This document shows, one piece after another, positions 1 to 53,382 of a stretch of 53,382 bases of DNA (positions within the stretch are counted from its first letter, which is position 1; the number at the start of each line of letters is the position of its first letter). The notes beneath the pieces were generated by a model. The model had not been told where the DNA came from, did no database searches, and saw only the letters and a program-made list of their open reading frames with translations. The DNA is from a virus, in IMG/VR virus record IMGVR_UViG_3300042731_004906, positions 1-53,382 of that record, one strand, 5' to 3'. The position numbers and the translations under genes are program-made.

Positions 1-970
1 GGTCGGTATTGTAGGCAATCGGCCATACCCTGGACATCTCATACCACAGTTGAGGCCGCATCGCAAAGACCCACTCAGCCGGTAGCATCCCGGTATCAGC
101 CGCCAACGTGTAGATGAAATACTCCATCATCGATATCTGGTTGACCAGGGCCGTGGCATTGGAAGCCACATCAGCATAGGCAAAGTTGTCGATATAGCTA
201 TCCAACGACGGACAGGCAGTGTTTGTGTCGGCGTCAACCTGGCCCGTGGCAATCTGGTTGTCAAGGCCGGGGAACTCTTTATAACCACCGCCGATGTTGT
301 TGTTGGCCGGGCTGCCTTGCCACATATGCGTGGTAAGAAGCCGCTCCAGCCGCACCCCGACGCTGACCATCTGGGACATCGTTACCAGGTTCAAAATCTG
401 ATTGGGATTCAGGCCGCCGGGCATCAACCCGGCTTGTGTTCCCATATTCAGATTCATCCCGTGTAGTACCAGGTCCGAGAAGTCACCCCGGTTGATACGT
501 AGACCAAGTTCGTCCATTTCGATAGTTTCAGTCGAACGGGCCACCCGCCCGAATTGCGCCGTCAGGTTACAGGCTTTCAAGTAGCCCGTGGGCGCATCCT
601 CGCAGGGCGTCGCCGGTTCGTTGCCGATGTCATCCGAAAAGCCGGACAAAGCCCCAAAGCGCGGATCTTCGTCATTGTTCGGCAGAAGCGGCAAAACGGA
701 TGAAATGCCGTGTGGCTGGACGTGGGTCGAGATGATGTCACGTTCCAAACCAAGAGTGGAGAAGGTGCCGCGCAAGCCGTGAAGCTTTTGAGCAGTCATC
801 GTGGTGGCCGGCGCTTTGGTAATCAGGTCGTTGACCATTTCCATTGCCTTGACCTGAAATTCCTTGTCGCTGTTAGTCTGGCCGATCTGGTTGGCCGCCA
901 GCGCCGCCAGAAGCGCCTGATTTTGCTGAATCAAGCCCATCAGTTGTTCAGAACTCATTGTGTCACTCAT
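1..970 (-). CDS. Major capsid protein, partial (C-terminus beyond left edge)
   Basis: About 323 residues are visible, open at the left edge. The ATG at 970 overlaps the stop of the upstream protease gene (ATGA), so the two are translationally coupled. The N-terminus is helical and Gln/Ala-rich, followed by a region with VARSTETIEMDELGLRI and a Gly/Asn/Met-rich stretch. Later come PAEWVFAMRPQLWYEMSRVWP-like residues, the wording seen in HK97-fold capsid proteins of large siphoviruses (assignment by position and style, not by search). It lies directly after the protease/scaffold gene, where the major capsid gene sits in most siphoviruses. It would form the icosahedral shell. The alternative is another abundant head protein. 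Confidence 0.75.
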   Translation of the reverse strand, partial: MSDTMSSEQLMGLIQQNQALLAALAANQIGQTNSDKEFQVKAMEMVNDLITKAPATTMTAQKLHGLRGTFSTLGLERDIISTHVQPHGISSVLPLLPNNDEDPRFGALSGFSDDIGNEPATPCEDAPTGYLKACNLTAQFGRVARSTETIEMDELGLRINRGDFSDLVLHGMNLNMGTQAGLMPGGLNPNQILNLVTMSQMVSVGVRLERLLTTHMWQGSPANNNIGGGYKEFPGLDNQIATGQVDADTNTACPSLDSYIDNFAYADVASNATALVNQISMMEYFIYTLAADTGMLPAEWVFAMRPQLWYEMSRVWPIAYNTD

Positions 971-2682
971 TGCCGCCATCCTGCCTGAGTCCAGCCCAGT
1001 TCATTCCACCATAACCCCGTCGAGCCGTCCTGCTTGGCCTTGTTCTGTTCTGGCCCTGGCACTTCGCCTGTCACCTGATTTTGCTTGGTGAAAAGCTCGC
1101 TCTTGACAAACGAGGCCAGCGACGCTTCCGGGATGGAAGCCGCCTGTTTTTCAAGCCGCTCTTTGTCCGTTTTCTCCAACTCCTTGAGCCGGCTATCAAT
1201 GACCTGGACGCTCTCGCCAATGGCCCTGATAGAGGTGGTCAAAGCCCGGACTGCCTCGACCATATCCGCCGAAGGCTGCTCCGCTTGAGCCGGGGCAGGT
1301 TGCTCTTTGGCCTGTTCTACCGGTGGCGTCTTTTCTTTGCTCTCCGTTCCGGCGTCGCTGGCTTGCTTGGCCCGCTGCGCCAGCTCATCTTCCATTTGTT
1401 TTACCCGCTCCTCGCCAAAGGCTGCAATGAACTCCTCTCGCTTGTGAGCCGGTATCTCTTTTACATCGTTCATACCGTTACTCTCCTTACTGATTAAATG
1501 AAACGCTAAACTGTTAGCTGCCGCCTTTGTCGGCAGGAACGTAATTTCCCTACTACGCCGGCGAGTGATAATCGACTTGTCCTTATCATCTTCCCGGCGC
1601 ACCTCTTTGCGAGGCATACCGTGTGACATCCCCCGCCAGTTTGCTTTGATGACACCTTCAGCCGCCCACCCCTTATCTTTGTCGAACGTGCCGCCGGCGA
1701 TGCAAAAGCCGGACTTTTCGTCATAGGCGTGATAGTGGGTTTTCCCGACCGGATAGGGATAATGCCACAGCCAGACTTCCGGCATCGGCCACTCGCCGCT
1801 ATTTACCGCCTGGTCGAACTCTTTGTGAGCGTCGGAGGAGATGATCTCAGGCGGGTTGTCGTTGTCACGGTAATTGTTGGTATATGCGCCAAGCCAGTGG
1901 TATTGCCCGTCCACCTCTTTCCAGATGTGAGAGAAGGTATTTTTTTCTAACTGCGGTTGAGATTTCTCTTTCAGGCCGAATATCTCTTTGGTTTTGGCAA
2001 TGGCCCGGTCGATAATCGTTTCCTGCTCGACTTCCTTTTGGGTGTTTTCCAAGATGCGCCGGGCTTTGGCTTGCAACGAGGCTTTCTTGTCAGCGGAGAT
2101 GCCCTTCATCTGAGGGATACGGGCGATTGCATTGCGTATATGGGGCAGATCAACTTTGCCGGAAGCGTCTTTGTAGGGCAAGTGGCGACAGGTGCGGGGC
2201 TTGGTTTTGTTTTCGCTGTCCTTTTCGCCGCAGCCGGATTCAACGTAGAGGAAGCTGGAGTCAGGTAAGTTGTTGACGAAAGCGGTTGACCAGACGGCTT
2301 TCAAAACGTCGTCACGATCATCAACCTCTTTATCGTCGCTTTCATCTATCTCTTTCAAATCACCACGAGCCACACCCATTCGGTTAATAAACTCCCCGGC
2401 CAGATTAGCCAGAGCGCCGGGCTTGTCCTCTACCATATCGGACATCATAATATTTGAGGCCAGGTCCCTGAAATACTCGGTCGCCTTGCGTACATCGGCT
2501 TCCATCTCCCGGCTTTCCATATAGGCGTCAAGCTCTTCAAACGAAGTAATACCGGGCGGAATCCACATCGGTTCATCATACATCTTAGTAACGTCGGCCT
2601 CTTTGGTTTCCTGGCCGGCGTCTTTGTTTTCGGTATCTTCGGCTTTGTCTGCGGTTTTTGGGTCGTCTGCTTTGTTGCCCAT
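967..2682 (-). CDS. Prohead protease/scaffold-like protein
   Basis: 571 residues. Residues 1-50 are charged and low complexity. Around 130-215 lies the AFVNNLPDSSFLYVE ... RHLPYKD ... RNAIARIPQ block that recurs in phage head maturation proteins. Residues about 255-400 look like a prohead protease domain (XkdF-type family), with GMSHGM as a possible nucleophile-containing motif and REITFLPTKAAANSLAFHL near its end. The C-terminal 170 residues are Glu/Lys/Gln-rich and coiled coil, typical of a scaffold segment fused to the protease. It would assemble and then process the prohead. An AAGGTGG-like ribosome site precedes the ATG. The catalytic residues are inferred. Confidence 0.75.
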   Translation of the reverse strand: MGNKADDPKTADKAEDTENKDAGQETKEADVTKMYDEPMWIPPGITSFEELDAYMESREMEADVRKATEYFRDLASNIMMSDMVEDKPGALANLAGEFINRMGVARGDLKEIDESDDKEVDDRDDVLKAVWSTAFVNNLPDSSFLYVESGCGEKDSENKTKPRTCRHLPYKDASGKVDLPHIRNAIARIPQMKGISADKKASLQAKARRILENTQKEVEQETIIDRAIAKTKEIFGLKEKSQPQLEKNTFSHIWKEVDGQYHWLGAYTNNYRDNDNPPEIISSDAHKEFDQAVNSGEWPMPEVWLWHYPYPVGKTHYHAYDEKSGFCIAGGTFDKDKGWAAEGVIKANWRGMSHGMPRKEVRREDDKDKSIITRRRSREITFLPTKAAANSLAFHLISKESNGMNDVKEIPAHKREEFIAAFGEERVKQMEDELAQRAKQASDAGTESKEKTPPVEQAKEQPAPAQAEQPSADMVEAVRALTTSIRAIGESVQVIDSRLKELEKTDKERLEKQAASIPEASLASFVKSELFTKQNQVTGEVPGPEQNKAKQDGSTGLWWNELGWTQAGWRQ

Positions 2683-2690
2683 TGCACCAC

Positions 2691-2731
2691 CTTAAAAACA
2701 AAAAGGGCTTAAGTCGGATTGACTTAAGCCC
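2691..2731 (-). terminator. Rho-independent terminator inside the head gene cluster
   Basis: On the minus strand an 11-bp perfect stem (GGGCTTAAGTC paired with GACTTAAGCCC, 5-nt loop) is followed by TTTTTG and more T. It stands just upstream of the protease start at 2682, so it would separate portal-side transcription from protease and capsid transcription unless it is read through or regulated. Confidence 0.8.
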
Positions 2732-2989
2732 CAGGTAAGAGAGCGGTTTATTGAGCGGGCCTCTCGCCCGCTTGGAGTATCATCGGTCTGACTCTGGCAG
2801 CCTGCCCGGCCCAGGCTATCGGGCAACTTATGGACGCATTTTCAAAAAAATATATCCTTGTCTAATCGGGGTTTTGATTATGGCTCAATCCCCCGCTAAA
2901 GCCGGGTGAGTAGCCAAGTGTCTAGGATAGCACCCCAGGGACGTTAGCTTGTCCACTCTCCACAATTATATCAAAATAACTGTGCTATG
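2732..2989 (-). other. Noncoding, hairpin-rich intergenic region
   Basis: No convincing gene in about 260 bp. On the minus strand there are several potential hairpins: GGAC/GTCC, a GGCT/AGCC stem enclosing CCCG/CGGG, GCCTG/CAGGC, and GCGGGC/GCCCGC with a GAGAG loop, ending in the terminator at 2731-2691. It could be an untranslated structured RNA or a regulated leader for the capsid genes. No known riboswitch or tRNA pattern was recognised. Confidence 0.4.
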
Positions 2990-3337
2990 TCAAGCAATAA
3001 TAACCGCCTGCTCATTGCGTATCACCCACCCAACCGGAACCCCCGCCTTGACCACGAATATTCGCTCCAACGTGCCGGTAGAATTACGCATACTCTCCGG
3101 TACAATCGAGTGCATCAAATCATCCCAACCATTGCCGATCTCAGAGATTGACAGCAGCGACACGTCAAAGTTGCGAGGCTCAAGTGGTACTCTGGTTGGC
3201 TTGCACCAGCCGATAGGCAAGCCCGATGACAAAAAGACCTTAATGGATATTAGCGCCACGCCTTCGCAGCCGCCGTCATCCCGGTTGTTGGCGACGGATT
3301 GTAAGCGCCACTTGAGTTTGGTCCAGTTATCAGCCAT
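2990..3337 (-). CDS. Hypothetical phage protein, head region
   Basis: 115 residues from the ATG at 3337, chosen because it overlaps the stop of the preceding gene (3330-3332). The protein begins MADNWTKLKWRLQ. The middle is beta-rich, with a Trp-containing segment GNGWDDLMHSI. No family recognised. It is the last gene before the noncoding region and terminator upstream of the protease. Its place among overlapping small genes suggests a minor head or neck role, which is inference only. Confidence 0.6.
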   Translation of the reverse strand: MADNWTKLKWRLQSVANNRDDGGCEGVALISIKVFLSSGLPIGWCKPTRVPLEPRNFDVSLLSISEIGNGWDDLMHSIVPESMRNSTGTLERIFVVKAGVPVGWVIRNEQAVIIA

Positions 3338-3572
3338 ATTTTTCTGCAAACTCCGAATCGGGATATAACTCGACAATAGTCACCTTTAGCCAAGCCAGGG
3401 CCTCTATGATGGTGTCAAATCCTTGCGCCTTCCTAATACCGTTCGTAGTATCGCCAATTATGGCGTTGATACCACTGTCCCAAAACCAGCTTATGGTTAT
3501 GTTGATCTCGCTGTCGTAAATGTCTTGGAGGATATTCGAGACATCAACTGTAACGGTTGCCTCTTTAGCCAT
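3330..3572 (-). CDS. Hypothetical phage protein
   Basis: 80 residues from ATG 3572 (MAKEATVTVDVSN). The ATG overlaps the stop of the upstream gene and the stop overlaps the next start, so three genes are coupled. The composition is acidic (two or more beta strands, then a helix IIEALAWLKVTIVELYP). No family recognised. Confidence 0.6.
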   Translation of the reverse strand: MAKEATVTVDVSNILQDIYDSEINITISWFWDSGINAIIGDTTNGIRKAQGFDTIIEALAWLKVTIVELYPDSEFAEKYG

Positions 3573-4053
3573 ACAGTTTATCAAGCCCCCTGTTCTTTGC
3601 CTTAATCATCGCATTGGTAAACGGTCGCCGCCGCCGCTTCTGTATCAACTCAGTCCATCCTCTGGCCTTGATACCGGGTCGCGGTCGCCGCTTATTGACG
3701 AATAGCATCCGCCCCCGGCCCCGGCCAGACTTGAGCTTGCCGGGCGTAGTCTTGCTCTTCCAGTCTTGTGACATCGTGGCGTAGCGGACGCAAGTACCTT
3801 CATCAAGCCATTTGAATTTGTTTAGCGCATCTTCGGAGCCGTTTGGGCCAGTCAGAACAGAAGCATCTTTTGTGGTCAACCCGATTAACGTTTCCGCCTT
3901 TGGCTTGTCACCCTTCCAGGTTGCCCAGGTTTGCTCAAGTAACTTTTCGTTCTCTTTTCCCTCGGCGCGCAAAGCATTAAGAAGCTCTAAGCGAACCTCT
4001 TTAAGTCTCATTGGCTTGGCTTTGATCGCCTTGACCTGAAATACTTCTGCCAT
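3565..4053 (-). CDS. Conserved phage protein, possible neck or tail-completion protein
   Basis: 162 residues. The N-terminal half is helical (RLKEVRLELLNALRAEGKENEK). The C-terminal half is strongly basic, with RYATMSQDWKS, SGRGRGR and the end GIKARGWTELIQKRRRRPF. This resembles the C-terminus of HK97 gp10-like or minor head-tail proteins (resemblance, not proof). It is first in a chain of three overlapping minus-strand genes and divergent from the plus-strand gene at 4127. Confidence 0.55.
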   Translation of the reverse strand: MAEVFQVKAIKAKPMRLKEVRLELLNALRAEGKENEKLLEQTWATWKGDKPKAETLIGLTTKDASVLTGPNGSEDALNKFKWLDEGTCVRYATMSQDWKSKTTPGKLKSGRGRGRMLFVNKRRPRPGIKARGWTELIQKRRRRPFTNAMIKAKNRGLDKLYG

Positions 4054-4065
4054 TATGCATCCTAA

Positions 4066-4097
4066 CTATTGACAATCAATAGTGAATAGAGCATAAT
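4066..4097 (+). promoter_or_regulatory. Sigma70-type promoter with palindromic operator
   Basis: TTGACA at 4069-4074, a 17-nt spacer and CATAAT at 4092-4097 precede the plus-strand gene at 4127. The -35 lies inside the 17-nt palindrome CTATTGACAATCAATAG (4066-4082), which occurs again in inverse orientation at 17063-17079, also over a -35. Confidence 0.7.
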
Positions 4098-4126
4098 AAG
4101 GTATACTGATTAAGGAGTGAATAACA

Positions 4127-4387
4127 ATGGAAATCAACGTCAAATTTCAATGGTGTAACAATCGCCCGGTTTTTGAAATTCCTCTAATTGACACCGAAAC
4201 CGGCCCAGAGCCTCGCTTGCCCAAGCATTGCGGCGGAACCTTCCTTTACAATCCCGACAAAACCCGCTGTGCCGTTATTGCCACCAAAGGGACGGCCACC
4301 TATTTGATGCAGCGCAAGTATGCCAGATTTCTTGGCGTAGCAAAAGCCACCCCGGACGGCATCGGGCATTACGAATTGCCGCTCTGA
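4127..4387 (+). CDS. Small moron protein
   Basis: 86 residues, the only plus-strand gene in the head cluster. It has its own promoter at 4069 and an AAGGAG site nine bases before the ATG. Sequence features: two Cys (QWCNN, PKHCGG), a beta-rich core and DKTRCAVIATKGTATYLMQRKYARFLGV. No family recognised. Its opposite orientation and private promoter mark it as a moron, possibly expressed in lysogens. It converges with and overlaps the zinc-ribbon gene by 19 bp. Confidence 0.7.
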   Translation: MEINVKFQWCNNRPVFEIPLIDTETGPEPRLPKHCGGTFLYNPDKTRCAVIATKGTATYLMQRKYARFLGVAKATPDGIGHYELPL

Positions 4388-4713
4388 TCGTCTACCTCTT
4401 GCCACCGTCCGCCGATCTTATTCATCCCCAACCGCTGCCGGGTCCGCTTCTGAAAGCGCTGGAACCGCTTTTGAAACTCTCGCCGTAATCGCCGGTCATC
4501 TGTCGGCTTTGGCCGATTGTACCGTAGCTCGTTATTCAGAAAATAGCTATGATACCACGTCCCGCAGTTAGGACATTCCAGGCCAATCTCGATTAAGTCC
4601 TCTTCCTGCTGCCGGTCGGTAAAGCCATCGGCGCGAACAAGAGTATTGCAATTGCTACATTTGGTTAGCTTCTGGCCTTTCAGTTGGGCCAGGACTTGCC
4701 GGGTTGTCTGCAT
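4369..4713 (-). CDS. Zinc-ribbon protein
   Basis: 114 residues. A four-Cys zinc ribbon is clear: CSNC near residue 19 and CPNC near residue 47, with WYHSYFL after it. The C-terminal half is very basic (REFQKRFQRFQKRTRQRLG), which suggests nucleic-acid contact. It lies between the MuF-like gene and the neck-type genes. A structural or DNA-contact role in the head is possible. Function unknown. Confidence 0.65.
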   Translation of the reverse strand: MQTTRQVLAQLKGQKLTKCSNCNTLVRADGFTDRQQEEDLIEIGLECPNCGTWYHSYFLNNELRYNRPKPTDDRRLRREFQKRFQRFQKRTRQRLGMNKIGGRWQEVDDQSGNS

Positions 4714-4753
4714 ATCTACCTACCTCACAAAATCTCAATTGCGATTGAAAAAA

Positions 4754-5380
4754 TTATCTACGTGGCCCTCTTAGGCCCGGTGGTCTACCCCTGGTTGCCG
4801 GTTCACTGGTCGGTACAAGCGTACATTGACAACGCCAACCTCCGCAAGCGAGATCACGTGACTGCGGTCGAAGCCCATATCGCTCCCATACACTGGCCCG
4901 GTAAACTCTGCCGTTCAGCCTGGCGCAATCCTCGCAATGCTCAGTTGGCCCAACTACCCATTGCAACTTTTGATCTCCACAGGCCATTGTTTTGGCTTTT
5001 TCTCTGGCCTCACTGTACCTACCAATCCATAGCTCTGCTCTCTGTAAATGAGGCTCAAGCTTTGCACCGGATGATTTATTATTTTCCTCAATGGAATCAC
5101 CAAAGCCAAGCAGATACGGAAACTGAGAATTTATAAACGAATCACGAGCCGCAATTTCTTGGTTTGTTAGTTCGTCTTCGTTGATTCCACAAGATGCCGC
5201 TCCTTCTTTCCAGGCTATCCGCAAATGTCTAGTTATGGCAAAATTCATCGTATCAAAAAAGTCGAATACGGTACTTTCGCCTAACCACAAACGACGTACA
5301 GCCGACCTAACAGCCAGCCGGTAGTCAGAAATAGCTTTCGTGTGGTCTAGCCAGGATTCGACATCTGCCAAGTTGTCCAT
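4754..5380 (-). CDS. MuF-like minor head protein
   Basis: 208 residues. The C-terminal part carries the phage Mu gpF-type minor head signature: GPTEHCEDCARLNGRVY, then WERYGLRP and LACGGWRCQCTLVP, with Cys pairs that could bind metal. The N-terminal 100 residues are helical. MuF-like proteins sit beside the portal and are thought to act in head morphogenesis or DNA ejection. The start ATG shares TGATG with the stop of the upstream gene. At 208 residues it is shorter than many MuF proteins. Confidence 0.75.
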   Translation of the reverse strand: MDNLADVESWLDHTKAISDYRLAVRSAVRRLWLGESTVFDFFDTMNFAITRHLRIAWKEGAASCGINEDELTNQEIAARDSFINSQFPYLLGFGDSIEENNKSSGAKLEPHLQRAELWIGRYSEAREKAKTMACGDQKLQWVVGPTEHCEDCARLNGRVYRASVWERYGLRPQSRDLACGGWRCQCTLVPTSEPATRGRPPGLRGPRR

Positions 5381-5829
5381 CAGTCCTTCAAGAAATCTTC
5401 CGTAGTATAAGAATTAATGTCTTCGACTAACTCGGCAGATGTGGAATCAATGATAATTTTAGTATGCGGATGCCAATAGTCATTAAGCCATTTTATTAGC
5501 TCTCTCGTCAATCGTTCAAATTCGTCTTTTGCCTGTTCATTTATATTCATCGGCTTTTCACTCCCACGCTTCCCATATATGCAGGCTTCGACATCCTTCA
5601 AACATTCATTTAGAATAGCGGAAATCTCATCCACTTTGAACTTGTAACCGTCATCTGATTCATAATCGGTCAAGATGACTTTTTCGATGTCAAAAAGCAT
5701 TTCTGCCATCCGCGCAATAATCATCTTGACATTGTGACCATCCGTACCGTGTCCGAAATCTTGCTTATACACTTGGCAAAACTCAATCTCTTTTTGCTGT
5801 CTCTCATCAAATAGAATAAGCCAACTCAT
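5380..5829 (-). CDS. Hypothetical acidic helical protein
   Basis: 149 residues, mainly helical and acidic (MIIARMAEMLFDIEKVIL; EQAKDEFERLTRELIKWLND; ELVEDINSYTTEDFLKD). No family recognised. It lies in the portal-MuF interval and is coupled to MuF by a TGATG overlap. Confidence 0.6.
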   Translation of the reverse strand: MSWLILFDERQQKEIEFCQVYKQDFGHGTDGHNVKMIIARMAEMLFDIEKVILTDYESDDGYKFKVDEISAILNECLKDVEACIYGKRGSEKPMNINEQAKDEFERLTRELIKWLNDYWHPHTKIIIDSTSAELVEDINSYTTEDFLKD

Positions 5830-5844
5830 CTGTCTGCCTTTCTT

Positions 5845-6306
5845 TTATACTTCCCACGCTTCCCATATTTGCCTAAGAAATCTAGTCTCGTAATCCGATA
5901 AGCCAAACCTATCTTGTCTAGTTTTCCAGGTCTTATCAATATCCGTTTCAGTATCACGTTGTTGTCTAGCAACTTCCCAATCACATAACATCTCCAAAAT
6001 ATCACCCAATGGCATACTCAAAATACCATCAGGCCAATATTCAGGGTGATGACTATTACGAGAAACGTGCAATCTTGCAGCGTTATTATTATGTACTATG
6101 GCTTCATACTCAGGTGAGCCATATTCATACTTTCGGGCATTATCAAGTTGGCAAAATCCCCCGAATTCTTCAAGGTCGAATTTGCTAAGGTCGTGTCTAT
6201 CTGCCCTGTCCTCTAAGTCGCGGGCAAGTTTCCTGAGAAGATTGGCAACTCTTTGACGATGCTCGATTATCTTAACCAGCGTTATGATCTCGGAACTTGT
6301 TTCCAT
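5845..6306 (-). CDS. DUF5662-like protein
   Basis: 153 residues from ATG 6306, preceded by GGGAGAT and overlapping the portal stop. The HVSRNSHHPEYWP motif followed by PLGDILEMLCDWEVARQQ is characteristic of the DUF5662 family of phage and bacterial proteins. The clustered His residues with a later Asp suggest a metal site. Biochemical role unknown. Family assignment is from memory of the motif. Confidence 0.65.
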   Translation of the reverse strand: METSSEIITLVKIIEHRQRVANLLRKLARDLEDRADRHDLSKFDLEEFGGFCQLDNARKYEYGSPEYEAIVHNNNAARLHVSRNSHHPEYWPDGILSMPLGDILEMLCDWEVARQQRDTETDIDKTWKTRQDRFGLSDYETRFLRQIWEAWEV

Positions 6307-6308
6307 CT

Positions 6309-8189
6309 TTATATCTCCCACGCCACACAGGACCAGAATCCCGGCGCAAATGGATCTTTCTTACTATCACAATTGTGCCGGGCCATAAATGCCTTACGCC
6401 GCTCCGGGTCACTACGCTTGATAGTCATATTTGGGTCGCCGTAATGGACAACCCGCTCTTTGCCCTGATAACGTACCGTCCGCATATATTTCTTGTCCGG
6501 CCTGGTTGACGCCCGTTGACCGGAGGCCATAACCGTAATGCCGTTGTAGGTGATGCGGGATAGGGCCTTTTCGTCCTGGTCGGCCATACCCTCTTCGGCG
6601 TCATCTTCCGGCTCTTCCTCTTCTACCATCTCTTCACTGTCCGGCTCCGGCTCCGCTGCCATCATCGGTTCTGCCATCCGCAGGCCCTTCAATTTCTGCA
6701 AGGCCGCCAATGCCATACTTGCCTGTACCTTGATCTTACTCCGCGCATTAGACATCAAGACCCGCTGCATAGTCAGTATCGCTTCCTCGATTTGCTCAGG
6801 CGTGGCATCCAACGGCGGCAGGACTTCAGTATATTCCGGTGACTGGAAGAGCGCCAGCACATCTTCACCGTCCGGCGTTCGACCATCGGCCAATTCCATC
6901 GCAATGAATTGCGCTTCGGTAATCTCACCACTCTCGACCATCGCCTCTCTTTCGGTGCGAATATCTGTCACGCCGAGAGACAAGTCCTTTTCCCGGCGCT
7001 CGCTTCTGACATTGCGAATATCGGCGTTAAGCTTGTCTTGTTCGTCATCCTGGTAATCGAATACGAGCCTAAGATATGGCGGTAGGAACTTGGCTTCAAT
7101 CTGCTGTGTGGCCTGTCCAATAATCACGCCCGGTCCCTTGCCACGCATCTTTAAATGTTGCACTTCGGCGTCGGCTTTCGTCTGGCCGGCTACGCCAAAA
7201 GCAAAGGCAAGTTGACGCATATCCACGCCAAAAGCCAGGGCCAGAACTGCCATTCCAAGCTGAGTATCGGTCATCGAATCAAAGCCATCTGGCAACGAGG
7301 CAAAATCTAACAGCCTTATTGCGCCCTTGACAGCCGCAACAGGTAACTTGGCATATCTGGTCAAGCCTTGATTATCCATCACCTCATCAGTTCCTCTTAA
7401 GGCAACTGATACAGCCGTTGCCTCTCTTACGCTGCCATCACCGCCCTCAATAGCAACCATCCCTCTGTATGGCCGGCTACCGAGTTTTTCCTGCTTGTAC
7501 CGCCCCTCGTCTATCAGGTTTTGCGCTACGTTCACGGCCCGGCTCACAGCGCAAAAGCCCACGCCGTACATAGAGCCGATGGGGGCTGACTGGGGAGTGA
7601 GATTGATAACCCGGCTTTTGTGTAACCGGTATCTTGCGCCGTCCATATCGGTATAGATAATCGGATATTCAGGATTCTGCGTCCGCCAGCAGTCGCAGCC
7701 GTCAAGGTGAATGAGTTTGGTAGGTGGCCCCTGGAGAGGTTCGTCACCCCGGCCCGGTCCCTCGATGACCATAAAAGCGCCGTTATCGATGGTATGATAA
7801 TCCTCGATAAAAGCGCCGTAGCAAGCAGGCCAGCCCTGTACCGTGAAGTTGCTACGGCTCTCAGAGTTGTTCTGCAAAATCCTGGTGTACTCTTCGGCTT
7901 CCCTGACGTAGCTCTTGATAGTGTTGTCACGAGCTACCACCTTGACCGGCATTGCTACCATCATATCCCGCAAGGTGTTGACCGTGCCGGATAGATGATC
8001 GCTCAATTTCCAGAACTTGCGTAACTCGTTGTCACGGGCCTGTGACCACCAGGCCGGCAATAGCTCGCCGGCGACGGCTAACCAGGCGTAGAAGGGAAAG
8101 CCGCCATAAGCCGTATCGTCATCTCGTGGGGGAAAGACTTCTTTTGTCTCAAGAGCCGCTGCTAATGCTTGTTCCTGTCCGTTATCCAT
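6309..8189 (-). CDS. Portal protein with C-terminal extension
   Basis: 626 residues. The portal core covers about residues 30-420: conserved phage portal features such as WKLSDHLSGTVNTLRDMM, VINLTPQSAPIGSMYGVGF and a GMAVLALAFGVDMRQLAF segment. An acidic linker of about residues 515-545 (EEEEPEDDAEEG) is followed by a separate basic domain ending RRKAFMARHNCDSKKDPFAPGFWSCVAWEI-like residues. That domain is widely seen fused to phage head proteins. The portal forms the dodecameric DNA channel at one vertex. The ATG at 8189 overlaps the TerL stop. Confidence 0.85.
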   Translation of the reverse strand: MDNGQEQALAAALETKEVFPPRDDDTAYGGFPFYAWLAVAGELLPAWWSQARDNELRKFWKLSDHLSGTVNTLRDMMVAMPVKVVARDNTIKSYVREAEEYTRILQNNSESRSNFTVQGWPACYGAFIEDYHTIDNGAFMVIEGPGRGDEPLQGPPTKLIHLDGCDCWRTQNPEYPIIYTDMDGARYRLHKSRVINLTPQSAPIGSMYGVGFCAVSRAVNVAQNLIDEGRYKQEKLGSRPYRGMVAIEGGDGSVREATAVSVALRGTDEVMDNQGLTRYAKLPVAAVKGAIRLLDFASLPDGFDSMTDTQLGMAVLALAFGVDMRQLAFAFGVAGQTKADAEVQHLKMRGKGPGVIIGQATQQIEAKFLPPYLRLVFDYQDDEQDKLNADIRNVRSERREKDLSLGVTDIRTEREAMVESGEITEAQFIAMELADGRTPDGEDVLALFQSPEYTEVLPPLDATPEQIEEAILTMQRVLMSNARSKIKVQASMALAALQKLKGLRMAEPMMAAEPEPDSEEMVEEEEPEDDAEEGMADQDEKALSRITYNGITVMASGQRASTRPDKKYMRTVRYQGKERVVHYGDPNMTIKRSDPERRKAFMARHNCDSKKDPFAPGFWSCVAWEI

Positions 8190-9829
8190 TATGCTACCCT
8201 CTTACCGTCTACTACCACGACCACGCCGGTATTACGTAAGTCGTTCCAACTCCAAAAGCAGGCGTCCACCAGATCATAGGGCTTGTGCTTGGGTACTCGG
8301 TTTAGCGCCTTTTCCAACGTCGTATGAGTACCGATGACGTGTATGATCTTACCCTTTTCATAATCCGATAGCATCAAGTTCCAGCGATGCACCTTCGGCC
8401 CGTAGCCTGCGCCTGCCTTGTCGCTCACGAAGTCCGGTAGAAAACGGGTTGTGTCGATAGTCCCGTTGCCGTCCGTCACCTGTATTATACCATCAATTCG
8501 CTCGATTTGGGGAAAGTTATCATCCTTGACTAACTCCTCGATAGCCAGGTAGAACTCATCGGCCCACAGGTCGCCGCCCTGGTCGGTTTCCACGCCCACC
8601 CGGTCAAAGCGTAATTCGACCGCCTTGAGGATAGCTCGCTTAAGGCAATCAAGCGGAGTGGTGATTTGCTCCCAACTCCAAAAGCGGTAGATAACGTCAT
8701 CAACGCCTATGCCGTCGGCGTTGATACCCATACTGTCGCTCTGGTCGGTAGAGGTGACGGCCGGATCGCACCACACGCAGCCGTCCGTCAATTCCGGTAC
8801 GTCGTCAAAAGCGCAATGTCTGAATTCGAGATGATTGAACAGGCCGCCGTCCTGTTGCTCTACTTCGTGTTGCGCCTCTTTGAGAAATGCAGACAAGCCC
8901 CAGGTATTGATAGCATCCTGGCAAACCTGGATATTCTGCCCGTCCCAGGTTGGTGTACCGGCTATGATGGTATAGCCGCCGCCCTCGGTAGCCTCATATG
9001 CCAAATCATCAATCGCCTTGTATGGTCCTGACACTCGCCTATCCGCCAGAAAGCTGGCCTCGATATCTGACACCCCGGCCAGTTGCGCCGCTATGCCATC
9101 GGGAATAATCATATTCTGGATAAAGAGAATAGCCGCATCATCGGAGCCAGCGGGGAGTAGCGAGGTGGTCAGGGTGTCCTTTTTCTTTTGGGTGGTTTTG
9201 GGCGAGTCGTGCTTGCCGTCGATATCGTCCAGTATAATAAAGTCGGGCCGGTTTTCTTTTGCCTTCGCCCCACGCCGGGCCGTGTCAAGACCGATGGCAT
9301 CGAGGATAAAGCCGTTAGCGCAGCGTAGCCGTTGCCGCCGCCATCCTTTTGACTGGCCGTACTTGCCCACTTCGCGCTGGGCCATTTCGGGATAGTAAGC
9401 GGCTAGTTGCTCGTTGCCTTCTAAGATGTCGGCAATCGTCCCTACGTGCTGGTCAGCCTGATCTTGCACCTCACAGCAATACCAGCCGTAGAGCCGGTGG
9501 CTTTCAGCGCCCAGTCGGATTGCCGCCAGCTCTGCGCTTGTCGATTTCGTCCCACCTCTCGGCCAGATAGCCACCAACGGAGCCGGCCTAATGCCCTTGC
9601 GGATTGACCAGACCCATTGCCAGAACTCGGTGTGTCGCTGGGCAAATGGAGCGGTTACGTAGGTTGGGAATATGGTTGTTAGCCACTCTTGCCAATCGAG
9701 CGGCGGTATCTTCTTTCGGTGTAAATCTTGCAATTTCCCGGCAGTTTCCATAAGGAACTGCTGCCGAGCCACAGGATGCAACGATTTGAACCACGTTATT
9801 AGCTTCGGGTCAATCGTTCGTGGTTGCAT
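8189..9829 (-). CDS. terL: Terminase large subunit (packaging ATPase/nuclease)
   Basis: 546 residues, a normal length. The ATPase P-loop variant WPRGGTKS is at about 89-96 and Walker B FIILDDID at 197-203, followed by the coupling segment. The nuclease half starts near residue 345 with VWCDPAVTSTDQSD (first catalytic Asp). RVGVETDQGG near 420 is a further acidic motif. It drives DNA packaging through the portal and cuts genome ends. It overlaps the small subunit gene by 20 bp and the portal by one base, giving the classical TerS-TerL-portal order. Confidence 0.92.
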   Translation of the reverse strand: MQPRTIDPKLITWFKSLHPVARQQFLMETAGKLQDLHRKKIPPLDWQEWLTTIFPTYVTAPFAQRHTEFWQWVWSIRKGIRPAPLVAIWPRGGTKSTSAELAAIRLGAESHRLYGWYCCEVQDQADQHVGTIADILEGNEQLAAYYPEMAQREVGKYGQSKGWRRQRLRCANGFILDAIGLDTARRGAKAKENRPDFIILDDIDGKHDSPKTTQKKKDTLTTSLLPAGSDDAAILFIQNMIIPDGIAAQLAGVSDIEASFLADRRVSGPYKAIDDLAYEATEGGGYTIIAGTPTWDGQNIQVCQDAINTWGLSAFLKEAQHEVEQQDGGLFNHLEFRHCAFDDVPELTDGCVWCDPAVTSTDQSDSMGINADGIGVDDVIYRFWSWEQITTPLDCLKRAILKAVELRFDRVGVETDQGGDLWADEFYLAIEELVKDDNFPQIERIDGIIQVTDGNGTIDTTRFLPDFVSDKAGAGYGPKVHRWNLMLSDYEKGKIIHVIGTHTTLEKALNRVPKHKPYDLVDACFWSWNDLRNTGVVVVVDGKRVA

Positions 9830-10352
9830 CGCTCTCCATTGCCGCCATAGTCAATATCTCAAGGAATTGACGTTGAACCTCATCACTATTCAGGCTATCC
9901 GGCAACGTTTGCCGCCAGTCGATCTTGACCGGCGCGTCAAGACCGAACAACTTAAGCCGCCGGTCGATGCACCAACGGATACCGGCTAAAAAGCTCTCGT
10001 TGCCGGTCATCTGTTCCTGTTTGGTACTGACTTCGTTGCGCTCGCTTTCAGCTTCACTGACTACTTTGGCGGTACTGCTTTCCTTGACCTGCAACGACCG
10101 CTGCCAGGCTTGCCAGTATTCGACTTCTAAGTTGTCTATCTTTGCAAGCTCGATAGCTACCCGTTCATTGAAATTGACAAGGGAGGATTCAAGCCACTTG
10201 GCCCGAATAGCCTTGAGGTCATAACCTACCATCTGCCGGGTCATTCCAAGCCGGGCGGCAATATCTACTTGAATGACGCCTTGCAGGTAGAGCCGGGCGA
10301 TTTCTACCCGATCACGTTCTATTTGGATTACACTTCGTTTTGGTGCTGCCAT
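9810..10352 (-). CDS. terS: Terminase small subunit
   Basis: 180 residues from ATG 10352. A helix-turn-helix lies near the N-terminus (GVIQVDIAARLGMTRQMVGYDL), followed by a helical oligomerisation region and a Trp-rich segment. It would recognise the packaging start site and regulate TerL. The position immediately upstream of TerL supports this strongly. The first upstream start (TTG 10358) is less likely. Confidence 0.82.
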   Translation of the reverse strand: MAAPKRSVIQIERDRVEIARLYLQGVIQVDIAARLGMTRQMVGYDLKAIRAKWLESSLVNFNERVAIELAKIDNLEVEYWQAWQRSLQVKESSTAKVVSEAESERNEVSTKQEQMTGNESFLAGIRWCIDRRLKLFGLDAPVKIDWRQTLPDSLNSDEVQRQFLEILTMAAMESDATTND

Positions 10353-10383
10353 AAGCAAACTTCTTAATGCAAACTAACTTTTC

Positions 10384-11013
10384 TTAATTGCAATTGAGAT
10401 TTTTTGATAGCACTCGCAACGCCTCTTGTTTGTCGAGCGCCGGGCCGACGTACTCGAAAGAGGCTCGAAGGCGTTTTGTTAATCCACTGATTCCCTTTTG
10501 CTTGGCTAAATCCCGTCCTTTTACCATCGACTTTGTTTTTCTGGTTGGTTTTTGTATCATCACCCAGTTTTTTGACCTATTTCTAGCGTGTATCATTGCC
10601 GGATTGCTCGTTTGAGACTGCCACCGATACCCAACCGCCTTAAACATCGCCCCGACATAATCACTCAAAGCGTTACCAATCCCCACGCCCTGGAAGTCCG
10701 GCAAGCAAACCGTTCGATGTTCCCGCTTGATGTTCTTTGCTTTTGGATGCGGAAAGTGCAACGCTGCCGTAAACGCCACTGGCCTATCGTCATAAAAAGC
10801 GCAGAAGCAAACTGCCGCCGTATTCAAGACGGTGTCTAAATAATGATACTGCCGGAATATTCGCCCAAGCGGTGTGATGAACGCGTTTAACTTCGAGCTT
10901 AATCTCTGGTCGCTGGTGAAGATACCTCCCGGTGTAATATTCGCCCGTGTGAGGCTGATACACCCAATCCGGCTCAAGCCAATCCAGAATGTCATAATGC
11001 ACAGAGACGGCAA
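10384..11013 (-). CDS. GNAT acetyltransferase-like part of a frameshifted ABC-GNAT gene
   Basis: The homologous part runs from about residue 45 (ITPLGRIFRQYHYLD) to the C-terminus. It contains PVAFTAALHFPHPKAKNIKREHRTVCLPDFQGVGIGNAL: an acetyl-CoA-binding GNAT core with QGVGIG. In phages this is usually the C-terminal half of one protein whose N-terminal half is an ABC-type ATPase. Here the ATPase half is in another frame (10790-11257) and the two overlap by 224 bp. The first 40 residues of this ORF are therefore probably not translated in this frame. The C-terminus (SKNLNCN) is encoded by a copy of the dispersed palindrome. Confidence 0.6.
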   Translation of the reverse strand: MPSLCIMTFWIGLSRIGCISLTRANITPGGIFTSDQRLSSKLNAFITPLGRIFRQYHYLDTVLNTAAVCFCAFYDDRPVAFTAALHFPHPKAKNIKREHRTVCLPDFQGVGIGNALSDYVGAMFKAVGYRWQSQTSNPAMIHARNRSKNWVMIQKPTRKTKSMVKGRDLAKQKGISGLTKRLRASFEYVGPALDKQEALRVLSKNLNCN

Positions 11014-11257
11014 TAAACTTTTTGTCCTTGCGCCTGATCGCTTTGGATAACGCCGCGCTGCCTATCTGGGCCACGGTCCTATCAACGACACTTGTAAACT
11101 CATCTATGACAACCAACTCTCGTTCATCGGCCAAAGCCCTGGCCAGCGTCGCCCGGAATTGCTCACCATTCGACAGTACCCGAAACGGACGCAACCACGA
11201 CGGCGGGGAAGAAAAGCCGACAGATGACAGATAGCCGGTGATGTCTTTTGTGCTCAA
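10790..11257 (-). CDS. ABC-type ATPase C-terminal half, frameshifted, P-loop missing
   Basis: The ABC signature LSNGEQFRA, Walker B LVVIDEFTSVVD and H-loop AVSVHYDI are clear. They are followed by EPDWVY and KLEVKRVHHTAWANI, the junction where homologues continue into the GNAT domain. After ANI the good match resumes in the +1 frame (FRQYHYLD). No Walker A is visible upstream in any frame, so the ATPase lacks its P-loop. The frame remains open upstream to about 11340 without a good start; TTG 11257 overlaps the previous stop. It is a decayed gene, a programmed +1 shift, or a sequencing error. Confidence 0.6.
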   Translation of the reverse strand: MSTKDITGYLSSVGFSSPPSWLRPFRVLSNGEQFRATLARALADERELVVIDEFTSVVDRTVAQIGSAALSKAIRRKDKKFIAVSVHYDILDWLEPDWVYQPHTGEYYTGRYLHQRPEIKLEVKRVHHTAWANIPAVSLFRHRLEYGGSLLLRFL

Positions 11258-11439
11258 GCCGTCTGGAATAGTATCTCTACCGCCCCCACATCGCCCACGT
11301 TCCTGATCTCTTTCAGCAGTTCTATCGCCTGCCGTGCCTCACTCTCTATCGGCAATGAAGCCACAAGCGCCGAAATGTCTGTACTCTTCATATCGGCGGT
11401 GACAAAGCGGACGGTACTTAGTTTGTGGTTAAGGTACAT
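11254..11439 (-). CDS. Small hypothetical protein
   Basis: 61 residues from ATG 11439 (MYLNHKLSTVRFVTADMKS), chosen because it overlaps the stop of the upstream gene at 11429. A second ATG lies six codons earlier. A short beta start is followed by helices (ALVASLPIESEARQAIELLK). It resembles small helical phage head-region proteins. No family recognised. It overlaps the start of the ABC-like fragment. Confidence 0.5.
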   Translation of the reverse strand: MYLNHKLSTVRFVTADMKSTDISALVASLPIESEARQAIELLKEIRNVGDVGAVEILFQTA

Positions 11440-11683
11440 CGCTGCTATCTTCGTCATCTTCCGGCAAATGAACCCCATTACTCTCTGCGAAAAATGTCCA
11501 GGTTTCTTCCTGCCCCAGTGAGATAAGATTGGCAAATTCGCACCGTAAGATGTCGAAACGTTTGTGCAAATCTTTCAAATCATCCGAGTTTAACTTGAGT
11601 GCCTGTAGTAGCAGCAGGTCATTAAGCTCGGTCCAGTCATTATTGATATGCCTGGTGATCTCGCCAACCCGGTCCATTGTCAT
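11429..11683 (-). CDS. Small helical protein
   Basis: 84 residues from ATG 11683. The protein is helical and acidic at the C-terminus (LPEDDEDSSDVP), with DWTELNDLLLLQALKLNSDDLKDLHKRF as its core, partly heptad-like. The ribosome site is poor. No family recognised. It overlaps the next small gene. Confidence 0.5.
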   Translation of the reverse strand: MTMDRVGEITRHINNDWTELNDLLLLQALKLNSDDLKDLHKRFDILRCEFANLISLGQEETWTFFAESNGVHLPEDDEDSSDVP

Positions 11684-11759
11684 TTTTTTTCTGACCAACA
11701 GATAGCCTCAGTTAATGAAAGCCTGGATAAAGGCAGATGCTTGCTGACGGTGATGTCTC

Positions 11760-12299
11760 TTAAAGTTCGTTAATTTGACGGTCCACCACCGCCATCTCTT
11801 CTCTAATTTCATTGATTTTGGTCGTCTCCCATTCTATCTCATTTTGTATTTCCGTTGATACATTCATACCCTGCCGGGCCGCGGTATCTCTGGCCTTATC
11901 GAGATTTTGCATATGCGTCTTGAGCTGGAACCTGAGATGTGTTAAATGGTCCTGCAAAACGTCTCCAAATAACTCTGCGGTTCGACGCTTTACCTGTTCG
12001 GAAACGTTACCATTCTTGGATATATATTCCAGAATTACCAGAAAGATGCGCTCAAACTTATCATCTCTGGACACCAAATAATCGTTAAGTTCCCGAATAA
12101 TATCATCGATGGTGGCCCGTTCTTTGAGCAAATCGAATGTTATTTCGTCTAGCCGGTCAACATTTTTATAAAATTGTGACGAGAAGATACTGAGAACATC
12201 CTCGATTGTCTTAACCTGCTGTAGACTTTGTTCAAGGCGTTCGTTGAGTTGATATAGTTGTCTAAGGTACTGGAGTATTTCTCTTGGTTCGCTAGACAC
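11760..12299 (-). CDS. Coiled-coil protein
   Basis: 179 residues starting at GTG 12299; an out-of-frame ATG overlaps it. Long helices with heptad character span most of the length (ILQYLRQLYQLNERLEQSLQ; EIQNEIEWETTKINEIREEM). No membrane segment. It lies next to the holin-like gene, so it may be a lysis-region or structural accessory protein. No family recognised. Confidence 0.55.
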   Translation of the reverse strand: MSSEPREILQYLRQLYQLNERLEQSLQQVKTIEDVLSIFSSQFYKNVDRLDEITFDLLKERATIDDIIRELNDYLVSRDDKFERIFLVILEYISKNGNVSEQVKRRTAELFGDVLQDHLTHLRFQLKTHMQNLDKARDTAARQGMNVSTEIQNEIEWETTKINEIREEMAVVDRQINEL

Positions 12300-12316
12300 A
12301 TTGCACTACAAATAAC

Positions 12317-12673
12317 CTATTTCCCGCCGTACAGCAGCCGGCCGTTGGTGATAATCTTCTGACCCAACGTACCAACCAATGTTAGCCAGGCAAAGTCAAC
12401 GGCGGCAGTATTGAGCCAATCTATAAGGCCGGCTTCGACCAGGGCCGGGTAACTTTCGACATCGGACGGTAAGATGAAATTGACGGTAATAACCAACCCG
12501 ATGTAACCGATAAGATACGGCATTACCATCCCCCTGAACCACCCGGCCAACTCTGCCCAGTCAAACGAGCCGGTACGCAAAGCGGCGGCAATGGCCAGCA
12601 CCACGTCTAGAAAAATGAGGCCAACCAGAATTTGAAACTGTGCGGTTTGCATTACTGCTTGAATCAAGTCCAT
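12317..12673 (-). CDS. Holin-like membrane protein
   Basis: 118 residues with three probable transmembrane helices: about 13-32 (FQILVGLIFLDVVLAIAAAL), 50-70 (MPYLIGYIGLVITVNFIL) and 90-108 (AAVDFAWLTLVGTLGQKII). Size and topology match phage holins, which permeabilise the inner membrane. No endolysin was identified beside it, so holin remains a guess based on size, topology and phage context. Confidence 0.55.
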   Translation of the reverse strand: MDLIQAVMQTAQFQILVGLIFLDVVLAIAAALRTGSFDWAELAGWFRGMVMPYLIGYIGLVITVNFILPSDVESYPALVEAGLIDWLNTAAVDFAWLTLVGTLGQKIITNGRLLYGGK

Positions 12674-12675
12674 CG

Positions 12676-12903
12676 TTATTCCCTCCCGGAAAACAGAAAA
12701 CGGGCCGCGTTATAGACCCGTTGCAATATAACCTCTTCGCTTGTCACACCTTGCGCCCAGCGCTTGATCTCAGCCGGAGTGCATCCATCCTTAACCGCCG
12801 CTTCTATTTTCGACAACAGGGCCAGGTGATGCTCTTCCAGTAAAAGATAGTCGCGCTCACATAGGGCGCTTTCGATTTCGGTTTGGTGTGTGCTTTTAGA
12901 CAT
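12676..12903 (-). CDS. Small hypothetical protein beside the holin-like gene
   Basis: 75 residues, mostly helical, Glu- and Leu-rich (ESALCERDYLLLEEHHLALLSKIEAAV), ending RVYNAARFLFSGRE. It precedes the holin-like gene by two bases, so the two are co-translated. No family recognised. Confidence 0.5.
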   Translation of the reverse strand: MSKSTHQTEIESALCERDYLLLEEHHLALLSKIEAAVKDGCTPAEIKRWAQGVTSEEVILQRVYNAARFLFSGRE

Positions 12904-13256
12904 AATACCATTTTAGCACATTGCCCGTTTTTTTTCAATAGTGATTGAGAAATTATAGGATTTCTAACTTTTTACGAGTAAGCCCGGCGCAACCATCACG
13001 CCGGGCTTGCCTTACACACAAGATTAGCACATTGACATACTATTATGCAAAACCGTTTTCCCCAACGGTTCAACTAGAACTCATTATCTCATCAGCACTC
13101 CTTTCTGTCATACCCACGTTTGCCGTTATCGCCGTCGTTGCACTACCTTGATTCCTACTCCTTAGCCATTCGGTCATCGAGCCAGGGACGGCGGTTGCTT
13201 CACTCGCCGGCATAGTCCTATACCACTAGGTTTACCCCTGCCGGTGAGGTTAGTCA
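12904..13256. other. 353-bp region without a firm gene
   Basis: It contains a dispersed palindrome copy (12935-12948), a strong GC hairpin (AGCCCGGCG/CGCCGGGCT, 12981-13007) and an AACCGTT/AACGGTT hairpin near 13050-13070. On the minus strand two tiny overlapping frames (about 27 codons from a GTG, then about 35 codons starting MTEWLRSRNQGS) are possible, but they lack ribosome sites. I make no gene call. Confidence 0.4.
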
Positions 13257-13493
13257 CTATCCTAATGGGTCAAGCCCGGCGCGCTCTCTGACCTGATTGT
13301 ACTCGGCCAGATGCTCGTCACCGTCCGTCCTCATAGCCGGGGCAGTTTCCACACGATAGTCGATAATGGTATTATCAATCATCGCTACCGCTATGCTGAT
13401 ACAGTCATCAACATCATCGGTATCGTCGCTATCGATGCCGGTCAATACCTGCTTGATTTCACGCATCTTGTCAATCAACTCTTGGACTGTCAT
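13257..13493 (-). CDS. Small acidic protein
   Basis: 78 residues with a good AAAAGGAG site before the ATG. Helical N-terminus (VQELIDKMREIKQVL), then an Asp-rich stretch (DSDDTDDVDDC) and a beta segment. The acidic, DNA-mimic-like composition might suit an inhibitor of a DNA-binding protein. That is speculation. Confidence 0.55.
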   Translation of the reverse strand: MTVQELIDKMREIKQVLTGIDSDDTDDVDDCISIAVAMIDNTIIDYRVETAPAMRTDGDEHLAEYNQVRERAGLDPLG

Positions 13494-13520
13494 AGTTCAA
13501 CTCCTTTTTCTCAATTGCAA

Positions 13521-14075
13521 TTAAGATTTTTTGCGCCAGCCGTGGGCAGTCGGCTCGCTGTTGAGTTTGCGGTAGTTTAGGTCGATAATCTCTTGCCAGG
13601 TTACGCCAAGTTCGCTGATAAATGGCTCAAGACATCCCCAAATGACTTTTAACCGACTAACGTCAATCCATTGTTTGTCGAGGTAGTCATTTAGAATTGT
13701 ATAGGAGTTTTGCCCCATTACCGCCAATAGCTTTTTGACCGACCACCGATAGTAGTTCTCTCCCTTTATCTGCTCAAGAGAAATATCGGCAATGTAACAG
13801 ATAATCCTTAGATAATATGTGTAATCCCCTGTTTCGTCCAAGACAAGCGGGGTATAAAAGAGTGTCTCGTTATCACACCGGCAATCCCACTGGCTGGCCT
13901 CTCCGCAATTCTTACACTGCCACCAGGAGAATTGCGGCTTAAATCTCTCTTTGCCGTACAAATCCAGCAACTCGCCCGCTTCCCCTGCCAGCTTGATAGC
14001 CGGGTGCAACGGGTCACTGTGGAGAGGATGGTCCTTAGCGTACCAGGTTAGAAGAGCTTTTTCGATGTCGTTCAT
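13521..14075 (-). CDS. MazG-like nucleotide pyrophosphohydrolase with zinc-ribbon insertion
   Basis: 184 residues. The MazG pattern is visible: AIKLAGEAGELLDLYGKE near residues 26-43 and LDETGDYTYYLRIICYIAD near 78-97, giving the acidic EAGEL and ETGD metal sites. Between them is an inserted Cys cluster (CKNCGEASQWDCRC, about 54-67) that could bind zinc. MazG-type enzymes hydrolyse nucleoside triphosphates or alarmones, and phages use them to adjust nucleotide pools. The gene overlaps the methyltransferase stop by 4 bp. Confidence 0.75.
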   Translation of the reverse strand: MNDIEKALLTWYAKDHPLHSDPLHPAIKLAGEAGELLDLYGKERFKPQFSWWQCKNCGEASQWDCRCDNETLFYTPLVLDETGDYTYYLRIICYIADISLEQIKGENYYRWSVKKLLAVMGQNSYTILNDYLDKQWIDVSRLKVIWGCLEPFISELGVTWQEIIDLNYRKLNSEPTAHGWRKKS

Positions 14076-15553
14076 ATCATTTTCACCTGTGTAATCTCTT
14101 TCTCAGCTATCTCTAGGTTTTTGCAACCCCTTTCCCAGTAATTTGGCTTAAGTTCAAACAAGATAGCCTTGCGATCCATCTTAACTGCCTGATAACCCTC
14201 ACTCGCGTGACCACCATATGGAGACATTATTATATCTCCCAATTTGGTGTATTCACCGATTAGTTGACCTATTAAATCAAGCTGAAGAGGGCAGATGTGT
14301 TTTTCCTCGCTCTCGTCCTTTTGTTTTGCATATTTTAAGGCATTGGTTATTACATTGGTCTGCCGAATATCCATCAGGCAGTTGGGGTGACTGTCGGGCA
14401 AGCCGTCCAGATCAAACCAGACCGGTGAAGCGTATCGCTGCCACAACAGAATCGAGTAGTAGGTATTGTCTCTCCAACTGACAGGCGGACGATTGCCGAC
14501 GTAATCGGAATGCACTTCATTGCCTTTGGTAATCGCCATCTGCCAGGTTCGTTCTTTTTCCTCGATTGTCTGAACTTCGCCGTTTGTCTGAATAATGTCA
14601 GAGTATACCCGCTCAAATGTCTGGTACTCAACATCCGGTGGCCTGATGCTATGCTTGACTACGTTATTCTCAAAGTCACCTTTCCAGTTACGAAACGTGA
14701 CAACGAACGAACCATCAGTCAAGGCGACCCGGCTATGGAATTTCCAGCCGTCAACCGACTCAAACTGCTTGATTATCGAGGCCAACATTCGGGCGGTGCA
14801 GTGGATAGAAGTCAAGCGGCCGGGGGTAGTTTTTCTCAGAATGTCACTGCAAAGAAGATCATCCATATATTTTTTTGTTGACCAGAATGAGTACTGGACC
14901 GGTACCTGCTCGATATTATCAATCCTTCCCCTAATATCAACCCCTAACGGCGTTGAGATATACTCGCCCTCATTAGTCCAGATATGGACCATCCGCTCTA
15001 CGACCTGCGGGTTAAGCGGCGGCAACTTGTCATTGATCTTTTCGCCGCCCTTGTTGAATACCAGGACGTAATCAGCGCAGCCCTGCCGGGTAACTTCGGC
15101 CCGCTCTGAAAAGCTCTTGTGTAGTAGGCCGTAGGTTTTGGTACGTTGCATCTCGATAACCGGGTCTTTCCAGACCGTCATCCATCGCTCGAAATTAAAG
15201 CCGATGGATTCACAGAGGCGGATAATCTCACCGGGGAAGTCATACAGACCGGCATAACCGTGAGATGACATATAGCGCATCGTGTCTTTGCAGTGAACGG
15301 CCATTCGCCCACCATCCTCCAGGACCCTGAACATCTCAGTCAGGTGATAATACCAGCCCTCGAAAAATTGTTCCTCGCTATCGGTGTTGCCCAAATCGGC
15401 AATGGAGTCAGAATAAATATACAACGCGAGAAAGGGCGGGGAATACGGGATGAATTGAACTGATTTGTCGGGTAAATTCCTCATTCCAAAAACACAATCA
15501 GCCCCATAAAAAGCCCAGTTCTCTCCAAACTTCTGGTCAATTATCTGATTCAC
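14072..15553 (-). CDS. DNA methyltransferase (beta-type motif order)
   Basis: 493 residues from GTG 15553, chosen because GGGAGG precedes it and it overlaps the helicase stop as GTGA; the open frame extends 93 bp further upstream. The catalytic motif IV YSPPF is near residue 38. The AdoMet-binding motif (IIMSPYGGHASEG) lies near the C-terminus, followed by KAILFELKPNYW. This is the order of beta-class amino methyltransferases (N4-cytosine or N6-adenine). The central 200-residue insert may hold target recognition. It is coupled to the SNF2-type helicase gene, and the pair may protect phage DNA or act as a modification unit. Confidence 0.82.
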   Translation of the reverse strand: MNQIIDQKFGENWAFYGADCVFGMRNLPDKSVQFIPYSPPFLALYIYSDSIADLGNTDSEEQFFEGWYYHLTEMFRVLEDGGRMAVHCKDTMRYMSSHGYAGLYDFPGEIIRLCESIGFNFERWMTVWKDPVIEMQRTKTYGLLHKSFSERAEVTRQGCADYVLVFNKGGEKINDKLPPLNPQVVERMVHIWTNEGEYISTPLGVDIRGRIDNIEQVPVQYSFWSTKKYMDDLLCSDILRKTTPGRLTSIHCTARMLASIIKQFESVDGWKFHSRVALTDGSFVVTFRNWKGDFENNVVKHSIRPPDVEYQTFERVYSDIIQTNGEVQTIEEKERTWQMAITKGNEVHSDYVGNRPPVSWRDNTYYSILLWQRYASPVWFDLDGLPDSHPNCLMDIRQTNVITNALKYAKQKDESEEKHICPLQLDLIGQLIGEYTKLGDIIMSPYGGHASEGYQAVKMDRKAILFELKPNYWERGCKNLEIAEKEITQVKMI

Positions 15554-17028
15554 TTCATCCTCCCATTCAAAAAGTGGGGCAAGACCATTTCCGTATTGCC
15601 CAGATTGGTTGTCAATTTCTTTTGGTCTATTCGCCACAAACCACATTCGGCTACAACCTCGTTCACTCGTTTCTGCATTTTCTTATGTTGCGCTCCCTTG
15701 CGCTTGAGTGACTTGACTATGCCTATCTCCGTTTCCGTGGCGTACATATTGACAACAGACTGCCGGGCATTGCCGAACCGGTCAGTTCTGCCAACGGCCT
15801 GATACCAGCTCTCCCATTTGTAATTGATAGAAACGAAGTGGTGCCTGGCGCAATGTTGCCAGTTAAGCCCGAGCCCGGCAATGCTATCTTTCGTAATGAT
15901 AATCCGACTATTGCCGGTCGAAAAGGAATCAAGCTTAGCCTCTTTGTTTGCCAGGTTATCTCGGCCTGATACCTCTACTACTTCACCGTTCTTGTAAATA
16001 GCCTGTAGCTCTTTAGCCAGGAGCTTTGATTCATCTTCCAGATCACACCAAACGATATGAGGTTCGCTTGGCTCTTTTTCGACTTCCTCAATCGCACATA
16101 TTACCCGGTCCTGATAGGTGGCTTTCTTCTCTGCCCACATCTCTGTTGATGAAGGCGTATCGGGCAACATCAAATAACGTTGCCCTTTCTTGGTGGTCAT
16201 ATCCCAGGCCCGGCGATGGTCAACGTCTAGCGTATGGAATCGGATGTCAAGCGGTGGCCTGATGTATCCCTCATCGCTGCCACCGATATCAGACGGCGTA
16301 GAGATGATACTGGCCCAGGTTGTTACCCAGCGCCAGAAGTCCTTTTCGCCCAACGGCTTAAGAATGTAATTGCCGGCCACCATCTTTTTATCTTTCATCG
16401 AGGCGTTCATAAACCAGTTGGCAATCATCTGGTTGGAGTCCATCACGCCTAATGCCTCGGCGTGATTGCCAAGTTCGAGGAAGTCATTCGGGGAAGGTGT
16501 AGCGGAGCAAAGCAAACCATAGCGGATCTCGTTCATAAATGGCAAAACAAACTTTTTCGTCTCGCCGGTATAGCTCTTGAGAATCGAGCTTTCATCGATA
16601 ACAACACCGCCGTCTTTCCAATGAAACGGCTTGAATTTGCCCCGGAACATATCAAAGTTGACAATGGTTATCGGACAATCTGACAAAACAGCATCGTCAT
16701 AATTCCTGACCTGTTCAATCTCAACGTCAATCTTTCGGGCTTCCCTGACGGTTTGCTTGGCTACGGCTAACGGGCAAACTATCAAGACCGGCGCGCCGGT
16801 CTTTTTGTGTACCTGCTTGGCCCATTCGACCTGCAAGAGCGTTTTCCCTAATCCTCGCTCCCAAAACGCAGCGCCCCGGCCAAGCTTGATTAGCCACTGC
16901 AATGACCACTGCTGCCAGTCGAATAACATCGGGTTAATATCAGCCAGATCAACGTCAAAACCAACCGGCTTGGCGCTAATCTGTTTACTGATAAGATAAT
17001 CCTCATACGTTTCAAATTTTGGTATCAT
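15550..17028 (-). CDS. SNF2/DEAD-type superfamily 2 helicase
   Basis: 492 residues. Motif I ERGLGKTLLQ is near residue 58, motif II VVIDESSILKS (DESS rather than DEAD/DEAH) near 142, motif III CSATPSPND near 173 and motif VI QAVGRTDRFGN near 417. The core is flanked by a lid-like region. It resembles phage SNF2-type translocases. It may act in replication, recombination or restriction evasion with the downstream methyltransferase. An AAGGAGTGAGCT site precedes the ATG, downstream of the minus-strand promoter at 17048-17076. Confidence 0.83.
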   Translation of the reverse strand: MIPKFETYEDYLISKQISAKPVGFDVDLADINPMLFDWQQWSLQWLIKLGRGAAFWERGLGKTLLQVEWAKQVHKKTGAPVLIVCPLAVAKQTVREARKIDVEIEQVRNYDDAVLSDCPITIVNFDMFRGKFKPFHWKDGGVVIDESSILKSYTGETKKFVLPFMNEIRYGLLCSATPSPNDFLELGNHAEALGVMDSNQMIANWFMNASMKDKKMVAGNYILKPLGEKDFWRWVTTWASIISTPSDIGGSDEGYIRPPLDIRFHTLDVDHRRAWDMTTKKGQRYLMLPDTPSSTEMWAEKKATYQDRVICAIEEVEKEPSEPHIVWCDLEDESKLLAKELQAIYKNGEVVEVSGRDNLANKEAKLDSFSTGNSRIIITKDSIAGLGLNWQHCARHHFVSINYKWESWYQAVGRTDRFGNARQSVVNMYATETEIGIVKSLKRKGAQHKKMQKRVNEVVAECGLWRIDQKKLTTNLGNTEMVLPHFLNGRMK

Positions 17029-17047
17029 AGCTCACTCCTTAATGACT

Positions 17048-17079
17048 ATAATAGCACACCCGCTATTGATTGTCAATAG
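17048..17079 (-). promoter_or_regulatory. Minus-strand promoter with palindromic operator
   Basis: TTGACA (plus-strand TGTCAA 17071-17076), 17-nt spacer, TATTAT (plus ATAATA 17048-17053), reading into the helicase gene. The -35 lies in a 17-nt palindrome (17063-17079) identical to the reverse complement of the one at 4066-4082. It also encodes the last residues of the upstream gene. Confidence 0.7.
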
Positions 17080-17350
17080 TCCTGCCTACTTGCAGATGAT
17101 GCGGCAAGACATTGCGCTTTCCAACGATGTCGAGGCCGTCGATCTCCAGGGCCTCGTCATACTGGCCCATATTGACGTAAACGGTCGTTGCTGGCTGGCC
17201 GAACTTGCGCCGGTAGGCAGCAACGGCGGCTTTGATCTTGTCGGCCTGGGTAGTTTTTTTATCGGCGTCGTACCACATCAAAAGCATCGGTTTCCTCTTT
17301 TTGGTAAAGGCCGTTATCGGAATCGGCCCGGTGATAAAATCGGTTAGCAT
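17063..17350 (-). CDS. Hypothetical DNA-metabolism neighbour protein
   Basis: 95 residues, with AAAAGGAG before the ATG and a dispersed palindrome just upstream. Alternating beta and alpha segments (PMLLMWYDADKKTTQADKIKAAVAAYRRKFG; TTVYVNMGQYDEALEIDGLDIVG). It resembles small phage proteins encoded near replication genes. No family recognised. Its last codons are the operator palindrome of the next gene. Confidence 0.6.
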   Translation of the reverse strand: MLTDFITGPIPITAFTKKRKPMLLMWYDADKKTTQADKIKAAVAAYRRKFGQPATTVYVNMGQYDEALEIDGLDIVGKRNVLPHHLQVGRTIDNQ

Positions 17351-17388
17351 TTTGGTTCACTCCTTTTTTTGAATTGCAATTGAAATAA

Positions 17389-18444
17389 TTATGAGTTGAT
17401 TTGCCACATCTCCGGCGCTCGATGCGATGGGCCGTCAAAATCGAGCATCTTCCAAGATACTTCCATTACCCTATCAAGCACCGCCCGGCCAAGATAATCC
17501 TCAAGCGCCAAACGGCCCGGCGCTTTCTCCGACATTTCGCCCGGTCCGCAGTTGAATGTCAAGATAGTTGGCATCTCAGCATTGTACCGGTAATTCAGGA
17601 CAGAATAGAGCGTTGACTTCACCCACTCGGACGGCTGCCGCTTGTCTAGGTCGTCTATCACAATGACAAGGCCCTGCTGCAACTCTCGGATGACATCGGC
17701 CTCGGTCTCCTGGCTAATCCGGTTGCCGTCCTCGTCTTTGTCCCACGTACCTTGCAGCCGCTTGAGATATTCGGGCCATACCCGGAAATAGCAATCACGA
17801 AAGCCCCGGTCTATAGCCTCGTGAATGACGGCAGCGGCAAGGTGGCTTTTGCCGGTCCCAACGTTGCCATACATAATCAGCCAGTTATCCCGCTCCCGCT
17901 TGCCGGAAAAGAGCATATCAACGTAAGCCGTCACCTTTTGGCGCAGTTGTTCACTCTCCGGCCAATCGTGGCGAATAGCGTAGCTGTCAAATGTGGCTTG
18001 GCGCAACCAACCAATCAGGCCAGCTTTTGTCAGATGAGCTTCGTACAGGTCGCGCTGTATCTTGTCGGCTTCACGCTCTTTCAGGCGCTTGGTTCGCTCA
18101 AGTGAAGTTCGCCCACGGTCGCAGCCGCAATAGTCCGGCCATATCAGGACGGGCCGAACCACGCCAATAACCTCTTGCTCGATAATGCGAGGAATGAGAA
18201 GGGAGCCGCAAAACTTGCACTTGAGGCCGACGCGCTGGGCGATCTCTTCAGACGATAGCTGTACCAGTTCACGCCGGTAATGTCGCCACGCCTGCCGCCA
18301 CTGTTCGTCTTGGCGCTCGGCTTCCCGGCGCATAGCAGCATAGCGGAGCCGCTCTTGCCGGTCCTCAACCTCTTGCTTTGAAGGCTGCCGTTGCCCTCTT
18401 TGCGATTTCGTCATCTGCTGGTGTAGCCACTTGTTTACGTCCAT
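17389..18444 (-). CDS. DnaC/IstB-like helicase loader ATPase
   Basis: 351 residues. The N-terminal half has a long basic coiled coil and a Cys cluster (CKFCGSLLI ... DYCGCDRG), probably a zinc site. The AAA+ ATPase follows, with Walker A YGNVGTGKS near residue 196 and Walker B VIVIDDLDK near 254, then sensor-like TILTFN. It would load the replicative helicase at the phage origin. The start at 18444 overlaps the end of the initiator gene, matching the usual initiator-loader pair. Confidence 0.83.
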   Translation of the reverse strand: MDVNKWLHQQMTKSQRGQRQPSKQEVEDRQERLRYAAMRREAERQDEQWRQAWRHYRRELVQLSSEEIAQRVGLKCKFCGSLLIPRIIEQEVIGVVRPVLIWPDYCGCDRGRTSLERTKRLKEREADKIQRDLYEAHLTKAGLIGWLRQATFDSYAIRHDWPESEQLRQKVTAYVDMLFSGKRERDNWLIMYGNVGTGKSHLAAAVIHEAIDRGFRDCYFRVWPEYLKRLQGTWDKDEDGNRISQETEADVIRELQQGLVIVIDDLDKRQPSEWVKSTLYSVLNYRYNAEMPTILTFNCGPGEMSEKAPGRLALEDYLGRAVLDRVMEVSWKMLDFDGPSHRAPEMWQINS

Positions 18445-19207
18445 TTCGGTTCACTCCGTTTGGTTTTTTCTTTGGCTTGTCGGTTATTTGACCGGCAGCA
18501 AGCCAACTATCAAGTATAGCTTTTATGTAAGTCCATTTTCTAACATTGTTTTCCGCTGCCTCTTTTATTGCTTTCTCTACCCAACCAGCCGGACATTCGG
18601 CGGTATAGGTGCGAATATTGTCTGATATAATCTGGCTCAAAGAACCGATATTCTCTTCCCAGGATATGCACGCTTTCTGAAAATCAGTCGGCGGTATAGT
18701 AGTATTTAAACTCTGATTCTGTATCTGTATCTGGTGCGTTTCTTGAAACGTTTCATTTCCGTTTCTTGAAACGTTTCTTTTCGTATATTGATTATGATTA
18801 TCTTCCCCGTCGTCGGTGTCGTCATCACCGTTTTTAGTCTGCTTTCGTCTGTATCTCTTAACGCGCTCGTAGCTGTTATCGCTCTTGAATTGGCGTTGCT
18901 CCCAATTGGTGACAACAAAAATGCCGTCATTGTCGACAAAAAGCATATCAAATTCGACAAATTCACGGCATATTTTGGAAAATTGTCCGTTTTCAAGACC
19001 GATCTCTGAGCAAATGAAGTCATCTGGTAACGCCGTTCCCTTATTGGAAACGAGCCGGCCGCGCTCCGGTGACTCCCCGGCCAGCATTAAGAGCGATGTC
19101 CACACCCCAATTATTAGCGGCTTGGGCAGGTTTAACTCAGCCGCAATCATCTTGATCTTCCTGTCTGAAAGTGTCTCTGTGTAAAGTCTTAACCAGGGCA
19201 TCGACAT
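18365..19207 (-). CDS. Replication initiator, DnaD/lambda-O-like
   Basis: 280 residues. Residues 1-115 form a winged-helix-type N-domain (WLRLYTETLSDRKIKMIAAEL; VTNWEQRQFKSDNSYERVKRYR), as in phage replisome organisers. A variable Asn/Gln-rich linker (about 125-165) follows, then a DnaB_2-like C-domain (AVEKAIKEA.. wording EKAIKEAAENNVRKWTYIKAILDSW). The linker is encoded by two iteron copies, so the origin probably lies inside the gene, as in lambda O. The ATG at 19207 follows a T-rich leader with no strong ribosome site. Confidence 0.78.
   Translation of the reverse strand: MSMPWLRLYTETLSDRKIKMIAAELNLPKPLIIGVWTSLLMLAGESPERGRLVSNKGTALPDDFICSEIGLENGQFSKICREFVEFDMLFVDNDGIFVVTNWEQRQFKSDNSYERVKRYRRKQTKNGDDDTDDGEDNHNQYTKRNVSRNGNETFQETHQIQIQNQSLNTTIPPTDFQKACISWEENIGSLSQIISDNIRTYTAECPAGWVEKAIKEAAENNVRKWTYIKAILDSWLAAGQITDKPKKKPNGVNRNGRKQVATPADDEIAKRATAAFKARG
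18738..18777. repeat. Origin iterons within the initiator gene
   Basis: Two exact copies of GTTTCTTGAAACGTTTC at 18738-18754 and 18761-18777, start-to-start distance 23 bp. Each contains the perfect palindrome GAAACGTTTC. A third exact copy is at 19248-19264 upstream of the gene. The location within an initiator linker matches lambdoid origins. Role inferred. Confidence 0.7.
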
Positions 19208-19247
19208 TGAAAAAACCTCTTTCCGTTACACTCGTTGTTTCAAGACC

Positions 19248-19264
19248 GTTTCTTGAAACGTTTC
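19248..19264. repeat. Third iteron copy upstream of the initiator
   Basis: Exact copy of GTTTCTTGAAACGTTTC, about 480 bp from the pair inside the gene. A tiny minus-strand frame over it (about 15 codons, MDNETFQETVLKQRV) repeats the NETFQET peptide encoded by the internal copies, because the iteron is read in the same frame. Confidence 0.6.
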
Positions 19265-19303
19265 ATTATCCATTAAAGAAACCTCAATTGCGATTGAAAT
19301 AAA

Positions 19304-19395
19304 AAAGCCCCTTTATCAAGCCGGCCCGGACAGGGTGGTTTTTTGTCCGGGGCTGGCCGGCCCCGGAGGGCCGGCTTGATAAAAGAGCCTTTTTA
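19304..19395 (-). terminator. Large three-way-junction stem with terminator tail
   Basis: Long outer stem (CTTTATCAAGCCGGCCC at 19311-19327 with its complement at 19368-19385) encloses two hairpins, GGACA/TGTCC and GGGGC/GCCCC. On the minus strand it ends in GGGGCTTTTTTATTT. It lies between the promoter at 19525-19553 and the initiator gene, so it may be an attenuator for replication genes rather than only an end signal. Confidence 0.65.
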
Positions 19396-19524
19396 ATTAA
19401 GGTGTATTTGATTATTAGAGAGCGTCTATTGCTCACCTTATCCCTGTCCCTTTTGCCGCTTTGACCTCTCGGCCCCGGTTTGCCAGACCGGACGGCGTTA
19501 AACGTACTTTATCTTACACTGATT

Positions 19525-19553
19525 ATTATACCGCGCCTTAACAAAATTGTCAA
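19525..19553 (-). promoter_or_regulatory. Minus-strand promoter upstream of the initiator leader
   Basis: TTGACA (plus TGTCAA 19548-19553), 17-nt spacer, TATAAT (plus ATTATA 19525-19530), with the shared CTATTGACA element. The leader to the initiator is about 310 nt. The 200 bp between it and the three-way junction holds no gene. Confidence 0.75.
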
Positions 19554-19594
19554 TAGTGTTCATAAGTCAATTATAGCGGAGTTAGCGCCGGGTG

Positions 19595-19864
19595 TCAAGG
19601 CTGAGTTTTTCGACTGTGATACTCCTGATGACACCGATGGCACAAACAAGTCAAGTCCCCTGGCTCTTCTCGCCCCAGCCGCTCATACGTTCGGTGGTGC
19701 GCTTCCAGCCGATCCGGGCTATTGCACAACTGACAACGATAGCCGGCGCGCCGTTTGCACTCGTCGGCCCGTTTACGCCAAGCGTCGGACTGGATGTAGC
19801 GGTGATAGTCCGGCCGGCGCAAGTAGACCAAGAAAGAGAGAGCGGCTTTAACTTTGGCTATCAT
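19595..19864 (-). CDS. HNH endonuclease
   Basis: 89 residues from ATG 19864. Compact HNH/zinc nuclease: RAGYRCQLCNSPDRLEAHHRTYERLG, then LTCLCHRCHQEYH. CxxC pairs flank the HH and NL-type metal site. It follows an HTH gene that it overlaps. Free-standing phage HNH genes may be homing endonucleases or may assist packaging. Here it lies in the replication block, so its role is open. Confidence 0.75.
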   Translation of the reverse strand: MIAKVKAALSFLVYLRRPDYHRYIQSDAWRKRADECKRRAGYRCQLCNSPDRLEAHHRTYERLGREEPGDLTCLCHRCHQEYHSRKTQP

Positions 19865-20075
19865 ATATCCCAACCTCTACCACCTGCCCGGCCTCTTTGA
19901 CGATGACCGCATCTCTGGTCAGTTGCAGCGCATTGCCGAAACCAACCTGCACTAACTCGCTTCTCTCGACCAGATGCAAGACGGTCGCCTTTGGCAAACT
20001 CAGCAACCGGGCTACCTGGTCAACGGTCGTGTGGCCCTGGGCGACGGCTACGGCGATGCGTTGCTTTGTGGTCAT
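19848..20075 (-). CDS. Helix-turn-helix protein
   Basis: 75 residues from ATG 20075, which overlaps the stop of the DUF5131 gene. Pattern TTKQRIAVAVAQGHTTVDQVARLLSLPKATVLHLVE is a clear HTH, with a beta C-terminal tail. Probably a small DNA-binding regulator or an adaptor for the overlapping HNH. Confidence 0.65.
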   Translation of the reverse strand: MTTKQRIAVAVAQGHTTVDQVARLLSLPKATVLHLVERSELVQVGFGNALQLTRDAVIVKEAGQVVEVGIYDSQS

Positions 20076-20776
20076 CTTGGGAATTCGTCCCACGTTCGAC
20101 CGTCCAAGATACGTCCGCCCCAAACGCCATCAACTTTACGATTGCCGCCGTGCTGTTTGTGAAAATAGGCAATATCATACCTCTGACAATCATCCCTGAC
20201 TTGCCTAAACCAGTCAAGATCAGCCGGGCGATAGTTTGGGCCGCTCTCGCCGCCTGAAATTATCCAGTCAATAACAGGACTGTAAGGATAAAAGTCAACC
20301 GGTCCAAGTGCCGGCTCGTAACTGACAAATTTAACGGTCGCAGGAATCTCGTCAAGGGATTCGAGCCGCCATAAATAATCTTTTGCCTCTATGCTGACAC
20401 CTAACCAGACATTGGGCCAGCCGTTGCCCCAATCATCCGGCATACAATATCTGGCCCATTCCGGTCTTTTGGTCAAAATCTGGTAGGTTAAATGGGGAGT
20501 CTGCCTGATAATGTCCCAGGCTTCATCTCGCCACGGGTCGGCCTCTTCGATGAAGAAATCTGACCAGGAACAGGTAAAAACTTTGGCCGACTTTTGCCAA
20601 GATAACGGCTTTCCGAATGTGGCCCGGCTTGATTTAACTATCGTTGCCGGGTCTTGTCCGTATCGTTTTTTGTCCCGATACATATAGCAATTTTTGCAGC
20701 CGGGGCTAACTTTCTGGCAACCTTGCCAGGGATTCCAGGTATGATTCGTCCATTCTATATTGCTATTTTTGCCCAT
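20072..20776 (-). CDS. DUF5131 (phage Gp37/Gp68-like) protein
   Basis: 234 residues. The family signature is strong: IEWTNHTWNPWQGCQKVSPGCKNCYMYR at the N-terminus, with Cys residues spaced like a radical-SAM-type cluster. VFTCSWSDFF, TYQILTKRPEW, NVWLGVSIE, WIISGGESGP and FHKQHGG follow. Such proteins are common in phages, often in early regions. Their reaction is unknown, although a radical-SAM-like fold is suspected. Confidence 0.85.
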   Translation of the reverse strand: MGKNSNIEWTNHTWNPWQGCQKVSPGCKNCYMYRDKKRYGQDPATIVKSSRATFGKPLSWQKSAKVFTCSWSDFFIEEADPWRDEAWDIIRQTPHLTYQILTKRPEWARYCMPDDWGNGWPNVWLGVSIEAKDYLWRLESLDEIPATVKFVSYEPALGPVDFYPYSPVIDWIISGGESGPNYRPADLDWFRQVRDDCQRYDIAYFHKQHGGNRKVDGVWGGRILDGRTWDEFPR

Positions 20777-20780
20777 ATCA

Positions 20781-21002
20781 TTACCTCAGCCACACGCTAA
20801 ACAGGTCTTTGATCAGTGACCAGTTGTCATTAAGGTCCTGACTATCCAACCCGGCCGCGTGGAGCTTGCCGATCAACGTACCGGTTGGCTGCTCGCCGGC
20901 TTTGATCGCTTGCCAGGCATCAGCGGTGTGTTCATCCATAATGCGACGGATGATAGCACCCTTGTCAGATTTTTTTGAATTGCAATTGAAAGAAAGCGTC
21001 AT
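20781..21002 (-). CDS. Small hypothetical protein
   Basis: 73 residues from ATG 21002, overlapping the previous stop. Its codons 4-9 (SFNCNS) come from a dispersed palindrome copy at 20976-20989, so the true start may be the internal ATG (MDEHTADAW). Helical. No family recognised. Confidence 0.5.
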   Translation of the reverse strand: MTLSFNCNSKKSDKGAIIRRIMDEHTADAWQAIKAGEQPTGTLIGKLHAAGLDSQDLNDNWSLIKDLFSVWLR

Positions 21003-21196
21003 TGCACTCGCTCCAATCTGACCGTATGGGCGGGATGGTCGAACTCGAACTCGATAGCTATTTGCGGTGACACAAAAAACCGCTCCAGCTTGGCGCGCAC
21101 CTCTTCGGGGCAAAACGCAAAACAGTCGCGGATAACGTCCTCATTATCGGTTTGGTTGACCGGTTGATAGCCGGTCCTGATAAAACGGTAAAGCAT
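20999..21196 (-). CDS. Small hypothetical protein
   Basis: 65 residues (MLYRFIRTGYQPVNQTDNED ...), with a helix CPEEVRAKLERFF then beta strands IAIEFEFDHPAHTVRLERV. It is encoded between the nuclease gene and the next small gene in a tight operon. No family recognised. Confidence 0.55.
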   Translation of the reverse strand: MLYRFIRTGYQPVNQTDNEDVIRDCFAFCPEEVRAKLERFFVSPQIAIEFEFDHPAHTVRLERVQ

Positions 21197-21199
21197 AGC

Positions 21200-21517
21200 T
21201 CACTCCTTTGCAAACTTCACTATCGGCAAAATATACCGGTCAGGATTATCGAACATATCAGACGTAAAGCGGAACACACGCCAGCCAAGCAAAACGGCCT
21301 GGTTGTACTTCTCGCAGTCGCCCGTAAAGCCCTTGCCCCTGGTGTGACGGCCACCTGAATGAATACCGCCTTCGATCTCTATGGCAATGAGCTTGTCGGG
21401 CAATGCCCGGTCAAAGCGCCATTTTCGCTCCGGATGAAAGCGGTACTCTTCGACGAGAGCCGGGCCGCCGTAAACTCGCCAGTAATAATCGAAGGTGGCC
21501 TCAAGATCGGTTTTCAT
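21200..21517 (-). CDS. PD-(D/E)XK-type nuclease
   Basis: 105 residues from ATG 21517. Small nuclease-like fold: EEYRFHPERKWRFDRALPDKLIAIEIEGGIHSGGRH, then RGKGFTGDCEKYNQAVLLGWRVFRFT. The FD...IEIEGG part resembles the D-ExK metal site of VRR-NUC/Vsr-like nucleases used in phage recombination or repair. It overlaps the XRE-like gene by 17 bp. Confidence 0.72.
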   Translation of the reverse strand: MKTDLEATFDYYWRVYGGPALVEEYRFHPERKWRFDRALPDKLIAIEIEGGIHSGGRHTRGKGFTGDCEKYNQAVLLGWRVFRFTSDMFDNPDRYILPIVKFAKE

Positions 21518-21725
21518 CACCGTTGCCGATGGGAACAAACTCAACGTTAACCCGATAACCAACCCCGGCGGCAATTCTGTCCAAGGTATTCAATTGAACA
21601 TTGCGCGGCATATCGTCATCAGCAATTAACTGGCCGATACGATTACGAGATACGCCAACCTCTTTAGCCAATTCATAAACAGGCTTGCGGCTTTTGCGAA
21701 CAATCAAAAATAGCGGATTTAGCAT
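21501..21725 (-). CDS. XRE-like HTH transcription regulator
   Basis: 74 residues. HTH core KPVYELAKEVGVSRNRIGQLIADDDMPRNVQLNTLDRIAAGVGYRV, as in Cro/CI-type proteins. It is the first gene of the minus-strand early operon and faces a plus-strand operon across the divergent promoters at 21747-21831. This suggests a Cro- or repressor-like switch protein with operators in the intergenic region. Confidence 0.72.
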   Translation of the reverse strand: MLNPLFLIVRKSRKPVYELAKEVGVSRNRIGQLIADDDMPRNVQLNTLDRIAAGVGYRVNVEFVPIGNGDENRS

Positions 21726-21746
21726 TTGTTCTTACCTCCACTTGTC

Positions 21747-21775
21747 ATTATAACACAAAAGATTACTTTTGTCAA
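21747..21775 (-). promoter_or_regulatory. Promoter for the minus-strand early operon
   Basis: TTGACA (plus TGTCAA 21770-21775), 17-nt spacer, TATAAT (plus ATTATA 21747-21752), upstream of the XRE-like gene. It is divergent from the promoter 28 bp away. Confidence 0.8.
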
Positions 21776-21802
21776 TATATACAATGAAATTGCAAAATAG
21801 AC

Positions 21803-21831
21803 TTGACAATGAAATGGAAATGTGATATAAT
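21803..21831 (+). promoter_or_regulatory. Promoter for the plus-strand operon
   Basis: TTGACA 21803-21808, 17-nt spacer, TATAAT 21826-21831. A direct repeat ACAATGAAAT occurs at 21781-21790 and 21806-21815, the second over this -35, and is a candidate operator for the XRE-like protein. Confidence 0.8.
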
Positions 21832-21872
21832 GTAGACATCAAAGCAAACAGATTAGGGCAAGGGAGATTAAG

Positions 21873-22064
21873 ATGGAAGTCAACTTTAACGAAATGGTAC
21901 ACGAGCTATTTGAGGCTTTAGATGATACGGTCTTGGCCGAGTATTACAATTACGAAGCTGGGCTTGTTGATTATCCATCAGAGACAGCCCTTAACGCCTT
22001 GCGTAACTATCAAGACAAAGGATTCGGAGAAAGTAAGGCATTACAGGTAATAGATATACAATAA
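21873..22064 (+). CDS. Small acidic protein, first plus-strand early gene
   Basis: 63 residues with AAGGGAG before the ATG. Acidic and helical (FNEMVHELFEALDDTVLAEYYNYEAG ...). No family recognised. It is the first gene after the switch promoter, where antirepressors or host-takeover proteins are often found. Confidence 0.6.
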   Translation: MEVNFNEMVHELFEALDDTVLAEYYNYEAGLVDYPSETALNALRNYQDKGFGESKALQVIDIQ

Positions 22065-22069
22065 AAAAA

Positions 22070-22096
22070 CTCCCCGGCGTTCGCAGCGCCGGGGAG
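22070..22096. terminator. Strong GC hairpin (terminator on minus strand)
   Basis: CTCCCCGGCG/CGCCGGGGAG stem with a 7-nt loop. On the minus strand it is followed by TTTTTTTATTG. On the plus strand it is only preceded by A. It may block minus-strand read-through into the switch region. Confidence 0.6.
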
Positions 22097-22121
22097 CCTA
22101 GCCAAACTAAGGAGTGATTAA

Positions 22122-22322
22122 ATGTCAAGTAATATTGTAGCACAGAATACACAGCAGGTCAACAGTCTTGATGACCGGCCCATTTTAGTCATTTTGCCCA
22201 ATCGTTGCTATTGGCTGGATATGACCGATGACCAGCCGATACCGTTTCAAGGCGAGCCGCAGTATGGGCAATACTGGGACGGATCGCCGGAAGATTGGTA
22301 TGGCCTGGAGGCCAGAGGATGA
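22122..22322 (+). CDS. Small hypothetical protein
   Basis: 66 residues with an AAGGAGTG site. Contains CYWLDMTDDQPIPFQGEPQYGQYWDGSPEDWYG, rich in Trp, Tyr and Asp. No family recognised. It overlaps the next gene by 4 bp. Confidence 0.6.
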   Translation: MSSNIVAQNTQQVNSLDDRPILVILPNRCYWLDMTDDQPIPFQGEPQYGQYWDGSPEDWYGLEARG

Positions 22323-22588
22323 TTGACCAAATCTTAGACTGGGGCAGAGCCAACGCCAACGGCAGCAAGAAAGCCATTGACACCGCCGGCCACTTCGACC
22401 GCAGCCAGACCGAAGCCTGGCGCAAAGAACTGCGCCGTCGCTTCAAAGACGGTGAGCGTCACATTGATGGTAGCTGGCGACAGGGCTATGAACTGGTCTT
22501 ACCCACGGGTGAGGCCATCGGAGTGACGAACGGCCACGCTAGTCATTTTGTGATATACTATCGAAAAGGAGCGATATACTATGGCTAA
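22319..22588 (+). CDS. Small hypothetical protein
   Basis: 89 residues from ATG 22319, coupled by ATGA to the upstream stop. Basic middle (FDRSQTEAWRKELRRRFKDGE) and beta end. It overlaps the next gene by 8 bp. Function unknown. Confidence 0.6.
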   Translation: MIDQILDWGRANANGSKKAIDTAGHFDRSQTEAWRKELRRRFKDGERHIDGSWRQGYELVLPTGEAIGVTNGHASHFVIYYRKGAIYYG

Positions 22589-22784
22589 TCCGACCAGAGA
22601 CGAAATCTTATTGAGAGAAGAACTCTACCGGCTGGCTTACCAGCACCGGGCCAGTCACATCGACCAGCGCCGGCAATCTATCTTTAAGCGAGATGGTCAC
22701 GGCTGGCAAGAGTTGAAAGTAGGCGAAGTGGAATGGAAGCGGTGGCATCAGGCTTACCCGCCGATGTCAACAGAAGTGGTTTAA
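22581..22784 (+). CDS. Small hypothetical protein
   Basis: 67 residues, highly charged, with helices LREELYRLAYQHRA and a Trp-rich C-terminus (GWQELKVGEVEWKRWHQAYP). GAAAAGGAGCG lies before the ATG inside the upstream gene. Co-translated with it. No family recognised. Confidence 0.6.
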   Translation: MANPTRDEILLREELYRLAYQHRASHIDQRRQSIFKRDGHGWQELKVGEVEWKRWHQAYPPMSTEVV

Positions 22785-22816
22785 ATTCAATCGCAATTCA
22801 AAAAAAAGGAGTTATG

Positions 22817-23854
22817 ATGTCTGAAAAATCTTTAGTACCAACAAGTAATACTTTAGCTGTAATGCCAGCGATGGAGATTGCCGAAGCCGTTGATCGTTAT
22901 TCAGCTATCACTGCTTTCACCCAACGGATTATGAAAAATGGTATAGACTATGGCGCAGTGCCAGGAACAGATAAGCCGACTTTGCTCAAGCCGGGGGCAG
23001 AAAAACTGTCTGCCTTTTTTGGATTGACGCCGGCTTTTGAACCGATAGAGATTATCAAAGATTGGACTGGTAGAGATCACGGTGAGCCGTTCTTTGAGTA
23101 TCAATACAAGTGTCGCCTGTTTCGGGGTGACCGGCTCATTGCCGAAGGAATTGGCTCTTGTAACAGTTGGGAGAAAAAATATCGCTATCGCTGGGTGAGT
23201 GAAGATGAAGTACCGTTTCATCTCAATCCTGACAATCTCTTATCACGCAAAAGCGGACTGATTGAATTTGAGTTTGCCATCAACAAACGAGAAACCGCTG
23301 GCAGGTATGGCAAACCGGCAGAATATTGGGATGCTTTTAAAACCGCTATTGCCGCCGGAGATGCAATCAAGACTACCCGTAAAACGTCATCCGGTAAAGA
23401 TCTTGACGCCTGGATGATAGAGACGGTTGTCTACCGAGTACCGAATGAGGATATTTTTAGCCAGGTAAATACCATCGACAAAATGGCTCAGAAGCGGGCG
23501 CTTGTCGCTGCTGTCCTGATAGGTGTCAATGCCTCTGAGTTTTTCACTCAAGACCTTGAAGATATGGACATCGATAGCAATATCGTTGATTCTGTTGCTG
23601 TGCCGGTATCAAGCGAACAATCCAAGCAATCTGGCAAAAAGCAACAGAGTAAAAAGCAAAATGGCAACGGGCGCAATCCTCAAACGATGCTGGAAGAGGT
23701 CAACGCCCGGACCGGCAATCACTACGAAAATGTAAATCACCTGTATAACACGCTGGGCAACTGGCCGGACTTCTCTAACGATGAGGCGTATCAATCTGCC
23801 CTGAATAATGCTGTTGACCACGCCAACAAAGACAAAGACGAATTGCCATTTTAG
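22817..23854 (+). CDS. Phage recombination-associated protein (ssDNA-annealing-like)
   Basis: 345 residues from the second ATG at 22817; AAGGAG is two bases from the first ATG and five from this one. The N-terminal signature FTQRIMKNGIDYGAVPGTDKPTLLKPGAEKL marks a phage family found in early or recombination operons. SCNSWEKKYRYRW and a later DKMAQKRALVAAVLIGVNASEFFTQDLED resemble ERF/Rad52-like annealing proteins. The last 70 residues are low-complexity, then NARTGNHYENVNHLYNTLG. Annealing activity is an inference. Confidence 0.62.
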   Translation: MSEKSLVPTSNTLAVMPAMEIAEAVDRYSAITAFTQRIMKNGIDYGAVPGTDKPTLLKPGAEKLSAFFGLTPAFEPIEIIKDWTGRDHGEPFFEYQYKCRLFRGDRLIAEGIGSCNSWEKKYRYRWVSEDEVPFHLNPDNLLSRKSGLIEFEFAINKRETAGRYGKPAEYWDAFKTAIAAGDAIKTTRKTSSGKDLDAWMIETVVYRVPNEDIFSQVNTIDKMAQKRALVAAVLIGVNASEFFTQDLEDMDIDSNIVDSVAVPVSSEQSKQSGKKQQSKKQNGNGRNPQTMLEEVNARTGNHYENVNHLYNTLGNWPDFSNDEAYQSALNNAVDHANKDKDELPF

Positions 23855-23920
23855 CAATCATACTCCGCCGCTCGTGACTGCGCTCGCCTCAAGGCAAAGG
23901 GCTTGACGGCGGCGGGGTAG

Positions 23921-23950
23921 AAAAAATCTCAATCGTAATTGAGATTTTTT
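23921..23950. terminator. Perfect inverted repeat, bidirectional terminator candidate
   Basis: AAAAAATCTCAAT ... ATTGAGATTTTTT with a short central loop is the most symmetric copy of the dispersed palindrome. It separates the recombination gene from the next promoter. T-tracts flank it on both strands. Confidence 0.6.
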
Positions 23951-23962
23951 AAGGTTAGACTA

Positions 23963-23991
23963 TTGACATTTAACTCCAAATAGCTTATAAT
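23963..23991 (+). promoter_or_regulatory. Promoter, plus strand
   Basis: TTGACA 23963-23968, 17-nt spacer, TATAAT 23986-23991, with CTATTGACA at the -35, serving the 387-residue protein gene at 24039. Confidence 0.8.
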
Positions 23992-24038
23992 GGATAGTAT
24001 AGATAGATAGTTATTTAGTAAGCTAAGGAGTGAACCAA

Positions 24039-25202
24039 ATGAACAAAGTGATAGGTTATTATGTCCTCTGGCGAGTGCCAGAGCTTGACGCCCGATATGA
24101 TGACCTGGCAGACCTGGCCGGGTCACTGGGCATCGAAGAGAAGTACATCCCTACCCCACCCAAGCGTCGGGGCGCGTGGGAAAAGGCCACCAACCTGGGC
24201 CGCAATTACCCGATTGAGCCGCCATTCGAGTTGGTGCAGGAAGTCCAACGCAAGTACGGCGTTACCCCGACCGTCCGGCTTGAGACGGTCATTGTCTCCA
24301 AGTCTGCGCCGGTCCTTATCCGGCACATCGTCCGGCGAGTGACCATCCCGGCCAGTGACGAATCCTCAGACAAGCGCCGGTTGGCCGAGCGGCAATTAGA
24401 CCAGCAGACGGTTTGCATAATGCAGTTCGATTGCAATACCGAAGCGATGCAATCGACCGGCTACAGCGACCTGAGAGATTTCGCCGGTTGGGTCAACGGC
24501 AACCTTAGAGACATCGTGCAATCGCTGCACGATGACGTTGATCGGGCAATGAACCGGGAAAGCGGGTCAAAGGTTCGTGACGGCATCCGTGAGTTTTTGC
24601 TCGATAACGGCGGCGTGTTACAGACAGCCGGCGGCGCTTATTTCCTGCCCTATACGCCGGAACTGTACGACGACCTGAAAGCCGTCAAGGTCTATCTGGA
24701 AGGCTGCATCGATTGGGCCGCCAAGCGTAATGATGACGGATCTCCGGCAGATCGGCCCTCGTTTGTGGTCATTCCCCTGGTCAAGACAGATGAGGCGCTC
24801 GATACCATCCTCGACATTGCCGAATCCGCCGAAGCGCAATTCGGACAGTCAATCGAGGAGATGATTAACGAACTGTCACCACTCTTCAAGGGCGACCGGA
24901 GCGAGAAAGTTGCCAACAACATCCGGGCCAGGGTGAATGACCGCTACGCCCAGATGCAAGAGAACGTCCGGCGCTACAAGCTGGCCCTGGATGATAGCTT
25001 GCCCCGGCTTGACGCTCTGCTCGATAAGGCCCGGCAGTTAATCGACCAGGCAATGGCAATTGACACATACCGGGTCGGACGTAAGACGGTAGAGGCCGGA
25101 CAGGTAGAGGCCGCCGATGTGACCTGGCGCGGCCAGCGAGTTATGGAAAGCGTCACCATTGACGCAGTTAGCACCGACTACCGCAAGAGCCGGGAATTGT
25201 AG
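24039..25202 (+). CDS. Large conserved phage protein, function unknown
   Basis: 387 residues from ATG 24039 with TAAGGAGTG before it. N-terminal beta-rich part (KVIGYYVLWRVPELDARYDD), then a basic-acidic middle. GGVLQTAGGAYFLPYTPELYDDLKAVKVYL recalls the GGVYFVP-type motif of some large phage proteins. The C-terminal 120 residues are helical or coiled coil (RARVNDRYAQMQENVRRYKLALDD). It has its own promoter, so it is regulated separately from upstream genes. Function not recognised. Confidence 0.6.
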   Translation: MNKVIGYYVLWRVPELDARYDDLADLAGSLGIEEKYIPTPPKRRGAWEKATNLGRNYPIEPPFELVQEVQRKYGVTPTVRLETVIVSKSAPVLIRHIVRRVTIPASDESSDKRRLAERQLDQQTVCIMQFDCNTEAMQSTGYSDLRDFAGWVNGNLRDIVQSLHDDVDRAMNRESGSKVRDGIREFLLDNGGVLQTAGGAYFLPYTPELYDDLKAVKVYLEGCIDWAAKRNDDGSPADRPSFVVIPLVKTDEALDTILDIAESAEAQFGQSIEEMINELSPLFKGDRSEKVANNIRARVNDRYAQMQENVRRYKLALDDSLPRLDALLDKARQLIDQAMAIDTYRVGRKTVEAGQVEAADVTWRGQRVMESVTIDAVSTDYRKSREL

Positions 25203-25270
25203 AGACAATGGCCGGCGTGAGAGATTGCGCCGGCCTTTTTGTCACGATAAAAGAAAAGGAGAGAACTATT

Positions 25271-25621
25271 ATGACCGATCTAATAACCGTCACCCAGGCC
25301 GCCAAACTGCTTGGCGTGAGTTATTACACCGTTACCAACAAGTATATCAAGCGTGGCCTACTCCCCGCCGAACTGGTCAACACCGGCCAGGGCAAGGGCC
25401 ACACTCGTTACCAGATCAAACGGGCCGATGTCGAGGCATTGAAGGAACGCCGGGAAAGCGGCGAGGCGGCTTTCCGGCCCGGCCCAACGGGAGAGAATAA
25501 GGGCAAGACGCTGATGTACCTGCCCAGGCCGGCGGCGTGGGGAGAATGGATTAAGACGGCGCTTGAGCCAGAGGAGAGGGTTGCCGCGTTGGAAGCGGCA
25601 GCGAGGGCGAAAGAGAAGTAA
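25271..25621 (+). CDS. Excisionase/MerR-like HTH DNA-binding protein
   Basis: 116 residues from ATG 25271 with AAAGGAGAG. N-terminal winged HTH TVTQAAKLLGVSYYTVTNKYIKRGLLPAELVN ... RYQIKRADVEALKERRES is the MerR/excisionase (helix-turn-helix 17) pattern. The C-terminal part is Gly/Pro- and Glu/Ala-rich. It may be an excisionase or transcription regulator; no integrase is in the window. Confidence 0.75.
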   Translation: MTDLITVTQAAKLLGVSYYTVTNKYIKRGLLPAELVNTGQGKGHTRYQIKRADVEALKERRESGEAAFRPGPTGENKGKTLMYLPRPAAWGEWIKTALEPEERVAALEAAARAKEK

Positions 25622-25650
25622 AAATCTCAACCGCAATTCAAAAAATAAAA

Positions 25651-25672
25651 GCCCCATATCGGGGCTTTTTTG
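25651..25672 (+). terminator. Rho-independent terminator of the plus-strand early operon
   Basis: AGCCCC stem with an ATATC loop, then GGGGCT and a T-run. A dispersed palindrome copy lies just before it at 25628-25641. Confidence 0.8.
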
Positions 25673-25693
25673 CTGGTGTAACGGTGTTGAACA

Positions 25694-26443
25694 TTAGCCA
25701 ATATGCAGAACTGCAACCCTGGCCTTTTGGTAAATTGTTTCTTTCAAATTCTTGATACTCTTATCGACAGGTATGTAATACTCCGATCCAGAATGACCAG
25801 CAGGGCAAAGCCATTTTGCTTCTAACGTTTGTCTAATAATATCTTCCTCCCAAACTATAAAAGTAGGGCAATCGCAAAAAATGCACTTCATCTCAAAAGA
25901 ATCTATAGGTATAGTGTTCAACTTTCCTTCTTCGCAACGACTTTTTTCTTCTACAAATTGATCGGCATACTTAATAATTGCCCTTATAGTTGAATCCGTA
26001 TCCCAAACTGCATCGTGCAACCAAGACGATAGCGGTTGTTCCCTGTACGAAATAATCAAATCGAAATATTCATTGAAAGTCATCTTTTTATCAGGATCAT
26101 ATTTGGGATATTGCGGGGCTAACGTGTTGGCTATTACCCTAACGATAGACGACCATAAGTTTTTCAGGTTGGGAGTATATGATTGGGTTTTGCCTTGTGA
26201 TTTTGGTTTAGGTGTCTCACTGTGCAAGTCAGCTATCCAATCTGGAAGATTATTACTCTTTTCAAGATTGCAACTGCTGCAAGACCAAACCAAATTCAAG
26301 ATGGAATCAGTACCACCCCTTGACAACGGTATTAAGTGGTCACAATGACCGTTATCATCTACTTTGCCACAATGAAAACAAGTGGCATTATCTCGCCTTT
26401 TGACCAAGCTTCTCAGGCGACTCCAGCTAGTTTCCGTTGTCAT
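25694..26443 (-). CDS. HNH endonuclease
   Basis: 249 residues. N-terminal HNH domain: RDNATCFHCGKVDDNGHCDHLIPLSRGG and NLVWSCSSCNLEKSN, with paired Cys zinc ligands and an HCDHLIPLS active site. The long C-terminal region contains a second CxxC pair (CIFCDCP ... CPAGHSG). It overlaps the ribbon-helix-helix gene and has a plasmid-type regulatory context. It may be a homing or defence nuclease. Confidence 0.75.
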   Translation of the reverse strand: MTTETSWSRLRSLVKRRDNATCFHCGKVDDNGHCDHLIPLSRGGTDSILNLVWSCSSCNLEKSNNLPDWIADLHSETPKPKSQGKTQSYTPNLKNLWSSIVRVIANTLAPQYPKYDPDKKMTFNEYFDLIISYREQPLSSWLHDAVWDTDSTIRAIIKYADQFVEEKSRCEEGKLNTIPIDSFEMKCIFCDCPTFIVWEEDIIRQTLEAKWLCPAGHSGSEYYIPVDKSIKNLKETIYQKARVAVLHIG

Positions 26444-26579
26444 ACTTTTTCCTCATTTCCTCAATATACTTGTCTATTGCCTGCCTGATATGCTCTGCAA
26501 TGCTTTTACCGGTACGCTCTTTTAGAGCCTTCAGGATTGCCCTTTGTTCCTTCGTCAAATAAATTTCAGTCCGTATCAT
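26427..26579 (-). CDS. Ribbon-helix-helix (CopG/Arc-like) regulator
   Basis: 50 residues: IRTEIYLTKEQRAILKALKERTGKSIAEHIRQAIDKYIEEM is a clear RHH, with beta strand then two helices. The ATG follows GGAGG, which lies inside a 32-bp palindrome with the -10 of its own promoter. This strongly suggests autorepression. It overlaps the HNH gene, forming an RHH-HNH pair. Confidence 0.8.
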   Translation of the reverse strand: MIRTEIYLTKEQRAILKALKERTGKSIAEHIRQAIDKYIEEMRKKYDNGN

Positions 26580-26583
26580 AATA

Positions 26584-26618
26584 AATATCCTCCGTATACG
26601 TATACGGAGGATATTATA
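26584..26618 (-). promoter_or_regulatory. 32-bp perfect palindromic operator with promoter and ribosome site
   Basis: The palindrome spans 26584-26615, centred on GTATACGTATAC, with arms reading ATATCCTCC. The extended -10 (TGGTATAAT, plus ATTATA 26613-26618) overlaps its edge. The GGAGG ribosome site of the RHH gene is inside it, so binding by the RHH protein could block both transcription and translation start. Confidence 0.75.
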
Positions 26619-26664
26619 CCATAGACTTGCTCATTATCATAATTAGGGGCTAATAAGTGACTTA

Positions 26665-27924
26665 TTAGATGCTAAGTTCCTCCCTAAGTGACTTCACCTT
26701 GTAGAAATTATCACCGCTCAAGTTAGGTTTCTCCCAAATTTCTTGAGCTATCTCTTGATTACTAGCCCCGTCCAAGATCATTGCAGATATTCTATCATCA
26801 ATACTACTAGAGCCAGATTGCAAAACCAAGTCCGGGACAATCACGTTGTCATTGTTTTCATTTCCGTATGGAGGAATATAGCACTCTTGTTCGCCATTGC
26901 CGGCGTCAATTGTCGCTCTGCGCTGTTTGGTTATCTGGTCTATTTCAAGCCGGACGATGAATAGCCCTTCCCTAATATCTCCCTGCCCTTCCAGGCCAAG
27001 CGGTTTAACTAACTCAGAGTGAGAACCGATAAACAGCCTGAATCCAACCTTGCGGCTTTCCCGAATGAGCATACCTAAGATTTTGCCACCGGCTTTTGTT
27101 TCCTCTTTGATTGAGTTAAACTCATCGATGATAACCGTCATTGGCTCAAAGCTAGTATCACCGCTTGCCCGCCTCTTGTATCGGTTATTTACCTCATCGA
27201 CCAGTCCGATTAAGAAATCCTCTATACTGGTATAATCCCGGCCGGCCCCGATGATTTTATCAGTCGGCCAGATACCCGGCGTATAGTGCGGGTCAATAAT
27301 CGTTACGTTCTTTGATCTCTGGGCTATATGCTGCAAGAGCGTAGTTTTTCCGGCGTCCGATGCCCCTTTGATTAGCACTCTCTCAGCCCTATCTAGCATC
27401 GACAACAGGTCAACGTAGTTTGGCTTTTGCGGTACGATCTTCCCGGCTTCCAACATCTTGGATTGTCCGGTTGTCATCAACGTGTTGGCATAGAGTAATT
27501 CAGCCGGCGTCGGATCGTGGTCGTGACCGTTGACCCGGAGGCGAGTACCGCCAAGCCGAGCTAACTCTTCAGATATAGTCCCATCTAGTAATCTAATTTG
27601 TTCGTAGAACCAAGCCTCGTTGTTTGCAGAATAAATCAGACGTGAATCAAGCTCCATCTTCCTCGTTTTGGCCCGTTCTCGCTTGGTCCACTGGTAGAAT
27701 ATAAATACCAGCGCGCAAAAACCGATAATAGCCGATAGGCCGATAGCTACTCCCAGGCCGATAGCCAACCAAAAGGCAACGACCGTGATAACCGGCCACG
27801 CGGCAACGATCAAAGCAGCAAATAGCATAAACAGGAATATGCCAACCACCATATAAAAACGGACCCGAATAGCACCCGTCCGGCTCCGTTGGAAATCGGC
27901 AATGACCGTATCACGTTGCGTCAT
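26665..27924 (-). CDS. FtsK/HerA/VirD4-like membrane ATPase
   Basis: 419 residues. Two N-terminal transmembrane helices (about 23-43 and 47-77) anchor a cytoplasmic ATPase. Walker A KGASDAGKTT at about 187-194 and Walker B MTVIIDEFN at 262-270. The C-terminus (NQEIAQEIWEKPNLSGDNFYKVKSL) resembles a winged helix as in DNA translocases. Such proteins couple DNA transport in conjugation or partition. Its presence beside RHH regulators hints at a plasmid-like or conjugative-like maintenance module in a phage. Confidence 0.75.
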   Translation of the reverse strand: MTQRDTVIADFQRSRTGAIRVRFYMVVGIFLFMLFAALIVAAWPVITVVAFWLAIGLGVAIGLSAIIGFCALVFIFYQWTKRERAKTRKMELDSRLIYSANNEAWFYEQIRLLDGTISEELARLGGTRLRVNGHDHDPTPAELLYANTLMTTGQSKMLEAGKIVPQKPNYVDLLSMLDRAERVLIKGASDAGKTTLLQHIAQRSKNVTIIDPHYTPGIWPTDKIIGAGRDYTSIEDFLIGLVDEVNNRYKRRASGDTSFEPMTVIIDEFNSIKEETKAGGKILGMLIRESRKVGFRLFIGSHSELVKPLGLEGQGDIREGLFIVRLEIDQITKQRRATIDAGNGEQECYIPPYGNENNDNVIVPDLVLQSGSSSIDDRISAMILDGASNQEIAQEIWEKPNLSGDNFYKVKSLREELSI

Positions 27925-28148
27925 AAGTTTATCCCCACGCCAAAGGCCAACGCCTTAAAGCTAATGACGATGACCTTATTTGCCAGTCCGACCGCCTCGC
28001 ACCATATCCGCCACTCCGCCCGAATTGACAAGATAGCCTGGTGCAGGCGCTCGAAAATGGACAGGATAAGCGCAAAGACGAAAACGACGCTGTCGTTGTC
28101 ATCAACTATTTGAACCGATACTAAGATGCGGGTAGCCTGTAAGATCAT
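27921..28148 (-). CDS. Small membrane protein of the ATPase operon
   Basis: 75 residues from ATG 28148; TTATGA overlap couples it to the ATPase. Hydrophobic helix SVVFVFALILSIFERLHQAIL and another C-terminal hydrophobic stretch (LANKVIVISFKALAFGVGI). Possible partner of the membrane ATPase. No family recognised. Confidence 0.5.
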   Translation of the reverse strand: MILQATRILVSVQIVDDNDSVVFVFALILSIFERLHQAILSIRAEWRIWCEAVGLANKVIVISFKALAFGVGINL

Positions 28149-28333
28149 CACTTGCCCTTTTCCAGGGTGATAACCCGCTGGTTTTCCAGCCGGGCACACT
28201 CCTGGCGGAAATCCCGGTCAACGCCGAAACCAACAGCCAGGGCGAACAACGTCGGCTTGTCACCACCTTGCAAGAAACTACTTACCAAAATAGCCAGGAT
28301 GTCACCTTTGTAAAGGGTCAATGATTGCATCAT
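28148..28333 (-). CDS. Small hypothetical protein of the ATPase operon
   Basis: 61 residues (start ATG 28333 or the next codon, 28330). Two helical segments (DILAILVSSFLQGGDKPTLFALAVGFG; RDFRQECARLENQRVITLE). Overlaps the next gene by TGATG. Function unknown. Confidence 0.5.
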   Translation of the reverse strand: MMQSLTLYKGDILAILVSSFLQGGDKPTLFALAVGFGVDRDFRQECARLENQRVITLEKGK

Positions 28334-28335
28334 AT

Positions 28336-29064
28336 TTACTTCCTATCCTCTATACTTTTATAAGCCCGGCTTACTGTAGAAACGGAGCATCCCCACGAGG
28401 CCGCAAGCTCCGCTGCCGTGGGTTTGTCACCATTGCAATTGACGGCAATCCAGCGCGCCCTATCTGCAAATGACATTGACTCCCACGTTTGCGCCTGCTT
28501 TAATTCTGTTTGCAATACCGTTGCTTGAGATTGCGCTATCTCTAAATCTTTTTGCGTCGCCTGTAATTCCTGTTGCCTCTCTTGACGCTCTGCAATCGAG
28601 ATAGTTGCATCGGTTTGCAAGTCATCGTCGTTCGGTTGCACTTTGTAAGCATAAGCCGCGCCCAGTACCATCAGTGGCATATAGGATGCAAGTCCGAACG
28701 TCCATAATCTTTGCGCCGTTGGTGACAGCGATTGCGCCATTGTTTCATTATTCATTGTCGAGTACATTACCGGTCCAAGCGTAAGTGCAATCAAGACGAT
28801 AAGCGCAATTTTCAACGTCCATAAAATCGCAGATTGCACCTTACTGTCCGTTTTTGTCCGGGCCAGATAACCGATAACAAGACCCTCGACAATAGCCCGG
28901 ATTGACCAGGCCCAATGATCTGCCAGCCAGATATTGACCGGGATTGCACCGGGCGACTTGCCAGATGACATAAATCCCTGAATCTGATAGGGAATAATCA
29001 TTGTCGCTGCCGACAAGATTAGCAGTATCCAGAGTTGATTACTACGCTTTGTCAACCACTCCAT
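28336..29064 (-). CDS. Membrane-anchored protein with coiled coil and C-terminal HTH
   Basis: 242 residues. Four or so hydrophobic helices in residues 10-145 (LWILLILSAATMIIPYQI; ILWTLKIALIVLIALTLGPVM; LMVLGAAYAYKV), recalling DUF2637-type proteins of mobile elements. Then a Gln/Glu-rich coiled coil (about 155-205) and a C-terminal HTH AAELAASWGCSVSTVSRAYKSI. The layout is a membrane-tethered DNA-binding protein. Adjacent to the FtsK-like gene, it may link DNA to the membrane or sense envelope state. Confidence 0.6.
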   Translation of the reverse strand: MEWLTKRSNQLWILLILSAATMIIPYQIQGFMSSGKSPGAIPVNIWLADHWAWSIRAIVEGLVIGYLARTKTDSKVQSAILWTLKIALIVLIALTLGPVMYSTMNNETMAQSLSPTAQRLWTFGLASYMPLMVLGAAYAYKVQPNDDDLQTDATISIAERQERQQELQATQKDLEIAQSQATVLQTELKQAQTWESMSFADRARWIAVNCNGDKPTAAELAASWGCSVSTVSRAYKSIEDRK

Positions 29065-29212
29065 TGGTTACCCCCTCCTTTTGCCGGGCCATCTCCTTCT
29101 CCAATATCTGCCGGACAATCCAGCTAACCGACCGGTCCTCAGCGGCGGCCCGCTCTTCCAAAAACTCCACGATCTCATTAGTCAATACAAAAGCCTTCGT
29201 TGGTTGCGTCAT
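29042..29212 (-). CDS. Second ribbon-helix-helix regulator
   Basis: 56 residues from ATG 29212 with GGAGGG before it. Ribbon-helix-helix pattern KAFVLTNEIVEFLEERAAAEDRSVSWIVRQILEKEMAR. It precedes and overlaps the membrane HTH gene by 23 bp and has its own promoter at 29249-29277. Likely an autoregulator of the ATPase operon, as in plasmid partition or transfer modules. Confidence 0.78.
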   Translation of the reverse strand: MTQPTKAFVLTNEIVEFLEERAAAEDRSVSWIVRQILEKEMARQKEGVTNGVVDKA

Positions 29213-29248
29213 TATTTTTCCCTCCGTGATATATATGAACTATGCAAC

Positions 29249-29277
29249 AGTATACCACCTCTTATACTGAGTGTCAA
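29249..29277 (-). promoter_or_regulatory. Promoter of the RHH-membrane ATPase operon
   Basis: TTGACA (plus TGTCAA 29272-29277), 17-nt spacer, TATACT (plus AGTATA 29249-29254), with the shared CTATTGACA element. Confidence 0.75.
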
Positions 29278-29304
29278 TAGGTGCTAATAATTGGCAATAA
29301 AAAA

Positions 29305-29322
29305 GGCCCGGTTATCCGGGCC
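29305..29322. terminator. Bidirectional terminator at the end of the tail operon
   Basis: GGCCCGG/CCGGGCC stem with loop TTAT and A- and T-tracts on both sides. It ends the minus-strand tail genes and separates them from the RHH promoter. Confidence 0.8.
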
Positions 29323-29330
29323 AAAAAATA

Positions 29331-29344
29331 TCAATTGCAATTGA
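29331..29344. repeat. Dispersed 14-bp palindrome (prototype of about 15 copies)
   Basis: TCAATTGCAATTGA here and at 33577. Variants at 4735, 10384, 12935, 13511, 17370, 19284, 20976, 22787, 23929, 25628, 31020, 44428 and 51017. They lie in gene junctions or at gene ends, often with ATCT/AGAT flanks. A few supply the first or last codons of a gene. None lies in 36943-41243. Confidence 0.7.
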
Positions 29345-29349
29345 GAAAA

Positions 29350-29889
29350 TTATAGTAACCAGATTCTTGCCTCAGTATATATCTCTGTCCCAACTGCAAA
29401 AAGACTCCCTGCTGCTACTCCAAACCCAAAAGTTGCAGAGGTTGCCGAGCATCTATGTTGTATTTCTAAGGCTTTACTGGCCGCTAATGTGAAATTGCCG
29501 ACTATAAACGAGCGCGTTTGCGATAATGGCCCCGTGTGATAGGAAAACTCGCTAGTCCCGCTCATTATAACAGCAGCATCAGTTGCATTGTATAATCTAG
29601 CAGCGTGGTAGTTTACTAGATAGGCTGGGGCAGTAGCGGTGACAAAGTACGTACCGGCTGGTAGCGTGAATTGATTAGATGCCAGAGAATACCCAGCCAG
29701 ATCGCTATATACTGTTGTGTTTAGTACTCTAGTTCGCCAGGCCCCACTGGTAAATGTCCCACCGTCCGTCCCAGATGCTTTTTGATCTTGGATGATAACA
29801 ACAAGTCGTCTAGGGCTAATCTCCGGCTTGACCAAACTATCTATCTGTCGTTGCAGACTATTCACCTGCCGCATCAACTCTTCTATCAC
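29350..29889 (-). CDS. Tail fibre/receptor-binding-like protein, C1q/TNF-type fold
   Basis: 179 residues. N-terminal coiled coil (IEELMRQVNSLQRQIDSLV) then a jelly-roll-like domain: DQKASGTDGGTFTSGAWRTR, LASNQFTLPAGTYFVTATAPAYLV, HAARLYN, and a beta-rich C-terminus. This is the compact fibre-tip domain often found at the end of siphovirus tail operons. It overlaps the Tal-like gene and ends the operon before the terminator at 29305. Confidence 0.75.
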   Translation of the reverse strand: MIEELMRQVNSLQRQIDSLVKPEISPRRLVVIIQDQKASGTDGGTFTSGAWRTRVLNTTVYSDLAGYSLASNQFTLPAGTYFVTATAPAYLVNYHAARLYNATDAAVIMSGTSEFSYHTGPLSQTRSFIVGNFTLAASKALEIQHRCSATSATFGFGVAAGSLFAVGTEIYTEARIWLL

Positions 29890-31013
29890 AGCGCCGCCTC
29901 GTAATCAAGCCTGGCCTGTACTGTCTCTTCGCCGTTATCGTTAAGCGAAATAGTGACGGCCCGAATAATGGTATTGAATTGGCGATTGAGATACTTGGCC
30001 CCGACCTTATAGCCAAAGTCCCAATCGATGCCATAGCGAGTGCCTTCGGTATCGACCGGCGTCGCTCCAAAACGGATACGAGGCCGTCCGGCTGTCAACC
30101 TGTCCCTGGCCGCTTCCCTCACGCCATTGTCGGTCGTCTGGTTGCGAGCGTCGGCAAAACCTTCTGACCTGGCCCAGATCGAGGCGCTATACCGGTCGCT
30201 GTCATAAACCTGTTGGATAGTACGCAACTCGCCTTCGCCCTGGCCGCCGGCGTAGATGTAGTTCTCTTCATCTGTGTAATCATACTCAAGCGCCGGTTCA
30301 CGCATATTGCCGCTTTGCTGGTCGAACGTTACACGGTCGCTCACGTCCTGCCCTGGCTGCCCTGTGTAAGTCCTGAATTGGAACGTGATACTGTTAGCCG
30401 CCACCACATTCGGTACGATGTCAAAAAATACCTCTGTCCCGGCTTCCCTGGCCGCATTACCTAAAGTCGCTAAAACTCCCTGCCCGGCCGTGGTCAAGAG
30501 CTTGTCAAAAGCAAAAGCCTTCGTGATAGACGGTCCCAAGCTCAGGTCGGCGTCAATGCTGAGATTGCTCCATACTCTCGTACCAGCATCCGGCGTCGGG
30601 TCAACCCCATCGGCAATGGATTCGGTCACAACCTCTTTCATCATATCGTCGGCATTGTCGGTTTTGTCGGCTTGCGCTGCACCGGAATAGGCCGCTACAA
30701 TCCGCCGCCGTAGTAGGTCGTTGACATCCGGGCCACCAAATTCTACTATCTGGTCACTGCCGCGAGTGCTAAACTTCCAGCGTCGGACAAAATAGACGCG
30801 CCATAGGCTGAGAGCGCCGCCGGTCGGTTGCCGCCATATCTGTATCATCCGATCCGGGGCAATCAAGTCCGGGTCGAATGACAGCGGCATCTGGAGATTG
30901 CAATAGGCAATACCGTTGACGACACGGGAAGCGTCAAGAGAGATGACTTGACTAAGGGGAGCAAGGCGGAGGCCACTGTCATTTGTTAGCCAAAGTTCAT
31001 AAGATGCTGTCAT
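29886..31013 (-). CDS. Tail-associated (Tal/Gp37-like) protein
   Basis: 375 residues, beta-rich (LWLTNDSGLRLAPLSQVISLDASRVVNGIAYCNLQMPL). It matches in style the siphovirus ReqiPepy6 Gp37-like tail proteins that follow Dit and form the baseplate hub: WRVYFVRRWKF, FGGPDVNDLLRRRIV, YAGGQGEGELRTIQQVYDSDR. It lies between Dit and the fibre. Likely forms the tail tip that contacts the cell. Confidence 0.75.
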   Translation of the reverse strand: MTASYELWLTNDSGLRLAPLSQVISLDASRVVNGIAYCNLQMPLSFDPDLIAPDRMIQIWRQPTGGALSLWRVYFVRRWKFSTRGSDQIVEFGGPDVNDLLRRRIVAAYSGAAQADKTDNADDMMKEVVTESIADGVDPTPDAGTRVWSNLSIDADLSLGPSITKAFAFDKLLTTAGQGVLATLGNAAREAGTEVFFDIVPNVVAANSITFQFRTYTGQPGQDVSDRVTFDQQSGNMREPALEYDYTDEENYIYAGGQGEGELRTIQQVYDSDRYSASIWARSEGFADARNQTTDNGVREAARDRLTAGRPRIRFGATPVDTEGTRYGIDWDFGYKVGAKYLNRQFNTIIRAVTISLNDNGEETVQARLDYEAAL

Positions 31014-31038
31014 AAATTTTCAACTGCGATTGAAAAAA

Positions 31039-33564
31039 TTAGTATGATGAAAAGCTGTCGCGCCAGAGCATATAGGCGGTAATGGTAGGCGCACCAGCTA
31101 CATTAACAAATGAGGTTACGTCGTTGTTATCGGGTAGAAGCGCCCACGTTCCAAAATCTGAATTTGCCAATATAGCATCTGGACGTGAACCAAAAAAGTC
31201 AGAAATAATACTTTGTTCTTTAGGTGACAAATCAATTACTAATGTTTCACCGTCAAGTAATGAGTAATTGAATAAAAGTTCTTTACCGGTACGCAAAGAA
31301 CGCAAATTATATATTGTTGCTGTAGTACCACCGGAGCGATTGAAAAAGACTTTAGGATATACTATCGTTCCGTCATTGTCTATTGATGTTAGTCCTCCAA
31401 AGTAAGCTGTTCCAGTGGTAGTATATCCAATAAACAAATCAAAAAGTTTGTTATTTGTTGGATCGCTTCGCCCGATTTGTATAGCATATACAATTGGCGA
31501 TCCCGGCAAATCTATATCTAAACTTGACCAGGTGTACCCATTCCAAAAGGCTATTCTATCCGTTGTCGTGATGCCACCAGCGGTAGTAAAAAAACCACCG
31601 GCATATAATGTTCCATCTGGACCAATGGCTAATGAATAAACAGTATTATTCATTCCAGTACTGAGGGCTGACCAAAAACTTCCATTCCACGAAGCGACGC
31701 GAATTGCAGCCCCGCCACCAGCAGTAGAAAAATCCCCCCCTGCATATAATGTTCCGTCTGGGCCAATGGCTAATGTCTGGACACTACCATCCATTCCAGT
31801 GCCGAGGGCTGACCAGGAAGAGCCATCCCACGAAGCAACGCGATTTGCAGCCCCGCCACCGGCAGTAGTGAAATTACCTCCTGCATATAATGTTCCGTCT
31901 GGGTCAATGGCTAAGTCATTGACAGTACTATTCATTCCAGTGCTGAGGGCTGACCAGGAAGAGCCATCCCACGAAGCGATATAATTTGCAGCCCCGCCAC
32001 CGGCAGTAGTGAAATTACCTCCTGCATATAATGTTCCGTCTGGGCCAATGGCTAATGTCTGGACAACGTTATCCATTCCAGTGCCGAGGGCTGACCAGGA
32101 AGAGCCATCCCACGAAGCAACGCGATTTGCAGCCCCGCCACCGGCAGTAGTGAAATCCCCCCCCGCATATAATGTTCCGTCCGGGCCAATGGCTAATGCA
32201 AAGACAGCACTACTCATACCAGTGCCGAGGGCTGACCAACTTTCATCTTGTTTATGCCATCTAACTATATTGTCAGCATTGGCGATATTATCAAAATTTG
32301 TAAACTGTCCGCCTACATAGACATAGGTATCATCTTCGACGATTGCTCTAATATTTGTGTATGTACCGGCTGCATCTGGTGGTCCCAGGGGATTCCATTG
32401 TCCAGTGGAACGTAATCGGCCAGCAACATACCTAAACGTGGCGCTATCATTCGTATCCAGCACCGCCGCGCTCTCCCCCACTTCCAGCCAAAACGGGTTA
32501 GGCGCGGTCAACTGAATAGCGGCCCGCTGAGAAAACTTATTGAGTTTTAACCAGTTGCCATCGTCGATACTCCGGTCATCACAGTAGACAACCGGCATAT
32601 CTCCTTCAAGCCCGCCGCCATATCTAACCGCTATCTCTTTCTGGACTTTAGCGCCGTTAAAGCGGATTCGGGTCAGTTGCAGATCGTCGGCAAAGAAGGC
32701 TTCTTCCAACTCTTGCGTCTTCTCGTGAAGCTCTGATTCTGTATCAGCAATGAACTGTCCGATTATGGTAAACTCTCTCGGCTCTATCTTTTCGTTGTTT
32801 AGCTCACCACCGGGCAGGATTGCATAGCTATCAACTCCGAGGCGACGGGGTGCACTACCGGCTCCGACTACCCGTTCGACCTGGAATTTGTACTCCTCCC
32901 AAAAGTCAACGGACTTGCCACCGGCTTTACTCAGGGCGCTGCGCTGACTTATCGAGGCGTGTTCGCTGCCAAGCCATTCGCATCCGTCCTGAGTGCCGTC
33001 GATGTAGGTTGTCCAATATGCAAGCGGCTCGACCTGCACTCCGTCCAGATAAAACGTACCAGGTTGCGCTGCGGTAATTTCAAGCGTCGTCCGTCCGTTG
33101 GCTTGCGCTGCCGCAAAGGGCGCGCCGTACAATGACCAGCTATCATCTATCTTCTCGACGAACTTGAGCCTCTTGGTTGCGCTGCCGATAGTTACCAGGA
33201 GATTGGTATTGCCCCGCACTCTGGCCGTGACAAAATGCTCGACATTGGTCAAGGCGGAGGTGGTCAGGCTTACGCCGTCGCCAATGGCAGGCGCGGCCAC
33301 CTGGTAGGAATAGAGGCCGTATTTTTGATAAGTCGTTACTCTGGTCGTAGTAGCGCCGGAAACGTCCGAGAAATTAGCGGTCGTTTCCGCCGATGGATTC
33401 AGAACGTAATTGCTTGAGGCCACCGGCGTTATGATTCGCCATTTGTTATCCACGGTTGGTACCCCTGTCTTGAAGATTACAGGCAGGTAAATCTTCTCTT
33501 GCGCCTGGGAGTAGCCCGGCCATAAGATGATTACCAGACATATTAAAGCTAGTAGTTTTTTCAT
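31039..33564 (-). CDS. Distal tail (Dit) protein with signal peptide and inserted beta-propeller
   Basis: 841 residues. A typical signal peptide (two Lys, hydrophobic core, then SQAQ) comes first and is followed by KIYLPVIFK. Residues about 60-185 are beta-rich. Dit-like segments are at about 205-365 (QFIADTESELHEKTQELEEAFFADDLQLTRIRFNG) and at the C-terminus (NLRSLRTGKELLFNYSLLDGETLVIDL). Between them a beta-propeller of about six near-identical 47-residue blades (SWSALGTGM ... LAIGPDGTLYAGG) is inserted. A signal peptide on a phage tail component is odd, as tails are normally assembled in the cytoplasm. Confidence 0.75.
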   Translation of the reverse strand: MKKLLALICLVIILWPGYSQAQEKIYLPVIFKTGVPTVDNKWRIITPVASSNYVLNPSAETTANFSDVSGATTTRVTTYQKYGLYSYQVAAPAIGDGVSLTTSALTNVEHFVTARVRGNTNLLVTIGSATKRLKFVEKIDDSWSLYGAPFAAAQANGRTTLEITAAQPGTFYLDGVQVEPLAYWTTYIDGTQDGCEWLGSEHASISQRSALSKAGGKSVDFWEEYKFQVERVVGAGSAPRRLGVDSYAILPGGELNNEKIEPREFTIIGQFIADTESELHEKTQELEEAFFADDLQLTRIRFNGAKVQKEIAVRYGGGLEGDMPVVYCDDRSIDDGNWLKLNKFSQRAAIQLTAPNPFWLEVGESAAVLDTNDSATFRYVAGRLRSTGQWNPLGPPDAAGTYTNIRAIVEDDTYVYVGGQFTNFDNIANADNIVRWHKQDESWSALGTGMSSAVFALAIGPDGTLYAGGDFTTAGGGAANRVASWDGSSWSALGTGMDNVVQTLAIGPDGTLYAGGNFTTAGGGAANYIASWDGSSWSALSTGMNSTVNDLAIDPDGTLYAGGNFTTAGGGAANRVASWDGSSWSALGTGMDGSVQTLAIGPDGTLYAGGDFSTAGGGAAIRVASWNGSFWSALSTGMNNTVYSLAIGPDGTLYAGGFFTTAGGITTTDRIAFWNGYTWSSLDIDLPGSPIVYAIQIGRSDPTNNKLFDLFIGYTTTGTAYFGGLTSIDNDGTIVYPKVFFNRSGGTTATIYNLRSLRTGKELLFNYSLLDGETLVIDLSPKEQSIISDFFGSRPDAILANSDFGTWALLPDNNDVTSFVNVAGAPTITAYMLWRDSFSSY
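31545..32245 (-). repeat. Tandem ~141-bp repeats encoding propeller blades
   Basis: About five near-identical units, each coding for a 47-residue blade, with a degenerate blade on each side. The DNA identity is high (for example GGGCCAATGGCTAATG recurs in most units), which suggests recent copy-number change or gene conversion. Confidence 0.8.
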
Positions 33565-33597
33565 TTCTGATTTCTTTCAATTGCAATTGATACTTTT

Positions 33598-36500
33598 TCA
33601 TCCAATAAGCGCCTTTGCTACCTGATACTGCTGGATAACCGACTGCGGGGAGGCCAACGTGTTAACTGTCATATTGAACGTGTTATTTCTGTCGCCACCA
33701 CCTTTTAGCATCCCGGCTAATCGGTCCATAACCAGGCTGTCAATCGTCATCCCTCTCGGCGTGACAAGCAACTCCTCACCCGGCTCAAGGTACATCGGGC
33801 CAAACGTGTCACCCCGACCTTGCCCCGGTATTTTGTAGCCCAGGCCCAAGCCGTTTTGTAAACCGATACCCCGCATAAAGCCGATGCCTTTAGAAAAGCC
33901 GATGCCGGTTTGTGCGCCGGATGCACTGCCAGCATCCTGCGCTGCCCGTGCCGCCTCTTTAGCAGCCTCCGCCATTTTCCTGAAAGCCTCTTCTGCGTCC
34001 ATAACGATCTCGATTAGATCATCGATAGCATCGGCAGCATCTTCCATATCGTCGACGATCTTTTCAGCCGCCCGAGATGCCGCTTCGCCTACTGCCGTGA
34101 AAGCCGAACCGAGAGCGTGAACGGCGGCAGTCAATTGATTGACCAGGGTCATAATAGCATTGATTGCGTCAGTGGCGGTTGTTTGGAGCGTCGGCAACGT
34201 TAGCACGTAAATATCGATGAGTGCAGTATCAAGCGGTATTATCCCCGTATCTTTTAACAATAGTAGTTTCTCGGATATCAGATCATATGTCAGCGTGAAG
34301 GCATCTTGCAACAGGGGCAAAGTGATCTCTACAAAATCGAGAATGGATTGCACGAAAGCCGTCCATTGCTCCTGTACCGGTAGCAGTCCAGCAGAGATAG
34401 ATTCAAACGCTGCTAACGGGTCAGCAGTGTCAAACTCTGGTCCAGTTGACTCTTCCTCTCCGCCACCGAATAAGCTACTAAAAACACCGGTGACGGCTTC
34501 GACTGCTTTGCTTGCCAGCGAGCCTATGCCATCAATAAGACCCTGGATTAAATCAGCGCCAAAATCATAAAAAACGGTACTTGGTGAACTAATGCCAAGA
34601 GCTTCCTTAAAAGAGCTTATCAAAGCATTGGCACTTTCTGTTATAGCATTTTCCAAGTCCTGTTGAGCCTGTTTTATACCATTCTTGATACCATCTATGA
34701 TATTTGTGCCGACTACTTTAGCTATTGTTTTCATATTTTCGCCAATGCCATTTAGGACACTGGTAAGTTCGCTTATCGTCGCCGGCTCGACTTGTATGCC
34801 TATTTCATCGAGTAGGCCAGACACGATACCGGCGACGATTTGCGCCGCCAGTCCAACTATAGCTTGTGACACCGCCGATACTGCCGCTACCAGTCCGATT
34901 ATGATCTTGCCCAAGACCTTAGCCATCTCAGGGCCATTATCTCCAAAGTTACCAATTTGCTCGCCTAAAAATTGACCGATGGCAAAACCGGCATCTTTTA
35001 AGCCTGCTTGGGTTTCAGGTGATCCGGCCCATCTGATTATCTCCGCTACAACAACAATCAGTGCCTGAGTAGCCATATCAACGGCAGTATTAGTCCATTC
35101 CCAAAATTTAGCAGCCCAGTCTGAGTGAGCCTCGATCAACTCCGGTGCATAGTCTCTAATCTTTTGCCCGACAAACCCGGTCAACTCAGCCATCTTACCG
35201 GGACCATCAACGAGAGCGGTTACTGTCCAGTCCCAAAACTGATTGCCCCAAGTTGTTAATTGCGCCTCTATCTGAGGCCAAGCGTTATTGATAGTATCGA
35301 CGATCATTTCAATGACCGCCTGAAAATCAGTCGCCCCGCTGCGAAATGCTTCTATCCAACTGCTGACAAAAGCGATGGCGTTTTCAAGCGCAGGCACAAC
35401 CTGATTATCCAGAGCATCGGTCAACGGGCCGGCAAAATCTGAGGCAAACGAGATACCCAGACTGATAAGCTGATTAACAAACGGCAATAGTCGAGTGCCA
35501 ATCGTATCGGCCAGGGCGCGCAAGGTGTTTTTGAATAGCTGTATCTGACTTTTGGTGGTAGCGTATCGCTGCGCCGCCTCGTTTGCCAGGGCCGTGTTTT
35601 CCTCAAAAGCCCCGTTAGCCGTCTGTAAGGTGCGCTCTAACAGATCACCCGCCCCGGCCAGTGACAGAAATGACCGGATTAACCGTTGATCTTCCAGGCC
35701 CAACTCGGCCAGCGTATTAACAGCATCGTCACCTTGCGCCCCCAGGCCCTCGACAAAAGCCAGAAATGCTCCGCTTGCATCTTTCTCCCAAGCGGCCTTG
35801 AAATCCTCAACGGTCATATTAGACGTGGCTGCAAATGTCGCCAGCAGGTTACTATCTATCGGTTGCCCGTGCTGCTGCCTGAGTAAATCTGTTTCCGCTT
35901 GCAATTCCTGAATAGCCTGAGCTGTCTCAAAAGCCTTTTGCCGGGTCTTGTCGCCCAACTGCCGCCCGAACTCCTCAGCCGAGCCACCGGCGGCAATGAA
36001 AGCTTGCTCTTGCGCTAATAGCTCCGCTTGCAAGCCAGGAAATTGCGCCTCTAGCCTGGCGGATTCGGCATTGAGTTTTGTCAACTTGTCAACGTTCTTA
36101 TCAATCTCATCTGTATAATCAACAAAGCCGGTAGCAGCCCCGGCCACGGCGTTATTGATTGCCAACAGAACCTTTTGTGTTGCCGTACCACCCGCTTCCG
36201 CCTCTACGCCAACCGATGACATTGCCGTACCGATGGCCAGTACATCAGCCTGGGTAAGCCCGGCTATTTTACCAGCCCCGGCTAGCCTCTCGCCAAAAGC
36301 CAAAATATCACGTTCTGTAGTAGCGAAGTTATTACCCAGGGCAACGATAGTCGAACCAAGTTGCTCGATATTCATCCCCATATCATCGGCGGAAATGTTG
36401 AAAATGTTGGAGATACGGGCCAGGCCGGTCGCAGCCTCTTCGGTCGAGAGGTTAGTTGATACACCCAGCGCGGCGACAGTTTCAGTAAATTCCAGTAGGG

Positions 36501-36942
36501 CATCTTTGCCGATACCCAATTGACCGCCCAGCTCACCGATAGCAGCTAATTCCTCGAAGGTCAAGGGGACTGTTTTTGTCAGATCAACAAAGCCAGCGCG
36601 CAACTCCTTGCCAGCTTCGTTCAATTCACCGATACCGGAAGTCAAGCCGTCTGTTGTTTTGATGACCCCGGCAAATGCATCTTCAAACGATATGGCCGTG
36701 GTAGTCGAGACAGTAGCCAGCGCGCCCACGCCAGCGGCCAGCGCGCCCACACCGGCGACGGCTACGCCTGCGGCAAGTTTGGCGGTACTGCCTAATGCGC
36801 TGCCGAGCTTGCCGAACATTCCGCCGGCTTTGTCGGCGGACTTACCTAAGCCAAGTTGGGCTTTGTCGGCTTTGGAGAGATCGCGGAGATATGAGTTAAG
36901 GTTGCGTGCTAAAAATTCTACTCCTACTGGTGTTAATGCCAC
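33598..36942 (-). CDS. Tail tape measure protein
   Basis: 1114 residues, by far the longest protein. N-terminal Gly/Ala-rich segment (GVAVAGVGALAAGVGALATVSTTTAISFEDAFAGVIKTTDGL) typical of tape measure proteins. Coiled coil around 310-380, several hydrophobic segments around 640-730 (IIGLVAAVSAVSQAIVGLAAQIV), and the SPSTVFYDFGADLIQGLIDGI motif seen in tape measure C-terminal halves. It sets tail length and enters the host membrane at infection. Its start abuts the plus-strand promoter at 36943. Confidence 0.92.
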   Translation of the reverse strand: MALTPVGVEFLARNLNSYLRDLSKADKAQLGLGKSADKAGGMFGKLGSALGSTAKLAAGVAVAGVGALAAGVGALATVSTTTAISFEDAFAGVIKTTDGLTSGIGELNEAGKELRAGFVDLTKTVPLTFEELAAIGELGGQLGIGKDALLEFTETVAALGVSTNLSTEEAATGLARISNIFNISADDMGMNIEQLGSTIVALGNNFATTERDILAFGERLAGAGKIAGLTQADVLAIGTAMSSVGVEAEAGGTATQKVLLAINNAVAGAATGFVDYTDEIDKNVDKLTKLNAESARLEAQFPGLQAELLAQEQAFIAAGGSAEEFGRQLGDKTRQKAFETAQAIQELQAETDLLRQQHGQPIDSNLLATFAATSNMTVEDFKAAWEKDASGAFLAFVEGLGAQGDDAVNTLAELGLEDQRLIRSFLSLAGAGDLLERTLQTANGAFEENTALANEAAQRYATTKSQIQLFKNTLRALADTIGTRLLPFVNQLISLGISFASDFAGPLTDALDNQVVPALENAIAFVSSWIEAFRSGATDFQAVIEMIVDTINNAWPQIEAQLTTWGNQFWDWTVTALVDGPGKMAELTGFVGQKIRDYAPELIEAHSDWAAKFWEWTNTAVDMATQALIVVVAEIIRWAGSPETQAGLKDAGFAIGQFLGEQIGNFGDNGPEMAKVLGKIIIGLVAAVSAVSQAIVGLAAQIVAGIVSGLLDEIGIQVEPATISELTSVLNGIGENMKTIAKVVGTNIIDGIKNGIKQAQQDLENAITESANALISSFKEALGISSPSTVFYDFGADLIQGLIDGIGSLASKAVEAVTGVFSSLFGGGEEESTGPEFDTADPLAAFESISAGLLPVQEQWTAFVQSILDFVEITLPLLQDAFTLTYDLISEKLLLLKDTGIIPLDTALIDIYVLTLPTLQTTATDAINAIMTLVNQLTAAVHALGSAFTAVGEAASRAAEKIVDDMEDAADAIDDLIEIVMDAEEAFRKMAEAAKEAARAAQDAGSASGAQTGIGFSKGIGFMRGIGLQNGLGLGYKIPGQGRGDTFGPMYLEPGEELLVTPRGMTIDSLVMDRLAGMLKGGGDRNNTFNMTVNTLASPQSVIQQYQVAKALIG

Positions 36943-36971
36943 TTGACAAAATCCTTAAACTAAGATACAAT
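36943..36971 (+). promoter_or_regulatory. Promoter of module A
   Basis: TTGACA 36943-36948, 17-nt spacer, TACAAT 36966-36971. It begins at the first base after the tape measure start codon. The predicted RNA start (about 36978) coincides with the 5' arm of the leader helix. Confidence 0.78.
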
Positions 36972-36978
36972 AATTCTT

Positions 36979-37092
36979 GCCAGACAGTTGACTGAATAGA
37001 ATGGTTGATATAAAATTACAAATACTCTCCTCTGCTTTGGTCAATTGTCTGGCGACAAAGGCCATTCCAAAAGCGGAGGAGTTTTTTATTGC
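36979..37092 (+). ncRNA. Structured 5' leader of module A
   Basis: Helix 1: GCCAGACAGTTGAC (36979-36992) with GTCAATTGTCTGGC (37040-37053), all pairs or G-U. Helix 2: CTCCTCTGCTTTGG (37027-37040) with CCAAAAGCGGAGGAG (37067-37081), which crosses helix 1 and is followed by TTTTTT, as in an attenuator. The 17-nt segment TTGTCTGGCGACAAAGG (37045-37061) matches the module B leader at 13 positions. A pseudoknot or terminator/antiterminator switch is inferred. Confidence 0.65.
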
Positions 37093-37104
37093 AAGGAGAT
37101 AGCT

Positions 37105-37722
37105 ATGAGCAATATCGTTAAAGCAAAGGTCAAGGTAAGGGGCACTCGCCCATTTTGGCAACATCGTTTTGGCCCGGAAGCATTGCCACTCGAAAAGAAG
37201 GAAAAGACGGGCGTCGCCGGCAACAACCCCGAAGAATGGAGACAGACGGCAATGGTCAATAAAGACGGACAGCTTTTCTTTGAAGGTACTTACATTTTTG
37301 GTTCGCTGCGTGAGGCTGCAAAGTACACGAAGCGAGGCCGGGCATCCCTGCAAAAGCCGGTTGCCGCTACGCTTCAAATCTTGGAAGATAGAATCCTGCT
37401 TGATCGCTTTTTCCCCGGCTTTCCCAACGGTCACAAATTCGACATCGCTACCGTTGAAGAGCTGCCACGCGACCAGGAAGAATTGGTCTATTTGGACGTG
37501 AGAGGCGTCGTGAATCCATCGACGCGAGGCCGGAACGTGCGCTATCGGGTCGCTGCTTCTCCTGGTTGGCAAACCGAGTTTACCATTATGTTTGATAAGA
37601 CCATTGTCAGCCGGAATGAAATGGAAGCTATCTTGATTGACGCCGGGCGACTGGTTGGCATCGGCAATGGTCGGACTATCGGAATGGGCCGGTTTGAGGT
37701 TGAACAGTTCGAGTGCGAGTGA
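37105..37722 (+). CDS. RAMP-like protein A, paralogue of the gene at 40026
   Basis: 205 residues from ATG 37105 (AAGGAGAT, five bases upstream); the open frame extends upstream only through the leader. N-terminal beta strand KAKVKVRGTRPFWQHRF. A hydrophobic-alanine helix follows DGQLFFEGTYIFGSLREAAKY. C-terminal half: LVYLDVRGVV..., then AASPGWQTEFTIMFD and, at 185-195, GIGNGRTIGMG. That segment fits the RAMP glycine-rich loop GhGxxxxxGhG exactly, followed by RFEVEQFE. RAMP proteins of CRISPR complexes bind RNA. There is no cas gene nearby, so Cas function is not implied. It is followed by the 5-nt periodic tract and HNH. Confidence 0.7.
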   Translation: MSNIVKAKVKVRGTRPFWQHRFGPEALPLEKKEKTGVAGNNPEEWRQTAMVNKDGQLFFEGTYIFGSLREAAKYTKRGRASLQKPVAATLQILEDRILLDRFFPGFPNGHKFDIATVEELPRDQEELVYLDVRGVVNPSTRGRNVRYRVAASPGWQTEFTIMFDKTIVSRNEMEAILIDAGRLVGIGNGRTIGMGRFEVEQFECE

Positions 37723-37730
37723 TATTACGG

Positions 37731-38026
37731 GGTCCGGTACAGTAGGGCGCAGCGGGGTAAGGTGTGGTAGAGTTTGGTACAGCGAGTTACGGTCCAGCTT
37801 GGCAAGCCATAGCAAGGAAAACAAATCTAATTTACGCGATATAGTATAACGCGGTCGAGTCGGGTTTTGTCCGGCAAGGATATGTCGAGTCAGGTTAGGC
37901 TGAGTCGGGTTAGGTCTCGTAAAGCGATGCAAGAAAAACAAACTAAACCACCACGAGGCGTAGTAGGGAACGGTAAGGTGGGGTATGGCTCGCTTGTGTT
38001 CGGTCGAGTTAAGCAAAGCAAGGGAT
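37731..38026 (+). repeat. 5-nt periodic RGYNN tract A1 (between RAMP-like A and HNH A)
   Basis: Three runs: 37731-37819 (about 18 units such as GGTCC, GGTAC, AGTAG), 37851-37935 (about 17, register NNRGY) and 37957-38026 (14). Two A/C-rich breaks sharing AAAACAAA and CTAA-like words separate them (37820-37850 and 37936-37956). Consensus is R-G-Y-N-N. The last run ends four bases before the HNH ATG and supplies its ribosome site (AGGGA). Noncoding, because the period is not three. Confidence 0.75.
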
Positions 38027-38029
38027 TTA

Positions 38030-38338
38030 ATGCCAAAATCAAGACAGCCACAAGCAATATGGCAAGCCACCCGCCAAAGAGTTTGGCTTAGGGACAAGGG
38101 CCGTTGCCAGGGACCATACTGCAAAGATAAGCCTGAATGGTCCCTATCTCTGAAAGAGTGCCATATTGACCATATTCGCTCTGGCAAGTTGGCTACAAAC
38201 AAATCGAGTAACCTCCGTGTTTTATGCCGTCGCTGCCATACCCTTAGAGCCGACAACAGGCATCGGGGTATGATAGCTTCTGCCCTACGTGCTAACATAA
38301 TTCCTGCCAATTGGCGTGAATTAGTCTGGGATGACTGA
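38030..38338 (+). CDS. HNH endonuclease A
   Basis: 102 residues from ATG 38030; AAGGGA stands just upstream, inside the RGYNN tract. Metal and zinc ligands: C26, C31 (CQGPYC), the His-Asp-His motif at about 45-48 (CHIDHI), then C66/C69/H70 (LCRRCH), an HNH nuclease fold. It is unusually short and has no other domain. It lies between two RGYNN tracts. A paralogous position holds the HNH at 40859, though the two sequences differ clearly. Possibly the effector or a homing nuclease of module A. Confidence 0.72.
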   Translation: MPKSRQPQAIWQATRQRVWLRDKGRCQGPYCKDKPEWSLSLKECHIDHIRSGKLATNKSSNLRVLCRRCHTLRADNRHRGMIASALRANIIPANWRELVWDD

Positions 38339-38341
38339 CCC

Positions 38342-38421
38342 GGCTTGGCGCAGCAGAGCAAGGATCAGCACCGACCGGCGTGGTGGGGTGTGGTAGAGTG
38401 CAGTTTAGTATCGCAAGGATA
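38342..38421 (+). repeat. 5-nt periodic RGYNN tract A2
   Basis: 16 consecutive units (for example GGCTT, GGCGC, AGCAG, AGCAA; later GGTGG, GGTGT, GGTAG), in a constant register, directly after the HNH stop. It ends against the terminator stem. Confidence 0.75.
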
Positions 38422-38446
38422 AGGGCCAGCAATGGCCCTTTTTTCT
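38421..38446 (+). terminator. Rho-independent terminator of module A
   Basis: AAGGGCCA-GCAA-TGGCCCTT followed by TTTT. The stem starts at the end of the last RGYNN unit. Confidence 0.85.
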
Positions 38447-38488
38447 TTTGTGCGCCGGTCGGTGTCAGCGGCATTTTTTACCTTTTCT

Positions 38489-38514
38489 CTTCGCAAAAAC
38501 AACATTTTGCGAAG
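38489..38514. other. 10-bp perfect hairpin between modules
   Basis: CTTCGCAAAA/TTTTGCGAAG with loop ACAACA, upstream of the operon promoter at 38560. No T-tract. Could be an operator or a minus-strand stop signal. Confidence 0.5.
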
Positions 38515-38559
38515 TAAAATATCCAACCTTAAAAGTGTGCAAATTGGTATTGAGGACTA

Positions 38560-38588
38560 TTGACAAGTGAACACTTATCTGCTATAAT
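38560..38588 (+). promoter_or_regulatory. Promoter of the five-gene cassette
   Basis: TTGACA 38560-38565, 17-nt spacer, TATAAT 38583-38588, with CTATTGACA. Confidence 0.85.
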
Positions 38589-38621
38589 AAGTACATCAAA
38601 CAGTAAGAAAGGATTAAGAAA

Positions 38622-38840
38622 ATGACTAAGCAGTTCAGATTTGTAGGTTTTTCTCATAAAACTTGGGAACCCGGTTGTCGAAATCTTGGTATGGTGTGGG
38701 CTTCTTCCATCGATGAAGCTCGGCAAGCCTTCAAAGAGAACGGCTTAGCTCCTCCGGTTATAAAACGAAAATTAGGCGACGCTTCTTATCGTCTAGTGGA
38801 TGATAACGGTAATGTCACTAAAGAAATGATTTTTCGCTAA
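38622..38840 (+). CDS. Small cassette protein 1
   Basis: 72 residues, with GAAAGGATT before the ATG. QFRFVGFSHKTWEPGCRNLGMVWASSIDEARQAF has one Cys and a beta-beta-alpha look. No family recognised. First gene of the cassette after a consensus promoter. Confidence 0.65.
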   Translation: MTKQFRFVGFSHKTWEPGCRNLGMVWASSIDEARQAFKENGLAPPVIKRKLGDASYRLVDDNGNVTKEMIFR

Positions 38841-38891
38841 CCACCCACCCGCCCCGCCGGTGGCCTCGTAACCGGCAGAAAGGTACTTAAG

Positions 38892-39095
38892 ATGAAAGAT
38901 ATGGCATATTTTGTTAATCTGGTAGATGAGGCCAAGAAAACCAGAGATAATATTGGCGAGATGTTCAATGAAGCCTACTATGCCAAGCAAGATACTACTC
39001 GTTTACAACGGTTATTTGATAAAGCTACCGACCGCATCTTGCGCCGGATGGGTTATGTCTGGTTATTAGACCAGGCGAAAAATTTCAAAGAGTAA
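38892..39095 (+). CDS. Small cassette protein 2
   Basis: 67 residues, AGAAAGG before the ATG. Helical: KDMAYFVNLVDEAKKTRDNIGEMFNEAYYAKQDTTRLQRLFDKATDRILRRM. No family recognised. The spacer on its 5' side resembles the one before the next gene. Confidence 0.62.
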   Translation: MKDMAYFVNLVDEAKKTRDNIGEMFNEAYYAKQDTTRLQRLFDKATDRILRRMGYVWLLDQAKNFKE

Positions 39096-39140
39096 CCACT
39101 TAATGGCCCGCCCGGGGCCTATCCGGGCAAAGGTGCTAAA

Positions 39141-39302
39141 ATGTTTTTGTCGCAGTCAGATTTTTCTCACTTGTTCAATGTTCTCAGGTCGGTTTATCCC
39201 AGTGACCTATACTCTGACAATGATTTGCTCGACTTCCTGGCTACACTAGACCACGTTCCAGATAATGATGAATTGTTAGACTTGTTCGAGGAGGCAATGT
39301 AA
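39141..39302 (+). CDS. Small cassette protein 3
   Basis: 53 residues, AAAGGTGCT before the ATG. Acidic helical protein (FLSQSDFSHLFNVLRSVYPSD ... DNDELLDLFEEAM). Stop and next start share TAATG. Too short for standard ORF lists but well placed. No family recognised. Confidence 0.55.
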   Translation: MFLSQSDFSHLFNVLRSVYPSDLYSDNDLLDFLATLDHVPDNDELLDLFEEAM

Positions 39303-39502
39303 TGTCATCTTCTCTCAAATCCCAACACCGCATCCAGCTTGACCCCGGCAACTTCGCCCGGCTGCAAGACATCGCCAAGCGGCTTGGCTACGTTCACCGG
39401 GCCGGGCCAGGAGCCGGTAAGGTCGGGTCGGTAAGCACGTTGATGGACGCAATCGCAAACCAAGAATCCGTAGTATCGTTAGCCAAAGAAAGGAATGAAT
39501 GA
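39302..39502 (+). CDS. Small cassette protein 4, RHH-like
   Basis: 66 residues. LKSQHRIQLDPGNFARLQDIAKRLGYVHRAGPGAGKVGSVSTLMDAIANQE resembles a ribbon-helix-helix or HTH-type DNA-binding protein (strand, helix, GSVSTLMDAIA helix). It may regulate the cassette. Overlaps its neighbours at both ends. Confidence 0.6.
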   Translation: MSSSLKSQHRIQLDPGNFARLQDIAKRLGYVHRAGPGAGKVGSVSTLMDAIANQESVVSLAKERNE

Positions 39503-39759
39503 TGACCGATTATCAGATGATAAAGGAATACCTTGCAAGGCAAGTCAAGGAATGCGAACAGGCCATTATTAAATTTACAAATCGAGCAAACTTTGACGCA
39601 GGATTGGTGGCCGAGTTTCAAAGCTATGAACCCGATGTAGCTCTTATTTATGCTCAATGGCATCGCTTTCATCGAGATAAAGTCATCTATTTTCAAAAAA
39701 CGCTGGCGGTATTTCAAGATCGTTATTATGACTTTACCAAGTTTGACCCTAACCCTTAA
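39499..39759 (+). CDS. Small cassette protein 5
   Basis: 86 residues, ATGA coupling to the upstream stop; the second ATG (39502) is equally possible. Helical with Tyr and Phe (YQMIKEYLARQVKECEQAIIKFTNR; VIYFQKTLAVFQDRYYDF). No family recognised. Last gene before the terminator. Confidence 0.6.
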   Translation: MMTDYQMIKEYLARQVKECEQAIIKFTNRANFDAGLVAEFQSYEPDVALIYAQWHRFHRDKVIYFQKTLAVFQDRYYDFTKFDPNP

Positions 39760-39766
39760 CCACCTC

Positions 39767-39789
39767 GCCCCCGCAAGGGGGCTTTTTTT
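39767..39789 (+). terminator. Rho-independent terminator of the cassette
   Basis: GCCCCC-GCAA-GGGGGC followed by seven T. Confidence 0.88.
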
Positions 39790-39826
39790 ATTTCCCCTTT
39801 TTCGGCTTGACGTAATTTGCATCACT

Positions 39827-39855
39827 TTGACACCAATAATCATTTGTGATATAAT
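39827..39855 (+). promoter_or_regulatory. Promoter of module B
   Basis: TTGACA 39827-39832, 17-nt spacer, TATAAT 39850-39855. The RNA start near 39862 falls at the 5' base of the leader helix. Confidence 0.85.
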
Positions 39856-39862
39856 ATCCCTT

Positions 39863-39997
39863 GTCAGACTAAACGGTTTGCGAGGGCGCTTTTTTGTTGC
39901 CCACAATTAACCGAATAATTGCGGATAGACCGCCCGGCTTGAATAGGGTAAGCGCCCAAACCGTTAGTCTGACAACTAAGGTTTTTCGAGCCGGGCG
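39863..39997 (+). ncRNA. Structured 5' leader of module B
   Basis: Helix 1: 39863-39891 with 39950-39973 (GTCAGACTAA/TTAGTCTGAC, CGGTTT/AAACCG, GGGCGCTT/AAGCGCCC, small bulges). It encloses a hairpin CAATTA/TAATTG (39904-39921) and CGCCCGGCTTG (39931-39941), which pairs with CGAGCCGGGCG (39987-39997) to form a crossing helix. Architecture matches the module A leader, with a shared 17-nt segment (TAGTCTGACAACTAAGG). Switch function is inferred. Confidence 0.68.
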
Positions 39998-40025
39998 TTC
40001 TGTTTGCAAGAAAGAAAGGGTCACT

Positions 40026-40604
40026 GTGTATACCGTTGATGTATCTGTAGAAGGTGTTGCGCCATTGCTGCAACACAAGTTCCCGTTGCCGGACTTCTCC
40101 GATCTTGGCAAGGGAGGCAAACAGTCCACGGGAGAAAAGGATTATACTGAGGAATGGAAGGATTATCTGTACGTAGATTCCGATGGCGAAATCTTTCAAC
40201 CTGCCGTTCACTTTGACGGCTGTATGGTCAAGGCCGCCGTCAATTTCAAAATCCAGGGCAAGCGCGGCAAAACCTACAAAGATTTGTTCAAAGGTAACGT
40301 GTTCTGTTCGCCGGATGAAATTCTGCACGGTATTAAAGCTCCTGAAACTTTGGACAATGACGCCGACAAGCCGCTTTATTTGGATATTCGCCCCGTTGTT
40401 ATCAGCCGGGCCAGGGTAGTCAGGATTCGCCCCGCTTTTGCACCGGGCTGGAAACTGAGCTTTGAGATTGAAATCCTTGACGATCAAATTCCTGCCAACG
40501 TTGTTAATGAGGTTCTGTCCCTGGCCGGTAAGACCGTCGGTGTCGGTGATTTTCGCCCCCGTTTTGGCCGGTTTATGGTTACGAGGTTTGAGGTTCGGAA
40601 GTAG
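40026..40604 (+). CDS. RAMP-like protein B, paralogue of the gene at 37105
   Basis: 192 residues from GTG 40026 (AGAAAGG upstream); earlier in-frame TTG codons lie within the leader. Aligned with paralogue A: DVSVEGVAPLLQHKF, DGEIFQPAVHFDGCMVKAAV, PLYLDIRPVV, RARVVRIRPAFAPGWKLSFEIEI, and at 172-181 GVGDFRPRFG then RFMVTRFEV, the same glycine-rich C-terminal loop with one residue more than the RAMP consensus. Identity to A looks low, about a quarter to a third. The two are old duplicates kept in the same module layout. Confidence 0.7.
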   Translation: MYTVDVSVEGVAPLLQHKFPLPDFSDLGKGGKQSTGEKDYTEEWKDYLYVDSDGEIFQPAVHFDGCMVKAAVNFKIQGKRGKTYKDLFKGNVFCSPDEILHGIKAPETLDNDADKPLYLDIRPVVISRARVVRIRPAFAPGWKLSFEIEILDDQIPANVVNEVLSLAGKTVGVGDFRPRFGRFMVTRFEVRK

Positions 40605-40611
40605 ACTTTGT

Positions 40612-40845
40612 GGTAAGGGTGGGCAACGGTCAGGTAAGGTCCGGTAGTGGCAGGCTAGGAGAGGTTTAGTCCGGTATCGGTGTGACCTGGTGAGGGAAGG
40701 TCTGGTAAGGTAAAGTGAGGTAAGGGAAGTCTTGTGGTAAGGGAAAGGTGAAGTCGGATCGGGTGAGCTAAGATTGGGTGGGGTGTGGATTGGTGAGAAT
40801 TGGCGCGGGCAGGTGAGGCAGAATAAGGTAAGGTTATCCAAATAT
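40612..40845 (+). repeat. 5-nt periodic RGYNN tract B1
   Basis: About 46 units with occasional one-base slips in register, for example GGTAA, GGTAA, AGTGA, GGTAA, and later GGTGA, GCTAA, GATTG, GGTGG. Noncoding, between RAMP-like B and HNH B. Strongly purine/G-rich on the plus strand. Confidence 0.75.
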
Positions 40846-40858
40846 TCGGTTGTCTGTT

Positions 40859-41125
40859 ATGTCAAAGTATTTTACAGTAAACGAACTCCCTGGTTTGCAT
40901 TTTCTATGGTATTCTCGATTGCCGCTTGATGTCTGGTTGCCGCTCAAGCAATACGTCTATCAAAGAGACGGCGGTATCTGCCAGTATTGCGGTAATCAGT
41001 TTGCCTACGAAAAAACTCACTGTCATCACGTTTTAGAATTATGTGAAGGCGGTACAAACCACCCCACGAACCTCAAGACGCTTTGCATTGATTGCCATAA
41101 AACCAGACACCCGTTTATGAAGTAA
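40859..41125 (+). CDS. HNH endonuclease B
   Basis: 88 residues from ATG 40859 (a TTG lies three codons earlier). C41/C44 (CQYC), H56-H57 (HCHHVLELCEGG), N71 (HPTNLKTLC), C76/C79/H80 (CIDCH): a compact zinc-containing HNH nuclease. It sits between two RGYNN tracts at the same position as HNH A, although the sequences are clearly different. It ends just before tract B2. Confidence 0.72.
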   Translation: MSKYFTVNELPGLHFLWYSRLPLDVWLPLKQYVYQRDGGICQYCGNQFAYEKTHCHHVLELCEGGTNHPTNLKTLCIDCHKTRHPFMK

Positions 41126-41140
41126 TCTTGTGGCAGGGCC

Positions 41141-41220
41141 GTGGTACGGTGATGTGATGTGAGTTTTGGTGCGGCAAGGTGCGTCCGGGTGATGTAAGGA
41201 TTGGCTTGGTAAGGTAAGGG
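41141..41220 (+). repeat. 5-nt periodic RGYNN tract B2
   Basis: 16 units in constant register NNRGY (GTGGT, ACGGT, GATGT, GATGT ...), from the HNH stop to the terminator stem. Its length matches tract A2. Confidence 0.75.
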
Positions 41221-41243
41221 TAGATTAAGTTCTACCCTTTTTT
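41216..41243 (+). terminator. Rho-independent terminator of module B
   Basis: AAGGGTAGA-TTAAG-TTCTACCCTT followed by TTTT. It also overlaps the stop of the frameshifted tail chaperone extension on the other strand. Confidence 0.85.
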
Positions 41244-41536
41244 GTTTTTGGCATATTTGCATCGCTTACGTGCGCCTCGATTAGTAAACTTGCTTGATGA
41301 TAGGCAATCATTTCAGCTACAAATTCTCTTGGATATTCACCACGTCTTAACTTTAATAATTCATCTAAACCGGCTCCGCAATATATCGCTGCCCTAAATT
41401 GAGAGAATAATCCTAAGCTACCATTGTGACTTGTAATCCCTACTGGCTTTCCAGAGCGAAGCGGATATTCTTCAATTGCAATACCGTTTCTTTTAATCCC
41501 GAAAGCGAGATTTGGCCGCTGCCAAGTCCTCCTCGC
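41225..41536 (-). CDS. Tail assembly chaperone C-terminal extension in +1 (or -2) frame
   Basis: An open frame of about 104 codons with no standard start, beginning after a TAA at 41537-41539 and ending at TAA 41225-41227. It overlaps the end of the chaperone gene. Sequence: GITSHNGSLGLFSQFRAAIYCGAGLDELL, then RGEYPREFVAEMIAYHQASLLIEAHVSDA. The last part fits the second-domain signature of phage tail chaperones made by frameshifting (lambda G/GT-like). The shift would occur between 41536 and 41493, +1 or -2, not the usual -1. Slippery site unclear. Confidence 0.6.
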   Translation of the reverse strand, partial: ARRTWQRPNLAFGIKRNGIAIEEYPLRSGKPVGITSHNGSLGLFSQFRAAIYCGAGLDELLKLRRGEYPREFVAEMIAYHQASLLIEAHVSDANMPKTKKGRT

Positions 41537-42011
41537 TTACGCCTGAAAGCATTGACAGCAAATTCCAATCGTCTGCCCCCAAAGCAAAATATCGTATAAA
41601 GACAAAGCGACGTTCAAACTCATCGTCAAGATCGTAGTCATCCAGGTTCAGATGGCCCCGCTTCGCCAGAAAGCGCAACTTCTTGAGCCAGGCATCATCT
41701 GCCGGCAGGCCGTCAACCAATTCAACGCCGAGCATCGCCATTACATCAAAGCCCGCCTGTACCCGTTTGGCGAAGGCTTCCTGTTTGGCCGCGAGGTAGT
41801 CCGGGTCGTTTGGGTTTTCAACCGGATAATCTTTTCCCTCTACTTTTTGCTTTGGTACAGGCGGGTCTTTGATTGCCGTCGCCGCTTCCTGAATGGTAGC
41901 AGTAGGCACGGGGATAAGGCGAACCGTTATACCGGTCGATAGCTTGATCGGTTCGTCCAGATTGAGTTGTCCGTTCTTCTTTGCCGCGTCAACGGCGGGG
42001 CTTCTGGCCAT
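41493..42011 (-). CDS. Tail assembly chaperone (short product)
   Basis: 172 residues. N-terminal beta-rich domain (LDEPIKLSTGITVRLIPVPTATIQEAATAI), helical middle, and C-terminal LDDEFERRFVFIRYFALGADDWNLLSML. Layout as in siphovirus tail chaperone: follows the tail tube and, apart from the plus-strand insertion, precedes the tape measure. It protects the tape measure during tail assembly. Confidence 0.72.
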   Translation of the reverse strand: MARSPAVDAAKKNGQLNLDEPIKLSTGITVRLIPVPTATIQEAATAIKDPPVPKQKVEGKDYPVENPNDPDYLAAKQEAFAKRVQAGFDVMAMLGVELVDGLPADDAWLKKLRFLAKRGHLNLDDYDLDDEFERRFVFIRYFALGADDWNLLSMLSGVSEEDLAAAKSRFRD

Positions 42012-42219
42012 CTGTCTTGCTCCTTATTCTATCTATGGTTTTGCCCTCGTTGTTCATTATGAAAACGAGCATACCCGGCAAGACCTCTATTTCTGTCTCA
42101 GTACCATTAGACAGCGACAGCAGGATTGACTTACTGCCGCTGTCTATAAATGTTTTGGTGCGTACCGTATGGCAATCGTGCAAAGTCTCTTGATTGCCTT
42201 GCACGAGCTTCACGAACAT
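41989..42219 (-). CDS. Small hypothetical protein, tail region
   Basis: 76 residues between the tail tube and chaperone genes; its 3' end overlaps the chaperone start by 23 bp. Beta-rich (ILLSLSNGTETEIEVLPGMLVFIMNNEGKTIDRI). It may be a tail-associated minor protein. No family recognised. Confidence 0.55.
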   Translation of the reverse strand: MFVKLVQGNQETLHDCHTVRTKTFIDSGSKSILLSLSNGTETEIEVLPGMLVFIMNNEGKTIDRIRSKTDGQKPRR

Positions 42220-42247
42220 AATCTACCTACCTATCTGGATTCGGTTT

Positions 42248-43759
42248 TTAATCCTCGCCAACCAGGACAATGCCATCACTGCCATTATCCGCCAGGCCAA
42301 CGCCAACCACAAAGTTGACATCTTCCTTGCAAGCGGCCAGGGCATTTACCCGGTCATTTGCCGGTAATGTGGCGCTACCCTCCGGCAATAGTTGCCAGGA
42401 ATAACCGCCGTCATAGGTGCGGAAGATGCGCCCGGCTGCCGCATCCGTAGCGTGGGCCAGATAGCCCACCGATTTAGAAGCAAAAGCGATGTCATAGATG
42501 ACGCCCGCCCCGGAGCCGCTAAAGCCTTTGGCAGTAAAGGTGACACCGTTATTGACGGTATAGTACAATGTACCGCCGCTGGTCCCAAGCCACCACTCAC
42601 TATCGTTATTAGCCTTAATCCAAACGGCGTTGTAATCCACACCGACGCCGGTCGGAGGCGTGATCTCCGTGAAGGTGACACCGTTCTCGCTCTTGAGGAT
42701 AGCCGAAGCGTTACCGACAGCAATGATCTTGGATTCAGAAATGGCGTGAATAGCGTTAAGATCATCCGTCAAGACAGTTCCAGCTTCCAATACCGTCACC
42801 CCGGCGGTTGGGTCGGTCAGCTTGTAGACGTAGCCGCCATTAGCGGCGATGAAGGCGACGCTGCCCAAGCTCCAGATATCCTGCGGTTGCTTGCTCGCCA
42901 CAAAGCCGGTGGTGACTTCTGTCCAGGTCGGATCAGGCGTAGTGTCGAAGTCGTCAATGTCGGCATAGTGAAGCGAGTTTGACGTTTCGTCAATGACGAC
43001 TACGTACCCGGCTACACAGGCGATACCGGTCGGACTATCGGCCGCGCCCATCGTGTCGATATCAACGGCATACCAGTTTACCCCACCGTCGATGGAGAAT
43101 ACCACGTCTGCCGGTGTGGATGGTGAGCCACCTGCCGCAATCGAGACGGCAAAGATTTTTTCGCAGCCGTCCGACGGATCTTCACAATCGCCACAAGAGG
43201 CCGAGTCGCAGATAACTACATCTACGATCTCATTGGTTACAATCGACCCGGCCCGACTTGCAAAGCCGAGCTTTAGCACCTCGTACCATTCCCGCATCGA
43301 GATGTCGGCCGTTTCGTTGACCTGGGCCCGCTCGTCGCTGGATAATGCACCAAGCTCATCGGTGGCGTAGTTGGTTACCTTCGTCTTTTCCAAGATGAGC
43401 TTTTTCTCAAACTCGTTAAACAGAGACACGTCCTGACATTGCCCCAGGTTTAGATGAATGTCACTGGAACAACGCCGGTCAGCAACCCTCTTGAGTACCG
43501 ACGCTTCATTGAGCGGATAGATACCCATTATCTGAGTCGTCGGCCTTTCGTCCGCTTCCTGAATTTCGCCAATCTCCTCGAACTGGTCCGCCTTATTGGG
43601 GTGTGGCGCTTCGATCTTGGTCACATCACCGTAAGACTTTTCCAGCGCACCGGCCCGCATAAAGTTATGATAAGCCGGCGTCCTATCTGCCCGCGCCTCG
43701 TTTTCGATGATGAAAACTCGGCTTAATCCGGTTTTGGCCGGACTCCAATTGTCAGTCAT
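42248..43759 (-). CDS. Major tail (tube-like) protein with C-terminal beta-propeller
   Basis: 503 residues. The first 180 residues fit a tail tube or sheath-like protein: TGLSRVFIIENEARADRTPAYHNFM, QIMGIYPLNEASVLKRV. A Cys cluster (CDSASCGDCEDPSDGC) follows. Residues about 200-500 are BNR/YCF48-like propeller repeats (SIDGGVNWYAVD, SENGVTFTEI, TVNNGVTFTA, RTYDGGYSWQLL). Decoration domains on tail tubes are known. Located before the chaperone and tape measure, as expected for the tube gene. Confidence 0.72.
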   Translation of the reverse strand: MTDNWSPAKTGLSRVFIIENEARADRTPAYHNFMRAGALEKSYGDVTKIEAPHPNKADQFEEIGEIQEADERPTTQIMGIYPLNEASVLKRVADRRCSSDIHLNLGQCQDVSLFNEFEKKLILEKTKVTNYATDELGALSSDERAQVNETADISMREWYEVLKLGFASRAGSIVTNEIVDVVICDSASCGDCEDPSDGCEKIFAVSIAAGGSPSTPADVVFSIDGGVNWYAVDIDTMGAADSPTGIACVAGYVVVIDETSNSLHYADIDDFDTTPDPTWTEVTTGFVASKQPQDIWSLGSVAFIAANGGYVYKLTDPTAGVTVLEAGTVLTDDLNAIHAISESKIIAVGNASAILKSENGVTFTEITPPTGVGVDYNAVWIKANNDSEWWLGTSGGTLYYTVNNGVTFTAKGFSGSGAGVIYDIAFASKSVGYLAHATDAAAGRIFRTYDGGYSWQLLPEGSATLPANDRVNALAACKEDVNFVVGVGLADNGSDGIVLVGED

Positions 43760-44036
43760 TTTCTACCTCCATACTCCTGTATAAGGCTACCAATGGGCGC
43801 TTGATAGCCGTCAGGATAATGCTATCGAGGCCGCTCCGTGAATACTGAATATCATTTTTGCTGATAAGTTTATTTTCAACCAGGCCGTTGTGTATCTGCC
43901 TGATAATATCTTCCCAGTCCAGTTGCCGGATGTCTGGCGGGTCAGCTCTGATACCCGGCGCGGTATCAAGGTCGTTATCCTTGATATGATAGAGATGCTT
44001 GTAGCCGTCGCTGTCAATTCGCTCGATTAGTCTCAT
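43752..44036 (-). CDS. Small tail-region protein
   Basis: 94 residues, N-terminal beta (RLIERIDSDGYKHLYHI), then a helical part (DWEDIIRQIHNGLVENKL) with basic C-terminus. Overlaps both neighbours. Possibly tail terminator or tail completion by position. No family recognised. Confidence 0.5.
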   Translation of the reverse strand: MRLIERIDSDGYKHLYHIKDNDLDTAPGIRADPPDIRQLDWEDIIRQIHNGLVENKLISKNDIQYSRSGLDSIILTAIKRPLVALYRSMEVEND

Positions 44037-44407
44037 ACACGCCTATGCCCTATCACGTTCAACTTACCGATAACCCCTTGTCCACCCGCTGCCAACGTGA
44101 TAATCAACTGGACGCCTTGAGATGACATCTCTGGTGAAAATGGGATAAAACCAGGACCGCTTGCAGTAATATCTATTTCGAAAAAGATATGACCTGCCCC
44201 GTCATCTATCTGCAAATTGCCACCTGTTGGCGTATCATTATACGACCAGGCCACACCCTCGATAATATGCCTGCCAGCCCCAACCGGAGCAGGATAGACA
44301 ATCTGCACCGCCTCATCTGCACTGCCAATGCTTCTATTCTCTGTTTCAAACTGTACCGGTTCCAAAGCTACCGGTGATGATGGGCCAGATGTTATGCCTC
44401 TTGCCAT
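44033..44407 (-). CDS. Beta-rich structural or decoration protein
   Basis: 124 residues, beta-rich (GRHIIEGVAWSYNDTPTGGNLQIDDGAGHIFFEIDITASGPGF). Resembles small virion decoration proteins. It is encoded just after the connector gene. A dispersed palindrome lies upstream at 44428. No specific family. Confidence 0.55.
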   Translation of the reverse strand: MARGITSGPSSPVALEPVQFETENRSIGSADEAVQIVYPAPVGAGRHIIEGVAWSYNDTPTGGNLQIDDGAGHIFFEIDITASGPGFIPFSPEMSSQGVQLIITLAAGGQGVIGKLNVIGHRRV

Positions 44408-44445
44408 TTTTTACGCTCCAAAAAATCTTAATTGCAATTGAGATT

Positions 44446-46344
44446 TTACACTACGGCAAAATCAGGTATTCTTTCGGCCAGCTTGCCCAACTTGCGCCAG
44501 GCCAACACTTCACCTTTACGAGTACCAAAGGGATTATTCAAATCTTCCGGACTAATAAAAAAACTGCCGTCACCTTCGCCAGTGCCGCTGAAAGCCAGGT
44601 CGCGGCGCAGGTCGTTGAACATTGCCCGGATATTCTGACAACCGCACGGAGGCCGCTCTAGCCGGGCCGAGGCCATCCACGCTATAGCCTGAGCATAGTA
44701 TTTTGATAATCGCTCGCAACTCTCGCCGCGCAAGAAACGCTCGTCAAGATCGCCAGCATAATACCAGATTTTGACCGTATCAGGCTCTCGACACTCTGAC
44801 CATTGGGCTAGTGACCAGGATTCCTCACCTTCGTCATAGGTGGCCGGCGTCGGTACAGCAATGCCCCGGTCAACTTCCCTGATATGCAAACAGCCGTCTT
44901 GAGTAGTGTTAGAGCAAGCCGCGCAACCGGTCCCGCCGCAAGAAGTGCAAACTGTATTGAGTAGAACATTAAGCGGTTTTGGCTCCCAAGAGAACTCGGC
45001 GCTCTTGGTGGTCGTATCGGTATATTCTCGATACACGTCAACGGCTGAAACGAAATTAGTCACTGTTGCCAGGTCCAGACCATCGAATCCCGCCGTCGTC
45101 GGATAAGCGGCTAATAGGTCAGGGTTAAGCAGCAGCCAGCTATCATAAACCAGGATGACGTTACCGCCGCTGATTGTCTTGCTTCGAGCCGGCCTTATCT
45201 CCCATTCTAACGCGCCGCCGGTCCCGGCAAAGTAGGCATTGATCTCACACTCATCGGTCAGGCTCGTTGCTACGGTAATTGTAGCCGTATCGTTGATACC
45301 GCTGCCGCTCTCATCCGAATAGGCAACTGCCACGTCATCGTCAAGCAAGGTAACGGCTCGTTGGCCCGCCTGGATGAACTTGCCCTTTTTGGTGATGACG
45401 CTCTTATACATCCCCCGACCATTCGAACCAAGACCAAAGACGTCCCGTCGATAGTGACGGGGATAGGGATGCATCTCTTTGGCTATCCACTTCGGAGCCG
45501 GGTAGTAGCCAAGATAGTTGGCAATCTCTTCCTCGACATTGTAAATCGTATCGGCCAACTCCGACAGGCTAATCCGGTCCGCTGCTTGCCAGGGATAACG
45601 AGGCCAAACGTCATCACAGTTTGAGCCAACTGGAAATACAGTCTGACCGAATCCGCCGGAAAAGTGCGGGGGGTTTAGTCCCATAATTGCCGCGTAAGTT
45701 GGCAATGACAAGAGTGTCCGTTGTAGTGGTTGAGCAAATGTCGGGCCGGCTCCCGAACCGCCGCCGGTGACAGGAGTACCAGTGGCGCTACCAGTTGTGC
45801 TGCTACTTGATACTATTTCCGTATCTGGATTAGAAAATGAATAACTTGACCGGCGTGACCAGAAATAATATGTGCCATCATCCAGATACGGCAGTCCGGC
45901 ATTGCTATCTCTGGCTATCCCAAACGTGTCAGTCGTGCCAGCCCAAATGATATTCTGACCGGCAATATCGGTTGTTATCCAGACCGTTACTCCCTCAATC
46001 GGTAATGTGGTGACAGAATCGGTAATCGTATAGGTGAAAGATCGCGCCCCCGGCGTGCGCTGAACAACAGAATATTCGAGATTTTGTTGAACGATGCCAA
46101 CACCTGTAACTCGAATAGAGACAGGACCAATAGTATCAGCCTCGCCAGCAGTAGCCAGATATGCATACCATCCGTTGGCAATCTCAGATTTAGTGCCAAC
46201 CCCGGCAGCAAAAGCTGCAGCAGCCTTAGAGATTTCCAGGGTGAATGTATTGCCCAGTCCGGCCACTTCTGTATTGGTAGCATCGACCAAAACAAAGGTG
46301 ATTAGATTCTGTTGGTTAAGTATCCACTCTCCACCTAAGCCCAT
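44446..46344 (-). CDS. Head-tail connector-like protein with N-terminal Ig-like domains
   Basis: 632 residues. N-terminal BppU/Ig-like domain (about 1-95: LITFVLVDATNTEVAGLGNTF) and a second Ig-like domain (95-175). A Ser/Thr/Gly linker follows. Then residues about 240-600 carry a connector-like segment (PWQAADRISLSELADTIYNVEEEIANYLGYYP) and a CTSCGGTGCAACS knuckle. Position after decoration genes and before tail tube fits a head-tail connector or adaptor. The Ig fusion is unusual. Confidence 0.6.
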   Translation of the reverse strand: MGLGGEWILNQQNLITFVLVDATNTEVAGLGNTFTLEISKAAAAFAAGVGTKSEIANGWYAYLATAGEADTIGPVSIRVTGVGIVQQNLEYSVVQRTPGARSFTYTITDSVTTLPIEGVTVWITTDIAGQNIIWAGTTDTFGIARDSNAGLPYLDDGTYYFWSRRSSYSFSNPDTEIVSSSSTTGSATGTPVTGGGSGAGPTFAQPLQRTLLSLPTYAAIMGLNPPHFSGGFGQTVFPVGSNCDDVWPRYPWQAADRISLSELADTIYNVEEEIANYLGYYPAPKWIAKEMHPYPRHYRRDVFGLGSNGRGMYKSVITKKGKFIQAGQRAVTLLDDDVAVAYSDESGSGINDTATITVATSLTDECEINAYFAGTGGALEWEIRPARSKTISGGNVILVYDSWLLLNPDLLAAYPTTAGFDGLDLATVTNFVSAVDVYREYTDTTTKSAEFSWEPKPLNVLLNTVCTSCGGTGCAACSNTTQDGCLHIREVDRGIAVPTPATYDEGEESWSLAQWSECREPDTVKIWYYAGDLDERFLRGESCERLSKYYAQAIAWMASARLERPPCGCQNIRAMFNDLRRDLAFSGTGEGDGSFFISPEDLNNPFGTRKGEVLAWRKLGKLAERIPDFAVV

Positions 46345-47240
46345 TATCGCATTTTCCTCATCTTGGCCCTTTCCATACCCTTGAAAAGCACCTCTTCAAG
46401 TGTCCCTACAAATGGAGTGACATTGAGATATAGAAATTTTGGTCTGTAGTATTTTCTAAACGGTGGTCTGAAAGTTTCGTCTCTCAATCTGATATTTCTG
46501 GATGGATAAACTCTCGATATTGCAACGAGTATGCCGGGTATGAATATTGCAGTCGGCAACACTCGTCTTGGCTGATACTCTAACTCCAGTTCCGGTCTAA
46601 ATGTGCCGTCTCTCAATCTCAGATTTCGGCTAGGATGCACCCTGGAAATCAGAATAGTTGAGACATCAGGTGTTACCGTCGTCGCTGGCGGTAACTGACG
46701 TTTTATTTGGTAATATCGATAGTCTACTCCTCGCTGCCAAACATTCCTCAATCGAGGATGTGTAGCAAACAATGCACCCGGCACAAACTCGCTGGGGAAT
46801 ATTATCCGCTTGGGCTGATAATATTCCCTTGATGGTTGTCTAAAAGTTGCATCTCTAAGTCTTGAGTTTCTACTAGGATGAGCCTTAGAGGGTGCAACCA
46901 GAATGCCAGGTATGAATTCACTTGGCGGTAATACTCGCCTCGGCTGATAATACTCCCTAGACGGCTGTCTAAAAGTCGTATCCCGTAGTCTCGGATTACG
47001 ACTAGGATGTATTTTTTGAACCGCAACGAGTACGCCCGGTACAAAAACCGCAGTTGGTAGATTGTGTCTAAGTTGATAATACTGTTGTAGTATCAGCCGG
47101 AATGTATCATCTCTTAATCTTAGGTTCCGGCCAGGATGTGACTTAGAGACGCCAACAACCGATACATCCGGTACAACTGCTGTTGTCGTAGGAAGTTTTC
47201 GCCTTGGCTCATAATGCCATCTACGACGAAATACTCCCAT
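46344..47240 (-). CDS. Arg/Pro-rich tandem repeat protein
   Basis: 298 residues made of about six repeats of around 43-45 residues. Each contains YYQPRRVLP, FVPGILVA and HPSRN-RLRD-TFR-like parts; for example PSEFIPGILVAPSKAHPSRN. The same PRIPTFFVVPSVAAAV ... HPSKN-LLRM motif ends the LamG-like protein at 47725, so the repeat may have spread from that virion protein. Strongly basic and beta/turn-rich; likely a virion decoration or DNA-contact protein. No family recognised. Confidence 0.65.
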   Translation of the reverse strand: MGVFRRRWHYEPRRKLPTTTAVVPDVSVVGVSKSHPGRNLRLRDDTFRLILQQYYQLRHNLPTAVFVPGVLVAVQKIHPSRNPRLRDTTFRQPSREYYQPRRVLPPSEFIPGILVAPSKAHPSRNSRLRDATFRQPSREYYQPKRIIFPSEFVPGALFATHPRLRNVWQRGVDYRYYQIKRQLPPATTVTPDVSTILISRVHPSRNLRLRDGTFRPELELEYQPRRVLPTAIFIPGILVAISRVYPSRNIRLRDETFRPPFRKYYRPKFLYLNVTPFVGTLEEVLFKGMERAKMRKMR

Positions 47241-47247
47241 TATTCGA

Positions 47248-47709
47248 TTATCCGCCTACTTCCTCAAATACAATCGTGCCGTTCATCGTCAAAGCATCGT
47301 CAGGCGCAGATTGTAATTCCACGATAAATAGGCCGGATGGTGATACAACCGGTCTATCTTCGGGAGGAGGCAGGAAGTAGAATCCAATCTGCACGTTAAA
47401 TGCCTCCGCGTGCAAAAAGGTTCCTTCAACACTCTGAGTTGTATTGTTTGCTTCAACGGTTCCGCCAAAGGCAGCATCCCCTACTTGCAAGGGACTGGGA
47501 GTAACAGACGTGCCGCCCGAACCAGTTGCCGTACCACGATGAATCAGAATCGGCAACATCTCTGCTTGTGCATCACCAGCATCAGAAGATTGAGTGATCG
47601 TTACGGAGTGAATGATTACTGCCGCATCTGCCGGAGCAATCAGCTCGAATAAATCTTGCGCTGCCGATACTGCTACCTCTTCAAAAACCGCTGCATATGT
47701 TCTGCCCAT
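47248..47709 (-). CDS. Beta-sandwich virion protein
   Basis: 153 residues, beta-rich with VTITQSSDAGDAQAEMLPILIHRGTATGSGG and a GLFIVELQSAPDDALTMNGTIVFEE end. This looks like small phage capsid decoration proteins. Encoded among other decoration genes. No specific family. Confidence 0.6.
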   Translation of the reverse strand: MGRTYAAVFEEVAVSAAQDLFELIAPADAAVIIHSVTITQSSDAGDAQAEMLPILIHRGTATGSGGTSVTPSPLQVGDAAFGGTVEANNTTQSVEGTFLHAEAFNVQIGFYFLPPPEDRPVVSPSGLFIVELQSAPDDALTMNGTIVFEEVGG

Positions 47710-47724
47710 TTTTTACCCCTTTAC

Positions 47725-48579
47725 TTACATTCTCAATAATATATTTTTGCTTGGATGTCTACGTGACGGGAAAGGCATCCCTACTGCTGCTGCCACCGAA
47801 GGCACTACAAAAAATGTTGGTATTCGCGGCTTGTACAATTCCCACCTGGTAGCAGGGTCGAATAGTTGCCAGTTTTCGGCGGCTAATAATATTCGGTTGT
47901 AGAACCTTATCTCCGGCATTTCACCGGAAGCATTAAAGTTCCCGGTTACTCCATTTAGTGTGAATAACGCCGCCCGGTCAGTATCCTGACCGCCCTGTGC
48001 TTTCGTTGTTGTCCCAATTGAAACACCATCACGGTAAAAACTGACTGCGTCATCAGTGTCCCACGATATTGCATAGTGGTGATACCGATCTGTATCCAAA
48101 ACAAAGGTGTCACTATACACGGAAGAACTTGAATATAGGCTCAATTTGTAGCTAGTACCACTGTCCTGATATATACCACAAAAAAACCGGGGGGAGCTAG
48201 AATTGAAATTATTCGTGAAAATTACGTGTCGGGCGATGCTGTTTGAATTGGCTTTATACCACCAACTTATGGTAAACGGTCTGGGTGCGGCGGCATTTAA
48301 AATACTATTCGGAAAAGTAACGTATTTTGTGGTCGTGTTGTCGGGAGCCAAGACAGGACCTTGCGTTCCAACGTCCCAGCCCAACCCACCAGTTAAAGTA
48401 CCACGACTACCCACAGTACTGAGGTCCAGCAATATGTTACTGCCAAATGACGGTCGGGTGGGACACCACCCAACCAATCCGGTAGCCTGCGGTGACTTCG
48501 TGTTTAGTTCAAAATCTACAGCGGGGGGTCCTGGAAGTTTCCACCCACTTCGATGTGAAAACCGGTTGAAAGAATCCAT
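47725..48579 (-). CDS. LamG/ConA-like lectin-domain protein
   Basis: 284 residues. Concanavalin/LamG fold: PRPFTISWWYKANSN, RHVIFTNNFNSSSPRFFCGIYQDSG, HHYAISWDTDDAVSFYRDGVSIGTTT, EIRFYNRILLAAENWQLFD. It ends with a PRIPTFFVVPS ... HPSKN-LLRM tail related to the repeat protein next door. Probably a virion surface adhesin that binds sugars of the host. Confidence 0.78.
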   Translation of the reverse strand: MDSFNRFSHRSGWKLPGPPAVDFELNTKSPQATGLVGWCPTRPSFGSNILLDLSTVGSRGTLTGGLGWDVGTQGPVLAPDNTTTKYVTFPNSILNAAAPRPFTISWWYKANSNSIARHVIFTNNFNSSSPRFFCGIYQDSGTSYKLSLYSSSSVYSDTFVLDTDRYHHYAISWDTDDAVSFYRDGVSIGTTTKAQGGQDTDRAALFTLNGVTGNFNASGEMPEIRFYNRILLAAENWQLFDPATRWELYKPRIPTFFVVPSVAAAVGMPFPSRRHPSKNILLRM

Positions 48580-48580
48580 A

Positions 48581-48964
48581 TTATTCCAGTGCCGTAATGA
48601 CCCAGGCCGTACCTAATTGCGCTGTCCAGGTTGAAGCGACACCACCTCCAACCTGAACCGCGATTAAAAACCATCCTGGCGTAATTAACACATCTTTTCG
48701 TTGCACCAACCCGGCAGACGCCGGGCGTGGAAATACCGAGCGGACTGTACCGACTGTTTCATATGTTCCACCGTAATCAGTGGAACGGAACAATTCAACC
48801 TCAGCCCCGGCACTAATACTGGTTGTATTTGGATTAGTAATAACTACCGGAACCCAACCCTCCAACTCCTGACTCAATACAAATGAAAATGTAGCATATC
48901 CCGATTGCGCCACACCTGCTCCGGCTACATAAGTCCCTACCAGAGCTTGCACAAAATTAGCCAT
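48581..48964 (-). CDS. Small beta-rich virion protein
   Basis: 127 residues, beta-rich (QSGYATFSFVLSQELEGWVPVVITNP), ATWTAQLG-like end. Position between a LamG protein and a glycosyltransferase suggests a decoration protein. No family recognised. Confidence 0.5.
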   Translation of the reverse strand: MANFVQALVGTYVAGAGVAQSGYATFSFVLSQELEGWVPVVITNPNTTSISAGAEVELFRSTDYGGTYETVGTVRSVFPRPASAGLVQRKDVLITPGWFLIAVQVGGGVASTWTAQLGTAWVITALE

Positions 48965-49652
48965 AGCCCTTTACCTCAAACAATTCTGATTGCTGTAATT
49001 TGCCATTTTGTGGTAAGTCATCCAATGTGACTGGCGAAATGCGTAGATGATGACAGTGGACATTCAACGCCGCGTATGCTTCAATGTTCAGTCTTTTTAG
49101 TCGCAAAAAGAATGAGTGGTCCTCGCTATATGGAAAAATCTTGTCGAATGGTTGCTCGTTTAATTCGGTTGCTATCCGGTCAAATACTCTACGACGTACA
49201 AATAGACATCCTCCACCGGCAGAACCAATTTGCACAACTTTGACGTTATCCGGCCAAACGGCCATCGGTTGCAATCCGGGTGCATCCTCTGGGCCAACCC
49301 ATTGAAACAAAACCGGTACGTGTGGCGGCTGTTTCATTTGATACAAGCCACTTACTACATCCAGGTCGTGTTTGTTGGCAATCATCACCATTCGGGCTAC
49401 GATGTCAGGCTCAAAAACGTGGTCTGTGTCTAGCTGCACCAACCAATCTCCAACGAAGCGTGACACTAGGGCGTTTCTGGCCGGGGCGTGATCTGAAAAA
49501 GCAGACCGCTCCAGGTGAATGTGTACGCCCTCGTCGCACCATTCGGCATTAAAAGCTGCCATCTGGCCCCAAGACCAACAGAATTGCTCCAGTACTGCGG
49601 GCAGGCCACCTAAATATGCAACTGTACCGATTGCTTTAGAGCCGATAATCAT
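48957..49652 (-). CDS. Glycosyltransferase, GT-A type
   Basis: 231 residues. DWLVQLDTDHVFEPDI contains the LDTDH (DxD) metal site; SAGGGCLFVRRRVF and FPYSEDHSFFLRLKRLN are GT2-like substrate motifs. It transfers a sugar from a nucleotide sugar. Its place with two further glycosyltransferase genes among decoration proteins suggests glycosylation of virion proteins or DNA. Confidence 0.78.
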   Translation of the reverse strand: MIIGSKAIGTVAYLGGLPAVLEQFCWSWGQMAAFNAEWCDEGVHIHLERSAFSDHAPARNALVSRFVGDWLVQLDTDHVFEPDIVARMVMIANKHDLDVVSGLYQMKQPPHVPVLFQWVGPEDAPGLQPMAVWPDNVKVVQIGSAGGGCLFVRRRVFDRIATELNEQPFDKIFPYSEDHSFFLRLKRLNIEAYAALNVHCHHLRISPVTLDDLPQNGKLQQSELFEVKGYG

Positions 49653-50709
49653 TTATCCACCCATTCCATTGTTCGGCCACTCGCCACCAGTCACAACGCT
49701 GCCGAGCTTCCGTCATCATCTCTTGCCTGATTGCCTTCTGCGCGCTAGGGTTTTCAACCAAGCGACAAATGGCATCGACATACCGTGCTCGCACCAGAGC
49801 ATCTCCAGACGGACTACCCTCGATAAAAACGCCGTGCTTTACGTTGTCCAGCGTAGCCCAATATGGTCGAGTAATCGGAATTGCACCTAATACCTGTGCC
49901 TCCATACAGGATATGCACGAAGTCTCGGTAAAGTCAGTCGGATAGACCCACATTCCTGACTGCATAAATTCTTTGTATAGCTGCTTTTGCCCGATGCGCC
50001 CGTGCCAAATAACACCATCCATTTGTTTGGCCCGTTCCATCGTATCGAATGATGGCTGCCACGGTCGCCGGTCGCCGTGACCGTCTGAAATCATCTTAAT
50101 GTTGTCAATACCGTAGAAGATGTGCAGCTCTAAATCTTCTACTTGTTCCCTGGCTCGTTCAAAGATGGTCAATAACGCCGCCAATCCCCGATCTGGTGAA
50201 CTGGAATAGATCAGTCTTTTTGAATTACGCTTGGGCGAAATTAGACTGTCGGCCAAATCTACCCGGACTCCGTTGCTACTCAAAACTAACTTATCGGCAA
50301 TATACGGAGCCAGATTGAGTAAGTAATCTCGGTGTGTTCGACAAAGGGCCATTATTTTGTCAGCCTTGATAACATCTTTATTCCAGTCGGGGTAATAGAC
50401 ATCCTGACAGATTAGCCACGCCCGGCGATTCGCTGTTGGCTCAAATTCCTCGAATGTTGTCGGGTGGCGATAAATAATCCACAGACCATCATCGGTCAAA
50501 TCAGCCTCAGATAAATCGCGCCACTCTACCCCACGCCATTCTCCGTTATCGCCATTGGGTAATGCTGTATAGCTTGTGACATCGTGACCCATTTTGGCCA
50601 GTCGCCGGGATAACTCAATATGGCTTGTTTCACTACCACCGATACCAGACTCCAGATTGCGCCAGGACCACGGCTCTATATGATTAGGCGAATAAAAATG
50701 AAGTTTCAT
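49636..50709 (-). CDS. Glycosyltransferase, GT-B (GT4-like)
   Basis: 357 residues. N-domain GGSETSHIELSRRLAKMGHDV (typical acceptor part), then AWLICQDVYYPDW, and C-domain RLIYSSSPDRGLAALL and FTETSCISCMEAQVLGAIPITRPY (the E-rich nucleotide-sugar site). Overlaps the GT-A gene by 17 bp. Likely works with it on one sugar chain. Confidence 0.83.
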   Translation of the reverse strand: MKLHFYSPNHIEPWSWRNLESGIGGSETSHIELSRRLAKMGHDVTSYTALPNGDNGEWRGVEWRDLSEADLTDDGLWIIYRHPTTFEEFEPTANRRAWLICQDVYYPDWNKDVIKADKIMALCRTHRDYLLNLAPYIADKLVLSSNGVRVDLADSLISPKRNSKRLIYSSSPDRGLAALLTIFERAREQVEDLELHIFYGIDNIKMISDGHGDRRPWQPSFDTMERAKQMDGVIWHGRIGQKQLYKEFMQSGMWVYPTDFTETSCISCMEAQVLGAIPITRPYWATLDNVKHGVFIEGSPSGDALVRARYVDAICRLVENPSAQKAIRQEMMTEARQRCDWWRVAEQWNGWINDYRL

Positions 50710-50740
50710 CTTATGATAAAGCTAGTGCCTTTGCCATAAT

Positions 50741-51010
50741 CTAACCTGTTATCCTGTCAACGATAATCGCCCCGGCGCTCAGGGCAAATGGCAGACAAAA
50801 CCAGGTAGTGTATACCGGTATAGTCCAGTAAGCAGCGGCTATAATCAAGCCGACATAAATCGACATACACCATACGCACTCAAAAGCGCCGGAATGTTGT
50901 CGCGCCCGCCACTTAAACTCGGTCAGTAAGTCCCACGGACCACGCTCGCTGTCATTGGTGAGCAAAGACGATATGCGCCAGACCGTCAGGGCTAAAATGA
51001 TATAGTTCAT
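50741..51010 (-). CDS. DUF1360-like membrane protein
   Basis: 89 residues with two or three hydrophobic helices. The TVWRISSLLTNDSERGPW segment and CVWCMSIYVG match the style of DUF1360 proteins, of unknown role. A dispersed palindrome variant precedes the start directly. Confidence 0.6.
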   Translation of the reverse strand: MNYIILALTVWRISSLLTNDSERGPWDLLTEFKWRARQHSGAFECVWCMSIYVGLIIAAAYWTIPVYTTWFCLPFALSAGAIIVDRITG

Positions 51011-51027
51011 AAAATCTCAATTCAAAT

Positions 51028-51068
51028 TAAAATAAAAAAGGGCATATCCTCACAGTGAGGATATGCCC
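51028..51068 (-). terminator. Rho-independent terminator
   Basis: GGGCATATCCTCAC paired with its complement (51040-51068) with T-rich tail on the minus strand (51039-51028). It separates the right-edge genes from the DUF1360-like gene. Confidence 0.85.
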
Positions 51069-51107
51069 AGGTTAAAGGCCAGTTGTTGTTAGGGCTTTAG
51101 TTCTATC

Positions 51108-51389
51108 TTATTCTATTATGAAAACTCGTGTCTCCACGTGTCTTATAGGGTAGAATTTTTCAGAACTAAGGTCAATGGTCATTGATTGCTTCCCTTCTCT
51201 TTCTCCGACAGATTCAACCGTAATCAACTTGTCTAACCCCGGAAATTCACAAGATGGTTTCGGGTTTGGTAGCAGGGGATTCCGCTCCCTCTCTACTACT
51301 GCCTTTATAGCGACATCTACCAGTTCTATCCCAAAGCCAGAAATAATAGTTATGCCGGATATAGCTTTGATAAAATCTCTGCGGTTCAT
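51108..51389 (-). CDS. Small protein with Tat-like signal
   Basis: 93 residues. The N-terminus NRRDFIKAISGITIISGFG has the twin-arginine (R-R-D-F-I-K) pattern with a hydrophobic core, so export of the folded protein is possible. The rest is polar and beta-rich. Unusual for a phage gene in a virion cluster; a moron that changes the host envelope is an option. No family recognised. Confidence 0.6.
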   Translation of the reverse strand: MNRRDFIKAISGITIISGFGIELVDVAIKAVVERERNPLLPNPKPSCEFPGLDKLITVESVGEREGKQSMTIDLSSEKFYPIRHVETRVFIIE

Positions 51390-53382
51390 CTTATCTCTTC
51401 CAAAATCGCCGTCGCTCTCGCTTCGGCAATTCCCTTGATTTTTTGCAGCCCTTCCAATCCGGCTTGACGGATAGCTGCCGGCGTGTCAAGTCCGGCGTTT
51501 CTCATTCGCTTGGCAATGGCAGACGTGACAGCGGAGAGGGATTCAAGATCAAACTCTGGCGCATTTTGCACCGCTAAAGCTTCGGCTGCCTGTTGCCTTG
51601 CTTTGGCTTTGGCTTGTTCCAAACGTTCGAGAGGGGAAACGTAATCAGGCGGAGGCGTAGCAGACCGAACTTCAACCGGCTTGACAACTTCCGGCTTGAC
51701 TTGCCACTTGCCGGGTTGTAAGGCTACGTCTTGTTTGTGGACCAGGGTTTCAAGGCCGTGGTCACCGTAACCATAGTTGATAACATATCCGTCTCCGCGT
51801 TTTGTATGTTGCAGATATGGCATACCAAACAATTCGCGCGGTGGCCGAGGCCAGACATAAGAGCCTCTAATGTGGTGATTGCCACGGCTGCCAATATAGG
51901 TCGCCTGTACAAAGTCGTCATCATTCATTGTCGAACTCGCTTCCATAACGGTACTACCACCGCTTTGTGATTGCTTTCTGCATCCACAGCCCACGTCCTT
52001 TATCTCCAGTTTCTTGTGCTTCGTTCTTATGTATTCTAGCACATCTTCAGCTTTTTGTCTACCATCTTTGCTATCTAGCTCGATATGCCGCTCGCCGGCT
52101 CGTAGCCGGTAACGGACTAACTTTTCTGGCAGATGCTTGAAACAATGCCCGGCTTTGGCTAACCTTAGCCAGTAGTCCCAATCTTCGAGTGTGTCCATTG
52201 CCTCATCAAAGCCGCCGATCTCGTTGTGCCAGGCTCGCGGCAAGAGCGTTGATACCAAGTTCCAATTGTAAGCCGTCTCCAGGGTGGTCGGTTCGGCTAA
52301 TGCTTTTTGACAGTCAAACGGACGGCGTTCATAGGCTATAATAGCCTCGCCGGTTTTGGGATTGTAGCTCTCTAGCCGGTTTTCTTTTTGGAGTTTGCGG
52401 GCCGACGTTTCGTTGATGACCGCCTGCCCGACGTAATCGGTATAGATAGCCGCCTGGTACTGATTCCAGTAGTTGACCATCTGGCCCAGGGCGTCAATCG
52501 GGCGAAGGGTGTCATCAGCGTCAAGGAAGAGGATAAGGGGGGCGCGGGCTATTTCTACGCCACGGTTACGGGCGTAGCCTGCGCCAAGGGGTTTTAGTTC
52601 TGTTTTGTATTGAGTAAGGGGAACATATCTGACATACGGATATGCACTTAATATGTCATAATCATCTTGATACCATCCCGTAGTATCAGTATCATCAACT
52701 ACAATCGCCTCCCATCGCCTAAACCTTTGCGATTCCAGGGAATCGAGCGCATCGATAACGGTATGCTCATGACTAGGCCCAACGGGAATGATGACGGATA
52801 CTATCGGTTCGTCATACTGGCGCACCGGGTGACTGATACCGTTGATAGGCGTGGCGTAGCTGGCCAGTGGGTGGTGATGGTCACTTACCCACGAATGCCA
52901 GCCTCGATAATCTGTCATCTTATGCTCACGGTTGCCAGTTACGAGGCCAGATTTCCAGGAGTAGTGGAATAGGCCCTTGTCGGTGACCTTGCGCGCCTTC
53001 CAGCCATAAGCGCCCATTCGCAACCACAATTCCCCGTCCTCTTCCCCCGCTCCGTCTGGGCAGTATCTTGCCCGATAACCGCCAAGTCGCTCCCAAATGA
53101 CACGCCTGAAAACGTTGCAGGTCCAGACGGTATTAACGCCGTCTATCATCCGGTCATAGTCCCACTCAGGATTACCCGGCGATAGCTGCACCGTTCCATC
53201 CGGCTCGTGAGATGTCAAGCCGGTATAGGCCAGACCGAGAGAGTTGTCCGCTTCCAATTCCTTGACGCAAATCCCAAGAAAAGTCGGGTCAAGCCAGTCG
53301 TCACTGTCCAGACAACAGACATACTTAGATGTGGTGTGAGCTATGCCGTTGTTACGGGCAATGGCTACGGTTTGGTTAGGTT
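51386..53382 (-). CDS. Large double glycosyltransferase, 5' end beyond right edge
   Basis: About 665 residues visible, open at the right edge; the frame already runs upstream through ARNNGIAH and VCCLDSDDWLDP, the N-terminal GT2 nucleotide-sugar motif. A second GT2 domain follows (SVIIPVGPSHEHTVIDALDS, FLDADDTL, LEDWDYWLRL). C-terminal part: Cys cluster CGCRK, a small basic domain, and a helix-hairpin-helix-like end (TSAIAKRMRNAGLDTPAAIR ... KIKGIAEARATAILEEI) that would bind DNA or protein. An HhH on a glycosyltransferase is unusual. Confidence 0.8.
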   Translation of the reverse strand, partial: PNQTVAIARNNGIAHTTSKYVCCLDSDDWLDPTFLGICVKELEADNSLGLAYTGLTSHEPDGTVQLSPGNPEWDYDRMIDGVNTVWTCNVFRRVIWERLGGYRARYCPDGAGEEDGELWLRMGAYGWKARKVTDKGLFHYSWKSGLVTGNREHKMTDYRGWHSWVSDHHHPLASYATPINGISHPVRQYDEPIVSVIIPVGPSHEHTVIDALDSLESQRFRRWEAIVVDDTDTTGWYQDDYDILSAYPYVRYVPLTQYKTELKPLGAGYARNRGVEIARAPLILFLDADDTLRPIDALGQMVNYWNQYQAAIYTDYVGQAVINETSARKLQKENRLESYNPKTGEAIIAYERRPFDCQKALAEPTTLETAYNWNLVSTLLPRAWHNEIGGFDEAMDTLEDWDYWLRLAKAGHCFKHLPEKLVRYRLRAGERHIELDSKDGRQKAEDVLEYIRTKHKKLEIKDVGCGCRKQSQSGGSTVMEASSTMNDDDFVQATYIGSRGNHHIRGSYVWPRPPRELFGMPYLQHTKRGDGYVINYGYGDHGLETLVHKQDVALQPGKWQVKPEVVKPVEVRSATPPPDYVSPLERLEQAKAKARQQAAEALAVQNAPEFDLESLSAVTSAIAKRMRNAGLDTPAAIRQAGLEGLQKIKGIAEARATAILEEIR

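What the first reader, a model, noticed from the sequence alone, without database searches (positions are those of the whole stretch)
40612..41220. Independent RGYNN tracts in module B with the same period
40612-40845 has about 46 units with a few one-base slips, and 41141-41220 has 16 in one register. Tracts A2 and B2 both have about 16 units and both run into the terminator stem. Independent copies with different sequences but the same period and length indicate selection on spacing, not recent copying.
Basis: partly seen in the sequence, partly recalled or inferred. Interest (0 to 1): 0.85.

Follow-up and report, generated by a model that had tools for sequence, protein, structure and literature searches.

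The report
Twin VIPR guide-RNA loci in phage
The five-base repeats are the guide RNAs of two side-by-side VIPR systems in a phage, a recently published CRISPR-like way for viruses to recognise rival DNA; here each system also carries a small HNH (DNA-cutting type) nuclease gene inside the guide array.

Summary
The tracts are real and far beyond chance. They are guide-RNA (vrRNA) arrays of two VIPR loci, a RAMP-based RNA-guided DNA-recognition system published in 2026 (PMC13142463). Each module is a complete unit: sigma-70 promoter, structured leader, vipr gene (Cas7-like RAMP), GGY/NN pentamer array, HNH gene, another pentamer array running into the terminator. Profiles built on the two proteins hit only one solved structure, "SUSP1 Vipr protein" (36pp; E=7.7e-25 for B, 4.2e-11 for A). 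Of 80 viral vipr loci, 79 carry a period-5 array beside the gene, against 2 of 51 control loci at the edge of the threshold. Modules A and B belong to well-separated Vipr lineages, so they are not recent copies. In a close relative, the vipr (72% nt) and HNH (69% nt) genes align with the window's but the main array does not. Selection acts on period because GGY is the protein-binding scaffold and NN is the guide code. Less ordinary: two different HNH-associated VIPRs in one phage, with HNH embedded in the array. No DNA target was found.

The parts
36943..36971 (+). Promoter of module A (TTGACA-17-TACAAT)
   Evidence: 11 of 12 sigma-70 positions
36977..37055 (+). Structured 5' leader of module A (long hairpin)
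   Evidence: fold z = -3.5
37105..37722 (+). vipr A: RAMP/Cas7-like guide-RNA binding protein, 205 aa
   Evidence: phrog_4652 E=8.8e-11; profile hits PDB 36pp 'SUSP1 Vipr protein' E=4.2e-11; model matches Csm3-type subunits
37731..37815 (+). vrRNA A1a, 17 RGY/NN units
37853..37932 (+). vrRNA A1b, 16 units
37957..38021 (+). vrRNA A1c, 13 units; its GCAAGG end also lies where the ribosome-binding site of the HNH gene would be
   Evidence: sequence
38030..38338 (+). HNH accessory gene A (102 aa)
   Evidence: Pfam HNH E=1.2e-6; conserved beside vipr in relatives
38342..38421 (+). vrRNA A2, 15-16 units, running into the terminator
38421..38440 (+). Terminator of module A
39827..39855 (+). Promoter of module B (TTGACA-17-TATAAT)
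   Evidence: 12 of 12, TG before -10
39859..39982 (+). Structured 5' leader of module B (long inverted repeat)
   Evidence: fold z = -5.5
40026..40604 (+). vipr B: RAMP/Cas7-like guide-RNA binding protein, 192 aa
   Evidence: phrog_4652 E=1.6e-21; PDB 36pp E=7.7e-25 by profile and 2e-9 by single sequence
40608..40728 (+). vrRNA B1a: handle TTGTGGTAAGG, then about 20 GGY/NN units with one slip
40732..40836 (+). vrRNA B1b: handle TTGTGGTAAGG, then about 17-19 units
40859..41125 (+). HNH accessory gene B (88 aa)
   Evidence: Pfam HNH E=1.9e-9; IscB HNH the best NCBIfam match, below its cut-off
41128..41222 (+). vrRNA B2: handle TTGTGGCAGGG, then 16 units running into the terminator
41216..41239 (+). 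Terminator of module B

Best explanation
Modules A and B are two VIPR loci. Each is probably transcribed from its own promoter as one RNA. Its pentamer tracts are processed into vrRNAs of roughly 13-20 units. Vipr subunits coat the vrRNA, gripping each GGY/RGY core; the NN dinucleotides pair with double-stranded DNA, with one target base skipped between successive NN pairs. The complex then binds the DNA of rival mobile elements, and the HNH protein encoded inside the same array probably cuts or nicks it. Shown here: the anatomy, the protein family, the held core with variable NN, the vipr-array linkage in many phages, and the HNH linkage in two Vipr lineages. Taken from the 2026 paper on relatives: RNP formation, the 1-nt skip rule, silencing of targets. 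Inferred: processing of these arrays, cleavage by HNH, and the kind of target (none found).
For: Both proteins belong to phrog_4652, and their profiles hit only 'SUSP1 Vipr protein' among all PDB sequences. The AlphaFold model of A matches Csm3/Cas7-type backbone subunits. Relatives in Felixounavirus, phiHSIC and DSL-LC04 have period-5 arrays near the gene; phiSUSP1, the paper's model, is one of the records hit. 79 of 80 viral vipr loci have such arrays, against 2 of 51 control loci at the edge of the threshold. Units over the arrays found: G .95, G .92, C .52/T .45, then two near-uniform positions (the array finder selects RGY cores, so only the preference for GG over AG and the variable NN are informative). 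The close relative L071 keeps vipr, HNH and handle, but its main array does not align. HNH lies by or inside the array in six other viral contigs and beside vipr in eight bacterial genomes; hammerhead ribozymes lie in the L142 array, as the paper reports for some VIPR arrays.
Against: No DNA target reached significance: five vrRNA cores in viral contigs and three in 158 genomes of one class. Expression, processing and RNP formation were not testable. Module A uses RGY rather than strict GGY, and some units break the core. The HNH role rests on linkage and family only.
Confidence: 0.93

Rival explanations
1. The loci are VIPRs, but the HNH genes are passenger homing-type endonucleases that settled in a permissive non-coding array and do not work with Vipr.
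For: Small HNH genes are common phage passengers; PHROG matches are generic HNH. The window has another HNH-type gene elsewhere (25694-26443).
Against: HNH keeps its place just after vipr or within the array in two separate Vipr lineages and in phages and bacteria alike, with the HNH motif residues present; the paper names nucleases as vap genes of some types.
Confidence: 0.25
2. The tracts are a period-5 binding platform for a Vipr filament with a structural or regulatory role (autoregulation, RNA sponge), with no DNA target.
For: No target found.
Against: In SUSP1 the NN positions were shown to direct DNA recognition (PMC13142463); NN varies freely while the core is held.
Confidence: 0.06
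3. Low-complexity G-rich repeats formed by slippage, without function.
For: Simple period and G-rich composition.
Against: Tandem Repeats Finder does not report the arrays because units differ; NN is near-uniform; the arrays are tied to one protein family across phages.
Confidence: 0.01

Closest known systems
Type II VIPR of Escherichia phage SUSP1 (PMC13142463; PDB 36pp)
   Same: Homologous Vipr protein, phage location, several vrRNAs of GGY/NN units flanking the genes, one accessory gene
   Different: The paper gives type II vap genes as predicted DNA-binding proteins, here HNH; the SUSP1 tail is said to hold a pseudoknot, not looked for here; here a 5' handle (B) or GCAAGG-type last units (A), and vrRNAs on both sides of the accessory gene
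VIPR types with nuclease vap genes, and hammerhead-interspersed VIPR arrays (PMC13142463)
   Same: Module A's Vipr relatives include Marinithermofilum (L142), with HNH and seven Hammerhead_II ribozymes in its array
   Different: No hammerhead or other Rfam match in the window; this copy is in a phage, whereas the paper says types III and V, the only ones with predicted nucleases, are enriched in defence islands. The type number could not be assigned because the supplement is not readable here
Class 1 CRISPR Cas7/Csm3 backbone
   Same: RAMP fold, repeated subunits on a guide RNA
   Different: 6-nt rather than 5-nt period, contiguous spacer, CRISPR array, many cas genes
TIGR-Tas and IscB/omega-RNA
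   Same: Compact RNA-guided DNA systems of phages or mobile elements; HNH domain in IscB
   Different: Different guide proteins; no RAMP, no pentamer code (from general knowledge, not tested)

Membership tests
VIPR | Vipr protein (early-branching RAMP, about 20 kDa) | tested here: met
   phrog_4652; PDB 36pp E=7.7e-25 (B) and 4.2e-11 (A); Csm3-like fold of A. The early branching itself was not tested
VIPR | vrRNA of about 9-16 GGY/NN pentamer units beside vipr | tested here: met
   Four tracts, 13-17 units per vrRNA in A and B2, more in B1a; NN variable; A uses RGY
VIPR | Minimal locus: vipr plus one vap gene | tested here: met
   vipr and HNH are the only recognised genes between promoter and terminator in each module
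VIPR | vrRNA expressed and bound by Vipr | not testable with these tools
   Needs RNA sequencing or pull-down
VIPR | DNA target read by the 1-nt skip rule | tested here: inconclusive
   No significant target in viral contigs or 158 genomes; hosts and rivals of this phage are unknown, and no positive control was run
VIPR | 3' tail with pseudoknot (SUSP1 clade) | not tested
   No pseudoknot search was made on the window tails; the paper reports it for the SUSP1 clade
CRISPR-Cas class 1 | CRISPR array and multiple cas genes | tested here: not met
   Tandem Repeats Finder reports no array at the loci; no second RAMP or other cas-like gene recognised within a module
Hammerhead-interspersed VIPR array | Hammerhead ribozymes between vrRNAs | tested here: not met
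   No Rfam match in 36900-41300 even at E=1

The most novel reading that the evidence does not exclude
One phage carries two orthogonal, nuclease-armed VIPRs with separate core motifs (RGY and GGY) and different RNA handles, used as a target-destroying weapon between phages and not as host immunity; and the array end serves as the ribosome-binding site of the HNH gene, linking guide processing to nuclease synthesis.
Probability: 0.3. Interest if true: 0.65.

Novelty: new member of a known kind. Interest (0 to 1): 0.5.

Why it matters
VIPR was described only in 2026. These loci come from an uncultivated phage and show HNH-associated VIPRs in a virus, from two well-separated Vipr lineages side by side. 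That makes it testable whether VIPR can cut DNA as well as repress it, whether two systems in one genome stay separate, and how arrays without hammerheads are processed. The near relative L071 gives a natural comparison in which genes are conserved and guides are replaced.

Tried and rejected
Known RNA families: none in the window at gathering score, none in 36900-41300 at E=1. TRAP-like attenuation and Hfq or CsrA sponges were considered and dropped once the RAMP gene and the 2026 paper were found. Target search: 8-unit NN cores of A1a, A1b, A2, B1b and B2 in viral contigs gave 15, 29, 6, 4 and 36 hits, none extending beyond chance after correction (best corrected p 0.08). Several B2 hits match ten units in a row, but they fall in common [DE]LAKAR[DE][KN] helices of different genes. 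13-unit patterns of A1a, A2 and B2 with up to 3 mismatches: none in 158 genomes. All-against-all among fetched loci: no excess for the 1-nt skip apart from the B2 hits built into the search. Host: the terminase matches 1 of 400 genomes of the phylum of a Chloroflexales MAG, at 41%, so the host stays uncertain. The near-identical contig IMGVR_UViG_3300035130_000101 is 100% identical over the stretches read and adds nothing.

Full report
What was checked. The period-5 signal of the window is concentrated at four tracts, A1, A2, B1 and B2, all on the + strand and all beside or around two small HNH genes. A slip-tolerant parser gives 46 units with five 1-2 base slips for B1 and a long run in almost one register for B2; shuffles of the same bases score far lower. 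Sixteen units of A2 and of B2 run up to or into the stems of terminators at 38421-38440 and 41216-41239. Tandem Repeats Finder misses the tracts, because successive units differ.

What surrounds them. Each tract pair belongs to a module with its own sigma-70-like promoter (36943-36971; 39827-39855, a perfect 12/12), a strongly folded leader (z -3.5 and -5.5), a gene of about 200 codons, the tract, an HNH gene, a second tract and a terminator. The 200-codon genes are both phrog_4652, unknown function. Pfam gives a weak RAMP match for A, and five of the fourteen A-type proteins scanned match RAMPs at E 0.1 or better. The modules lie between the tape-measure gene and further genes on the opposite strand, the usual place of a moron (inference).

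What it is. phrog_4652 relatives in Felixounavirus phages, Listonella phage phiHSIC and Phage DSL-LC04 have period-5 arrays near the gene, the strongest such signal in each 8.5-kb stretch. A literature search then found the 2026 preprint on VIPR systems: a phage RAMP homologue, Vipr, binds vrRNAs of GGY/NN pentamers; the NN dinucleotides read double-stranded DNA with one base skipped between them. Phage SUSP1, a record hit, is its model. Profiles of the window's proteins hit one PDB sequence only, 'SUSP1 Vipr protein' (36pp), E=7.7e-25 and 4.2e-11; protein B alone gives 2e-9. The AlphaFold model of A (mean pLDDT 83) matches Csm3-type backbone subunits, E about 1e-8, TM about 0.5.

Generality. 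A profile scan of viral contigs returned 80 vipr loci, one of them the window's own phage. Period-5 arrays lie beside vipr in 79; two of 51 unrelated control loci barely pass the same threshold. Units of 214 arrays read G .95, G .92, C/T, N, N. That array finder requires RGY, so the purine-G-pyrimidine core is built in; the GG preference and the near-uniform NN are not.

Independent modules. The A and B proteins are about 32% identical. In a tree of 53 Viprs, A sits in a 100/100 clade with L129, L132, L136, L138 and L140, B with L071 (99/92), and the HNH label needs two changes. So the modules are not a recent duplication. Between-tract BLAST finds only short, chance-level matches; mean identity of A2 and B2 is 0.43 in phase and 0.22-0.31 out of phase. 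Against L071, vipr is 72.5% and HNH 68.9% identical in DNA; local alignment of the vipr region stops in the first units of the array, and that of the HNH region just past the gene. A forced global alignment of B2 with the second L071 array gives 63% over 90 bases, as a shared core and handle would.

Details of the arrays. In B, vrRNAs start with TTGTGG[TC]ANGG: three exact copies in the window, all at vrRNA starts, and five near-exact ones in L071. Thus B1 is two vrRNAs. Over the whole window the one-mismatch version of the motif is not above chance; it is the placing of the exact copies that counts. In A, vrRNAs end in GCAAGG-type units, and the last such unit before the HNH gene lies where its ribosome-binding site should be; the same is seen in L129, L132, L136 and L140 (read by eye). 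A uses RGY, with A at position 1 in a third of units. Related bacterial loci have vipr with HNH in Marinithermofilum, Paenibacillus, Bacillus, Pelotomaculum and others, and L142 has seven Hammerhead_II ribozymes in its array; the window has none. Among the nine bacterial loci, L143, L145, L149 and L150 do not pass the period-5 threshold, although L145 and L149 show GGY-like runs by eye; L150 is a partial match without HNH.

Function. From the paper, the likely action is sequence-specific DNA binding and repression of rival elements. The HNH genes suggest cutting. The paper says types III and V, the only ones with predicted nucleases, are enriched in host defence islands; here HNH-bearing loci are in a phage, and in six further viral contigs. 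Whether this departs from the paper's types cannot be told, because its main text does not mention HNH and the supplement was not readable.

Targets. None found, as set out under 'tried and rejected'. No positive control for the target search was run, so an empty result is weak.

Verdict. A well-supported new member of a known, very recent kind, with an uncommon arrangement: among the loci examined, with flanks of up to 3 kb, only this phage has two separate vipr genes (L111 and L135 show split or overlapping frames of one gene).

Noticed in passing
36977-37055 and 39859-39982: Both modules have a long, strongly folded leader between promoter and vipr (z -3.5 and -5.5); a regulatory or antitermination role is possible.
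   Followed up: partly
38560-39782: Between the modules a perfect sigma-70-like promoter precedes five small ORFs (53-86 aa) that end at a terminator; no PHROG match at E 0.001 for any. Candidate small early or counter-defence genes.
   Followed up: partly
L008:5080-5430: Felixounavirus vrRNA tails show candidate H-type pseudoknots, read by eye, whose loop-to-3' pairing changes in step between cassettes (GTCTCA/TGAGAC, AATCGG/TCGATT, TGGCAG/CTGCCA), as the VIPR paper reports for the SUSP1 clade.
   Followed up: partly
L007:4580-4900: phiHSIC has a period-5 array of a different type (GCAAN-like) downstream of its phrog_4652 gene, perhaps one of the related consensus motifs the paper mentions.
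   Followed up: no
31573-32238: 141-base tandem repeat (4.7 copies, 85% match) inside a tail-region ORF on the - strand.
   Followed up: no
20072-20776: ORF resembling radical SAM mobile pair protein A (NCBIfam E=5.2e-12, below cut-off).
   Followed up: no
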